Counted from the first letter of the stretch, positions 1-39,319 are shown. The stretch: 39,319 nt of DNA from an uncultured Actinomycetes bacterium (GCA_945957335.1 CAMFLJ010000002.1:1-39319), one strand, 5' to 3'. Numbers and translations are program-made. The notes: a model not told the origin generated them from the sequence alone.

Positions 1-46
1 CGGCGCCGGTGACCACGGCGACGGGTCGGTCCCCCTGTGCGCTCAT
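1..46 (-). CDS. Short-chain dehydrogenase/reductase, N-terminal fragment
   Basis: The minus strand from base 46 reads MSAQGDRPVAVVTGA and then leaves the window. The VTGA run after a short polar start is the first beta strand and start of the TGxxxGxG cofactor loop of SDR oxidoreductases, so this is most likely the first 15 residues of an NAD(P)-dependent SDR. The start is supported by a -10-like TAGGAT seven bases upstream. Nothing can be said about substrate. Confidence 0.55.
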   Translation of the reverse strand, partial: MSAQGDRPVAVVTGA

Positions 47-53
47 CGGGGCG

Positions 54-59
54 ATCCTA
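54..59 (-). promoter_or_regulatory. -10 element, probable leaderless promoter of the SDR gene
   Basis: On the minus strand TAGGAT is followed by seven bases and the ATG at 46. This places a transcription start at or next to the A of the start codon. No convincing -35 is seen. The same geometry recurs at many genes in the window. Confidence 0.45.
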
Positions 60-79
60 CGGTGCGCCCCGACCGGGGG

Positions 80-1651
80 TCACCCAGCGGTGTCCGGCTC
101 GCCGGGCACCTGGAACATGGGCTTCCAGGGCGACTCGGGCCCGACCGGGAACTGGGTGGAGGGGGCGTCACCCTTCGTCGTCCAACGGGCCTGGTACGGC
201 AGGCCGTCGAAGGCGACGGCGGTGCCCTTCTCGTAGAGGGTGGTCGGGTCCCAGACCGGGAGCGAGCCCGGCGGCACGGTCGTGATCGTGGGGGCGGTGT
301 CGCCGGCGCGCACCGGGCCGATCAGGGCCCAGGGCGTGTCCCACTGGCTGGCCGCCGCCGACGACGGGTCGGCGCCCTGGTTGAACCACTTGGCCTGGTA
401 GACGTTGCCCTTCCAGACGACCTTGTAGCCCTCCGGGTACTGGGCGGTCGGCCGCCACACCGGGTACGGGCTGTTGGCCGGGTCGTCGGAGGTGGCGGCC
501 TGGTCGGGGACGGTCACCGCGTCGGTGGCCGACGCGTTCGGGGCGCGGCCCGGGAGGGCGTTGAAGGTGGTGGCGAAGGCGAGCGGCTCCTGGGCCACCC
601 CGCTGCAGGTGTTGGAGTGGACGGCCACGTCGCTGAAGGTGGCACCGCACGCCCGGTCACGGTTGAGCGACCACATCGACACGCGGGCCACGCCCTTGCC
701 GCGGGCGTAGGCGGTGAGACCCTGCGCGTCGTCGAGCGTGAACACCTCGCCGTCGACGTCGTTCTGGCCGATCATCGGGGTGGCGCCGATGCGGGCCCAC
801 CGCTCGGCGTCGGTGAGCGGGGTGCCGATGGCGCGGTAGGCGTCACCGACCTGGGTGGCCGTGGCCTCGAGGGCCGACTTCGACGCCGAGAGCATGTTGG
901 TGGTCGGGTGGACCTTGTCGCCGAAGTCCATGGTCATGGCGTTGACGCCGAGGATGTCGAGGCCGCCCGCGAGCATGGCGCGCAGCACCGACTGCCCGTC
1001 GGCGGTGAGGCCGGTGGTGGCCACGGGCAGGGTGAGCCACACGTCGAGCGTGCGGCCGTCGGCCCGGCGCTCCTGCTGGAGGGCGGCGAGGGCGGCGACG
1101 CGGCGCTCGATCGACGCGGTGTCGGTCAGGGCCGAGCCCTCGAGGTCGAGGTCGATGACGGTGGCGTCGTAGCGCTCGATGACGGTGCGGTAGGCGCCGG
1201 TGAGCTTCGCCTGGTCGTCGCAGGCCACGGCCAGCTCGGACCCGTCACGACCACCGAACGACACCATGGCATCGCCGCCGACGGCTCGCAGCTGGGCGAT
1301 GCGCCGGTCGAGCTCGAGCTCGTCGCCGGCCTGGGCGAGCGTGTAGGCGCCGCCCCACGACGGGGTGCACGCGCCCTTCGGGTCGGCCACCACGAAGGCC
1401 AGCGCGACGTCACGGGAGGGGTTCGCCTGCGGGTCCTGGAACTGGTACGTCGGGGTCAGGGTGACGTCGACGTACGGGACGCTCCACGACTTGGCGCGGG
1501 GCTCGGCGTTGGCGACCGCCTTGCGGACGCCGGTGAACGCCACGCCCACCACCGCCACCACGATCAGCACCACGATGCCGAGGCGCACGAACGAGAGCTT
1601 CTCGGTCGGTCCCTGTTGCGTGGTCGTGCCACCCGCCGTGCTGCCGTCCAT
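80..1651 (-). CDS. Membrane-anchored GH18 chitinase-like protein with two chitin-binding modules
   Basis: A 523-residue protein if it starts at the ATG at 1651; the open frame extends further upstream but into low-complexity, shadow-like sequence. Residues about 22-42 form one hydrophobic segment (a signal anchor, or an uncleaved signal peptide), so the rest is outside the membrane. The catalytic part, about residues 60-370, resembles glycoside hydrolase family 18. It contains VIDLDLEG near residues 166-172, the DxDxE signature in which Glu is the acid/base. The C-terminus holds two carbohydrate-binding modules of family 5/12 type (about 396-447 and 464-523), each with the aromatic pattern PxWxPTxxYxxG...Y.A.W. 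It is divergent from the glycosyltransferase-EAL gene at 1857. Together they suggest synthesis and trimming of a GlcNAc-type polymer, which is inference. Confidence 0.8.
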   Translation of the reverse strand: MDGSTAGGTTTQQGPTEKLSFVRLGIVVLIVVAVVGVAFTGVRKAVANAEPRAKSWSVPYVDVTLTPTYQFQDPQANPSRDVALAFVVADPKGACTPSWGGAYTLAQAGDELELDRRIAQLRAVGGDAMVSFGGRDGSELAVACDDQAKLTGAYRTVIERYDATVIDLDLEGSALTDTASIERRVAALAALQQERRADGRTLDVWLTLPVATTGLTADGQSVLRAMLAGGLDILGVNAMTMDFGDKVHPTTNMLSASKSALEATATQVGDAYRAIGTPLTDAERWARIGATPMIGQNDVDGEVFTLDDAQGLTAYARGKGVARVSMWSLNRDRACGATFSDVAVHSNTCSGVAQEPLAFATTFNALPGRAPNASATDAVTVPDQAATSDDPANSPYPVWRPTAQYPEGYKVVWKGNVYQAKWFNQGADPSSAAASQWDTPWALIGPVRAGDTAPTITTVPPGSLPVWDPTTLYEKGTAVAFDGLPYQARWTTKGDAPSTQFPVGPESPWKPMFQVPGEPDTAG

Positions 1652-1754
1652 GATCCCTCGCCGTCGGTCTCGTCGATCACCCGTGATCCGGGTCGAGGGT
1701 GTTCTCGGCCCGTCGCGCCCCGGTCCTGAGCAGTTCTCTCGTCCAGATGTGTCA

Positions 1755-1768
1755 CAGCGAATTCGCTG
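1755..1768. promoter_or_regulatory. 14-bp perfect palindrome in the divergent promoter region
   Basis: CAGCGAATTCGCTG is a perfect 14-base inverted repeat in the 205-base gap between the chitinase-like gene and the glycosyltransferase-EAL gene. Its position, 87 bases before the plus-strand start and 104 before the minus-strand start, suits an operator that could control both genes. No regulator gene adjoins it. I see no clear -35/-10 pair for either gene in this gap. Confidence 0.45.
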
Positions 1769-1856
1769 AAGTCGGGGCCCGCTGAGGCCGAAGGTCCCTT
1801 CTGATACCTCCTGGTCCAAGCACGGGAGGCACGACGGCGAACGATCAGGAGACGGC

Positions 1857-4800
1857 ATGGCAGCCACGACGGCGGAGACGGCGCGACGACGCCAGTGGGG
1901 CAGCGACAGGCGTGACCGCCCGCTGCCCACGGTTCCGCCCCCGGTGTCGGACCGGCGCATCCGGATGGGCCGCCTGGCGATCGTGCTGACGGTGTCGGCG
2001 TGGGTCGCCTACATGTGCTTCACGATCTTCCAGCAGTTCATCGAGGGCCGCGCCGACAGCGCCCGCCTGGTGATCGAGGCGATCGTCTACATGGTGGTGG
2101 TGACCGCGCTGACGGCCTCGGCCATGGCGTACCTCATCACCCGCATCGGCTTCTTCTACCGGAGCCGGGTGCACCGCCGGGCGCCCCGCGCCGTCATCGA
2201 CGACTTCTTCGAGCAGACCATCCCGACGGTGACGGTGCTCGTGCCCTCCTACCAGGAGGACGAGCGGGTGGTGCGCACCACCCTGCTGTCGGCGGCGCTG
2301 CAGGAGCACCCGTACCTGCGCATCGTGCTGCTCGTCGACGACCCGCCCGAGCCGTCGTCGGACGCCGCCCGCGACATGCTCGAGCGGGCGCGGAGCCTGC
2401 CCGGCCGGGTGCAGGACCTGCTGGCCGAGCCGTGCGGCCGCTTCCAGGCCGCCCTCGACGCCTTCGAGGAGGCCCAGCGCGCCGAGACCGTGCCGAGCGT
2501 CGATGACGTGCTCGCGGTGGCCGACCACTACCGCCACGCGGTGGGCTGGCTGCGCGACCTCGCCGCCGCGCAGGAGATCGTGGACCACTCCGACACGTTC
2601 TTCGCCGACCACGTCGTGGGCGCGCTCGCGGGTGACCTCGAGGTGATCGCCGCGGCCCTCGAGGCGGCCGCCGCCGACGGCGCCACCCTGCCGGCCCGCC
2701 GCCTGCGCCAGCTGCACCGCCGCCTGGTCGCCACCTTCCGCGCCGAGCTCACCAGCTTCGAGCGCAAGCAGTACGTGTCGCTGTCGCACGCCCCCAATAA
2801 GGCGATGAACCTCAACAGCTACATCGGGCTCATGGGTGGCTCCTACAAGGAGGTCGCCACCCCGCTCGGCACCGCGCTGGTGGCCTGCGCGCCCCGCTCG
2901 GCCGACCTCACCGTGCCCGACCCCGACTACGTGCTCACCCTCGACGCCGACTCGGTGCTCCTGCCCGAGTACACCGTCCGCATCCTCCACCTCATGGAGC
3001 AGAGCGCCCACGCCAAGGTGGGTGTGGCCCAGACCCCGTACAGCTCGTACCCGGGCTCGGCCACGCGCATCGAGCGCATCGCCGGTGCCACCACCGACCT
3101 GCAGCACATCGTCCACCAGGGCATGACCCACTACGACGCCACGTTCTGGGTCGGGGCCAACGCCATCCTGCGCAAGCGGGCCCTCGAGGACATCGTCGAG
3201 ATCGACTACGAGGGCGACTGGGAGATCCGCCGCTACATCCAGGACCGCACGGTCATCGAGGACACCGAGTCGACCATCGACCTCGGCGTGCACGGCTGGT
3301 CGTTGCTCAACTACCCCGAGCGCCTCGCCTACTCGGCGACCCCGCCGGACTTCGGCTCGCTGTGCATCCAGCGCCAGCGCTGGGCCAACGGCGGCCTGCT
3401 CATCCTGTCGAGGCTGCGGCGCCAGTCGAAGGCCCGCAAGGCCCGGGGCGAGCCCAACCGCTTCGGCGAGGTGTTCCTGCGGGTCAACTACATGGCGTCG
3501 ATCTTCTGGTCGTCGCTGTGCCTGCTGATCATGCTCTGCTACCCGTTCAACGCCGGGCTGCTGAACCCGATCCTGCTGCTCGTCGCCCTGCCGTACTTCG
3601 TGATGATGGCGAGCGACCTCGCCTACTGCGGCTACAAGCGCCTCGACGTGCTGCGCATCTACGGGTTCAACCTGATCCTGCTGCCGGTGAACCTGTCGGG
3701 CAGCTTCGCCTCGATCCTGCAGCTCGTCACCGGCGAGAAGAGCGCCTTCAAGCGCACCCCCAAGGTGCGCGACCGCACGACCGCCCGGGCGCTCTACATC
3801 CTCGCCCCGCTCGCGCTGATCGCCTTCGCGACCTACACGATCTTCCTCGACCTCCGCCTCCACCGGTGGGAGAACCTCGTGTACGCCGCGCTCAACGCGG
3901 TGCTCGCGCTCTACGCCATGGTGGCGTTCGTGGGGCTGTGGAACTGCGTCGTCGACCTGTGGCTCACCCTGCGGAGCTGGCTCTACAAGCCGGTGCCGCC
4001 GCCGAAGCCCGCGCCCGCGCCGGTCGCGGTGCCGGGCGGTGGCCCGGTTGTGGTCACCGACTGGGCGTCGGTCCTCTACTACGGCACCGCCGACGCGGCG
4101 AAAACCGCGGTGATCGCCCGGCCGACGTCGCGCCAGGCCGAGCGGGAGGCCCGGGCCGACCGCGCCCCGGCCGCCGCGGCTCCGTCGTCGGTGCCCGTGC
4201 CTCCGGCCGCCGCCGGCGTGTTCGAGGAGTTCGCCTTCTTCACCGTGTTCCAGCCGATCGTCGACCTCGAGACCGGCACCGCGGTGGGCTTCGAGGCCCT
4301 GACCCGCTTCGCCGACGGGCGCTCGCCCGACGTCGCGCTCGCCGACGCCGACGCCACCGGCCGGGCGGTCGAGCTCGACGCGGCGCTGGTGCGCTCCGCG
4401 GTGGCTGCCGCCGTCGGCCTTCCCGTCGGCGCCTGGGTGTCGATCAACGTGTCGGTCGCGCTCGCCGGGCGCCCGGAGGTGCTGGCCGAGGCGCTGGACG
4501 GCGCGCCCTGCCCGGTGGTCGTCGAGTACAGCAACGACGGCGTCACCGACCCGGCGGAGTGGGTGGCCACCCTGCCGGAGAACGTGCTCGTGGCCGTCGA
4601 CGACGCCGGGGTGGGCTACGACAGCCTCGCCCTGCTCGAGAACCTGCAGCCGTCGTTCATGAAGCTCGACCGCACGACGGTCACCGGCATCGAGATCGAC
4701 GCCGCCCGCCGGGCCTTCGTGGGCACCCTCGCCGCCTTCGCCGAGGAGCACGGCTGCGAGGTCATCGCCGAGGGCATCGAGACCGAGTCCGAGCGCATCG

Positions 4801-4904
4801 CCCTGAAGGAGGCCGGCGTGCAGCTCGGCCAGGGCTACCTGCTCGGCCGACCGGCGCCGATCGCCCAGGCCGTCGAGCCCGACCGCGGCACGGCGGTGGC
4901 CTGA
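1857..4904 (+). CDS. Processive GT2 glycosyltransferase fused to a c-di-GMP phosphodiesterase (EAL) domain
   Basis: 1015 residues; the start is supported by AGGAG ten bases upstream. Two membrane segments (about 40-62 and 71-95) precede a family 2 glycosyltransferase domain with VPSYQEDE at 129-136, DAD at 363-365 (metal/UDP-sugar binding), a TED-like DTES site, and QRQRW at 505-509. This is the Q(Q/R)xRW product-binding motif of chitin, hyaluronan, PNAG and cellulose synthases. Further membrane segments lie at about 545-690. A proline/alanine linker leads to an EAL domain (about 795-1010) with EAL at 813-815, N in SINVS, E in VVEYS, DD in VDDAGVGY, K in MKLDR, E in AEGIE and Q in GQGY. All main catalytic and metal ligands appear to be kept, although loop 6 departs from DFGTGYSS. 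The protein probably makes a surface polysaccharide and either degrades or senses c-di-GMP. Confidence 0.85.
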   Translation: MAATTAETARRRQWGSDRRDRPLPTVPPPVSDRRIRMGRLAIVLTVSAWVAYMCFTIFQQFIEGRADSARLVIEAIVYMVVVTALTASAMAYLITRIGFFYRSRVHRRAPRAVIDDFFEQTIPTVTVLVPSYQEDERVVRTTLLSAALQEHPYLRIVLLVDDPPEPSSDAARDMLERARSLPGRVQDLLAEPCGRFQAALDAFEEAQRAETVPSVDDVLAVADHYRHAVGWLRDLAAAQEIVDHSDTFFADHVVGALAGDLEVIAAALEAAAADGATLPARRLRQLHRRLVATFRAELTSFERKQYVSLSHAPNKAMNLNSYIGLMGGSYKEVATPLGTALVACAPRSADLTVPDPDYVLTLDADSVLLPEYTVRILHLMEQSAHAKVGVAQTPYSSYPGSATRIERIAGATTDLQHIVHQGMTHYDATFWVGANAILRKRALEDIVEIDYEGDWEIRRYIQDRTVIEDTESTIDLGVHGWSLLNYPERLAYSATPPDFGSLCIQRQRWANGGLLILSRLRRQSKARKARGEPNRFGEVFLRVNYMASIFWSSLCLLIMLCYPFNAGLLNPILLLVALPYFVMMASDLAYCGYKRLDVLRIYGFNLILLPVNLSGSFASILQLVTGEKSAFKRTPKVRDRTTARALYILAPLALIAFATYTIFLDLRLHRWENLVYAALNAVLALYAMVAFVGLWNCVVDLWLTLRSWLYKPVPPPKPAPAPVAVPGGGPVVVTDWASVLYYGTADAAKTAVIARPTSRQAEREARADRAPAAAAPSSVPVPPAAAGVFEEFAFFTVFQPIVDLETGTAVGFEALTRFADGRSPDVALADADATGRAVELDAALVRSAVAAAVGLPVGAWVSINVSVALAGRPEVLAEALDGAPCPVVVEYSNDGVTDPAEWVATLPENVLVAVDDAGVGYDSLALLENLQPSFMKLDRTTVTGIEIDAARRAFVGTLAAFAEEHGCEVIAEGIETESERIALKEAGVQLGQGYLLGRPAPIAQAVEPDRGTAVA

Positions 4905-4920
4905 CCGGTCCCGTCCTGCG

Positions 4921-4952
4921 CTGCGGCCGTCGGCTCAGTCCGGCGGCCGCAG
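4921..4952. terminator. Bidirectional terminator-like hairpin between convergent genes
   Basis: CTGCGGCCG at 4921-4929 pairs perfectly with CGGCCGCAG at 4944-4952, with a 14-base loop. It sits between the end of the glycosyltransferase-EAL gene (4904) and the end of the minus-strand gene (4935), overlapping the latter's last codons. There is no T-tract, as is common in high-GC actinomycetes. Confidence 0.45.
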
Positions 4953-5369
4953 GTCGACCTCGGTGCCGTCGGTGTCGACGGCCGCGGCCAACCGGGCGGT
5001 GCTCGGCGCGCCGGCGACGGTGAGCGCGGCCAGCACCTCGAAGGCGACGTCGGTGGCGGTGGTGCCGGGAGGCTGGCGCAGGGTGGCCCCCTCGCCGTCC
5101 TCGTCGAGCTGCCACCCGCGCCGGCCGAGGGCGTCGGCCACGTTGCGCAGGCGCGACATCGACAGCTCGTTGAAGCGCACCACGATCACGCTGCTCCCAC
5201 CGGGCTTGGCGGTGATGACGACCCGGTGCCAGCCCTCGGGCGCGTCGACGGCGACGGCGGTGTCGAGGCCGGTGGTCATCACGTGCGCCCGCACGTTGAC
5301 GACGGCGTCGCTGAACACGCCGACGGCGTCGAAGTCGGACGGGTCGACGGTGATCGGTGCGGGGGCCAC
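4935..5369 (-). CDS. Uncharacterised protein, about 144 residues
   Basis: No family recognised. I chose the GTG at 5369 (giving MAPAPITVDPSDFDAVGVFSD...) because an ATG at 5483 would overlap the neighbouring small gene by 71 bases and its extra residues look like random arginine- and proline-rich shadow sequence. An ATG at 5279 would remove conserved-looking strands. The product is a mixed alpha/beta soluble protein with alternating hydrophobic strands (HRVVITAKP, SVIVVRFNELSMSRL, GWQLDEDGEGATLRQPPG). No signal peptide or membrane segment is visible. It is probably co-transcribed with the upstream 73-residue gene, 43 bases away. Confidence 0.55.
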   Translation of the reverse strand: MAPAPITVDPSDFDAVGVFSDAVVNVRAHVMTTGLDTAVAVDAPEGWHRVVITAKPGGSSVIVVRFNELSMSRLRNVADALGRRGWQLDEDGEGATLRQPPGTTATDVAFEVLAALTVAGAPSTARLAAAVDTDGTEVDLRPPD

Positions 5370-5412
5370 CTCCAGAGCCTGCCACCGGCCCCGGTCGACC
5401 CGCGTCCGCGGG

Positions 5413-5634
5413 TCAGTCGCCGCCGGTGCCGGGCCCGTGCGACTCCTGCTCGAAGCGCCGCTCGGCCTCCTCGGCGTCGCCACCGGTCTCGTCCATCAAC
5501 CGGTCGGCCAGCTCGGCATCCTGGTCGACGGCCTGGCCGAGGGACTTGTCCTCGTAGCCGGGCTGCTCGTAGTGGGCGTCGGGATCGGTGCCGGTCGGGG
5601 TGTCGGTCCCGGGCTGGGGGGTGTTCTCGCTCAT
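5413..5634 (-). CDS. Small acidic hydrophilic protein, 73 residues
   Basis: A strongly acidic, polar protein (MSENTPQPGTDTPTGTDPD then DAHYEQPGYEDKSLGQAVDQ) with no hydrophobic segment. The C-terminal half (AELADRLMDETGGDAEEAERRF) is predicted helical by eye. Such short acidic proteins are common in actinomycetes and are often stress-associated, but no function is claimed. The start is supported by TAGGTC six bases upstream, the spacing seen at other genes here, though the last base of the hexamer is off consensus. Confidence 0.6.
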   Translation of the reverse strand: MSENTPQPGTDTPTGTDPDAHYEQPGYEDKSLGQAVDQDAELADRLMDETGGDAEEAERRFEQESHGPGTGGD

Positions 5635-5679
5635 GGTGGCGACCTACCCGGTCGCGCCCGGTCCACGACCGACCGTGGC

Positions 5680-7281
5680 TCAGGGCGCGTCGACCTCGAC
5701 CAGCCCGACGGCGCGGAGCTCGAGCCAGCGGGAGGGGGAGAGCGCACGCAGGAACGGCAGGTCGTGGCTCACCACGACCATCGTCCCGAGGTGGCCCGAG
5801 AGCGCCTCGGTGAGGTGGCGGACGCTCTCCATGTCGAGGTTGTTGGTGGGCTCGTCGAGCAGCAGCAGCTGAGGGGTCGGGTCGGTGAGCAGCAGCGCCG
5901 CCAGCGTGGCCCGCAGCCGCTCGCCGCCCGACAGCGTGCCGACGAGGCGGTCCGCGTCGGCGCCCCGGAACAGGAGCCGGGCCAGCCCGGCCCGCACCTC
6001 GTTGGTGGTGGCGCCGGGGGTGAGCCGGCCCACCCCCTCGGCGAGCGTCGTGGTGTCGTCGAGCAGGTCGAGGGCCTGGGGCAGGTAGCCGACGGGCACC
6101 GGCACCTCGACGGTGCCGGCCTCAGGGACCACCAGCCCGGCCAGGGTGCGCAGCAGCGTGGTCTTGCCCACCCCGTTGTCGCCGAGGAGGGCGATGCGCT
6201 CGGGCCCCTGCACGTCGAGCGAGACGGTGGGGCCGTGGGGCAGCACGACCTCGTCGAGGTGGACCACGCGACGGCGGGTCGGCACGGCCGAGCCCGGGAG
6301 GTCGAGGCGGATGGTGGCGTCGTCGTCGACCGCGGCGCGGGCGTCGGTGAGGCGCTCGGCGGCGTCGGCCACGCGGCCCTCGTGGACGCCGCGCACCCGC
6401 CCGCTGGTGGCCTCGGCCCGCCGCTTCATGCCGCCGAGCACGATCTTGGGCGTGCCCCCGCGGGCGGCCAGGTCGCGGCCCTGGCGGGCGCTGCGGGCGA
6501 GCTTGGTGCGGGCCTCGACCAGGTCGCGCTCCTGGCGCCGCAGCTCGCCCTCGGCGGTGGTGACGGCCCGCTCGGCGGCGGCCTGCTCGATGGCGACGGT
6601 CTCCTCGTACGAGGCGAGATCACCCGTGTGGAGGCGCAGCTCACCCCGCCGCAGCTCGGCGATGGCGTCGACGGTGCCGAGCAGCTCCCGGTCGTGGCTC
6701 ACGACCAGGGCCACCCCGCGCCAGCCGTCGAGCACGGCGAAGAGCCGGGCCCGGCCCCGACGGTCGAGGTTGTTGGTCGGCTCGTCGAGGAGCAGCACCT
6801 CGGGGCGCCGCAGCAGGCGGCCGGCCAGGCCGATGAGCGTGCACTCGCCGCCCGACAGGCCGCCGACGGGTCGGTCGAGGTCGATGCCCCCGAGACCCAG
6901 CCGGTCGAGCTCGGCGGCGGCGCGCTCCTCGACGTCCCAGTCGTCGCCGAGCGCGTCGAAGTGGGCCGGGTCGGTGTCGCCGGCCTCGATGGCGTGGAGG
7001 GCGGCGCGGGCGCGGTCGATCCCGAGCAGCTCGTCGACCCGCGTGTCGGCGTGGCGGGGGAGGTCCTGGGGCAGGAGGGCGACGACGCCGCTCACCGTGA
7101 CGGTGCCGGTGGTGGGTGCGAGCTCGCCGGTGACGAGTCGCAGGAGCGTGGACTTGCCGGCGCCGTTGGCACCGATCAGGCCGGTGACAGCGAGGCCGAA
7201 GGAGGCGTCGACGTGGTCGAGCACGGCCGTGCCGTCCGGGAAGGCGAACGACGCGTCGGCGAACGTGACGGATGGGGGCAT
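5680..7281 (-). CDS. ABC-F family ATPase (translation factor or ribosome protection type)
   Basis: 533 residues with two ATP-binding cassettes in tandem and no membrane domain, the ABC-F layout. First cassette: Walker A GANGAGKST at 37-45, signature LSGGE, Walker B LLLLDEPTNNLD. Second cassette: Walker A GDNGVGKTT near 365-373, LSGGERLRA and LLLDEPTNNLD. Between them is a charged, arginine/glutamate-rich helical linker of roughly 80 residues, the part that reaches the ribosomal P-site or tunnel in this family. ABC-F proteins act on ribosomes; some confer resistance to tunnel-binding antibiotics, others (EttA, Uup) are housekeeping. The sequence alone does not decide between these. The 213-base leader before it could hold an attenuator. 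Confidence 0.88.
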   Translation of the reverse strand: MPPSVTFADASFAFPDGTAVLDHVDASFGLAVTGLIGANGAGKSTLLRLVTGELAPTTGTVTVSGVVALLPQDLPRHADTRVDELLGIDRARAALHAIEAGDTDPAHFDALGDDWDVEERAAAELDRLGLGGIDLDRPVGGLSGGECTLIGLAGRLLRRPEVLLLDEPTNNLDRRGRARLFAVLDGWRGVALVVSHDRELLGTVDAIAELRRGELRLHTGDLASYEETVAIEQAAAERAVTTAEGELRRQERDLVEARTKLARSARQGRDLAARGGTPKIVLGGMKRRAEATSGRVRGVHEGRVADAAERLTDARAAVDDDATIRLDLPGSAVPTRRRVVHLDEVVLPHGPTVSLDVQGPERIALLGDNGVGKTTLLRTLAGLVVPEAGTVEVPVPVGYLPQALDLLDDTTTLAEGVGRLTPGATTNEVRAGLARLLFRGADADRLVGTLSGGERLRATLAALLLTDPTPQLLLLDEPTNNLDMESVRHLTEALSGHLGTMVVVSHDLPFLRALSPSRWLELRAVGLVEVDAP

Positions 7282-7494
7282 GCGGGGGCTCCGAGGGTGC
7301 GGTGGCGGATGACGTCACCCGGCCGCGGCACAGTGGCGGTGGACGCACCTCGTGAGGCGGTCTCCACTCGCCGGCACGGCCGGCCCTCAGCTCTTCAATG
7401 CACCGACCTCCACTCGACTGACGTGATCACGGTAGGGCGGTGTCGCTCCGGAACGCGGAGGATTTTCGGCAGTGGGGGCTCCTACGCTCCGGCC
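7282..7494. other. Divergent intergenic region with two short palindromes
   Basis: This 213-base gap lies between the ABC-F start (7281, minus) and the plus gene at 7495. It contains TGACGTCA at 7310-7317 and CGTGATCACG at 7422-7431, both perfect inverted repeats, and a -10 element at 7483. I see no convincing leader peptide with its own ribosome site before the ABC-F gene. Confidence 0.35.
7483..7488 (+). promoter_or_regulatory. -10 element, probable leaderless promoter
   Basis: TACGCT is followed by six bases (CCGGCC) and the ATG at 7495. There is no Shine-Dalgarno sequence at normal spacing, so a leaderless mRNA is likely. Confidence 0.5.
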
Positions 7495-8799
7495 ATGGCG
7501 GAACTCGGTGACGCGGCGGAGCGCTTCCTCGACCCCCGGTGGTCGACGGTGCGGGGGACCTTCCGGGAGTGGAGCCCCGACGGAGGGTTCCACAGCCAGG
7601 TCGGGCCCTTCGGTGGCCCCGGCTTCCCGTCGCCGGGCATCGGCCGGATGGGCATCGGCATCAGCCGCGTGGTCGCGATCGGCGGTGGGAGCCCGACGCC
7701 CCCTCGTCCCGGAGAGGGCTTCGAGCAGTGGCAGCGGGTCACCCTCCGGCGCTCGGACGGGGCCTACCGCCTCGAGCACGTCCGTCCCGGGGCTCCCGAG
7801 CCCGACCTGACCATGATCAACGGCCCCGACGGCGGCTTCCTCGTGGCCGACGAGGCGGATCCCCGACGCGTCGACGCCGGGCCGCCCCCGGTGCCGTGGC
7901 TCACCGACACCTCGCTGCTGGCCGGCGTCTACCGCCTCGACCTCGAGCCGTCGGAGCCGTTCGCCGGTCGGTCGGTGGTGCGGGCCGTCGGGCGCGTCCG
8001 GCCCCACCATCGCGACATGGTGCTGGGTGCGGGGCCGATGTTCATCGGCTTCGTGCTGGGCGGCACGTGCGAGCTCACGATCGACCAGGCCACCGGCCTG
8101 TGCCTGCGAGTGGCCACCTTCGAGAGCGACCGCCTGGTGGGTCTGCGCCAGTTCACCGAGGTCGAGATCGACGTCGAGGTGTCCGACGACGCGTTCACCT
8201 ACGCGCTGGCACCGGGTCAGCGGTTCCGCACCCATCGCGACGACCAGCTCGACGTGCTGCGGGGGCGAGGCGTCGACGTCGACGACATCGACGTCACCGA
8301 CGACGTGGCCATCGAGCGGGCCGTGATGGACCTCCGACGGCGTGACATGGAGCGTCACGGCGGCATGCGTCCGGGGATGGGTCTGCAGCGGACGGTGTCC
8401 GAGCTGGTGGCGCCCCTCGGGCCAGGCCCCGATGATCCCGAGGCGGCGAGGGCGGCGATCCAGGCCACGCTCGACCTCCTGGGTGACGACGACCTGCCCC
8501 GAGCCGACGCGATCGAGCGCGGCGAGATCCTCGACCGCGACGCGGAGGCCGGCAACGGGCCGGGACCGCACCCGATGCTCGGCGGCCAGACGGTCACGTT
8601 CGTGCTCGACGACGTGGCGTTCGTCCGGGCCGACGAAGCCCTGATCGAGTTCCAGATCCGGCTCTCGGGCGGGGGCGCGTTCCCGGTGAAGGGCCGTGCC
8701 GTCCTCACCGGGGACGGGTGGCGGCTGAGCTACGAGACCTGGGCCGGCCTGCAGCAGATGGGCGGCTACCGCGTGCCGCCCGTCTCCGGCGACGACTGA
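7495..8799 (+). CDS. Uncharacterised protein with a C-terminal NTF2-like domain
   Basis: 434 residues; the frame is open far upstream but the ATG at 7495 begins the protein-like sequence and has a -10 element six bases before it. Residues 1-290 form an all-beta-looking domain (repeated strands such as GFEQWQRVTLRRSDGAYRLE and the GGTCELTIDQATG region) reminiscent of lipocalin-like or DUF1579-like folds. I cannot name the family. The last ~110 residues (LGDDDLPRADAIERGEILD then ...VTFVLDDVAFVRADEALIEF, LTGDGWRLSYETWAGL) look like the NTF2/SnoaL-like module often seen in Acidimicrobiia proteins. No catalytic motif is seen. Its 3' end overlaps the convergent TetR gene by 34 bases. Confidence 0.6.
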   Translation: MAELGDAAERFLDPRWSTVRGTFREWSPDGGFHSQVGPFGGPGFPSPGIGRMGIGISRVVAIGGGSPTPPRPGEGFEQWQRVTLRRSDGAYRLEHVRPGAPEPDLTMINGPDGGFLVADEADPRRVDAGPPPVPWLTDTSLLAGVYRLDLEPSEPFAGRSVVRAVGRVRPHHRDMVLGAGPMFIGFVLGGTCELTIDQATGLCLRVATFESDRLVGLRQFTEVEIDVEVSDDAFTYALAPGQRFRTHRDDQLDVLRGRGVDVDDIDVTDDVAIERAVMDLRRRDMERHGGMRPGMGLQRTVSELVAPLGPGPDDPEAARAAIQATLDLLGDDDLPRADAIERGEILDRDAEAGNGPGPHPMLGGQTVTFVLDDVAFVRADEALIEFQIRLSGGGAFPVKGRAVLTGDGWRLSYETWAGLQQMGGYRVPPVSGDD

Positions 8800-9437
8800 G
8801 GCGCGGGCCCCGGGGGCGCCGCGGGCTCGGTCGGGGCGGCGGCGAGGAGGAGCTGGGCGAACTGGGTCGAGAGCGCGGGCATCGACGGGCCGAGGCGGTC
8901 GACGGTGACCTGCAGCACGAGTCCGTTGGCGACGGCGACGAGGAGCGTGGCCATCGTGTCGGGGTCGACCCAGGCGCCGACGTGGCCGTCGGCCTTCAGG
9001 GCGGTGAGGTGGGCGGCGAGCTGGCGGCGCAGGTCGGACCACAGGTCGAGGACCGCGGTGCGCAGCTCGGGCATCCGCGGGGCGAGCGCGAGCGCCTCGA
9101 GCAGGGCGGGTGCGTCGCTCCGCCGGCGCTCGAAGCGCTCGGTGAGGGCCTGCACCGCCGACAGCATCTGGGTCGTGGGGTCGCCCGGGGCGGCCATCAC
9201 CTCGAGCGCCGGCTCGACCCACTCGCGCACGGTCTCGACCAGGGCCCGGGCCACCAGCCGGTCCTTCGAGCCGTAGTGGTAGGTGATGGCCTGGAGGTTG
9301 GTGCCCGCCGCCGTGGCGATCTCGCGGGACGTGGCTCCGGCGACGCCCTGCTCGGCGATGCAGGCGCGGGTGGCCACCAAGAGGCGTTCGGCCGTCGGCC
9401 CGGATCCGCCCCTGACCAGGACGTTCGCCTCACTCAT
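8766..9437 (-). CDS. TetR family transcriptional regulator
   Basis: 223 residues. The N-terminal helix-turn-helix (about residues 17-63) reads TAERLLVATRACIAEQGVAG then TSREIATAAGTNLQAITYHY, the typical TetR pattern ending in YHYGSKDRL. The remaining all-helical part binds an unknown ligand. A 16-base near-palindrome overlaps its own promoter and start codon, which suggests autorepression. Neighbours give no clear target; the NTF2-like gene next to it lies upstream on the same strand and could be part of the same regulon. Confidence 0.88.
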   Translation of the reverse strand: MSEANVLVRGGSGPTAERLLVATRACIAEQGVAGATSREIATAAGTNLQAITYHYGSKDRLVARALVETVREWVEPALEVMAAPGDPTTQMLSAVQALTERFERRRSDAPALLEALALAPRMPELRTAVLDLWSDLRRQLAAHLTALKADGHVGAWVDPDTMATLLVAVANGLVLQVTVDRLGPSMPALSTQFAQLLLAAAPTEPAAPPGPAPQSSPETGGTR

Positions 9438-9451
9438 ACGATCGAATGATA
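9434..9451 (-). promoter_or_regulatory. TetR promoter overlapped by a 16-bp operator-like palindrome
   Basis: On the minus strand TATCAT (9446-9451) lies eight bases before the ATG at 9437, a leaderless -10. The bases 9434-9449, TCATACGATCGAATGA, match their reverse complement at 14 of 16 positions and cover the -10 and the start codon, as expected of a TetR autoregulatory site. Confidence 0.55.
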
Positions 9452-9506
9452 CGACAGGCGTCGAGCACGGCGTGGCTCCTCGACAGCCAGGTCGGGGGGC
9501 GCCGGT

Positions 9507-10010
9507 TCAGAGCTCGGAGAGGGGGATGACCTTCACGTCGAACACGACCTGCTCGTTCTCGGGCCCGTCGACCTGGGTCCGCGAGTATGAGCTGTAGCGG
9601 CGGCGGGCGATCCACCAGCGCCCGTCGGGGTCCTGCTCGAAGCGGTCCTGGTAGACGCCGAAGGCGTTGGTGCGGCGGCCGTCGCTCACGTTCTGGCGCA
9701 GCTCCTGCATGTACATCCGCGCTCCGGCCGTGCCGGCGTCGACGTCGACCTCGACGACGGTGTTGAGGATCACGAACTCGAAGAACGAGAACGCCTCGAG
9801 CTGCTCGCCGATGAAGTCGCCGATGGCGCCCGGCCCGTCGAAGGCCAGCTCCCGGTCGCCGAGGTCGAGGGTCAGGCGGCAGTCGGGCCGCATGACCTCG
9901 TGCAGCTCGCCCCACGTGCGGCGGTTGACGATGTCGGCGTAGCGGTCCTGCAGGCGCCGCACCGCCACGTACTCGATGGTCTCCGCCAGTCGGCGCTCGT
10001 CGATCCCCAC
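9507..10010 (-). CDS. SnoaL-like / NTF2-fold protein
   Basis: 167 residues from the GTG at 10010, chosen because GAGGGGGA lies at good spacing before it; an ATG at 10082 would overlap the regulator gene. The sequence follows the SnoaL_4 pattern: an N-terminal helix pair (ETIEYVAVRRLQDRYADIVN, RRTWGELHEVM), a strand DCRLTLDLGDRE, GAIGDFIGEQL, then long strands to WWIARRRYSSYSR. Members of this fold include dehydratases, isomerases (ketosteroid isomerase, BaiE-like) and many non-catalytic proteins. The substrate is unknown. Confidence 0.75.
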   Translation of the reverse strand: MGIDERRLAETIEYVAVRRLQDRYADIVNRRTWGELHEVMRPDCRLTLDLGDRELAFDGPGAIGDFIGEQLEAFSFFEFVILNTVVEVDVDAGTAGARMYMQELRQNVSDGRRTNAFGVYQDRFEQDPDGRWWIARRRYSSYSRTQVDGPENEQVVFDVKVIPLSEL

Positions 10011-10035
10011 GGTGTCCCCCTCGTGTCGGCGCCCG

Positions 10036-10041
10036 ACGCTA
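10036..10041 (-). promoter_or_regulatory. -10 element of the SnoaL-like gene
   Basis: TAGCGT on the minus strand lies 25 bases before the GTG at 10010, leaving a short leader that includes GAGGGGGA. The spacer region towards a -35 is occupied by the GCCCCC/GGGGGC hairpin at 10044-10058. Confidence 0.4.
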
Positions 10042-10043
10042 GT

Positions 10044-10058
10044 GCCCCCAAAGGGGGC
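10044..10058. terminator. Small GC hairpin between the regulator and the SnoaL-like gene
   Basis: GCCCCC AAA GGGGGC forms a six-pair stem with a three-base loop, touching the stop codon of the MarR-XRE gene. It may end that transcript or act as an operator in the promoter of the next gene. There is no T-tract. Confidence 0.35.
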
Positions 10059-10906
10059 TACCCGGCTGCGTCGCCGGCCCACCTCCGCAACGCCGCGGCT
10101 GCGCCTGCCGGATCCAGCTCCGCCCGGACGGCGGCCCAGGACGGCAGGAGCCCGGCGGCCAGGAGCAGCTCGTCGGCGTCGAGCCCGAGCACGACCGCAG
10201 CCCTGAGGAGCAGCTCGCGGCCAGCCGGCTCCTTGCCCGACTCGACCTTCGACAGATGAGGCGCTCCGACGCCGAGCTGGGTCGCCACCTCCCGCTGGGT
10301 GAGGCCGCGCGCCGCCCGGGCCTGCCGGAGGAGCTCGCCCATCGACACGGCCTCGGCGTCGCGGGAGTTGGGTGATGACACAAGTCTCTGCGCGTCCTCG
10401 AGGGAGGGCAGCCGCCCGGCGCCGAGGAGGTCGACCAGGCGTCCGAGGGGCGGGACGAGATCGGACACGTCGTCGACCCCGGCGGTGGTGAAGGTGTCCT
10501 GGAACGCGTCGATCATCCGGACCAGGCCGGCCGCCTCGCGGCGGTGGCCCTCGGGTGTGAGGGCCACGATGGTGGCCCGCCCGTCGTCGGGGTCGGCGAG
10601 GCGCTCGACCAGGCCGTTCGCCTCGAGCCGGCGGACGGTGCGGGTGACGCCGCTCGGGGTCTGGGCGAGCAGGTGACAGAGGTCCCCGTGGGCGAGGAGG
10701 TGCTCGGGGCGGGTCTGGGCGAGCGCGTAGAGCACCGCCAGCTGGGAGCCGTCGAGCCCGATCGGTCGCAGCGCCCGTTGGAGGACGAGCTCGGCCAGGC
10801 GACCGCTGCGCACGGCGAGGAGCACCACCTCCGTCGCGCCGGAGACCCGTTCGTCGAGGGTGTCGGCCAGCTCTTCGGCCTGAGCCGCCATGGAGGTGCG
10901 CGCCAT
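10058..10906 (-). CDS. MarR-type regulator fused to a C-terminal XRE helix-turn-helix
   Basis: 282 residues from the ATG at 10906, favoured over 10930 because TAGCAT lies seven bases before it. The N-terminal ~150 residues are a MarR domain: GLDGSQLAVLYALAQ, the winged helix LCHLLAQTPSGVTRTVRRLE then ANGLVERLADPDDGRATIVA with the DxR wing, and a dimerising helix. A linker of about 35 residues leads to a second DNA-binding domain of XRE/Cro type, MGELLRQARAARGLTQREVA then TQLGVGAPHLSKVESG, followed by a helical tail. Two unrelated DNA-binding domains in one chain are uncommon. It is divergent from the binding-protein gene at 11001, with overlapping promoters, so it probably regulates that gene and itself. 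Confidence 0.85.
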   Translation of the reverse strand: MARTSMAAQAEELADTLDERVSGATEVVLLAVRSGRLAELVLQRALRPIGLDGSQLAVLYALAQTRPEHLLAHGDLCHLLAQTPSGVTRTVRRLEANGLVERLADPDDGRATIVALTPEGHRREAAGLVRMIDAFQDTFTTAGVDDVSDLVPPLGRLVDLLGAGRLPSLEDAQRLVSSPNSRDAEAVSMGELLRQARAARGLTQREVATQLGVGAPHLSKVESGKEPAGRELLLRAAVVLGLDADELLLAAGLLPSWAAVRAELDPAGAAAALRRWAGDAAG

Positions 10907-10913
10907 GGTCGTG

Positions 10914-10941
10914 ATGCTACGCGATCTCATTGCCTGAGCAA
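10914..10941 (-). promoter_or_regulatory. Promoter of the MarR-XRE gene (leaderless)
   Basis: On the minus strand TTGCTC (10936-10941), a 16-base spacer and TAGCAT (10914-10919) lead to the ATG at 10906 seven bases later. It overlaps the plus-strand promoter at 10930-10958, so the two divergent promoters probably exclude each other. Confidence 0.45.
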
Positions 10942-10958
10942 CGAGGCGCGTTTAGGCT
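10930..10958 (+). promoter_or_regulatory. Promoter of the binding-protein gene
   Basis: TTGCCT (10930-10935), a 17-base spacer and TAGGCT (10953-10958) give a sigma-70-type promoter. The leader of about 35 bases carries the ribosome site AGGGGGA before the ATG at 11001. Confidence 0.5.
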
Positions 10959-11000
10959 GGCGACCTCGCTGGTCCGAGGACCGTCAACGAGGGGGAATCG

Positions 11001-12401
11001 ATGGCTCATCCGAGACCGCACCGCGGTGCGCTCGTGGCCGTGGTCGCAGCGACCGTCGTCGCGCTGCTCGCTGGTGCATGCGGCAGCGGCCGGTCGTCCG
11101 ACGGCGCATCGTCGGACACCACCGCCACGGCGAACCAGACCGGGGTCGAGCAGTTCGGCGACCTCGCCAGCCCGTGCTCGCCGGGCGACCCGTCGGGCGC
11201 GCCCGACAAGGCCGTCGACGCCACCAGCGTCACCATCGGCTACGGCGACGACGCCGGGTTCCAGGGCAACCCCGGCACCAACCACGAGATGAGCGACGCG
11301 GTGAAGGCGCTCATCGACTGGTGCAACCAGCAGGGCGGCATCAACGGCCGCCAGGTGAAGGGCGTCTACTACGACGCCAAGATCACCGAGGTCAACAACG
11401 TGATGACCGAGGCGTGCGGCCAGGTCTTCATGCTCGTCGGCCAGGGCTTCGCTCTCGGCGCCGGTGGTGAGGTCACCCGGCTGGGCTGCGGCCTGCCGAC
11501 GGTGCCGGGCCTGCTCGGGGGCACCGACGTGGCCAACGCCCCGCTGATGGTCACGCCCGCGCCGCAGCCGGTCGACTACCTGAACGTCCAGGGTGCGGCG
11601 GCCGTCGCCCAGGCCTACCCGGACGCGGTGAAGAAGGTCGGCGTCATGGAGCCCAACTTCCCGGCGACCATCGACTACACGCAGCGGGCGATGGGCACGT
11701 TCCCGTCCGTCGGGTGGCAGTTCCTCGACTGCACGCAGAGCTACGCCATCAGCGGCGTGAGCGACTTCCGCCCCTACCTCCAGAAGCTCAAGGACTGCGG
11801 CGCCCAGGTCGTGCTCAGCACCGACACGGGCAACAACCTGCAGAACGCGCTCGACGCCGCGAAGCAGCTCGACTTCCACCCGATCTGGTTCGTCACCAGC
11901 GCGGTGTACGCCACGTCGTTCGCCAACTGGAACGTCAACGGCAACGCCGACCAGGTGTACTTCGGCAACGCGTTCGTGCCGCTCGAGGACACGACCCCCG
12001 GCACCGCCAACGCCGCCTACGTCGACATCGTGAAGGCCCACGGGGGCGACGTCTCCTACACCGGTCAGCAGTCGGCCAGCGCGTTCCTGCTCTGGGCCAC
12101 CGCCGCCAAGGCCTGCGGCAACGACCTGACCCGGGCGTGCGTCATGCAGCAGCTGAAGGGCGTGCACGACTGGACCGCCGGCGGCATGAGCTCGTCGCAG
12201 GACCCCGGCGCCAACATGCCCGGCGACTGCGGCCTCACGATCAAGCTCGACGGCACGGCGTTCGTGCAGTGGCAGCCCGAGGCGCTCGGCACCTTCGCCT
12301 GCGACCCCTCCTACGTGGCCAAGGTCGACCCGCCGGCCGACAGCGCCGCCGCGCTGAAGCTCGACGCCGGCCGCGTCGCCCACAAGAACGAGGCCGGCTG
12401 A
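11001..12401 (+). CDS. Periplasmic-type substrate-binding lipoprotein (branched-chain amino acid family)
   Basis: 466 residues with a lipoprotein signal peptide: basic start, hydrophobic stretch about 11-26 and lipobox LAGAC with Cys27. The mature part fits type 1 periplasmic binding proteins of the Leu/Ile/Val (LivJ/K) class: TIGYGDDAGFQGNPG, the INGRQVKGVYYDAKITEVNN segment, a second lobe with KKVGVMEPNFPATIDYTQ, and the hinge WFVTSAVYATSFANWNVNG. These proteins deliver amino acids, aromatic acids, urea or amides to an ABC permease. No permease or ATPase gene adjoins it, so it may be an orphan receptor using a permease elsewhere. AGGGGGA lies six bases before the start. The next gene on the same strand begins 94 bases on, after a hairpin. 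Confidence 0.85.
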   Translation: MAHPRPHRGALVAVVAATVVALLAGACGSGRSSDGASSDTTATANQTGVEQFGDLASPCSPGDPSGAPDKAVDATSVTIGYGDDAGFQGNPGTNHEMSDAVKALIDWCNQQGGINGRQVKGVYYDAKITEVNNVMTEACGQVFMLVGQGFALGAGGEVTRLGCGLPTVPGLLGGTDVANAPLMVTPAPQPVDYLNVQGAAAVAQAYPDAVKKVGVMEPNFPATIDYTQRAMGTFPSVGWQFLDCTQSYAISGVSDFRPYLQKLKDCGAQVVLSTDTGNNLQNALDAAKQLDFHPIWFVTSAVYATSFANWNVNGNADQVYFGNAFVPLEDTTPGTANAAYVDIVKAHGGDVSYTGQQSASAFLLWATAAKACGNDLTRACVMQQLKGVHDWTAGGMSSSQDPGANMPGDCGLTIKLDGTAFVQWQPEALGTFACDPSYVAKVDPPADSAAALKLDAGRVAHKNEAG

Positions 12402-12423
12402 CGCCGCCTCGAACCGACCGCTA

Positions 12424-12450
12424 CGGTCCGGGGCGGCTCGGCCCCGACCG
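12424..12450 (+). terminator. Intergenic hairpin after the binding-protein gene
   Basis: CGGTC-C-GGGGC pairs with GCCCC-GACCG over ten base pairs with one bulged C and a six-base loop, followed by TGTT. It starts 22 bases past the stop codon and would end or weaken transcription into the DUF1214 gene. It overlaps a possible -10 (TACGGT, 12422-12427). Confidence 0.45.
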
Positions 12451-12495
12451 TGTTCATCCGATCCAACCGTCGAACCGATCCCAGGGGGACAACAG

Positions 12496-13611
12496 ATGAC
12501 CGACGCGCCGCTGTCGCGTGCCAAGTACAACGAGCTGGTCCAGCTGCTGCAGCGGGCCGGTGACGAGTGGGTGCAGCCCGGGCCGGGGATGAGCGACGAC
12601 GACGTTGCCGAGGGCTTCCGGAACCTCACCCACATCCTGCAGAGCGCCCTCTACAGCCACCAGGAGTTCGACCCCGAGCGGCCGGTGTTCAACCGCATCG
12701 TGTCGCCGACCCGCAGCTTCACCGGTGACAACTCCGACGCCGTCTACTTCGAGACGCCCGTCGCCCCGGGCCGCGAGTACATCGTGCGCGGCAACCTCGC
12801 CGGCGCGGTCTACACCTCGTTCACCATGGAGTCCGGTGCCGCAGGCGGCGCCTACGCCACCCAGACGTCGGGCGTGCTGAACGACACCCAGATGGACATC
12901 GACGCCGACGGCAACTACGAGATCCGCCTCGGCGGCGCCCCGGCCGAGCGCAACTGGCTCGGCATCCCCGACGACGGCGGGCGCATCACGACCCGCCACT
13001 ACTTCGAGTTCCCGTGGTCGGCCTCCGCGTCGCAGACCCTGCACGTGCCGATCAGCATCGAGGTGCTCGACCCGCCGCCCCCGCCGCCGCGGTGGAGCGA
13101 CCAGCGCGTGGCCGACAGCCTCCAGCACGTCATCAACCACGTGCAGCAGAAGACCGTCGACGCCCCCAAGCCGCAGCCCGGCGTGTCGCCGGCGCCGTTC
13201 GTGTCGATCACGCCGAACGACTTCCCGCAGCCGGTCGTGCCCGGGAACATGGCGTTCGCCGCATTCGACGCCGCCTACTCGATGGCGCCGTACCTCATCG
13301 GCCCCGACGAGGCCCTGGTGATCACCGGCCGCTGGCCCGAGTGCGTGTTCGCCAACGTCTGCCTCTGGAACCGCTGGTCGCAGATGTACGACTACGTGAA
13401 CCGCCAGGTCAGCCGCAACCGGGCCAACACCACCCTGGAGCCCGACGGCAGCTTCAAGATGATCCTGGCCCACGAGGACCCGGGCCTCCCGAACTGGATC
13501 GACACCGAGGGCCGCCCCCTCGGCACCGTCTTCTGGCGCTTCTTCCTGCCCGAGGGCGAGATCGAGACCCCGCAGGCCACCGTCGTGAAGTTCGCCGACC
13601 TGAAGGCCTGA
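12496..13611 (+). CDS. DUF1214 domain protein (first of two paralogues)
   Basis: 371 residues, preceded by AGGGGG at good spacing. No signal peptide. The middle has GDNSDAVYFETPVAPGREYI then RGNLAGAVYTSFT, and the C-terminus shows the DUF1214-type run GPDEALVITGRWPECVFANV, MILAHEDPGLPNWIDTEG and TVFWRFFLPE. A polyproline stretch (PPPPPP near residue 195) links two parts. DUF1214/DUF1254 proteins are widespread and lack a settled function; they look like beta-sandwich secreted or cytosolic carbohydrate- or lipid-associated proteins. A paralogue of nearly equal length lies on the opposite strand at 15880-17022. Confidence 0.78.
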   Translation: MTDAPLSRAKYNELVQLLQRAGDEWVQPGPGMSDDDVAEGFRNLTHILQSALYSHQEFDPERPVFNRIVSPTRSFTGDNSDAVYFETPVAPGREYIVRGNLAGAVYTSFTMESGAAGGAYATQTSGVLNDTQMDIDADGNYEIRLGGAPAERNWLGIPDDGGRITTRHYFEFPWSASASQTLHVPISIEVLDPPPPPPRWSDQRVADSLQHVINHVQQKTVDAPKPQPGVSPAPFVSITPNDFPQPVVPGNMAFAAFDAAYSMAPYLIGPDEALVITGRWPECVFANVCLWNRWSQMYDYVNRQVSRNRANTTLEPDGSFKMILAHEDPGLPNWIDTEGRPLGTVFWRFFLPEGEIETPQATVVKFADLKA

Positions 13612-13628
13612 CCCGCCACATGAGCGCC

Positions 13629-13656
13629 CGACGGCCGGCCTCCGGGCCGGCCGTCG
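13629..13656. terminator. Strong GC terminator hairpin between convergent genes
   Basis: CGACGGCCGGCC (13629-13640) pairs perfectly with GGCCGGCCGTCG (13645-13656) around a TCCG loop, 12 base pairs, 18 bases after the DUF1214 stop codon and 33 bases beyond the end of the convergent LysR gene. It can serve both strands. No T-tract is present. Confidence 0.65.
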
Positions 13657-13688
13657 TCGCGCCCGGGCCCGGCGTCGGCCGCGCCGGG

Positions 13689-14549
13689 TCAGCTCCAGTC
13701 GACGGCGGCGAGGGCGTCGAGCACGGCCGCGGCGGCGGGGGAGGTGCGGTCGGGGTCGACCAGCGCGGCGATCGGGTAGCCGAGGACCGGCTCGAAGGGG
13801 CGGAATCCGAGGAGCGGGTTGCCCTCGACGAGCGAGCGGGTGGCGATGGTGGGGGCCACGCCTGACTCGACCGCCTTCAGCAGCACGATGCGGTCGTCGG
13901 CGGCGAAGACCGTCTCGAGCGACCCGCCGGCGTTGGCGACGATCTTCTCGAGCACCTCCAGCCGCTCGGGGACGTCGAGCACGGCGACGCGAAGGGGGCT
14001 TTGGTCGCCCATGCGGATCGCGTCGGGCCAGGCGTCGACGTCGTCGGCGGCGACGGCCAGCACGAGCTCGAGCACGCCGAGGTGGTGGACCCCGAGGTCG
14101 GCCACGGGCGCGAGCGGGGCCTCGCCGAAGCCCAGGTCGGCGCGCCCAGAGCGGAGCAGCGCCGCCATGTCGTCGGTGTCGGTGGCGGTGAGGAGGCGCA
14201 CGGTGGTGCCGGCGGCGCGGGTGAGCTCGGGGAGGCGGCCGGTGAGCATCGTCTGGTGGCTCGGCGACGCGGCGATGGTGACCTCGCGGGCGTGGAGGCG
14301 GTCGGCCACCGTCGACACCTTCTCGACCGCGGCGAGGGCGGCCCGGGCCGCGTCGACCACCGGGGCGGCGTCGTCGCGGACGTGGAGCCGCCGCCCGTCG
14401 AGGGCCACGAGCTCGACGCCGAGGTCGTGCTCGAGGGCCCGGATGGCCCGGGAGAGCACGGGCTGGGAGATGCCGAGGCGCCGCGACGCGGCCGAGAGGC
14501 TGGGGCCGTCGGCCACCTCGACCAGGTAGCGCAGCTGCTGGAGGTTCAT
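13689..14549 (-). CDS. LysR family transcriptional regulator
   Basis: 286 residues, the usual LysR length. The start MNLQQLRYLVEVADGPSLSA then ASRRLGISQPVLSRAIRALE is the canonical N-terminal winged helix-turn-helix. The rest is a two-lobed effector-binding domain (EVTIAASPSHQTMLTGRLPE ... RADLGFGEAPLAPV). I chose the ATG at 14549 because the LysR fold begins there and a -10 (TACCTT) stands six bases upstream. It is divergent from the tyrosine phosphatase gene and convergent with a DUF1214 gene, so those are its most likely targets. Confidence 0.9.
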   Translation of the reverse strand: MNLQQLRYLVEVADGPSLSAASRRLGISQPVLSRAIRALEHDLGVELVALDGRRLHVRDDAAPVVDAARAALAAVEKVSTVADRLHAREVTIAASPSHQTMLTGRLPELTRAAGTTVRLLTATDTDDMAALLRSGRADLGFGEAPLAPVADLGVHHLGVLELVLAVAADDVDAWPDAIRMGDQSPLRVAVLDVPERLEVLEKIVANAGGSLETVFAADDRIVLLKAVESGVAPTIATRSLVEGNPLLGFRPFEPVLGYPIAALVDPDRTSPAAAAVLDALAAVDWS

Positions 14550-14555
14550 GCCCGG

Positions 14556-14561
14556 AAGGTA
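14556..14561 (-). promoter_or_regulatory. -10 element, leaderless LysR promoter
   Basis: TACCTT on the minus strand is followed by six bases (CCGGGC) and the ATG at 14549. Confidence 0.5.
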
Positions 14562-14702
14562 TCGCCACCCCACCGGAGATGCCCCTTGTCCAAGCAGCCG
14601 GGCGCCGCGAGGCTCGTACCCGAGCGGTCAGGGGGACCGCACGGGGAGGCAGTCGACGTGGATGCTCGGATCGAGGACGTGAGCCCGGCGGGACCGGCGC
14701 CC

Positions 14703-15854
14703 ATGATGCGCCGAGGGCATCGCCAGCGCCCCATGGCCGCCGCGGTGCTGGTGGCCCTGGCCCTGGTGGCCGCGGCCTGCTCGAGCAGCGGGTCCTCGAC
14801 CTCCACCGCCACCACGGTGGCCGCCGCCAAGATCCCGTTCACCGCGGCCAAGGTCCTCCAGGAGGGCAGCACCTACACCGTCAGCTGGGAGTCGCCCGGC
14901 GACGCCGGCGTCACCGTCTACGCCGGCACCGACCCGCAGAACGTGGGCACCGCCCGCCAGGTCGGCACCGGCGCCGCCACCGGCACCATCACCGTCTCCG
15001 ACCTGCCCGACGCGCCCCGGTGGTACTTCGAGCTGGTGCCCGCCGAGGGCGACCCGCTCGTGGTGGCCGACCGCTCGCTGCACCTGGCCTCGGCCCCCAA
15101 CTTCCGCGACGTCGGCGGCTACCGCACGGCCGACGGCCAGTGGGTCGAGATGGGCAAGCTCTACCGGGCCGACAGCCTGGCCAAGCTCACCCCCGAGGAC
15201 ACCGCCAAGCTCGAGGCCATGGGCGTGAAGCTGGTGTGCGACCTGCGCACCGACTACGAGCGCCAGCAGAACCCCGACGTCACCATCCCCGGCTCCGAGG
15301 CGATCCAGCTGAACGTGGCCGCCGACGGTGCCGACCTCACCAAGCAGATCACCGACGCCATCCTCACCGGCAACGCCGCCGCCCAGCAGGAGATCCTGGG
15401 CAACGGCAAGGGCAAGGAGCTGATGATCACCGGCGGCAGCACGTTCGTCACCAGCCCGTCGGCGCAGGCGGCCTACAAGACGATGTACGAGCGCATCGCC
15501 GACCCGGCCAACCTGGCCACCGTCTTCCACTGCAGCGCCGGCAAGGACCGCACCGGCTGGGCGGCGGCGTCGTTCCTCACGATGCTCGGCGTGCCCCAGG
15601 ACGTCGTGTTCAGCGACTACCTGCTGAGCAACGACTACCTCGCCGCCTCCAACGAGGCGACCCTCGCCAAGACCAAGGCGATCATCGACCCGGCCCTGCT
15701 CCAGCCGGTGATCGGCGTGGCCCCCGAGTACCTCCAGGCCAGCTTCGACACCGTGCAGAACGAGTACGGCGGCATCGACGGCTACATGACCGACGGGCTC
15801 GGTCTCTCCCAGGCCACGATCGACCAGATCAAGAGCGAGTTCCTGGCGGGCTGA
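14703..15854 (+). CDS. Lipoprotein tyrosine phosphatase (Y_phosphatase3 / PtpB-like)
   Basis: 383 residues from the first of two adjacent ATGs. A lipoprotein signal peptide ends in the lipobox VAAAC with Cys26, followed by a Ser/Thr-rich tether. A fibronectin-like beta region (about 45-115, AAKVLQEGSTYTVSWESPGD...) precedes the phosphatase domain. The latter opens with NFRDVGGYRTADG, contains LVCDLRTDYER, and carries the phosphate loop HCSAGKDRTG at 276-285 (Cys277 nucleophile, Arg283). The NFRDxGG and HCxxGKDRTG motifs match the PtpB/Y_phosphatase3 family, which removes phosphate from tyrosine or phosphoinositides. It would act on the outer face of the membrane. The start could alternatively be a GTG 15 bases upstream in frame. 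Confidence 0.85.
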   Translation: MMRRGHRQRPMAAAVLVALALVAAACSSSGSSTSTATTVAAAKIPFTAAKVLQEGSTYTVSWESPGDAGVTVYAGTDPQNVGTARQVGTGAATGTITVSDLPDAPRWYFELVPAEGDPLVVADRSLHLASAPNFRDVGGYRTADGQWVEMGKLYRADSLAKLTPEDTAKLEAMGVKLVCDLRTDYERQQNPDVTIPGSEAIQLNVAADGADLTKQITDAILTGNAAAQQEILGNGKGKELMITGGSTFVTSPSAQAAYKTMYERIADPANLATVFHCSAGKDRTGWAAASFLTMLGVPQDVVFSDYLLSNDYLAASNEATLAKTKAIIDPALLQPVIGVAPEYLQASFDTVQNEYGGIDGYMTDGLGLSQATIDQIKSEFLAG

Positions 15855-15879
15855 ACGCCCGGTCCGACGAGCCCTCGGC

Positions 15880-17022
15880 TCACCCCCCGAGCGAGCTCAG
15901 CTGCACGACCTCCGTGTGGAGGTCGTGCAGCGGCTCCTCGGGCAGCAGGAACCGCCAGAACATGGTGCCGTGGTGCAGGCCGCGGGTGTCGAGCCAGTTG
16001 GGCACGCCGGGGTCGCGGTGGGCGAGCACCATGCGGAAGGTGCCGTCGTCCTCGTGCACGGTCTGCACCCGGTTCAGCGACACGAGGCGCCGGTCGTAGT
16101 TCGGCGTCTGCATGTGGTTGTTGAACAGCACGATGTTGGCGAAGCGGCAGCGCGGGAACCGGCCGGTGATCACCAGCGCCTCGTCGGGGTCGAGCGCCCA
16201 GCGGGCGCTGCGGTAGACGTTGTCGGCGGCGGCGTAGCCGATGGCGAGGTTGCCGTCGTCGGGCGGCGGGTTGGTGAAGGCGTTCGGCTCGGCCGACACC
16301 CACGGGATGGCGCCGGGCGGCATCGGTGTGTGGCCCCAGTCGACGGTGACCGAGCGCAGGAAGGTGATGGCGCGGCGGATGTTGGCCGCGGTCAGCGCGT
16401 CGTCGGGCACCGGGGGCGGGCCGGGGTCGTCGAGCGGCACGATCGACAGCGGCACGTCCATGCCCGGGTCGAGCGCCACGCAGCGCTCCCACTCGAAGTA
16501 GTGGCGGGTCGTGATCGACCCGGCCTCGGGGTCGAGGCGCAGCCAGTTGCGGGGGCCCGACGCCGGCTCGTCGGGGCCGACGATCAGCTCGAAGTTGCCG
16601 GCCGCGTCGATGTCGAACTCGGTGTCGTTGAGGGTGTGGCCCAGCGCCCTGCTCATGGCGCCGCCGGCGGTGCCCAGCTCGACGGTGAACGACGTGTAGC
16701 AGGCGTTGGCCGTGTTGCCCCGCAGCCGGTAGGTGCGGGTGGGGTCGATGACGGTGCCGTAGTAGACGGTGTCGGGGTTGTCGCCCAGCAGCTTCAGGGT
16801 GGGGGAGAACCAGCGGTGGAACCACGGCCGGGCCGGGTCGGCCTCCAGCCAGAACTGCAGCGCGTGGTGCAGCGAGTGCATGGCGAACTCGCGGTACGAC
16901 GCCCGGTCCTGCTGGTCGACGAAGTTCCAGCGCTCGTGGTGCGAGTCGACCTCGATGGCGGCGATCAGCTCCGCCAGCTCGCCCATCGCCGCACTCGACT
17001 CGTCGCCGCTGCCCTCAGCCAT
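15880..17022 (-). CDS. DUF1214 domain protein (second paralogue)
   Basis: 380 residues from the ATG at 17022, which has GGGGGGA at good spacing; the frame upstream is not protein-like. It parallels the 12496 gene along its whole length: LGDNPDTVYYGTVIDPTRTY, RLRGNTANACYTSFTVE, ITTRHYFEWE, DPDEALVITGRFPRCRFANI, MVLAHRDPGVPNWLDTRG and TMFWRFLLPEE. The two are clearly homologous but only moderately similar, so the duplication is old. The last codons contain a perfect 13-bp hairpin (15901-15930). Function unknown. Confidence 0.78.
   Translation of the reverse strand: MAEGSGDESSAAMGELAELIAAIEVDSHHERWNFVDQQDRASYREFAMHSLHHALQFWLEADPARPWFHRWFSPTLKLLGDNPDTVYYGTVIDPTRTYRLRGNTANACYTSFTVELGTAGGAMSRALGHTLNDTEFDIDAAGNFELIVGPDEPASGPRNWLRLDPEAGSITTRHYFEWERCVALDPGMDVPLSIVPLDDPGPPPVPDDALTAANIRRAITFLRSVTVDWGHTPMPPGAIPWVSAEPNAFTNPPPDDGNLAIGYAAADNVYRSARWALDPDEALVITGRFPRCRFANIVLFNNHMQTPNYDRRLVSLNRVQTVHEDDGTFRMVLAHRDPGVPNWLDTRGLHHGTMFWRFLLPEEPLHDLHTEVVQLSSLGG
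15901..15930. terminator. Perfect 13-bp hairpin inside the 3' end of a coding sequence
   Basis: CTGCACGACCTCC pairs without mismatch with GGAGGTCGTGCAG around a GTGT loop. It lies within the last 17 codons of the DUF1214 gene (encoding LHDLHTEVVQ) and 47 bases after the stop of the convergent phosphatase gene. It probably terminates the phosphatase transcript and may also act on the minus strand. Confidence 0.55.
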
Positions 17023-17087
17023 CTGGTCCCCCCGGATCGTCGGTCGGGGCAGCTTGCCAGACCGAACCCGGAGAAACCGCGCCACCA

Positions 17088-17114
17088 TGTCGAGGAGCGT
17101 CCGTCGGCTCCGAC
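17088..17114 (+). promoter_or_regulatory. ECF42-type promoter of the DGPF gene
   Basis: TGTCGA (17088-17093), 17 bases, then CGAC (17111-17114). From memory, ECF42 sigma factors of Streptomyces use TGTCGA at -35 and CGA/TC at -10 to transcribe DGPF genes. The site stands 72 bases before the DGPF start, with a leader containing AGGAGG. It supports control of this gene by the sigma factor encoded just downstream. Confidence 0.65.
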
Positions 17115-17164
17115 CGGGGGGTGAGCGGCACCGAGGGGGTGCCCCGACGCCAGGAGGCGACACC

Positions 17165-17530
17165 ATGAAGTTCCTGCTCAGCATCTACGGCGACGACGAG
17201 ACCTGGACCTCGCTGGCCGACGACGTGCGCGACGACCTCATCGCCCGCACCGACGCCCACAACAAGGCGCTGGTCGAGACCGGCGAGCTCCTCGGCGCCT
17301 TCGGCACCTCCGAGCGGGGGAACATCCGCCAGGTCCGCAACACCGAGGCGGGCCGGGTGGTCACCGACGGGCCCTACATCGAGTCGAAGGAGTACCTCGG
17401 CAGCTTCTACCTCGTCGACTGCGAGGGCCTCGACCGGGCCCTCGAGATCGCCGCGGCGATGCCGTCGGCCGACCTGGTGCAGGTCGAGGTGTGGCCGCTG
17501 ATGCACGGCGGCACGGCCGACGAGCTCTGA
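17165..17530 (+). CDS. YCII/DGPF domain protein, partner of an ECF42 sigma factor
   Basis: 121 residues with AGGAGG eight bases before the ATG. MKFLLSIYGDDETW at the start, the central VVTDGPYIESKEYLGSFYLV with the DGP(F/Y) motif, and the final VEVWPLMHG fit the YCII/DGPF family, small dimeric ferredoxin-like proteins. These are the standard targets and neighbours of ECF42 sigma factors; their biochemical role is not settled. The next gene, the sigma factor, starts 16 bases after the stop. Confidence 0.9.
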   Translation: MKFLLSIYGDDETWTSLADDVRDDLIARTDAHNKALVETGELLGAFGTSERGNIRQVRNTEAGRVVTDGPYIESKEYLGSFYLVDCEGLDRALEIAAAMPSADLVQVEVWPLMHGGTADEL

Positions 17531-17546
17531 GCCCGACCGCCCGGTC

Positions 17547-18830
17547 GTGAGCGCCGATGCCACCGTCGAGGGCCTGCTGCGCGAGCTCGCGCCGCAGGTC
17601 CTCGCCGCGCTGGTGCGGCGCGACGGTGACTTCGCGGCGTGCGAGGACGCCACCCAGGAGGCGCTGCTCGCCGCCGCCCGGCAGTGGCCGGGGGAGGGGG
17701 TGCCCGCGAACCCGCGCGGCTGGCTGGTCACGGTGGCCTCGCGGCGCCTCACCGACGAGGTGCGGGCGTCGTCCGCCCGCCGTCGGCGCGAGGACGCCGA
17801 CCACGCCGCCCGCCCCGGTGGATGGCAGGTGCTGGCCCCTCCCGGCGAGCCGGTACCGGACCCCGACGACGAGCTGCTCCTGCTGCTCCTGTGCTGCCAC
17901 CCGGCCCTCACGCCGTCGTCGCAGGTGGCGCTCACCCTCCGGGCGGTCGGCGGCCTGACCACGGCGGAGATCGCCGCCGCGTTCCTCGTGCCCGAGTCGA
18001 CGATGGCGCAGCGCATCAGCCGGGCCAAGCAGCGCATCGCCGAGGCCGGGGCCCGCTTCGAGCGGCCCGCGCCCGACGAGCTCGACGGCCGCCTCGACGC
18101 AGTGCGCCGGGTGCTCTACCTGATCTTCAACGAGGGCTACTCCGCCACGAGCGGCGACGAGCTCCAACGGCGCGACCTGGCCGCCGACGGCATCCGCCTC
18201 GCCCGCCGGCTCCTGGCCGTGCGCCCCGACGACACCGAGTCGGCCGGCCTCCTCTGCCTGATGCTGCTCACCGAGGCCCGCCACGCGGCGCGGGTCGGCC
18301 CCTCAGGGGAGCTCGTGCCGCTGGCCGAGCAGGACCGGTCGAGGTGGGATCGCGACCTGATCGGGGAGGGGGTGGCGCTCCTGCTCACCACGCTCCCGAA
18401 GGGCCGGGTCGGCCCGTACCAGCTGCAGGCCGCCATCGCCGGGGTGCACGACGAGGCGGCATCGGTCGACGACACCGACTGGGTCGAGATCCTCGGCCTC
18501 TACGACCTGCTCCGACGGATCGACCCGAGCCCGGTCGTGTCGCTCAACCGCGCCGTCGCGCTGGGTGAGGTCCAGGGGCCGGTGGCGGGCCTGGCCGAGG
18601 TCGACCGGCTGGTGGCCGACGGGCATCTCGCCGGCCACCACCGGCTGCACGTGGTGCGGGCCCACCTGCTCGAGCGGGCGGGTGACGTCGAGGGCGCCCG
18701 CGCCGAGCTCGACCAGGCGATGAGGCGCACCACGTCGGTGCCCGAGCGGCGCCACCTCGAACGGCGGGCCCGGGAGCTCCCGCCGACGGACGACGGTCAG
18801 GCCGCGGCCGACGGGCAGGACTCGGCGTAG
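17547..18830 (+). CDS. ECF42-group RNA polymerase sigma factor with long C-terminal extension
   Basis: 427 residues from a GTG, about twice a normal ECF sigma factor. Sigma-2 region about 8-80 (ALVRRDGDFAACEDATQEAL, NPRGWLVTVASRRLTDEVR), sigma-4 about 110-165 (LTLRAVGGLTTAEIAAAFLV then PESTMAQRISRAKQRI). The extension of about 250 residues includes DAVRRVLYLIFNEGYSATSG, DWVEILGLYDLLRRIDPSPV and SLNRAVALGEVQGPVAGLAE, the DUF6596/TPR-like part typical of ECF42. The group has no anti-sigma factor; the extension is needed for activity. It pairs with the upstream DGPF gene. The 3' end overlaps the convergent gene by 34 bases. Confidence 0.92.
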   Translation: MSADATVEGLLRELAPQVLAALVRRDGDFAACEDATQEALLAAARQWPGEGVPANPRGWLVTVASRRLTDEVRASSARRRREDADHAARPGGWQVLAPPGEPVPDPDDELLLLLLCCHPALTPSSQVALTLRAVGGLTTAEIAAAFLVPESTMAQRISRAKQRIAEAGARFERPAPDELDGRLDAVRRVLYLIFNEGYSATSGDELQRRDLAADGIRLARRLLAVRPDDTESAGLLCLMLLTEARHAARVGPSGELVPLAEQDRSRWDRDLIGEGVALLLTTLPKGRVGPYQLQAAIAGVHDEAASVDDTDWVEILGLYDLLRRIDPSPVVSLNRAVALGEVQGPVAGLAEVDRLVADGHLAGHHRLHVVRAHLLERAGDVEGARAELDQAMRRTTSVPERRHLERRARELPPTDDGQAAADGQDSA

Positions 18831-19387
18831 CCCCAGAGCGAGTCGACCCACTCGGAGGCCGGCCCCACCCACGTGCCGTAGAGCTCCGGGTAGGCGGCCC
18901 GTTGCACGGCCTGGATCGCGTCGGCCGTCGGCATCGTGCTCCACCCCGGCACCGCGTCGAGGCGGTCGAGGAAGGCCCGGGTGGCCGCCGCCGGATCCAT
19001 GACGTCGACCCCGGGGTAGAAGCGGGGGCGCTGCTGGAAGAGGCCCCGGCTGTCGGGCCCGGCCTCGTCCCCGTGGTCGAGGTTGAGCAGGGCCGACTCC
19101 TGCATCGCCGTCGTCACCGCCACCACGGCGGCCTGCCGCGAGCGGCCCGTGGCCATGGCGGTCCGCACGATGGTGTCGGCGTTGGCGATCTGGGGATCGG
19201 CGAGGGGGATGGTCCCGATGTCGGACGGCGCGGTCAGGTGCAGGTCCCGGGACGGACCGCGGCACGAGGCGGCCGCCTGGTCGCGGGTGAGGGCCAGCCA
19301 GCCCCACGCGCCCACGACGAGGAGGACCGTCGTCGTCAACGCGATCAGCAACGGGCTCGAGGGCCGGCGGGGGGAACGGGACGCCAT
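18797..19387 (-). CDS. Membrane-anchored lysozyme-like protein
   Basis: 196 residues from the ATG at 19387. A short basic start and one hydrophobic segment (about 12-33) anchor it or serve as a signal peptide. The outside part reads IVRTAMATGRSRQAAVVAVT then TAMQESALLNLDHGDEAGPD, SRGLFQQRPRFYPGVDVMDP, AAATRAFLDRL. The ESxLxNL...G..D.S.GLFQQR pattern is that of lysozyme-like, transglycosylase-type domains found alone or with NlpC/P60 in actinomycetes, with Glu of QESA as the likely catalytic acid. It probably acts on peptidoglycan. It overlaps the sigma factor gene tail to tail and carries a -10 (TAGCGT) ten bases before the start. Confidence 0.75.
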   Translation of the reverse strand: MASRSPRRPSSPLLIALTTTVLLVVGAWGWLALTRDQAAASCRGPSRDLHLTAPSDIGTIPLADPQIANADTIVRTAMATGRSRQAAVVAVTTAMQESALLNLDHGDEAGPDSRGLFQQRPRFYPGVDVMDPAAATRAFLDRLDAVPGWSTMPTADAIQAVQRAAYPELYGTWVGPASEWVDSLWGYAESCPSAAA

Positions 19388-19397
19388 GGAGCCCCGG

Positions 19398-19403
19398 ACG
19401 CTA
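19398..19403 (-). promoter_or_regulatory. -10 element of the lysozyme-like gene
   Basis: TAGCGT on the minus strand lies ten bases before the ATG at 19387, so the mRNA would have a leader of only a few bases. Confidence 0.4.
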
Positions 19404-19448
19404 CCGACCACCCGGACCGTCGTGGCCGCGGTGTGCTCACATGGGCCG

Positions 19449-20333
19449 GTGGCCCCCCAGAAGATCCGCTTCGCCGTGTCGGTGCCGGTGTCGGCCCCCG
19501 ACCCGCGCCCGTTCGTCCGCCTGGCCGAGAGCATCGGCTTCGACTCGATCTGGCTGTCGGACCTGCCGCTGATCGCGGCCTCCGACCCGGTCGTCGCCCT
19601 CGCCGCGCTGGCCGGCGCCACCGAGAAGGTGCACCTCGGCGTGAACCTGGTGCCGTTCGGCCGCAACCCGGTGGTGCTGGCCCGCCAGCTCGCCCAGATC
19701 GACCAGCTCTCCGGCGGTCGCCTGCTCGTCACCCTCGTGCCGGGCATCGACCGACCGGGCGAGCGGGCCGCGCTCGGCCTCGGCCCCGGCGACCGCGGCG
19801 TCGTGCTGGAGGAGATGGCCGACCTGCTGCGCCGGCTGTGGTCGGGCGAGGCGTTGACCCACCACAGCGACCGGTTCGACCTCGACGACGTGGTCGTCGA
19901 GCCCCGACCGGTGCAGGAGCCGCTCGAGATCTGGTTCGGTGGGCACGGGCCCAAGGCCCTCGACCGGGTGGGTCGCGTCGGCGACGGCTGGCTCACCGCC
20001 GGCATCGACCCGGCCACCGCGGCACGCGGCCGGGAGGCCATCGAGGCGTCGGCCACCGCCCACGGGCGCACCGTCGACCCCGAGCACTTCGGCATCTCGC
20101 TGCCCGTCGCCCGCCACGGTGTGTCCGATGAGGCCCGGGCCCAGATGGCCGCCCTCTACCCGGGGCGCGCCGTCGAGGAGCTCCTGCCGGTGGGCGCCGA
20201 GGGCCTGCGCGACCACCTCGAGCGCCACGTCGAGGCCGGCCTGTCGAAGTTCGTGCTGCGCCTCTCCGACCCGACCGACGACGCCGACGACCTGCGCTGG
20301 TTGGCCGAGGCGGCCCTCCCGATGCAGCGCTGA
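19449..20333 (+). CDS. Luciferase-like (LLM class) oxidoreductase, probably F420-dependent
   Basis: 294 residues from the GTG at 19449; GTGs at 19422 and 19431 are alternatives, since no clear ribosome site decides. The TIM-barrel luciferase fold is clear: KIRFAVSVPVSAPDPRPFVR, LAESIGFDSIWLSDLPL, GATEKVHLGVNLVPFGRNPV, VLARQLAQIDQLSGGRLLVT then LVPG, and EIWFGGHGPKALDRVGRVGD then GWL. These are features of flavin- or F420-linked LLM enzymes, and F420 use is common in actinomycetes. The gene lies 79 bases before mftD on the same strand but has its own promoter gap, so a metabolic tie to mycofactocin is only suggested. Confidence 0.85.
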   Translation: MAPQKIRFAVSVPVSAPDPRPFVRLAESIGFDSIWLSDLPLIAASDPVVALAALAGATEKVHLGVNLVPFGRNPVVLARQLAQIDQLSGGRLLVTLVPGIDRPGERAALGLGPGDRGVVLEEMADLLRRLWSGEALTHHSDRFDLDDVVVEPRPVQEPLEIWFGGHGPKALDRVGRVGDGWLTAGIDPATAARGREAIEASATAHGRTVDPEHFGISLPVARHGVSDEARAQMAALYPGRAVEELLPVGAEGLRDHLERHVEAGLSKFVLRLSDPTDDADDLRWLAEAALPMQR

Positions 20334-20358
20334 GGGCGGCGCGGGCCCCGGCCACGCC

Positions 20359-20388
20359 TTGGGAGCGGGAGGGGCCCACCGGTAGAGT
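20359..20388 (+). promoter_or_regulatory. Promoter of mftD
   Basis: TTGGGA (20359-20364), an 18-base spacer and TAGAGT (20383-20388). The short leader carries GGAGGAGG before the ATG at 20413. It implies that mftD is transcribed apart from mftABC. Confidence 0.5.
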
Positions 20389-20412
20389 CTCCGAGTTCCG
20401 GAGGAGGCTCTG

Positions 20413-21588
20413 ATGGCTGGTGGTTGGTTCGAGACGGTCGCGGTGGCGCAGAAGCGGGCCAAGCGGCGCGTCCCGTCGTCGGTCTACAACGCCATCATCG
20501 GTGGCGCCGAGAAGGGCGTCTCCCTCAACGCCAACCTGGGGTCGTTCGACCAGCTCGGGTTCGCCCCCCACGTCGCGGGCCTCCACGCCGAGCGCTCGAT
20601 GGACACCAAGGTGATGGGCCTCGACCTGTCGATGCCGGTCATCCTCTCGCCCACCGGTGTGCAGGCCGTGCACCCGCTCGGCGAGATCGCCGTCGCCCGC
20701 GCCGCCGCCAACCGCGGCGTGCCGCTGGGCCTCAGCTCCTTCGCCTCGAAGCCCATCGAAGAGGTCGTCGAGGCCAACCCGAACACCCTGTTCCAGATCT
20801 ACTGGTCGGGCGGGCGCGACGTCATGGTGCAGCGCCTCGAGCGGGTGAAGGCGGCCGGCGCCAAGGGCGTCATCGTCACCCTCGACTGGACCTTCTCGAA
20901 CGGTCGCGACTGGGGCAGCCCGTTCATCCCCGAGAAGATGGACCTCAAGACGATGATCAAGCTGGCCCCGCAGGCGCTCTCGCGCCCGGGCTGGTTCGCC
21001 TCCTACATCAAGCACCTCCACATCCCCGACCTCACCACGCCGAACATGGCGGCCCCCGGCGAGGCACCTCCGGCGTTCTTCGGCGCCTACTACGAGTGGA
21101 TGCAGATGACGCCGCCGAGCTGGGACGACATCGCCTGGCTGCGCTCGCAGTGGGACGGCCCGTTCATGGTCAAGGGCGTGTGCCGCGTCGACGACGCCAA
21201 GCGCGTCCGCGACATCGGCTGCACCGCGCTGTCGGTCTCGAACCACGGCGGCAACAACCTCGACGGGACGCCGTCGCCCATCCGGGTGCTGCCCTCGATC
21301 GTCGACGCCGTCGGTGACGAGATCGACGTCGTGCTCGACGGCGGCGTGCGCCGCGGCTCCGACGTGGTGAAGGCGCTGGCCTTCGGCGCCAAGGCCGTGA
21401 TGATCGGCCGGGCCTACCTGTGGGGCCTCGCCGCCAACGGCCAGCCCGGCGTCGAGAACGTGCTCGACATCCTCCGGGGTGGCATCGACGCCTGCCTGCT
21501 GGGCCTCGGCAAGTCGAGCATCGGCGAGCTGTCGGCTGACGACATCGTCGTCCCGCCCGACTTCTTCCTCACCCTCGGCGACAAGTAG
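20413..21588 (+). CDS. mftD: Pre-mycofactocin synthase MftD
   Basis: 391 residues, the family's normal length, with a strong ribosome site (GGAGGAGG). It belongs to the FMN-dependent alpha-hydroxyacid dehydrogenase superfamily: PVILSPTGVQAVHPLGEIAV, LGLSSFASKPIEEV, VIVTLDWTFSNGRDW, the active-site run ALSVSNHGGNNLDGTPSPIR, then VVLDGGVRRGSDVVKALAFG and AVMIGRAYLWGLAANG. The start MAGGWFETVAVAQKRAKRRV is characteristic of MftD. The enzyme oxidatively deaminates the cyclised Val-Tyr intermediate (AHDP) to give premycofactocin, the redox-active core. In mycobacteria mftD follows mftC directly; here it is about 3.8 kb from mftC, on the other strand. Confidence 0.92.
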   Translation: MAGGWFETVAVAQKRAKRRVPSSVYNAIIGGAEKGVSLNANLGSFDQLGFAPHVAGLHAERSMDTKVMGLDLSMPVILSPTGVQAVHPLGEIAVARAAANRGVPLGLSSFASKPIEEVVEANPNTLFQIYWSGGRDVMVQRLERVKAAGAKGVIVTLDWTFSNGRDWGSPFIPEKMDLKTMIKLAPQALSRPGWFASYIKHLHIPDLTTPNMAAPGEAPPAFFGAYYEWMQMTPPSWDDIAWLRSQWDGPFMVKGVCRVDDAKRVRDIGCTALSVSNHGGNNLDGTPSPIRVLPSIVDAVGDEIDVVLDGGVRRGSDVVKALAFGAKAVMIGRAYLWGLAANGQPGVENVLDILRGGIDACLLGLGKSSIGELSADDIVVPPDFFLTLGDK

Positions 21589-21592
21589 CCCA

Positions 21593-21604
21593 CCCGCCGG
21601 CGGG
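21593..21604. terminator. GC palindrome between convergent mftD and SDR genes
   Basis: CCCGCCGGCGGG is a perfect 12-base inverted repeat five bases after the mftD stop codon and 15 before the end of the convergent SDR gene. It is a weak terminator candidate, with no T-tract. Confidence 0.35.
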
Positions 21605-21618
21605 CGCCTCCGCCGCCG

Positions 21619-22374
21619 TCAGAAGACCGAGCGGCGCAGGCCGCCGTCGACCCCGATGACCTCACCGGTGATGTAGCCGGCGAGCGGTGACGCCAGGAAC
21701 GCCACGAGCGCGGCGGCCTCGATGGGCTCGCCGACGCGGCCCATCGGCACGATCTGCAGGGCCTCGGCCAGCGCCTCGGGCGTCGGGTAGGCCTTCCGGA
21801 TCTGCTCGCTGTCGATCACGCCGGGGACGATGGTGTTGGTGGTGATGCCGTGGCTCGCCACCGCCTGGGAGAAGCCCTTGAAGTAGACGGTGCGCGCCGC
21901 GTTCATCGCGGTCGTGGCGTTGATCGGGCCGTGCAGCTCGAACAGGCCGCCGACGTTGAGCACCCGGCCGTAGCGGCGCTCCTGCATGCCGGGCAGCAGC
22001 GCCTCGGCCAGCTGACGGGTGGCCACGACCCGCAGGGCGTAGGCGTCCGACCACGCCGACTCGGGCGCCCCGATGCCCACCGGCTGCGACGTGCCGGCGT
22101 TGTTGACCAGGATGTCGACCCCGCCGAGCTGCTCTTCGGCCACCGTCGCCACGGTCGTGCCGGCGTCGGGGGTGGTGAGGTCGTAGGGGATGACGACGGG
22201 CTCGCGGCCGGGGGCCGCCGGCAGCTCGGCGGCGACGCTGCGCAGGAGCTCCTCCCGGCGTCCCACGATGGCGACGCGCACGCCCTCAGCGGCGAGGACG
22301 CGGGTGATCTCCAGTCCGATCCCCGTGCCGGCGCCGGTGACGAGGGCCGTCATCCCGTCGAGCTGCAGGTCCAT
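21619..22374 (-). CDS. SDR-fold protein lacking the usual catalytic residues
   Basis: 251 residues, with GGAGG before the ATG. The cofactor half is normal: TGAGTGIG (about 14-21) and LVNNAG. The catalytic half is not. Where SDRs have a Ser, then about 13 residues on YxxxK, this protein reads NVGGLFELHGPINATTA then MNAAR: Ser becomes Gly, Tyr becomes Met and Lys becomes Arg. The C-terminal region (NTIVPGVIDSEQI, YITGEVIGVDGG) is typical. It may bind NAD(P) without normal catalysis, or use other residues. It is surrounded by mycofactocin-locus genes. Confidence 0.85.
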   Translation of the reverse strand: MDLQLDGMTALVTGAGTGIGLEITRVLAAEGVRVAIVGRREELLRSVAAELPAAPGREPVVIPYDLTTPDAGTTVATVAEEQLGGVDILVNNAGTSQPVGIGAPESAWSDAYALRVVATRQLAEALLPGMQERRYGRVLNVGGLFELHGPINATTAMNAARTVYFKGFSQAVASHGITTNTIVPGVIDSEQIRKAYPTPEALAEALQIVPMGRVGEPIEAAALVAFLASPLAGYITGEVIGVDGGLRRSVF

Positions 22375-22511
22375 GGAAGCCTCCGGAGGGTGGCCCGGGA
22401 GTGGGTGGATCGGGCCGGGCTCACCCTAGTGAGGTCCCGTCGGGCGCAGGCCGGGGTCGAGGGGGCCGGGAAAGTGCTCATCCGCCACCGCCGGACGCCG
22501 ATACCTACCGG

Positions 22512-23528
22512 GTGTTCGTCATCCCCGATCCCGACCTCGTCCTCGTCTGCGTGCGGGGCGTGCGCTCCGGCGCCGCCGCACCCGATGGCCTGACCGAGGT
22601 CCAGGCCGACGTCATCGGCGCCGTCGCGGCCCAGGTCTTCCACCACCCCGTCGACGACCCCTCCACCCTCGAGCCGATCTCGCCGGCGGAGCTCGCCGAC
22701 GCGGTCGCCGACCCGGCCGTGCGCCACCAGATGGTGGTGGGCATGCTCGGCCTGTCGCTCATGGCCCACCCGCCCGACCCGGCCGGCCCCGACCGCATCG
22801 AGGCCTACGCGAGCGCGCTCGGCGTCGACGAGGGGCTGCTGGCCGCCACCCGCCGCTACGTCGAGGGCCACCGGCGCTGGATGCTGTTCGACTTCGCCCG
22901 CCACAGCGTGCTGCGCGACCTGGCCGAGCGGCAGGTGCGCGAGCGGGGCCCGATCCCGCTGCTCGAGCAGGTCGGCGCGCTGAAGGGCGTGAGCGAGGAC
23001 GCCGCCCTGGCCGAGCGGTTCCGCGGCCTCGAGGCCTACCCGCCCGGCTCGTGGGGCCGGGTGCTCTGGGAGTTCTACGACCAGATGGGATGGAAGTTCC
23101 CCGGTGAGAAGGGCGCGGTGCCGCAGGTGACGAGCGAGCACGACTGGGTGCACGTGCTCAGCGGCTACCCCCCGACCCCGATGGGCGAGATCCAGGTCAC
23201 CGCCTTCATGGCCGCCAACCTGCGCGACGACGTGGCTTTCTCGATCCTGTTCTTCGCCATGGGCATCTACGAGACGGGCGCGATCCACGTGCCGCTGGCA
23301 CCCAGCCACGTCGGCACCATGGCCTCGGTGCCCGACGGCGGCGCCCAGTTCGCCGACGCCCTGCGTCGTGGTGGGGCGTGCACGGCCGACTCGCTGCTGA
23401 TGGACCACTGGGCGATGGCCGAGCGGCCGCTCGCCGAGGTGCGCGAGGAGCTCCACGTCGGCCCCAAGCACCTGCCGGGCGAGGACCCGGCGCCGTCGGT
23501 GCCGACGCTGGTGGTGCCGCAGGGCTGA
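22512..23528 (+). CDS. COQ4-like protein
   Basis: 338 residues from the GTG at 22512, where protein-like sequence begins (MFVIPDPDLVLVCVRGVRSG). The C-terminal half resembles COQ4: PPGSWGRVLWEFYDQMGWKF, then HDWVHVLSGYPPTPMGE at 210-226, which is exactly the HDxxH-x11-E metal-ligand signature of COQ4, then helices with FMAANLRDDVAFSILFFAMG. COQ4 is needed for ubiquinone synthesis in eukaryotes and is reported to act in ring C1 decarboxylation/hydroxylation. Actinomycetes use menaquinone, so here it must do something else. It lies 137 bases from the divergent SDR start and inside the mycofactocin neighbourhood. Confidence 0.7.
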   Translation: MFVIPDPDLVLVCVRGVRSGAAAPDGLTEVQADVIGAVAAQVFHHPVDDPSTLEPISPAELADAVADPAVRHQMVVGMLGLSLMAHPPDPAGPDRIEAYASALGVDEGLLAATRRYVEGHRRWMLFDFARHSVLRDLAERQVRERGPIPLLEQVGALKGVSEDAALAERFRGLEAYPPGSWGRVLWEFYDQMGWKFPGEKGAVPQVTSEHDWVHVLSGYPPTPMGEIQVTAFMAANLRDDVAFSILFFAMGIYETGAIHVPLAPSHVGTMASVPDGGAQFADALRRGGACTADSLLMDHWAMAERPLAEVREELHVGPKHLPGEDPAPSVPTLVVPQG

Positions 23529-23580
23529 TCCACCGGGCGTCTCGCGGGCGGGGCGATCGGCGCGCGGGCAAGATGGCCCG

Positions 23581-24294
23581 ATGTCCGGCATCGAGTTGGG
23601 TCACGCCCTCATCACCATGATCGAGCCCGATCGCGAGACGATCCTCGAGTACCACCGCTGGTACGAGAAGGACCACTTCCTCGCCGGCGTGCTCACCGGC
23701 CCGGCCGCCTTCGCCGGCCAGCGGTGGGTGGCCACCCGCGACCTCAAGGCCCTGCGGCGCCCGGCCGAGTCGGAGGTGGCGTCGCCCGTCGACGACGGCT
23801 CGTTCATCACCCTCTACTGGATCGAGCGCGACAAGCTCTCGGACCACACCGACTGGGCGTTCCCCGAGGCGGCCCGCTTCGCGGCCGAGGGCCGCATGGA
23901 CCCCCGCCGCCACCACGTGTCGACCTCGTACTACGACCTGGTCGAGGTCGTGGCCCGCGACGCCGACAGCGCGCCGGCCGAGCTGGCGGTGCACCGGCAG
24001 TACCCGGGCCTCGTCGTGGTGTGGGCCGACCCCCGCGCCGTCGACCCGGCCTCGCTGGTGGGTGGGCCGGTCGACCAGGTCGTCACGTTCCGGTCGATCT
24101 CGCTGCCCGACCCGCTGCCGGCGATGCCCGGCGCGGTGATGTCCGACCCGGCCCGCCCCATCGACGTGCACCTGTGCTTCGTCGACGACACCAGCGGCGA
24201 CTGGGCCACCCGCCACGATCCCGAGGGCGCGCTCCTGGTGGCGCCGTTCATCCCGACCGTGCCGGGCACCACCCGCTACCTCGACGAGCTCTAG
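23581..24294 (+). CDS. Uncharacterised protein, dimeric alpha/beta-barrel-like
   Basis: 237 residues. The start MSGIELGHALITMIEPDRET then ILEYHRWYEKDHFLAGVLTG, with a WY-EKDHF motif after the first strand, and a second similar half beginning IDVHLCFVDDTSGDWATRHD suggest two EthD/ABM-like ferredoxin folds in tandem. No enzyme can be named. A CAAGAT hexamer lies six bases before the ATG, at the spacing of the leaderless promoters in this window. It follows the COQ4-like gene by 52 bases on the same strand. Confidence 0.65.
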   Translation: MSGIELGHALITMIEPDRETILEYHRWYEKDHFLAGVLTGPAAFAGQRWVATRDLKALRRPAESEVASPVDDGSFITLYWIERDKLSDHTDWAFPEAARFAAEGRMDPRRHHVSTSYYDLVEVVARDADSAPAELAVHRQYPGLVVVWADPRAVDPASLVGGPVDQVVTFRSISLPDPLPAMPGAVMSDPARPIDVHLCFVDDTSGDWATRHDPEGALLVAPFIPTVPGTTRYLDEL

Positions 24295-24341
24295 GCGCCC
24301 GCCCCGGCACCCGCCGCCCCGGCCCCCGCTCTGTCCGCGAC

Positions 24342-25352
24342 CTACGGGTCGAGGCCGGCGCGGCGGAGCAGCTCGGCGCCGTCGCGCCGGAGCGTGGGCC
24401 GGGCCCTTCGGTGCAGGTCCTCGCGAGGGTCGATGGCGTGCTCGCACCGGCTCGTGTAGGCGAGCTGGTAGACGACCGAGGCGTAGGCCGAGGCCCTGAC
24501 ATCGGTGTCGAGGGGCATCGGCCACGCGGTGAGCCATGCCTCCACGTCGTCGACATCCGGCGCGGCGTCGTCGCCTGCCTCGCCCGTCGAGCGCCAGGTG
24601 GTCGCACCGTTGGCCAACGCCATCGAGAGGGGGACGATCGAGAGGCTGTCCATGTCGTAGATGGCGCGCACGCCCGCGGCTGACAGCCGCACGTTGCGGG
24701 CAGACCAGTCGGAGTGGGCGACGACCTCCGGACCGACCCCGAGACGAGGAAGAGCCTTCGTGGCCAGGGCGTCGATCCACTCGGCGCCGGCAGCGGTGGA
24801 CTCGAAGTCGAACTCGGGAGAGTGGGGTGGGGGGTAGAGCGCATCCGGTGGACCCGACTGCATCGGATGGCCGCGGAGCCCTTCTGACCAGGGTGCCGCG
24901 CCCACCAGGGCGCAGAGGCCACGGGCCGAGGCCTCCATCTCTGCCGGGCCGAACTCGGACGGCTGACCCGGGTCGTCGAGGTGCTCCTCGGCCGTGGCCA
25001 ACCCGGCCCCGAGTGGTTCCGGCCCGGCGATCGGGGAGGCACAGGGCACCCCTGCGGATGCCAGGCCTCGCTGGGTCGAGACGACGGCAGACAAGAACCG
25101 CGAGGTGCAGTGCGGCTGGTAGGCCTTGATCACCACGGTCGACCCGTCGTCGAGGACGACGCCCGTGACCGATCCGGCGGACACGACGTGGAACGTCGCT
25201 TCGGCGACGCCCTGGCCCAGCACTCGATGGCACCAGACGACGACCTGGTCAGCGATCAGCGACGGGTCCTCGGTGCCGTGCACGGCTCTGTGGACGGCGA
25301 TCGGTCGGCCCCACCGTTCGATCTCCGTCCGGACCGCGTCCTCGACGTCCAT
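24342..25352 (-). CDS. Aminoglycoside phosphotransferase-like (APH family) kinase
   Basis: 336 residues from the ATG at 25352, with AAGGGAAGG upstream. An N-terminal lobe contains GVVLDDGSTVVIKAYQPH, with the ATP-binding lysine in VIKAY. The C-terminal lobe has VVAHSDWSARNVRL (HxDxxxxN catalytic loop, near residues 211-218) and AIYDMDSL (metal-binding DxD). This is the APH/choline kinase fold. Substrates range from antibiotics to homoserine and small alcohols, so resistance should not be assumed. The gene lies downstream of mftC on the same strand, separated by a hairpin. Codon choice looks less uniformly GC-rich at third positions than in neighbours, which hints at later arrival. Confidence 0.75.
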   Translation of the reverse strand: MDVEDAVRTEIERWGRPIAVHRAVHGTEDPSLIADQVVVWCHRVLGQGVAEATFHVVSAGSVTGVVLDDGSTVVIKAYQPHCTSRFLSAVVSTQRGLASAGVPCASPIAGPEPLGAGLATAEEHLDDPGQPSEFGPAEMEASARGLCALVGAAPWSEGLRGHPMQSGPPDALYPPPHSPEFDFESTAAGAEWIDALATKALPRLGVGPEVVAHSDWSARNVRLSAAGVRAIYDMDSLSIVPLSMALANGATTWRSTGEAGDDAAPDVDDVEAWLTAWPMPLDTDVRASAYASVVYQLAYTSRCEHAIDPREDLHRRARPTLRRDGAELLRRAGLDP

Positions 25353-25372
25353 CCGGGCCTTCCCTTCGGGTG

Positions 25373-25395
25373 GGGCGACCCCGGGGGCGTCGCCC
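25373..25395 (-). terminator. Hairpin after mftC
   Basis: GGGCGAC (25373-25379) pairs with GTCGCCC (25389-25395); the loop can itself fold as CCC/GGG. It lies 16 bases past the mftC stop in the 58-base gap before the kinase gene and probably ends or weakens the mftABC transcript. Confidence 0.45.
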
Positions 25396-25410
25396 GGCGC
25401 ACCGGATCGG

Positions 25411-26544
25411 TCAGAGGATGGTGACGGGGATGCGCTTGCGGCCGACGCCGATCGGCTTCGAGTGGTCGTGGCTGACCGTCGGGCGCACCGCGCCGCCATC
25501 GGCATCGAGCGCCTTGAGGGCTTCCTCGCCGTAGCCGAACACGCACTCCGGGTCGGGGGCGTCGAGGGGCAGGCCGGTGAAGAACTTGGCGGCCATGCAA
25601 CCGCCGCCGCAGGCGTCGAAGCTGCCGCACGAGGCGCAGGCCCCGGGGCTCGAGGGCTCGCGCAGCGAGGTGAAGAGGTCGGACGAGCGCCAGATGGCGG
25701 CGAACCCGCCCTCGTCGCGCACCGAGCCGGCCATGAACTCGTCGTGCAGCACGAACGGGCAGGCGTAGACGTCGCCCACCGGGTCGATGAGGCAGACCAC
25801 CCGGCCGGCGCCGCACAGGTTGAGGCCCGGCAGCGGCTCGCCCAGCGCCGAGAGGTGGAAGAACGAGTCGCCGGTGAGGACGTGGGGGCGCTCGAGGAGC
25901 CAGTGGTAGAGGCGCACCTGTTGCTCGGAGGTGGGGTGCAGCTCGTGCCAGGTGTCGATGCCGCGGCCCGAGGGGCGGAAGCGGGTGAGGCGGAGCTCGG
26001 CGCCGTACTCGTCGGCCAGGGCCTCGTAGGCGTCGACCTGGTCGACGTTCTGGCGGGTCATGACCACCGAGAGCTTGAACTGGGGGTAGCCCGCCGCCTT
26101 CAGGTGGTCCATGGCCTGGCGCACCCGGGCGTGGGTGCCCTCGCCGCGGATGAGGTCGTTGGTCTCCTCGTCGACGCCGTCGAGCGAGATCTGGATGTCG
26201 ACGTAGTCCATCGCCGCCAGGCGCTTCGCGTTCTCGGCGGTGATGCGGCCGCCGTTGGTCGAGAACTTCACGCCGACGCCGCGCTCGACGCAGTACTCGA
26301 CGATCTCGAAGAAGTCGGGGCGGAGCATGGGCTCGCCGCCTCCGATGTTCACGTAGAACACCTGCATCTCGGCGAGCTGGTCGACGATGCCCTTCATCTC
26401 CTCGGTGCTGAGCTCGCGGGGGTCGCGGCGGCCCGAGCTGGAGAGGCAGTGGACGCACTGCAGGTCGCAGGCGTAGGTCCACTCCCAGGTGAGGCAGATG
26501 GGGGAGTTGAGGCCCTGGGCCAGCTGGTCGGTGAGCGCGGTCAC
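25411..26544 (-). CDS. mftC: Mycofactocin radical SAM maturase MftC
   Basis: 377 residues from a GTG whose GTGA overlaps the mftB stop. The radical SAM cluster motif CDLQCVHC (Cys26, 30, 33: CxxxCxxC) is followed by VNIGGGEPMLRPDF and VKFSTNGGRI. The C-terminal SPASM-type region carries further cysteines (LCGAGRVVCL, YACPF, CASCGSFDACGGGCM, ECVF) for auxiliary Fe-S clusters. MftC decarboxylates the C-terminal tyrosine of MftA and then cyclises Val-Tyr, with MftB presenting the peptide. Gene order mftA-mftB-mftC is the standard one. Confidence 0.95.
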   Translation of the reverse strand: MTALTDQLAQGLNSPICLTWEWTYACDLQCVHCLSSSGRRDPRELSTEEMKGIVDQLAEMQVFYVNIGGGEPMLRPDFFEIVEYCVERGVGVKFSTNGGRITAENAKRLAAMDYVDIQISLDGVDEETNDLIRGEGTHARVRQAMDHLKAAGYPQFKLSVVMTRQNVDQVDAYEALADEYGAELRLTRFRPSGRGIDTWHELHPTSEQQVRLYHWLLERPHVLTGDSFFHLSALGEPLPGLNLCGAGRVVCLIDPVGDVYACPFVLHDEFMAGSVRDEGGFAAIWRSSDLFTSLREPSSPGACASCGSFDACGGGCMAAKFFTGLPLDAPDPECVFGYGEEALKALDADGGAVRPTVSHDHSKPIGVGRKRIPVTIL

Positions 26545-26840
26545 GAGGACTCCTCGGGGACGATGAAGTCGCCGGCGGCGAGCGACGTGAGGGCCTTCTC
26601 GAACGACGGCCAGCGGCGGTCGTCGATGCCGGCGGCGGTGAAGGCGGCCCGCGCGCTCGGCTCGTCGGCGAGGCGCTCGACCAGGTCGACGAGGTCGGGC
26701 GAGCGCAGGAAGGTGAGGCGCCGGTTGCCGTAGTGGTAGGCCAGCGCGCCGAAGGGCTCGGGGCGCAGGGCCACCCGCTCGTGCAGGTGCCACCGGCGAT
26801 CGGCGTCGAACGTGGTGGTCACGGTTGTCGCGGTGGTCAT
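26541..26840 (-). CDS. mftB: Mycofactocin precursor-binding protein MftB
   Basis: 99 residues from the ATG at 26840; upstream codons in frame belong to the mftA region read out of frame. It is a PqqD-like RiPP recognition element: WHLHERVALRPEPFGALAYH then YGNRRLTFLRSPDLVDLVER, a winged-helix-like strand-helix pattern, with LRPEPFGALAYHYGNRRLTF typical of MftB. It binds the leader of MftA and delivers it to MftC. It overlaps mftC by four bases, so the two are translationally coupled. Confidence 0.92.
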   Translation of the reverse strand: MTTATTVTTTFDADRRWHLHERVALRPEPFGALAYHYGNRRLTFLRSPDLVDLVERLADEPSARAAFTAAGIDDRRWPSFEKALTSLAAGDFIVPEESS

Positions 26841-26901
26841 GACGGTGCCGTGCCGGTGGTCCCGCGAGGCGGGACCGGGGCCGGACGGGCGAGGCGTCGG
26901 C

Positions 26902-27018
26902 TCAGTAGACGCCGCACATGCCGTCGATGGAGATCTCCTCGACGAGGAGCTCCTCTTCGGCGGTGTCGTCGTCGGTGACCAACTCGTCGGTCTCGGTGTG
27001 CTCGAGCGTCTGCTCCAT
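26902..27018 (-). CDS. mftA: Mycofactocin precursor peptide MftA
   Basis: A 38-residue peptide translated by hand: MEQTLEHTETDELVT at the start, a run of acidic residues, then EELLVEEISIDGMCGVY at the end. The C-terminal IDGMCGVY with the final Val-Tyr is the mycofactocin core that MftC modifies, and the acidic EELLVEEISIDG part is the segment recognised by MftB. A strong ribosome site (GGAGGGGAC) stands just before the ATG at 27018. It is the first gene of mftABC, 61 bases before mftB. A 48-base hairpin repeat lies 79 bases upstream. Confidence 0.96.
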   Translation of the reverse strand: MEQTLEHTETDELVTDDDTAEEELLVEEISIDGMCGVY

Positions 27019-27096
27019 GTCCCCTCCAGAGGAAGCGGCGGTGCGCCCATCCTACCGGCCCCGCCCGGCCCGCCTGTAGCCCGGCCCCGGCCTGTC

Positions 27097-27144
27097 CCTC
27101 TGGTTCGGTTCATGAGCCCATGGGCGACGTGCTGTACCAGAGGG
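27097..27144. repeat. 48-bp hairpin repeat, copy A (intergenic)
   Basis: The element begins CCTCTGGT (27097-27104) and ends with the exact complement ACCAGAGG (27136-27143) plus G. Inside are further nested pairs: CGG/CTG, CATG/CGTG and GCCC-AT-GGGC. Nearly the whole element therefore folds into one stem with small internal loops. A copy with 45 of 48 identical bases is at 32942-32989. It lies upstream of mftA and upstream of the methyltransferase operon. Confidence 0.85.
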
Positions 27145-27153
27145 GCCGGCGGG

Positions 27154-27183
27154 GCGCGCGGTGGCGCGCGTTTGTGCGCGCGG
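27154..27183 (+). promoter_or_regulatory. Three tandem GCGCGCG boxes, possible RHH operator
   Basis: GCGCGCG occurs at 27154-27160, 27164-27170 and 27176-27182, with starts 10 and 12 bases apart; the first and third continue as GCGCGCGGT. Ribbon-helix-helix dimers bind arrays of short repeats about one helical turn apart, and the next gene encodes such a protein. The boxes end 12 bases before the promoter box at 27195. Confidence 0.5.
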
Positions 27184-27194
27184 TATCCACCACG

Positions 27195-27217
27195 CTGTCA
27201 CACCCCCTGGGTACCGT
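27195..27217 (+). promoter_or_regulatory. Damage-type promoter of the methyltransferase operon (leaderless)
   Basis: CTGTCACAC (27195-27203), eight bases, TACCGT (27212-27217), then seven bases to the GTG at 27225. The nine-base box, N8 and TAnnnT layout equals that of the mycobacterial RecA-independent, PafBC-dependent promoter (tTGTCRgtg-N8-TAnnnT), though the last three bases of the box differ. Fifteen bases (27194-27208) are identical to 36118-36132 before sbcD. Confidence 0.55.
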
Positions 27218-27224
27218 CGCCGAC

Positions 27225-27407
27225 GTGGCCCGACCCCGCACCTTCGAAGAGCCGCGCGTGCCCACCGCCGTGCGCCTGCCCGAGTCGCTGCACGACCGCC
27301 TCCACCGCGAGGCCTCGGCGCGCGACGTCTCGGCCAACCTGCTCGTCACCAAGGCGCTCGAGGCCTACCTCGAGAAGCTCCCTCCCGTCGAGGAGGTCGC
27401 CCCGTGA
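27225..27407 (+). CDS. Ribbon-helix-helix DNA-binding protein
   Basis: 60 residues from the GTG at 27225, supported by the promoter seven bases upstream. After MARPRTFEEPRV comes PTAVRLPESLHDRLHREASA then RDVSANLLVTKALEAYLEKL: one strand and two helices, the ribbon-helix-helix (CopG/Arc) fold of plasmid repressors and antitoxins. The next gene overlaps it by four bases (GTGA) and is a DNA methyltransferase, so it probably works as the operon's own repressor, like the C-protein of some restriction systems but of a different fold. The tandem GCGCGCG boxes are its likely operator. An antitoxin role is possible but no toxin is seen. Confidence 0.8.
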   Translation: MARPRTFEEPRVPTAVRLPESLHDRLHREASARDVSANLLVTKALEAYLEKLPPVEEVAP

Positions 27408-28897
27408 CCGAGCCCAAGAAGCGCACGCGGACCGTCACCTCCAACTTCGGGTCGTCGCGGCGGGAGAGCCACGACGCCACCGCCTTCTACGACCGCTTCG
27501 TGGCCCCCGAGGTCTCCTCCGACGACACCGTCGAGCTCAACGACCCCGGCGTGGTCGACACCATCCACCTCGGCGACATCTCCGAGGTGCAGAACCTCAA
27601 GCCCAACTCGGTGGCCCTCGTGGTCACCTCGCCGCCCTACTTCGCGGGCAAGGCCTACGAGGAGAGCCTCGGCGAGAACGGCGTGCCGGCCGACTACTTC
27701 GAGTACCTCGCCATGCTCGAACGGGTCTTCGCCGAGTGCGAGCGCGTGCTCGAGCCGGGCGGGCGCATCGCGGTCAACGTCGCCAACCTCGGCCGTCGCC
27801 CCTACCGGTCGCTGGCCGGCGACGTCACCCAGATCCTCCAGGACCTCGGCCTGCTGTTGCGGGGCGAGGTCGTGTGGTGGAAGGGCCGGGCCGCCGGCGG
27901 CTCGTGCGCATGGGGCACGTTCCAGCGCCCCTCCAACCCGGTGCTGCGCGACGTCACCGAGCGGGTGGTCATCGCCAGCAAGGGCCGCTTCGAGCGGGCG
28001 CTCACGCCGGCCCAGCGCGAGAAGCGCGGCCTGCCCCACGAGTCGACCATCTCCAAGGACGAGTTCCTCGAGGCCACCACCGACCTCTGGGAGATGCCGC
28101 CCGAGAGCGCCACCCGGGTCAACCACCCGGCGCCGTTCCCGGTCGAGCTGCCCGAGCGGCTGATCCACCTCTACACCTACAAGGGCGACCTCGTGCTCGA
28201 CCCGTTCATGGGCTCGGGCAGCACCGCGGTGGCCGCCGTGCGCACCGACCGCCACCACGTGGGCTACGACCTCGACCCCGAGTACGTCGCCCGGGCCGAG
28301 GCCCGCATCGCGGCCGAGGTCGAGCGCCTCGGCGCCATCGACGTCGACCAGCTCTCGCTGTTCAAGGTCACCCTCCCGGCGGTGAAGGTGAAGGACCAGC
28401 CCGAGCCCGAGCCCGGCGACTACCAGTCGCGGGCCGTGCGCGAGGGCCGCCAGGCCAAGGAGATCGCCGAGGCCCTGCTCAAGGACTGCGGCTTCGACAT
28501 CAAGGGCCACGACGTGGGCATGCCCGGCGGCGTCGAGGTCAACATCGTGGCCGCCGACGCCAACGGCACCGACTGGGCCTTCGACGTGTCGGGCGCCTTC
28601 ACCTCCAACCGGGCCGGGCTCAAGCGCACCGACACCCTCTGGAAGGCGCTGGGCAAGGCGTCGGTGCTCTCGCTCGACCCCACCTTCGACATGCCCGTGG
28701 TGCTGCTCACCACCGACAAGCCGGCCAAGGGCAGCGCGGGGGCCAAGGCCCTGGCCGCCTCCACCGGATGGCACCCCGGCCGCGAGCGCCGCCGGCCGGT
28801 GGCCGCGGTGGTCGAGATGCTCGACGCGCAGGGCCGGGCCGAGCTCACGCGCTACGCCGCCGAGGGCCGCATCGCCCTGCCGCACCTCCCCGACTGA
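27404..28897 (+). CDS. DNA methyltransferase (beta-type, TSPPY) with extra C-terminal domain
   Basis: 497 residues from a GTG overlapping the previous stop. Motif IV TSPPYF (about residue 70) precedes motif I DPFMGSGSTAVAA (about 266-278), the beta order of N4-cytosine and N6-adenine DNA methyltransferases. Between them are GGRIAVNVANLG and a region with WWKGRAAGGSCAWGTFQRPS that could read the target. Residues 340-497 form an additional domain, EVNIVAADANGTDWAFDVSG then AFTSNRAGLKRTDTLWKALG. Its strand-turn-strand layout recalls PD-(D/E)xK nucleases, but the lysine is missing (DVSG), so I suspect a non-catalytic or recognition domain. It is followed after six bases by a nuclease-like gene. 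Confidence 0.85.
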   Translation: MTEPKKRTRTVTSNFGSSRRESHDATAFYDRFVAPEVSSDDTVELNDPGVVDTIHLGDISEVQNLKPNSVALVVTSPPYFAGKAYEESLGENGVPADYFEYLAMLERVFAECERVLEPGGRIAVNVANLGRRPYRSLAGDVTQILQDLGLLLRGEVVWWKGRAAGGSCAWGTFQRPSNPVLRDVTERVVIASKGRFERALTPAQREKRGLPHESTISKDEFLEATTDLWEMPPESATRVNHPAPFPVELPERLIHLYTYKGDLVLDPFMGSGSTAVAAVRTDRHHVGYDLDPEYVARAEARIAAEVERLGAIDVDQLSLFKVTLPAVKVKDQPEPEPGDYQSRAVREGRQAKEIAEALLKDCGFDIKGHDVGMPGGVEVNIVAADANGTDWAFDVSGAFTSNRAGLKRTDTLWKALGKASVLSLDPTFDMPVVLLTTDKPAKGSAGAKALAASTGWHPGRERRRPVAAVVEMLDAQGRAELTRYAAEGRIALPHLPD

Positions 28898-28903
28898 CCG
28901 GCC

Positions 28904-29998
28904 GTGTCGGCCGACCGCACCTTCGTCACCGAGCTGGCCACCGGCCTCGGCATGCTCCTGCCCCCCGAGGGCGAGGTGGCGGAGCTCGGCGCGCTCATCG
29001 ACGCCCGCCCCCCGCAGCTCGCCAACCTCGGACCCGACGGGTGGCAGCGCCTCGCCGAGCTGTGGGCCGGTGGGGCCTTCGCCGACGACTTCGCCCACGG
29101 CGCGGCCAACGGCCGGGCCTTCGCCGCCGCTCCCGACGCCCTCAACGGCCGGCCACCGCGCATCGTCGAGTGGACCGGCCCCCGCCGGGCTCCCGGCGAC
29201 GAGGTCGTGCCTGCCGACCTGCGCGTCGACCACGTCTACCTCGTGAGCTGCAAGTACCTGTCGAAGGTGCTGCACAACGCCTCGCCTCCCCGGCTGGTCG
29301 ACGGGCTGCTGGCCCAGGGCCCGGTCGAGGAGCGCGGCGACTGGTACGCCGCGGTCGCACCCGCCGAGCACGCCGAGCTCTACGCCGCGTGCACCGACGC
29401 CCTCGGCGGCGGCTGGCCGGCGCGGGCCGACGAGCTCGACACCGAGCAGCGCCGCGCCCTCGCCACAGCCCTGCGCGGCGCCTGGCCCGACGACGCGGTC
29501 GAGCCCTACGGCCGTCTGTGCGCGGCCGTGGCCTCGGCCACCGTCGCCCGCTGGTCGGCCCGCATCGACGCGCGCTCCCGCGAGGCGCTGCTCTGGCGGC
29601 TGCTGCGCATCGGCTCGGCCCCCTACTTCGTGCTCGGCAGCAGCGCCTCGGGGCCGATGCGGCTCCGCATCGACACGCCGTGGGACTGGCGCCAGCGGTT
29701 CGCCCTGCGGGGCTTCGAGGTCGAGGCCCAGCCCGGCGGCCAGCCGCGCGTGGCCTGGCGGGGCCACTACCGGGTGCTCGCCACCGGCGACGACCGCACG
29801 GTCGAGGGCCACGTCGAGCTGCGCTGGAGCCACGGCCGCTTCAGCGGGCCGCCCGAGGCCAAGGTCTACCTCGACACCCCTCACGACCAGGTGCCCGGCT
29901 ACCACCCGCTCGACGGCGGGCCCGTGGCCCCGGCCGATCCACCGCCGCCGGCCGATGGCGACGTCGACGGCGACCTCGACCTGACCCTGTTCGGCTGA
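28904..29998 (+). CDS. Restriction endonuclease-like protein partnered with the methyltransferase
   Basis: 364 residues from a GTG six bases after the methyltransferase stop. The most telling part is PADLRVDHVYLVSCKYLSKV then LHNASPPRLVDGLL (about residues 105-137). An acidic residue at the edge of a strand followed about 12 residues later by a strand ending in xCK and then a conserved N-SP helix resembles PD-(D/E)xK restriction enzymes, with Ser in the usual acid position. The C-terminal half has FVLGSSASGPMRLRIDTPWD and RWSHGRFSGPPEAKVYLDTP, beta-rich and possibly DNA binding. I do not recognise a named family. Context (RHH regulator, methyltransferase) argues for the nuclease of a restriction-modification system. 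Confidence 0.6.
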   Translation: MSADRTFVTELATGLGMLLPPEGEVAELGALIDARPPQLANLGPDGWQRLAELWAGGAFADDFAHGAANGRAFAAAPDALNGRPPRIVEWTGPRRAPGDEVVPADLRVDHVYLVSCKYLSKVLHNASPPRLVDGLLAQGPVEERGDWYAAVAPAEHAELYAACTDALGGGWPARADELDTEQRRALATALRGAWPDDAVEPYGRLCAAVASATVARWSARIDARSREALLWRLLRIGSAPYFVLGSSASGPMRLRIDTPWDWRQRFALRGFEVEAQPGGQPRVAWRGHYRVLATGDDRTVEGHVELRWSHGRFSGPPEAKVYLDTPHDQVPGYHPLDGGPVAPADPPPPADGDVDGDLDLTLFG

Positions 29999-29999
29999 G

Positions 30000-30015
30000 C
30001 CGCCTCCGGAGGCGG
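30000..30015. terminator. Bidirectional terminator palindrome
   Basis: CCGCCTCCGGAGGCGG is a perfect 16-base inverted repeat in the 19-base gap between the nuclease-like gene (ends 29998) and the convergent DedA gene (ends 30018). Confidence 0.55.
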
Positions 30016-30017
30016 GG

Positions 30018-30647
30018 TCAGGCCTCGTCGTCGGCGAGGGCGAGGCGCCTGTTGCGGCGCCGGGCCTTCACCACGAGGTACCCGAAGCCGAGCACCAGGG
30101 CCGCGATCACCACGTTGTTGATCACGCCGTGCCACTCGTCGGCGCGCTCCCACTGGTGGCCGAGCAGCTGGCCCACGACGATCCACACCGCGTTCCAGAG
30201 GAGGCTGCCCAGCGCGGTGAGCAGGGTGAAGCTCCAGAACGGCATGCGCTCGGCACCGGCGGGGATGCTGACCACCGAGCGCACGACCGGCACGAGCCGC
30301 CCGAACAGCACGACCTTGGCGCCGTGGCGGTCGAACCACGCGAAGCCGGTGGCGACGTCGTCGGCGGTCAGGCCGATCCACCGCCCGACCCGGGCCAGGA
30401 ACCGCTCGAGGCGCTCGCCGCGGATCCACGCGCCGAGCCCGTAGAGCGCCCACGCGCCCACGACCGAGCCGACGGTGGCGAGCAGGATCGCCGGCACCAC
30501 GCCGAAGCGCCCGGTGTCGACGTTGAACCCGGTGAGCAGCAGCACCAGCTCCGAGGGGATGGGCGGGAAGATGCTCTCCAGCGCCACCAGCAGCGCCACC
30601 CCCGGCAGCCCGATGGCGTCGATCACCTGCGTCGCCCAGTCGATCAC
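30018..30647 (-). CDS. DedA family membrane protein
   Basis: 209 residues from the GTG at 30647, which has TAGGAT eight bases before it. It shows the DedA pattern: ALLVALESIFPPIPSELVLL, a re-entrant and membrane region ILLATVGSVVGAWALYGLGA, then VVLFGRLVPVVRSVVSIPAG then AERMPFWSFTLLTALGSLLW, where the R-x2-P-x2-R-x6-AG residues are conserved. DedA proteins act as undecaprenyl-phosphate or phospholipid flippases and in membrane potential homeostasis. The C-terminus is basic (KARRRNRRLALADDEA), facing the cytosol. Monocistronic, convergent with the methyltransferase operon. Confidence 0.9.
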   Translation of the reverse strand: MIDWATQVIDAIGLPGVALLVALESIFPPIPSELVLLLTGFNVDTGRFGVVPAILLATVGSVVGAWALYGLGAWIRGERLERFLARVGRWIGLTADDVATGFAWFDRHGAKVVLFGRLVPVVRSVVSIPAGAERMPFWSFTLLTALGSLLWNAVWIVVGQLLGHQWERADEWHGVINNVVIAALVLGFGYLVVKARRRNRRLALADDEA

Positions 30648-30655
30648 GGGCGCCC

Positions 30656-30661
30656 ATCCTA
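30656..30661 (-). promoter_or_regulatory. -10 element, leaderless DedA promoter
   Basis: TAGGAT on the minus strand is followed by eight bases (GGGCGCCC) and the GTG at 30647. The same hexamer with seven bases precedes the SDR gene at the window start. Confidence 0.5.
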
Positions 30662-30740
30662 CGAACCCCGCTTCGTCCGTTGGGGTCGCCCCCCACCACG
30701 GCGCTGGAACCGGGTTTCGGTGCGCCGTGACGGGCGGCCG

Positions 30741-30746
30741 TACCAT
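30741..30746 (+). promoter_or_regulatory. Possible -10 element of the catabolic gene run
   Basis: TACCAT lies 60 bases before the ATG at 30807. No good -35 is seen at 16-18 bases. The leader has a weak ribosome site (GCGAGGA). Confidence 0.3.
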
Positions 30747-30806
30747 GCGGCGGCCGAGCGGGGCCCCACCCGGCGGCGCGACCAGCACGCAGACAGCGAG
30801 GACACC

Positions 30807-31685
30807 ATGGGCTACCCGGACGGCATCGGCGCCATCGACTTGATGATCGGCTTCCCCTTCACCGACAAGAAGGCGACGTACGACTACCTCCGGGCCGGCA
30901 TCAAGGACACCGGCGAGGACGCCTCGGTGATGCCCGCGGGCTACATGTTCAAGGACACGCCCGACGAGGCCGGCGACCGCGACCCCGTCGAGGTCACCTT
31001 CACCGAGATGGACAAGTACGGCGTGGCCGCCGGGCTGTTCGGCGTCAGCGAGAACTCGATCGAGGCCAAGAAGCGCTACCCGAACCGGGTGTTCTTCAGC
31101 ATCGAGGTCGACCCCAACGACATCACGGGCGCGGTGCGCAAGATCCGCGACACCCACGCCGAGCACGGGCTCAGCGCGGTCACCACGTTCCCGGCCGGCT
31201 GCATCCCGCAGGTCCCGGTGAGCGACCGCCGTTACTACCCGATCTACCAGACGTGCATCGACCTCGACATCCCGATCATCTCCAACGCCGGCATCCCCGG
31301 CCCCCGGGTGCCGGCCGAGTGCCAGAACGTCATGCACTTCGACCAGGTCTGCTACGACTTCCCCGAGCTGCGGATCGTGATGCGCCACGGCGCCGAGCCG
31401 TGGGAGGAGCTGGCCGTCAAGCTCATGCTCAAGTGGCCGGGGCTCTACTACATGCCGTCGGCGTTCGCCCCGAAGTACTACCCGGAGGCGATCATCAAGT
31501 ACGCCAACAGCCGGGGCCGCGAGAAGGTCATGTACGCCGGCTACTACCCGGCCGGGCTCACCCTCGAGCGCATCTTCACCGAGATGCGGAACGTGCCGCT
31601 CAAGGACGAGGTGTGGCCGCTCTTCCTGCGGGAGAACGCCAAGAAGGTCTTCAAGATGGACACCGTCCACGAGCTGGGGTCCTGA
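30807..31685 (+). CDS. Amidohydrolase-2 fold protein with degenerate metal site
   Basis: 292 residues. Overall it follows the amidohydrolase 2 (ACMSD-like) TIM barrel: GAIDLMIGFPFTDK at the first strand, FFSIEVDPNDITGAVRKIRD, YYPIYQTCIDLDIPIISNAG, LRIVMRHGAEPWEELAVKLM and KVMYAGYYPAGLTLERIFTE. The usual metal ligands are mostly replaced: the first-strand HxH is L-M-I-G, the mid His is SNAG, and the final Asp is Tyr (AGYYP); only RHG remains. It may be a non-metal or non-catalytic member. The next gene starts within its stop codon (TGATG), so translation is coupled with an SDR. Confidence 0.75.
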   Translation: MGYPDGIGAIDLMIGFPFTDKKATYDYLRAGIKDTGEDASVMPAGYMFKDTPDEAGDRDPVEVTFTEMDKYGVAAGLFGVSENSIEAKKRYPNRVFFSIEVDPNDITGAVRKIRDTHAEHGLSAVTTFPAGCIPQVPVSDRRYYPIYQTCIDLDIPIISNAGIPGPRVPAECQNVMHFDQVCYDFPELRIVMRHGAEPWEELAVKLMLKWPGLYYMPSAFAPKYYPEAIIKYANSRGREKVMYAGYYPAGLTLERIFTEMRNVPLKDEVWPLFLRENAKKVFKMDTVHELGS

Positions 31686-32404
31686 TGGCCACCGTCGTCA
31701 TCACCGGGGCCGGCCAGGGCCTGGGGCGCGCGGACGCCGTGCGCCTGGCGGCCGACGGCTGGTCGGTCGTGTGCCTCGACCTCAACGGCGACCTCGCGGC
31801 CGAGACCGCCGAGCTGGTCGGCGGCACGTCGTTCGCCGTCGACGTCACCGACCGCGACGCCGTGCTGGCCGTGGCCGACGAGGTGCCCGAGTGCACGGCG
31901 CTGGTCAACAACGCCGGCATCTGGAAGTTCCACTCGATCCTCGACATGACGCCCGAGCAGGCCCGCTCGGTGTTCGAGGTGAACGTGCTCGGCATCATCT
32001 GGTGCACGCAGGCCTTCGTCCCGAAGATGAAGGCGGCCGGCACCGGCTCGATCGTGAACATGTCGTCGGGCGCGGCGTGGACGAGCTCGCCCGGCCTCGG
32101 GCTCTACCCGGCCACCAAGTCGGGCGTCGAGTCGCTCACCAAGACCATGGCGCTCGAGCTCGGCCCCGACAACATCCGGGCCAACGCCATCGGCCCCGGC
32201 CTGATCGTCAGCGACGGCACCGCCGCCAACTACCAGGGCGACGCCGCCGCCAAGCGGGCCAAGGGCGTGCCCATGGCCCGCGTGGGCGACCCCACCGACA
32301 TCGCCGACGTGGTCGCGTTCCTGTGCGGGAACGACTCGCGCTACGTCAGCGGCCAGGTCATCTACGTCGACGGCGCCGTCACCGCAGGCGCCCTCGCCCG
32401 CTGA
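31685..32404 (+). CDS. Short-chain dehydrogenase/reductase
   Basis: 239 residues, start overlapping the previous stop. All SDR hallmarks are present: TGAGQGLG near residues 7-14, a D in CLDLNG at the end of strand 2 pointing to NAD(H) preference, NNAG, NMSSG with the catalytic Ser, and YPATK (YxxxK), then NAIGPGLI and SGQVIYVDGA. It probably oxidises or reduces a hydroxyl/keto group in the pathway shared with the amidohydrolase-like protein and the hotdog dehydratase. Confidence 0.92.
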   Translation: MATVVITGAGQGLGRADAVRLAADGWSVVCLDLNGDLAAETAELVGGTSFAVDVTDRDAVLAVADEVPECTALVNNAGIWKFHSILDMTPEQARSVFEVNVLGIIWCTQAFVPKMKAAGTGSIVNMSSGAAWTSSPGLGLYPATKSGVESLTKTMALELGPDNIRANAIGPGLIVSDGTAANYQGDAAAKRAKGVPMARVGDPTDIADVVAFLCGNDSRYVSGQVIYVDGAVTAGALAR

Positions 32405-32427
32405 GCCACGGTCCCGCCGAGCGCACC

Positions 32428-33429
32428 ATGGCCACCTCCCTCGACGACCTGCTCGCCCGGCGGGTCGACAAGGTGGGGGAGGTGGCCGTCAGCTCGGGTG
32501 ACGTCCTGCGCTGGAGCGAGGCCCACCGGGTGCGCTCGCCTCGGCACTGGCCCGATCGCACGCCCGGCTGGGTGGCGCCGCCGGCGATGGTCACCTCGTT
32601 CGTGCGGCCCCTCGAGTGGCGGCCCGACCGTGACGGCCCGCCGGGCGACCGCGGCTCGACGCTGCACGAGGAGCTGAAGGCGCTCCTCGGCCTGCCGCTG
32701 GGCATCGCCTCCGGCTACGAGCTCGAGCTGCACGCCCTGCTGGGCGACGGCGACGAGCTGGTGGCGGTCGAGCGCATCGCCGAGGTCGGCGAGCCCGAGG
32801 TGTCGCGCCTGGGCCCGGGTCGGCGCTGGGTGATCGAGAACGCCATCTCGCGGGTCGGCGATGGCGCCCTCGTGGCCGTCGAGCGCTTCCACATGCTCGG
32901 CTACGACCCCGCCGCCCCTCGCCGGCCCGAGCCCTCTTCCTCCTCTGGTTCGGTTCGTGAGCCCAGGGGCGACGTGCCGTACCAGAGGGAGGGGAGCGTG
33001 GTCGCGGTGGAGGAGGTGGACGTCAGTGCGGTGGCGATCGTGATGGGCGCGTCGGCCAACCGGGTGTGGACCCCGGCCCACGTCGACGTCGACGCCGCCA
33101 ACGCGGCGGGCATCGCCGACATGTTCCTCGACACCTCCACCCAGCTCGGGCTGCTGTCGGTGGTCGGTGGCCGGGCCGCGCACGACGACGCCCGGCCGGG
33201 CCGGCTCTCGCTGCGGATGCGCCGGCCGGTCCTGCGCGGCGACCACCTGGTGGTCGAGGCCACCGCCGCCCCGGTCGTGGTCGACGACTCGGGCGTGGCG
33301 TGGGTGGAGGTCGACGTGCGGGCGACCGTCGGGGGCGAGGTCCGTAGCTCGGTCACCGGCCGCTACGCCGTGCCGGGCGGCGATGCCACCGACCCGTGGG
33401 CCCTCGGCCCCGACCGCTGGCACCCCTGA
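32428..33429 (+). CDS. Double-hotdog MaoC-like dehydratase carrying an in-frame repeat
   Basis: 333 residues from the ATG at 32428. The N-terminal half (about 15-165) resembles the FAS1/MaoC_N hotdog: VTSFVRPLEWRPD, ELKALLGLPLGIASGYELEL, VERIAEVGEPEVSRLGPGRR. The C-terminal half (about 195-330) resembles a second hotdog: VMGASANRVWTPAHVDVDAA, LLSVVGGRAAHDDARPGRLS, WVEVDVRATVGGEVRSSVTG. Such proteins hydrate enoyl-CoA or bind acyl-CoA. The linker (residues about 172-187, SSGSVREPRGDVPYQR) is encoded by copy B of the 48-base hairpin repeat, which keeps the reading frame. The gene is 23 bases after the SDR. Confidence 0.75.
   Translation: MATSLDDLLARRVDKVGEVAVSSGDVLRWSEAHRVRSPRHWPDRTPGWVAPPAMVTSFVRPLEWRPDRDGPPGDRGSTLHEELKALLGLPLGIASGYELELHALLGDGDELVAVERIAEVGEPEVSRLGPGRRWVIENAISRVGDGALVAVERFHMLGYDPAAPRRPEPSSSSGSVREPRGDVPYQREGSVVAVEEVDVSAVAIVMGASANRVWTPAHVDVDAANAAGIADMFLDTSTQLGLLSVVGGRAAHDDARPGRLSLRMRRPVLRGDHLVVEATAAPVVVDDSGVAWVEVDVRATVGGEVRSSVTGRYAVPGGDATDPWALGPDRWHP
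32942..32989. repeat. 48-bp hairpin repeat, copy B (inside a coding sequence)
   Basis: It matches copy A (27097-27144) at 45 of 48 positions. Differences: element position 16 (A in copy A, G here) swaps A-T for G-T in the CATG/CGTG stem, position 25 is in the two-base loop (AT to AG), and position 37 (T to C) turns a G-T into a G-C pair. All preserve the fold. It is 48 bases long, a multiple of three, and lies in the linker between two hotdog domains. Confidence 0.85.
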
Positions 33430-33449
33430 ACGACCGGCGCGGGCTGGCC

Positions 33450-33455
33450 TAGGTT
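33450..33455 (+). promoter_or_regulatory. -10 element, leaderless epoxide hydrolase promoter
   Basis: TAGGTT is followed by eight bases (CTCGGGCC) and the ATG at 33464. No Shine-Dalgarno sequence is seen. Confidence 0.5.
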
Positions 33456-33463
33456 CTCGGGCC

Positions 33464-34642
33464 ATGCCCGACGCCACGCCGCAGCCCTTCACGATCCACG
33501 TCCCCGACGAGGTGCTCGACGACCTCGACCGCCGGCTGGCGAGCGTGCGCTGGCCCGACCAGGCGCCGGGCGAGGCGTGGACCTTCGGGATCCCCGTCGA
33601 GGTGATGCGGCAGGTCGTGTCGTACTGGCGCGACGGCTACGACTGGCGGGCCCGCGAGGCCGCCATGAACGCATGGCCCAACTTCGTCACCACCGCGGCG
33701 GGCGAGCAGGTCCACTTCCTCCACGTCCGCTCGCCCGAGCCCGACGCCACCCCGCTGGTGCTCACCCACGGCTGGCCCGGCTCGTTCGTCGAGTTCCTCG
33801 ACGTGCTCGGCCCCCTCTCCGACCCGGTGGCCCACGGCGGCGACGCGGCCGACGCCTTCCACGTGGTCGTGCCGTCGATGCCGGGCTACGGGTTCTCGGG
33901 CCCCACCGTGACCGAGGGCGTCGACTCCAAGCGGGTCGCCGACGCGGTGGCCGAGCTGATGGCCCAGCTGGGCTACGACCGCTACGTCGCCCAGGGCGGC
34001 GACTGGGGCGCCATCGTCACCCGCCACCTCGGCGAGAGCTACGCCGACCGCCTGCTCGGCGTGCACTTCAACATGCTCTTCGCCTTCCCCGCGGCCGACG
34101 ACCCCGACCCGATGGGCGGCGTCACCGACGCCGAGCTGGCCCGCTTCGGCGCCGCGGCCGAGCGCATCTCCGACGGCACCGGCTACATGGCCATCCAGAG
34201 CACCAAGCCCCAGACGCTGTCGTACGGGCTCACCGACTCGCCCACCGCGCTGGCGGCGTGGATCCTCGAGAAGTTCCAGGTCTGGAGCGACCTCGACGAG
34301 GGCGGGCTCGAGGCCACCTACGGGTGGGACCGCCTCCTCGACAACGTGATGGCCTACTGGGTGACCGGCACCGCCGGCTCGGCGGCGCGGCTCTACGCCG
34401 AGTCGCGCCGGGCCGGCACGGCGGCCGACCAGCCGTGGGCGGGTCGGGTCGACGTGCCCACCGGCTACTCCCACCAGCCCTACGAGCTGATGCAGACCCC
34501 CCGGGCCTGGGCCGACAAGAAGTACCGCATCGTCCACTGGAACGAGCAGGAGCGCGGTGGGCACTTCGCCTGCATGGAGCGGCCCGAGCAGTTCGTGGCC
34601 GACCTGCGCGAGTTCAACCGCGTGCTGGCCGCCCTCGACTGA
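33464..34642 (+). CDS. Epoxide hydrolase (alpha/beta-hydrolase with EHN domain)
   Basis: 392 residues, normal for microsomal-type bacterial epoxide hydrolases. The N-terminal EHN lid (FTIHVPDEVLDDLDRRLASV, RWPDQAPGEAWTFGIPVEVM, YDWRAREAAMNAWPNF) is followed by the hydrolase core with oxyanion motif HGWPGS, nucleophile GGDWG (Asp180) and catalytic GGHFACMERPE (His367). It opens epoxides to diols and is cytosolic. It has its own promoter but stands 34 bases after the hotdog gene, so it may belong to the same pathway. Confidence 0.92.
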   Translation: MPDATPQPFTIHVPDEVLDDLDRRLASVRWPDQAPGEAWTFGIPVEVMRQVVSYWRDGYDWRAREAAMNAWPNFVTTAAGEQVHFLHVRSPEPDATPLVLTHGWPGSFVEFLDVLGPLSDPVAHGGDAADAFHVVVPSMPGYGFSGPTVTEGVDSKRVADAVAELMAQLGYDRYVAQGGDWGAIVTRHLGESYADRLLGVHFNMLFAFPAADDPDPMGGVTDAELARFGAAAERISDGTGYMAIQSTKPQTLSYGLTDSPTALAAWILEKFQVWSDLDEGGLEATYGWDRLLDNVMAYWVTGTAGSAARLYAESRRAGTAADQPWAGRVDVPTGYSHQPYELMQTPRAWADKKYRIVHWNEQERGGHFACMERPEQFVADLREFNRVLAALD

Positions 34643-34654
34643 AGCGAGCGCGGA

Positions 34655-35065
34655 TCAGCCGGCGGCGGCCGAGCGCTGCGCGGCGAGCGGGTTGTAGTAC
34701 TCGCGCTGGCGGCAGATCAGCCCGTCGCGGAACCCGTAGACGATGACGTAGCGGTTCTCGTAGGGCGCCCCGTTGGGCGTGTAGGTGCCGGTGGCGGCGG
34801 CCTCGACGATCAGCTCGTCGGGGTCGACGGTGTCGTGCACCTCGACCACCCGCAGGTCGAGCTCGAACAGCCCGAGCGCGGTGGTGAGGTAGGGCTGCAC
34901 GACGTCCTTGCCCTCGAGCCGCTTGGGCGGGTCGGCAAACGGGAACTCGAGCACGAGGTCGTCGGTGTAGTGGGCCATCTGCCCGGCGGCGTCGCCGGCG
35001 TTGATGGCGCGCACCGCGCCCTCGACCGCGGCCTTGTTGCGGGCCCTCGTCTGGTCGTCCCCCAC
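34655..35065 (-). CDS. SnoaL/NTF2-like protein (limonene-epoxide-hydrolase-like fold)
   Basis: 136 residues from a GTG with AGGGGGAG upstream. AAVEGAVRAINAGDAAGQMA then HYTDDLVLEFPFADPPKRLE, GKDVVQPYL and YVIVYGFRDGLICRQREYYN are the SnoaL-like pattern with central DDLVLEFPF and a terminal EYYNP strand. Many members are ketosteroid-isomerase-like enzymes. The gene is convergent with the epoxide hydrolase (12-base gap). Confidence 0.82.
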   Translation of the reverse strand: MGDDQTRARNKAAVEGAVRAINAGDAAGQMAHYTDDLVLEFPFADPPKRLEGKDVVQPYLTTALGLFELDLRVVEVHDTVDPDELIVEAAATGTYTPNGAPYENRYVIVYGFRDGLICRQREYYNPLAAQRSAAAG

Positions 35066-35114
35066 GGCTCCCCCTGCAACTCGTCGGCGGGCACGGGGCC
35101 CGCCGGTCTCCCGG

Positions 35115-35453
35115 TCAGCCGCGGCCGCGGCCGCCCTTGCCCCGCTCGGGCACCAGGGCCACGAGGCGGGCGCCGACGGTCGAGATGACCTCGTCGGAGG
35201 GGGTCACGTCGTCCTCGACCAGCTCCAGCAGCGCCTCGTGCTCCTCGGCGGTGAGGGCGAGGAGGCGGCCCTGGTAGCGGGCGGCGCTGGTGCGGGTGAA
35301 CACGCGGGGCGAGCGGAGCTTGGAGGCCACGGCGTCGAGGACCTCCTCGTCGGCGTCGCCCGGCGTGTCGTTGACGAGGTCGAGGAGCTCCCAGATCTGG
35401 CGCGGCGTGAGCACCACGCCGAGCAGGTCGGTTTCGGACGTCGTCGTCGTCAT
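35115..35453 (-). CDS. Uncharacterised small protein, 112 residues
   Basis: A soluble, mostly helical acidic protein, with GGAG before the ATG at 35453. It reads LTPRQIWELLDLVNDTPGDA then DEEVLDAVASKLRSPRVFTR and YQGRLLALTAEEHEALLELV. I do not recognise a family. The C-terminus is short and basic (RGKGGRGRG), as in some nucleic-acid-associated proteins. The 141-base gap upstream holds no feature I can support. Confidence 0.6.
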   Translation of the reverse strand: MTTTTSETDLLGVVLTPRQIWELLDLVNDTPGDADEEVLDAVASKLRSPRVFTRTSAARYQGRLLALTAEEHEALLELVEDDVTPSDEVISTVGARLVALVPERGKGGRGRG

Positions 35454-35594
35454 CGCGGGTGTCTCCGGGGGATGTGCGTGCGTGATCTCTGCGTTCAGGA
35501 CGCCCGGGCGCTGCGGTTCATTCCCGTCGCCCGCCGCCCGGCGTCGACACCCCCGTTCCTAGTGCCATCGCACCGGCGCGTGCACGTCGGCGGC

Positions 35595-36056
35595 TCACGA
35601 GGCTCCGGACGGCCCCATCGCCCGGTCGACGAACTGGCGGGCACCGGTGTCGAGGACCCAGTCGTGGCCCCGCCGGACGAGGGGCTGGGCCAGCAGGGCG
35701 AAGGCCTGGAGCGCCGCGTTGCCGGGGGCGAGGTCGGACACGAGGTGGACGCGGGAGCCGGTGCCGGCGTCGGTGAGCTCGAGGCGGGCGTCGCCCACGA
35801 CGTCGCCGTCGACGGCGGCCTCCACCGCGTTGGGCGCGTCGACCAGGGTGAGGTCGAGGGTGAAGCGCACCCGGTAGGGGAGCGGCGGCGCGACCGTGCA
35901 GGCCCACCGCCGGCCCTGGGCCAGCTCGTCGCCGTCGAAGGCGACGAGCCACGGCCACCACTCCCGGAACCGGCCGGGCCGGGCGAAGGCGTCCCAGACG
36001 TCGTCGCGGCGGGCGGGGACGTCGTACCAGCGGTCGGATCGCACGCGCACGGCCAC
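35595..36056 (-). CDS. SRPBCC (START/polyketide cyclase-like) protein
   Basis: 153 residues from a GTG following a purine-rich ribosome site (GGGGGAAGGGA). VRSDRWYDVPARRDDVWDAF then ARPGRFREWWPWLVAFDG is the typical start of the helix-grip fold, and the C-terminal helix LLAQPLVRRGHDWVLDTGAR then QFVDRA closes the cavity. Members bind hydrophobic ligands or act as cyclases. Ligand unknown. Confidence 0.82.
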   Translation of the reverse strand: MAVRVRSDRWYDVPARRDDVWDAFARPGRFREWWPWLVAFDGDELAQGRRWACTVAPPLPYRVRFTLDLTLVDAPNAVEAAVDGDVVGDARLELTDAGTGSRVHLVSDLAPGNAALQAFALLAQPLVRRGHDWVLDTGARQFVDRAMGPSGAS

Positions 36057-36118
36057 TCCCTTCCCCCTCCGGCGGCCCCCGTGCCCTGGTCGGGCCCGGG
36101 TTTCCCCTGGTCAGAAGG

Positions 36119-36141
36119 CTGTCACACCCCCTCCGTAGGGT
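36119..36141 (+). promoter_or_regulatory. Damage-type promoter upstream of sbcDC
   Basis: CTGTCACAC (36119-36127), eight bases, TAGGGT (36136-36141). It has the same box, spacing and flanks as the promoter at 27195. The start codon of sbcD is 41 bases beyond. Confidence 0.55.
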
Positions 36142-36166
36142 CACCGGTGAGCCTTCCTCACAGACC

Positions 36167-36172
36167 TACGAT
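36167..36172 (+). promoter_or_regulatory. Second -10 element of sbcD
   Basis: TACGAT lies ten bases before the ATG at 36183 and would give an almost leaderless mRNA. With the promoter at 36119 it may provide basal expression. Confidence 0.4.
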
Positions 36173-36182
36173 CGGACGGGCG

Positions 36183-37493
36183 ATGCGGATCCTCCACACG
36201 AGCGACTGGCACCTCGGGCGCAGCTTCGGCCCCGTGTCGCTCCACGCCGACCAACAGGCCTTTCTCGACTGGCTCGTCGAGCTGGTCGTGGCCGAGCGCG
36301 TCGACCTTGTGGTGGTGGCGGGCGACCTCTACGACCGGGCCATCCCGCCGACGGAGTCCGTGGCGCTCCTGCGCGACACCCTCGAGCGCCTGGTGGCCCA
36401 CCGGGTCAGGGTCGTCGCCATCGCCGGCAACCACGACGGGCCCGACCGCCTCGCCGCCTACGACGGGCTCACCGACCTCGCGGGCGTGGTGGTGCGCGGC
36501 GGGTTCGGCCGGGCCGGCGCCCTCACCACCCTCGAGCTCGACGACGGGCCGCTCGACGTCGTGGCCGTCCCCTACCTCGACCCGGTCCTCGTGCCGCCGG
36601 CGTGGGCCGAGCAGGCCGCGGAGGCGGCATCCGCCGAGGTCGCGGCGCCGCCCGTCGCGCCCTCCCCGGTCGAGCCGGCGGACGACCGCGAGCCCACCAA
36701 CCTCTTCGACTTCCTCGAGGCCTCCACCGCCCCCGAGCCCGAGGCGGCCAACCTGCCCGCCGCGGGCGCCGCCCCGCTGCGCACCCACCACGCCGTCCTG
36801 GCCGAGGCGCTGCGCCGGACCGCGGCCGAGCAGCGCTCGCCCCGTCGCCTGGCGGTGGCCCACGCCTTCGTCTCCGGGGCGCTGCCCTCCGACTCCGAGC
36901 GGCTGCTCACCGTGGGCGGCACGGCCGAGGTCGGCGTCGAGCTGTTCGACGGGTTCCACTACGTCGCCCTCGGCCACCTCCACCGGCCCCAGCGGGTCAC
37001 CGCAGGCGTCGACCACGTGCGCTACTCCGGCACCCCGCTGCCCTACTCGTTCTCCGAGACCCACCCCAAGCAGGTCGTCCTCGTCGACATGGCCCCCGAC
37101 GGCGCCACCGAGGTGCGCACCGTCGAGGTGCCGGTGGGCCGCGGCGTCGCCACCGTCACCGGCACCCTCGCCGAGCTGCTCGACGACCCCACCCACCACG
37201 AGGCCACCGACCGCTTCGTGCGGGCCGTGCTCACCGACCCCGGCTACGTCGTCGACGCCAAGAGCCGTCTGCAGGCCCGCTTCCCGCACGTCGTCGAGGT
37301 CGTCCTCGCCCCGGTCCGGCCCGACACCGTCGCACCCCAGGGCGCCGCTGCCGGCGCGGTGCGCCGCATGGCACCGCTCGAGGCTGCCGTCGGGTTCTGG
37401 CTCGACGTCACCGGCGACGAGCCCACCGAGGTCGAGCGCTCGCTGCTCGAGTCCGCACTCGCCCACGTGGCCAGCGCCGAGGCCCGGGCATGA
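36183..37493 (+). CDS. sbcD: Exonuclease SbcD (Mre11-type nuclease subunit)
   Basis: 436 residues. The metallophosphoesterase motifs are complete: ILHTSDWHLG (4-13), DLVVVAGDLYDRA, AIAGNHDGPDRL, a VAHAFVSG site and ALGHLHRPQ. The C-terminal cap runs to the end. With SbcC it cleaves hairpins and processes DNA ends. A low-complexity Pro/Ala/Glu-rich insertion (about residues 140-200, including EPTNLFDFLEAS) sits before the third motif and lengthens the protein relative to typical actinomycete SbcD. It overlaps sbcC by four bases (ATGA). Confidence 0.95.
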   Translation: MRILHTSDWHLGRSFGPVSLHADQQAFLDWLVELVVAERVDLVVVAGDLYDRAIPPTESVALLRDTLERLVAHRVRVVAIAGNHDGPDRLAAYDGLTDLAGVVVRGGFGRAGALTTLELDDGPLDVVAVPYLDPVLVPPAWAEQAAEAASAEVAAPPVAPSPVEPADDREPTNLFDFLEASTAPEPEAANLPAAGAAPLRTHHAVLAEALRRTAAEQRSPRRLAVAHAFVSGALPSDSERLLTVGGTAEVGVELFDGFHYVALGHLHRPQRVTAGVDHVRYSGTPLPYSFSETHPKQVVLVDMAPDGATEVRTVEVPVGRGVATVTGTLAELLDDPTHHEATDRFVRAVLTDPGYVVDAKSRLQARFPHVVEVVLAPVRPDTVAPQGAAAGAVRRMAPLEAAVGFWLDVTGDEPTEVERSLLESALAHVASAEARA

Positions 37494-39272
37494 GGCCCCA
37501 CGAGCTGCGCCTCACGGCGTTCGGCAGCTACCCCGGCACCGAGCACGTCGACTTCGACGCCCTCGCCCGGCTCGGGCTGTTCACCGTCACCGGCCCCACT
37601 GGCGCGGGCAAGACCACCCTGTTCGACGCCATGGCCTTCGCCCTCTACGGCGGGGTCCCGGGCGACCGGCCCACCGCCGAGGTGCGCTCGCACCACGCCG
37701 GCCCGGCCGAGCGCTGCTCGGTCGAGCTCACCTTCTCGGTCGAGGGCACCACCTACCGCGTGGCGCGCACCCCCGAGCAGGAGCGGCCCAAGCGGCGCGG
37801 CGCCGGCACCGTCGTCGAGCCCGCCACCGCTGAGCTCCACCGCCTCGACCCCGACGGCCGGGTCACCCCGGTCGCGTCCGGCACCCGGCAGGTCACCGAT
37901 GCCTGCACCGCGCTGGTGGGCCTCGACGCCGGCCAGTTCGAGCGCGTCGTGCTGCTGCCCCAGGGCAAGTTCCAGCAGTTCCTGCTGGCCGGCACCAAGG
38001 AGCGCCGGCCGCTCCTCCAGAAGCTGTTCGGCACCGCGCTCTACCGCGACGCCGTCGAGGAGCTCAAGCGCCGGGCGGCCGACCTGCGCCGCCGGGTCGA
38101 GCAGGTCGACACCGAGATCGACCACCACCGCCTCAACGCCAAGGACCACCTCCGCGCGGTGGCCGCCGGCCTCGCCGACGCCGAGCTCGACGGGGTCGAG
38201 CCCGACGACGACATCGAGCTGCTCGAGGGCTTCTGGCAGAAGCTGGCGCCCGGCGTGGCCGAGGCCGAGCGCGACGCCGCGGCCCTCACCGTCCGTGCCG
38301 CGGAGGCCACCCGCGCCGCCGAGGCGGCCCGTTCCGTCGCCGAGCAGTGGGCCCGTCGGGCCCAGCTCGTCGCCCGGTCCGAGGTGCTGGCCAAGGCCGG
38401 CCCCGATGTCCAGGCGGCCCGTGAGCGGGTCGCCGCCGCCCGACGGGCCGCGCCCGTGGTGGCCGCCGCCGAGGTCCTGGCCCTCACCCGCCAGGGCCTC
38501 ACCACCGCCGAGCAGGCCGTCACCCGGGCCACCTCCGCCCTGGCCGACCAGCTCGTCGGGCTGGGCCTGGCCGAGCCGGGCGAGCCCGTCGACCCGGCCG
38601 GCGCCGACACCGCCTTCGGGCAGGCCACGGCCGAGCTGGTGCGGTCGGTCGAGCAGGTCAAGGCGCTGGCCGCGGCGGTCACCGAGCACCAGGCCGCGGT
38701 GTCGGTCGTCGAGCGCCTGCGGGCCGACACCACCCGCCATGCCCAGGCGCTCGAGGCCGTCGAGCGCGAGCGGGGCTCGCTCGCCGCCCGCCGCACCGCC
38801 CTCGAGCCCCTCGCCGCCGGCGCCGCGGTGCTGGCCGAGCGGGTCGAGGCGTCGGCCACCCGGGTCGAGCAGCGGCGCACCCTCGAGCGGGCCCGCCAGG
38901 TGCTCTCCCGCCAGGAGGCCGCCCGCCTCGAGGCCGAGTCGGCCCTGGCCCACGTCCTGGCCGACTTCGTCGCCGGCGCCGCCCCGCGCCTCGCCGCCAC
39001 GTTGCGTGCAGGCGAGAGCTGCCCGGTGTGCGGCAGCGTCGAGCACCCCGAGCCCGCCGGCGCCGACCTCGACGGCACCGTCGACGTCGCCGTGCTCGAG
39101 CGGGCCCAGCGGGCCACGGCCAAGGCCGCCTCCGACCTCGCCGACACCACCTCGGCCGTCCGCACCCTGGCCGAGGGCCTCGGGGCCGACGCCGACCGCC
39201 CCCTCGACGAGCTGCTCGACGCCCACCGGGCCCTGCTGGCCGAGGCCACCGCCGCCGAGGGCGCGGCCACCG
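37490..39272 (+). CDS. sbcC: Exonuclease SbcC (Rad50-type ATPase), 3' part missing
   Basis: About 594 residues are present; the real protein is probably around 1000. Walker A GPTGAGKTT at 35-43 and the Q-loop region (QGKFQQFLLAGTKERRPLLQ) are clear. A long alanine/arginine/glutamate-rich coiled coil follows, with the zinc hook CPVC at 511-514, where two molecules join. The second coiled coil, signature and Walker B motifs lie beyond the contig. The frame continues to the window end, but the codons after 39272 come from an adapter and must not be taken as protein. Confidence 0.93.
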
Positions 39273-39319
39273 CTGTCTCTTATACACATCTCCGAGCCCA
39301 CGAGACTAAGGCGAATCTC
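39273..39319. other. Illumina Nextera adapter left on the contig end
   Basis: CTGTCTCTTATACACATCT (39273-39291) is the Tn5 mosaic end, followed by CCGAGCCCACGAGAC, the eight-base index TAAGGCGA and ATCTC, the exact order of a Nextera i7 read-through. It is not genomic DNA. Confidence 0.98.

What the first reader, a model, noticed from the sequence alone, without database searches (positions are those of the whole stretch)
27195..36141. Identical damage-type promoter box before the methyltransferase operon and before sbcDC
Fifteen bases (27194-27208 and 36118-36132) are identical, and in both the box CTGTCACAC is followed by exactly eight bases and TAnnGT. Known: PafBC-dependent, RecA-independent DNA damage promoters in mycobacteria have tTGTCRgtg-N8-TAnnnT. 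SbcCD is a repair nuclease, so the site is in a sensible place. The inference that the methyltransferase/nuclease operon is DNA-damage induced would be unusual, linking a restriction-like system to the repair response. The box differs from the mycobacterial one in its last three bases (CAC for GTG).
Basis: partly seen in the sequence, partly recalled or inferred. Interest (0 to 1): 0.78.

Follow-up and report, generated by a model that had tools for sequence, protein, structure and literature searches.

The report
Damage-type promoter drives methyltransferase–nuclease operon
In a little-studied group of bacteria, a DNA-marking enzyme, with a probable DNA-cutting partner, sits behind the same promoter signal that precedes the cell's DNA-repair genes, so it is probably made when DNA is damaged; this links a restriction-like system to the repair response and can be tested directly.

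Summary
TGTCACAC-N8-TAnnnT occurs 13 times in this genome against 0 for the reversed control; the looser TGTCR-N11-TAnnnT 34 times against 3. It precedes recA, recC, uvrB, uvrC, ligA, radA, dnaB, dciA, sbcD, a RecQ-like helicase, comF and DUF222/13E12-like genes. The genome carries pafA-pafB-pafC, and PafB matches M. smegmatis PafB (E 1.7e-33). Named relatives point to Acidimicrobiia; the box there reads TGTCRCAC/G instead of mycobacterial TGTCRgtg.

The methyltransferase operon is a recurrent regulon member. Of 103 non-redundant homologous loci, 32 have the box at exactly this spacing; 14 other spacings total 3, the reverse strand 2. The operon encodes an RHH protein, an N4/N6 DNA methyltransferase ending in a degenerate PD-(D/E)xK domain, and a 364-aa protein whose model resembles restriction enzyme HinP1I (Z 7.7). 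A second element, CGCGCGTTTnTGCGCGCGgTATCCrCC, lies just upstream and co-occurs with the RHH gene (11/13 vs 0/109): probably that protein's operator.

Inferred, not shown: PafBC binding, induction by damage, and the purpose (probably protecting newly made DNA from the operon's own nuclease).

The parts
27165..27192 (+). Candidate operator of the operon's own RHH protein: CGCGCGTTTGTGCGCGCGGTATCCACCA, containing a palindrome at 27165-27182; ends 3 nt before TGTC of the damage box
   Evidence: Seen at the same place upstream of other RHH-bearing methyltransferase loci; co-occurs with the RHH gene 11/13 vs 0/109, Fisher p 5.6e-14; single site in the genome
27195..27203 (+). Damage-type (-26) box CTGTCACAC before the methyltransferase operon
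   Evidence: Sequence; 13 exact genome copies vs 0 in the control
27212..27217 (+). -10 element TACCGT, eight bases after the box
27225..27407 (+). RHH/HicB-like small protein (60 aa), GTG start 7 nt after the -10, so a leaderless transcript is likely
   Evidence: Pfam HicB E 8.3e-6; spacing
27404..28897 (+). DNA methyltransferase, beta class (TSPPY before DPFMGSG), 497 aa
   Evidence: Pfam N6_N4_Mtase E 1.2e-36; PADLOC MTase_II E 8e-85; PDB 2zie E 6.9e-38; present in 329 of 395 class genomes
28418..28894 (+). C-terminal domain of the methyltransferase: PD-(D/E)xK fold with degenerate active site (VEVN ... FDVSG where the stand-alone relatives have VEID ... FEYKGS)
   Evidence: Alignment A2; AlphaFold model of the stand-alone relative, pLDDT 93.6; matches XisH Z 10.1, BsoBI 9.6, PspGI 8.8, EndoMS 8.1
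28904..29998 (+). P3, 364 aa, probable PD-(D/E)xK type II restriction endonuclease; start 6 nt after the methyltransferase stop
   Evidence: No Pfam, NCBIfam or PADLOC match; invariant P103, D105, K117; model pLDDT 91; best structural match HinP1I Z 7.7 and 6.6, next row 3.5
36119..36127 (+). Damage-type (-26) box CTGTCACAC before sbcDC
   Evidence: sbcD of relatives: box in 7/30 at spacing 11, none at other spacings
36136..36141 (+). -10 element TAGGGT
36147..37493 (+). sbcD (GTG 5 nt after the -10, or in-frame ATG at 36183)
   Evidence: TIGR00619 E 3.6e-48
37490..39319 (+). sbcC, cut off by the contig end
   Evidence: TIGR00618 E 9.8e-47

Best explanation
Both boxes are PafBC-type (RecA-NDp-like) DNA-damage promoters, in a form particular to this class (most likely Acidimicrobiia): TGTCRCAC/G-N8-TAnnnT, usually followed 5-8 nt later by the start codon. 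By analogy with mycobacteria, ssDNA made by damage binds the WYL domains of PafBC, and PafBC then lets RNA polymerase with the housekeeping sigma factor start at the box (sigma adaptation). One such promoter drives sbcDC. Another drives an operon of an RHH protein, a DNA methyltransferase with a degenerate PD-(D/E)xK tail, and a probable restriction endonuclease. The second promoter also carries the probable operator of the RHH protein just upstream, so the operon would have two inputs: its own RHH regulator and the damage response. The most likely purpose is self-protection. Repair and restart synthesis make unmethylated or hemimethylated DNA, and a burst of methyltransferase keeps the operon's own nuclease from cutting it, which would be a transcriptional form of restriction alleviation. 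Shown here: box architecture, regulon, regulator gene, recurrence at the methyltransferase operon, predicted domain folds and the RHH element. Inferred: PafBC binding, induction, nuclease activity and purpose. The confidence given is for the promoter and regulon part; for the self-protection purpose alone it is about 0.35.
For: Genome-wide enrichment 13 vs 0 and 34 vs 3. Downstream genes are dominated by repair and replication. pafA-pafB-pafC present; PafB matches M. smegmatis PafB 7p5x E 1.7e-33, with EAFxRxFERDKxELRxLGIP shared. recA: box in 17/30 at spacing 11 and 0 at 14 other spacings, plus a LexA-type box in 30/30, the dual control described for mycobacterial recA (PMC8223512). sbcD: 7/30 at spacing 11, 0 at others. 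Methyltransferase: 32/103 at spacing 11, 3 in total over 14 other spacings, 2 on the reverse strand, in 13 families. The box label clusters on the methyltransferase tree (20 changes; 200 shuffles gave 24-34) and was gained or lost repeatedly. RHH element: 11/13 vs 0/109. Folds. Box more often present where P3 is adjacent: 19/40 vs 14/79, Fisher p 0.001.
Against: No transcript or binding data were found for any member of the class. About two thirds of the methyltransferase loci lack a strict box. The published weak 'gtg' after TGTCR is not matched. The association of box with P3 is not significant once relatedness is allowed for (pairs 3.8 to 0.4, median p 0.25). P3's nuclease nature rests on a predicted model, and Foldseek itself found no match at E below 0.05. 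Tiny genomes (family code f34) with no clear PafB still show a few strict matches (27 vs 4 control), so absence of the regulator is not a clean negative control.
Confidence: 0.78

Rival explanations
1. The box is a real damage or replication-stress promoter element, but the activator is not PafBC; it could be the third WYL protein of this genome (contig C290) or an alternative sigma factor.
For: A third WYL protein exists. The bases after TGTCR differ from the mycobacterial consensus. Small genomes with no clear PafB still carry a few strict matches.
Against: Core, spacing and -10 are those of the PafBC promoter; PafB's recognition-helix region is close to the mycobacterial one; pafBC lies behind pafA as in mycobacteria; PafB is found in 101 of 119 class genomes.
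Confidence: 0.15
2. The promoter reading is right, but the methyltransferase serves repair or genome marking (for instance strand discrimination) rather than self-protection from its own restriction enzyme.
For: The methyltransferase is in 329 of 395 genomes but P3 in only 39 of 247, so most copies have no P3. Boxes also occur at loci without P3 (14 of 33). Its tail has the fold of nucleases that include the mismatch enzyme EndoMS.
Against: The box is commoner where P3 is adjacent. Another nuclease, a stand-alone PD-(D/E)xK protein, stands next to some copies without P3.
Confidence: 0.3
3. The operon is mainly self-regulated by its RHH protein and the damage box is a minor or decaying input.
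For: The RHH element is kept in loci where TGTC has changed, such as L059 TGGGACAC and L025 CGTGGCAC.
Against: Loci without any RHH gene keep the box directly before the methyltransferase. In the nearest relative the box core, the -10 and the RHH element are kept while the flanks diverge.
Confidence: 0.2
4. The match between the two sites is chance in GC-rich DNA.
For: 15-base repeats are common in this window.
Against: Exact-spacing enrichment genome-wide and class-wide.
Confidence: 0.01

Closest known systems
PafBC-dependent RecA-NDp promoters of mycobacteria and other Actinobacteria
   Same: TGTCR core, N11 spacing to TAnnnT, recA under both this box and LexA, uvr/rec genes in the regulon, pafBC behind pafA
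   Different: Bases after TGTCR are CAC or CAG, not gtg; many starts are leaderless; the regulon here includes sbcD, ligA, radA, dnaB, dciA, comF and a DNA methyltransferase operon
Type II restriction-modification systems
   Same: N6/N4 DNA methyltransferase next to a protein with a HinP1I-like predicted fold, and a small DNA-binding autoregulator with its own probable operator, as C-proteins have
   Different: Methyltransferase present in most genomes of the class rather than patchy; it carries a degenerate nuclease domain; the regulator is RHH-type; expression probably tied to the damage response
WYL regulators of defence systems (BrxR family, PMC9122601, PMC9122589)
   Same: A WYL protein linked to expression of a defence-like operon with a methyltransferase
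   Different: Here the probable regulator is the global activator PafBC, not a locus-encoded one
DNA-damage control of immune operons by CapK/CapS (PMC13373217, abstract only)
   Same: Defence-like operon expressed on DNA damage
   Different: No kinase gene in the operon; an activator promoter is inferred instead of a phosphorylated repressor

Membership tests
PafBC (RecA-NDp) promoter | TGTCR core exactly 11 nt before TAnnnT | tested here: met
   Both sites; genome 34 vs 3 control
PafBC (RecA-NDp) promoter | Found before recA and excision-repair genes of the same genome | tested here: met
   recA, uvrB, uvrC, recC, ligA, radA; recA in 17/30 relatives
PafBC (RecA-NDp) promoter | PafB and PafC encoded, next to pafA | tested here: met
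   CAC or CAG here and across the class; hence filed as a variant of the promoter, not as the mycobacterial motif itself
PafBC (RecA-NDp) promoter | RecA-independent induction by damage through PafBC | not testable with these tools
   Needs transcription or binding data
Type II restriction-modification system | DNA methyltransferase with catalytic motifs | tested here: met
   N6_N4_Mtase E 1.2e-36; MTase_II E 8e-85
Type II restriction-modification system | Cognate restriction endonuclease | tested here: inconclusive
   P3: no sequence family; invariant P-x-D...K; model like HinP1I Z 7.7 with next row at 3.5, but no Foldseek hit
Type II restriction-modification system | Both enzymes share one recognition sequence | not testable with these tools
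   No methylome or cleavage data
PD-(D/E)xK fold (methyltransferase C-terminal domain) | Core fold | tested here: met
   Top rows are mostly known PD-(D/E)xK nucleases, Z about 8-10, for the stand-alone relative aligned in A2
PD-(D/E)xK fold (methyltransferase C-terminal domain) | D...ExK active site in this window's copy | tested here: not met
   VEVN...FDVSG instead of VEID...FEYKGS; likely not catalytic

The most novel reading that the evidence does not exclude
Across the class, a near-universal DNA methyltransferase with a dead nuclease tail is a working part of the PafBC damage response: its mark is laid on repair tracts and is used in repair, with the restriction enzyme a later and optional addition.
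Probability: 0.2. Interest if true: 0.85.

Novelty: new variant of a known kind. Interest (0 to 1): 0.64.

Why it matters
It extends the PafBC damage response to what appears to be Acidimicrobiia, with a changed motif and a readable regulon; no held paper mentions both. It also places a DNA methyltransferase/restriction-like operon in that regulon repeatedly across many families. Restriction systems endanger their host during repair because new DNA is unmethylated; a promoter that raises the methyltransferase exactly then would be a simple answer, and it can be tested with one reporter and one deletion. The RHH protein with a strictly co-occurring candidate operator offers a second regulator to test.

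Tried and rejected
Chance repeat: rejected. LexA control of the operon: the window has no GAAC-N4-GTTC, and only 4 of 103 relatives have one upstream. Leaderless start as independent evidence: dropped, because in this genome many TAnnnT sites without the box also precede a start codon (17 of 33; 8 of 22 in the window, two of them the boxes). PafB-less genomes as a negative control: not clean. The loose pattern in AT-richer relatives: no enrichment over control in many of them, so gene-anchored tests at fixed spacing were used instead. P3 by Foldseek alone: nothing; HinP1I appeared only in the second-look alignment. P3 in plasmids and phages: none. Box-P3 link after correction for relatedness: same direction, not significant. 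Mycobacterial PafBC papers searched for a DNA methyltransferase in the regulon: none in the passages found. The cryo-EM paper on sigma adaptation was not held, so base contacts of PafB could not be compared.

Full report
Check of the observation. The bare 15-base identity means little here, because the window has 64 direct 15-mer repeat pairs. The pairing with the -10 does mean something. TGTCAC occurs 7 times and TAnnnT 22 times on both strands of the window, so about 0.002 pairs are expected at one spacing and two are present. In the whole genome (3.70 Mb, 444 contigs) TGTCACAC-N8-TAnnnT occurs 13 times against 0 for the reversed pattern, and TGTCR-N11-TAnnnT 34 times against 3.

What the boxes stand before. 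Reading downstream and scanning Pfam gives recA, recC, uvrB, uvrC, ligA, radA, dnaB, dciA, a RecQ-like DEAD/DEAH helicase, a DnaQ-like exonuclease, an AlkB-like dioxygenase, sbcD (window), comF, a ComM/YifB homologue, a DNA methyltransferase operon (window) and several DUF222/13E12-like genes. recA, uvrB, uvrC, ligA, dnaB, dciA and recC rest on Pfam matches; radA, comF, RecQ-like and AlkB-like rest on Pfam domains plus reading of the sequence. A few others look unrelated to repair (a pyridoxamine oxidase-like protein, an ANTAR response regulator), so not every site need be functional.

The regulator. A WYL search finds two adjacent WYL proteins behind the C-terminal part of pafA, the pafA-pafB-pafC arrangement of mycobacteria (pafA was recognised by eye from its sequence). 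PafB matches the M. smegmatis protein in 7p5x at E 1.7e-33, including EAFxRxFERDKxELRxLGIP in the helix-turn-helix region. In mycobacteria PafBC binds ssDNA through its WYL domains and lets RNAP-sigmaA use promoters with a -26 element (PMC11804915). PafB is found in 101 of 119 class genomes.

The box in relatives. Named relatives of the methyltransferase include several Acidimicrobiia or Acidimicrobiaceae MAGs and otherwise unplaced Actinomycetota, so the class is most likely Acidimicrobiia. Upstream of recA, 17 of 30 genomes have TGTCR-N11-TAnnnT, none has it at any of 14 other spacings, and all 30 have GAAC-N4-GTTC, a LexA-type box. This repeats the dual control of mycobacterial recA (PMC8223512). 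Upstream of sbcD the box is in 7 of 30, again only at this spacing. The base counts show TGTC, then R, C, A, C or G in place of the mycobacterial gtg.

The methyltransferase operon belongs to the regulon. Of 103 non-redundant full-type loci, 32 have the box within 400 bp upstream at spacing 11; the 14 other spacings together give 3 and the reverse strand 2. Box-bearing loci fall in 13 families (handles). On a tree of the methyltransferases the box changes state 20 times, against 24-34 in 200 shuffles, so it is inherited but also repeatedly gained or lost. In the nearest relative (L022/L058, 74% identical methyltransferase) the box core and -10 are kept while the flanks diverge.

What the operon encodes. 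An RHH/HicB-like protein starts 7 nt after the -10. The methyltransferase is beta class, TSPPY before DPFMGSG, which suggests N4-cytosine but does not prove it (own knowledge). It is in 329 of 395 class genomes, far from the patchy spread usual for restriction systems. Its C-terminal domain aligns with small stand-alone proteins found next to the methyltransferase in some genomes (L062, L068, L069, L079). The stand-alone form keeps VEID...FEYKGS and its model has a PD-(D/E)xK fold (pLDDT 93.6; XisH Z 10.1, BsoBI 9.6, PspGI 8.8, EndoMS 8.1). The fused form has VEVN...FDVSG and is probably not catalytic. The third gene, P3, has no known family. Its model (pLDDT 91) has HinP1I as best structural match, Z 7.7 and 6.6 for two crystal forms with the next row at 3.5, and P103, D105 and K117 are invariant in 38 relatives. 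P3 is in 39 of 247 genomes, and where coordinates can be compared it usually lies beside the methyltransferase. A restriction endonuclease is the best reading but is not proven.

A second element. Upstream of the box lies CGCGCGTTTGTGCGCGCGGTATCCACCA (27165-27192). A version of it stands at the same place in 11 of 13 loci that carry the RHH gene and in none of 109 that do not; L058 has it with one more base change. The exact core occurs once in this genome. It is probably the operator of the RHH protein. In several RHH loci the element is kept while TGTC has changed (L059, L025), so the two inputs can vary independently.

How it most likely works. Damage yields ssDNA, PafBC is activated, and RNAP-sigmaA starts at the box, giving a leaderless transcript of RHH, methyltransferase and P3. 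The RHH protein adds feedback. Raising the methyltransferase when repair synthesis makes unmethylated DNA would protect the host from P3. In favour, the box is commoner where P3 is adjacent (19 of 40 against 14 of 79, p 0.001); against, this is not significant once relatedness is allowed for, and most methyltransferases have no P3 beside them. A repair role of the methyltransferase itself is therefore a serious rival.

Known and new. PafBC promoters, their regulon and their spread in Actinobacteria are known (PMC5656591, PMC6789036, PMC8223512; a RecA-NDp promoter is also described in Streptomyces, PMC5087735). WYL regulators of defence operons are known (PMC9122601, PMC9122589). In the held papers nothing joins PafBC with Acidimicrobiia. 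The variant box, this regulon and the recurrent methyltransferase operon within it appear to be new; this rests on an open-access library only.

Noticed in passing
window 27165-27192; L022, L023, L024, L025, L027, L028, L059, L060, L219, L228, L245: Conserved element CGCGCGTTTnTGCGCGCGgTATCCrCC just upstream of the box, strictly co-occurring with the RHH gene (11/13 vs 0/109).
   Followed up: yes
L004, L005, L007, L008, L009, L011, L012: Seven near-identical boxes precede genes starting 6-7 nt after the -10; most encode a paralogous family resembling DUF222/13E12-like proteins, but only L008 reaches a Pfam match and L007 is cut by the contig end.
   Followed up: partly
L062:704-1138, L068:289-699, L069:3304-3720, L079:674-1090: Stand-alone PD-(D/E)xK proteins with an intact VEID...FEYK site next to the methyltransferase, homologous to its degenerate C-terminal domain. 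L217 has a related copy with an in-frame stop.
   Followed up: partly
window about 39270-39319: Translations at the contig end (SEMCIRDS, GLGDVYKRQ) resemble known adaptor-artefact peptides of assemblies (own knowledge), so the last bases of sbcC are probably not genomic. L011 ends similarly (LSLIHI).
   Followed up: no
L117-L146: Every recA locus examined has GAAC-N4-GTTC upstream, so the LexA pathway is probably also present in this class.
   Followed up: partly
genomes of family code f34: Tiny genomes with no clear PafB still show more strict box matches than the reversed control (27 vs 4 in 26 genomes).
   Followed up: no
L048:1501-1522: A box stands before a frame whose translation looks like a tRNA gene (AIAQLVERFHGMEEVKGSIPFSST), so some matches may be ordinary promoters.
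   Followed up: no
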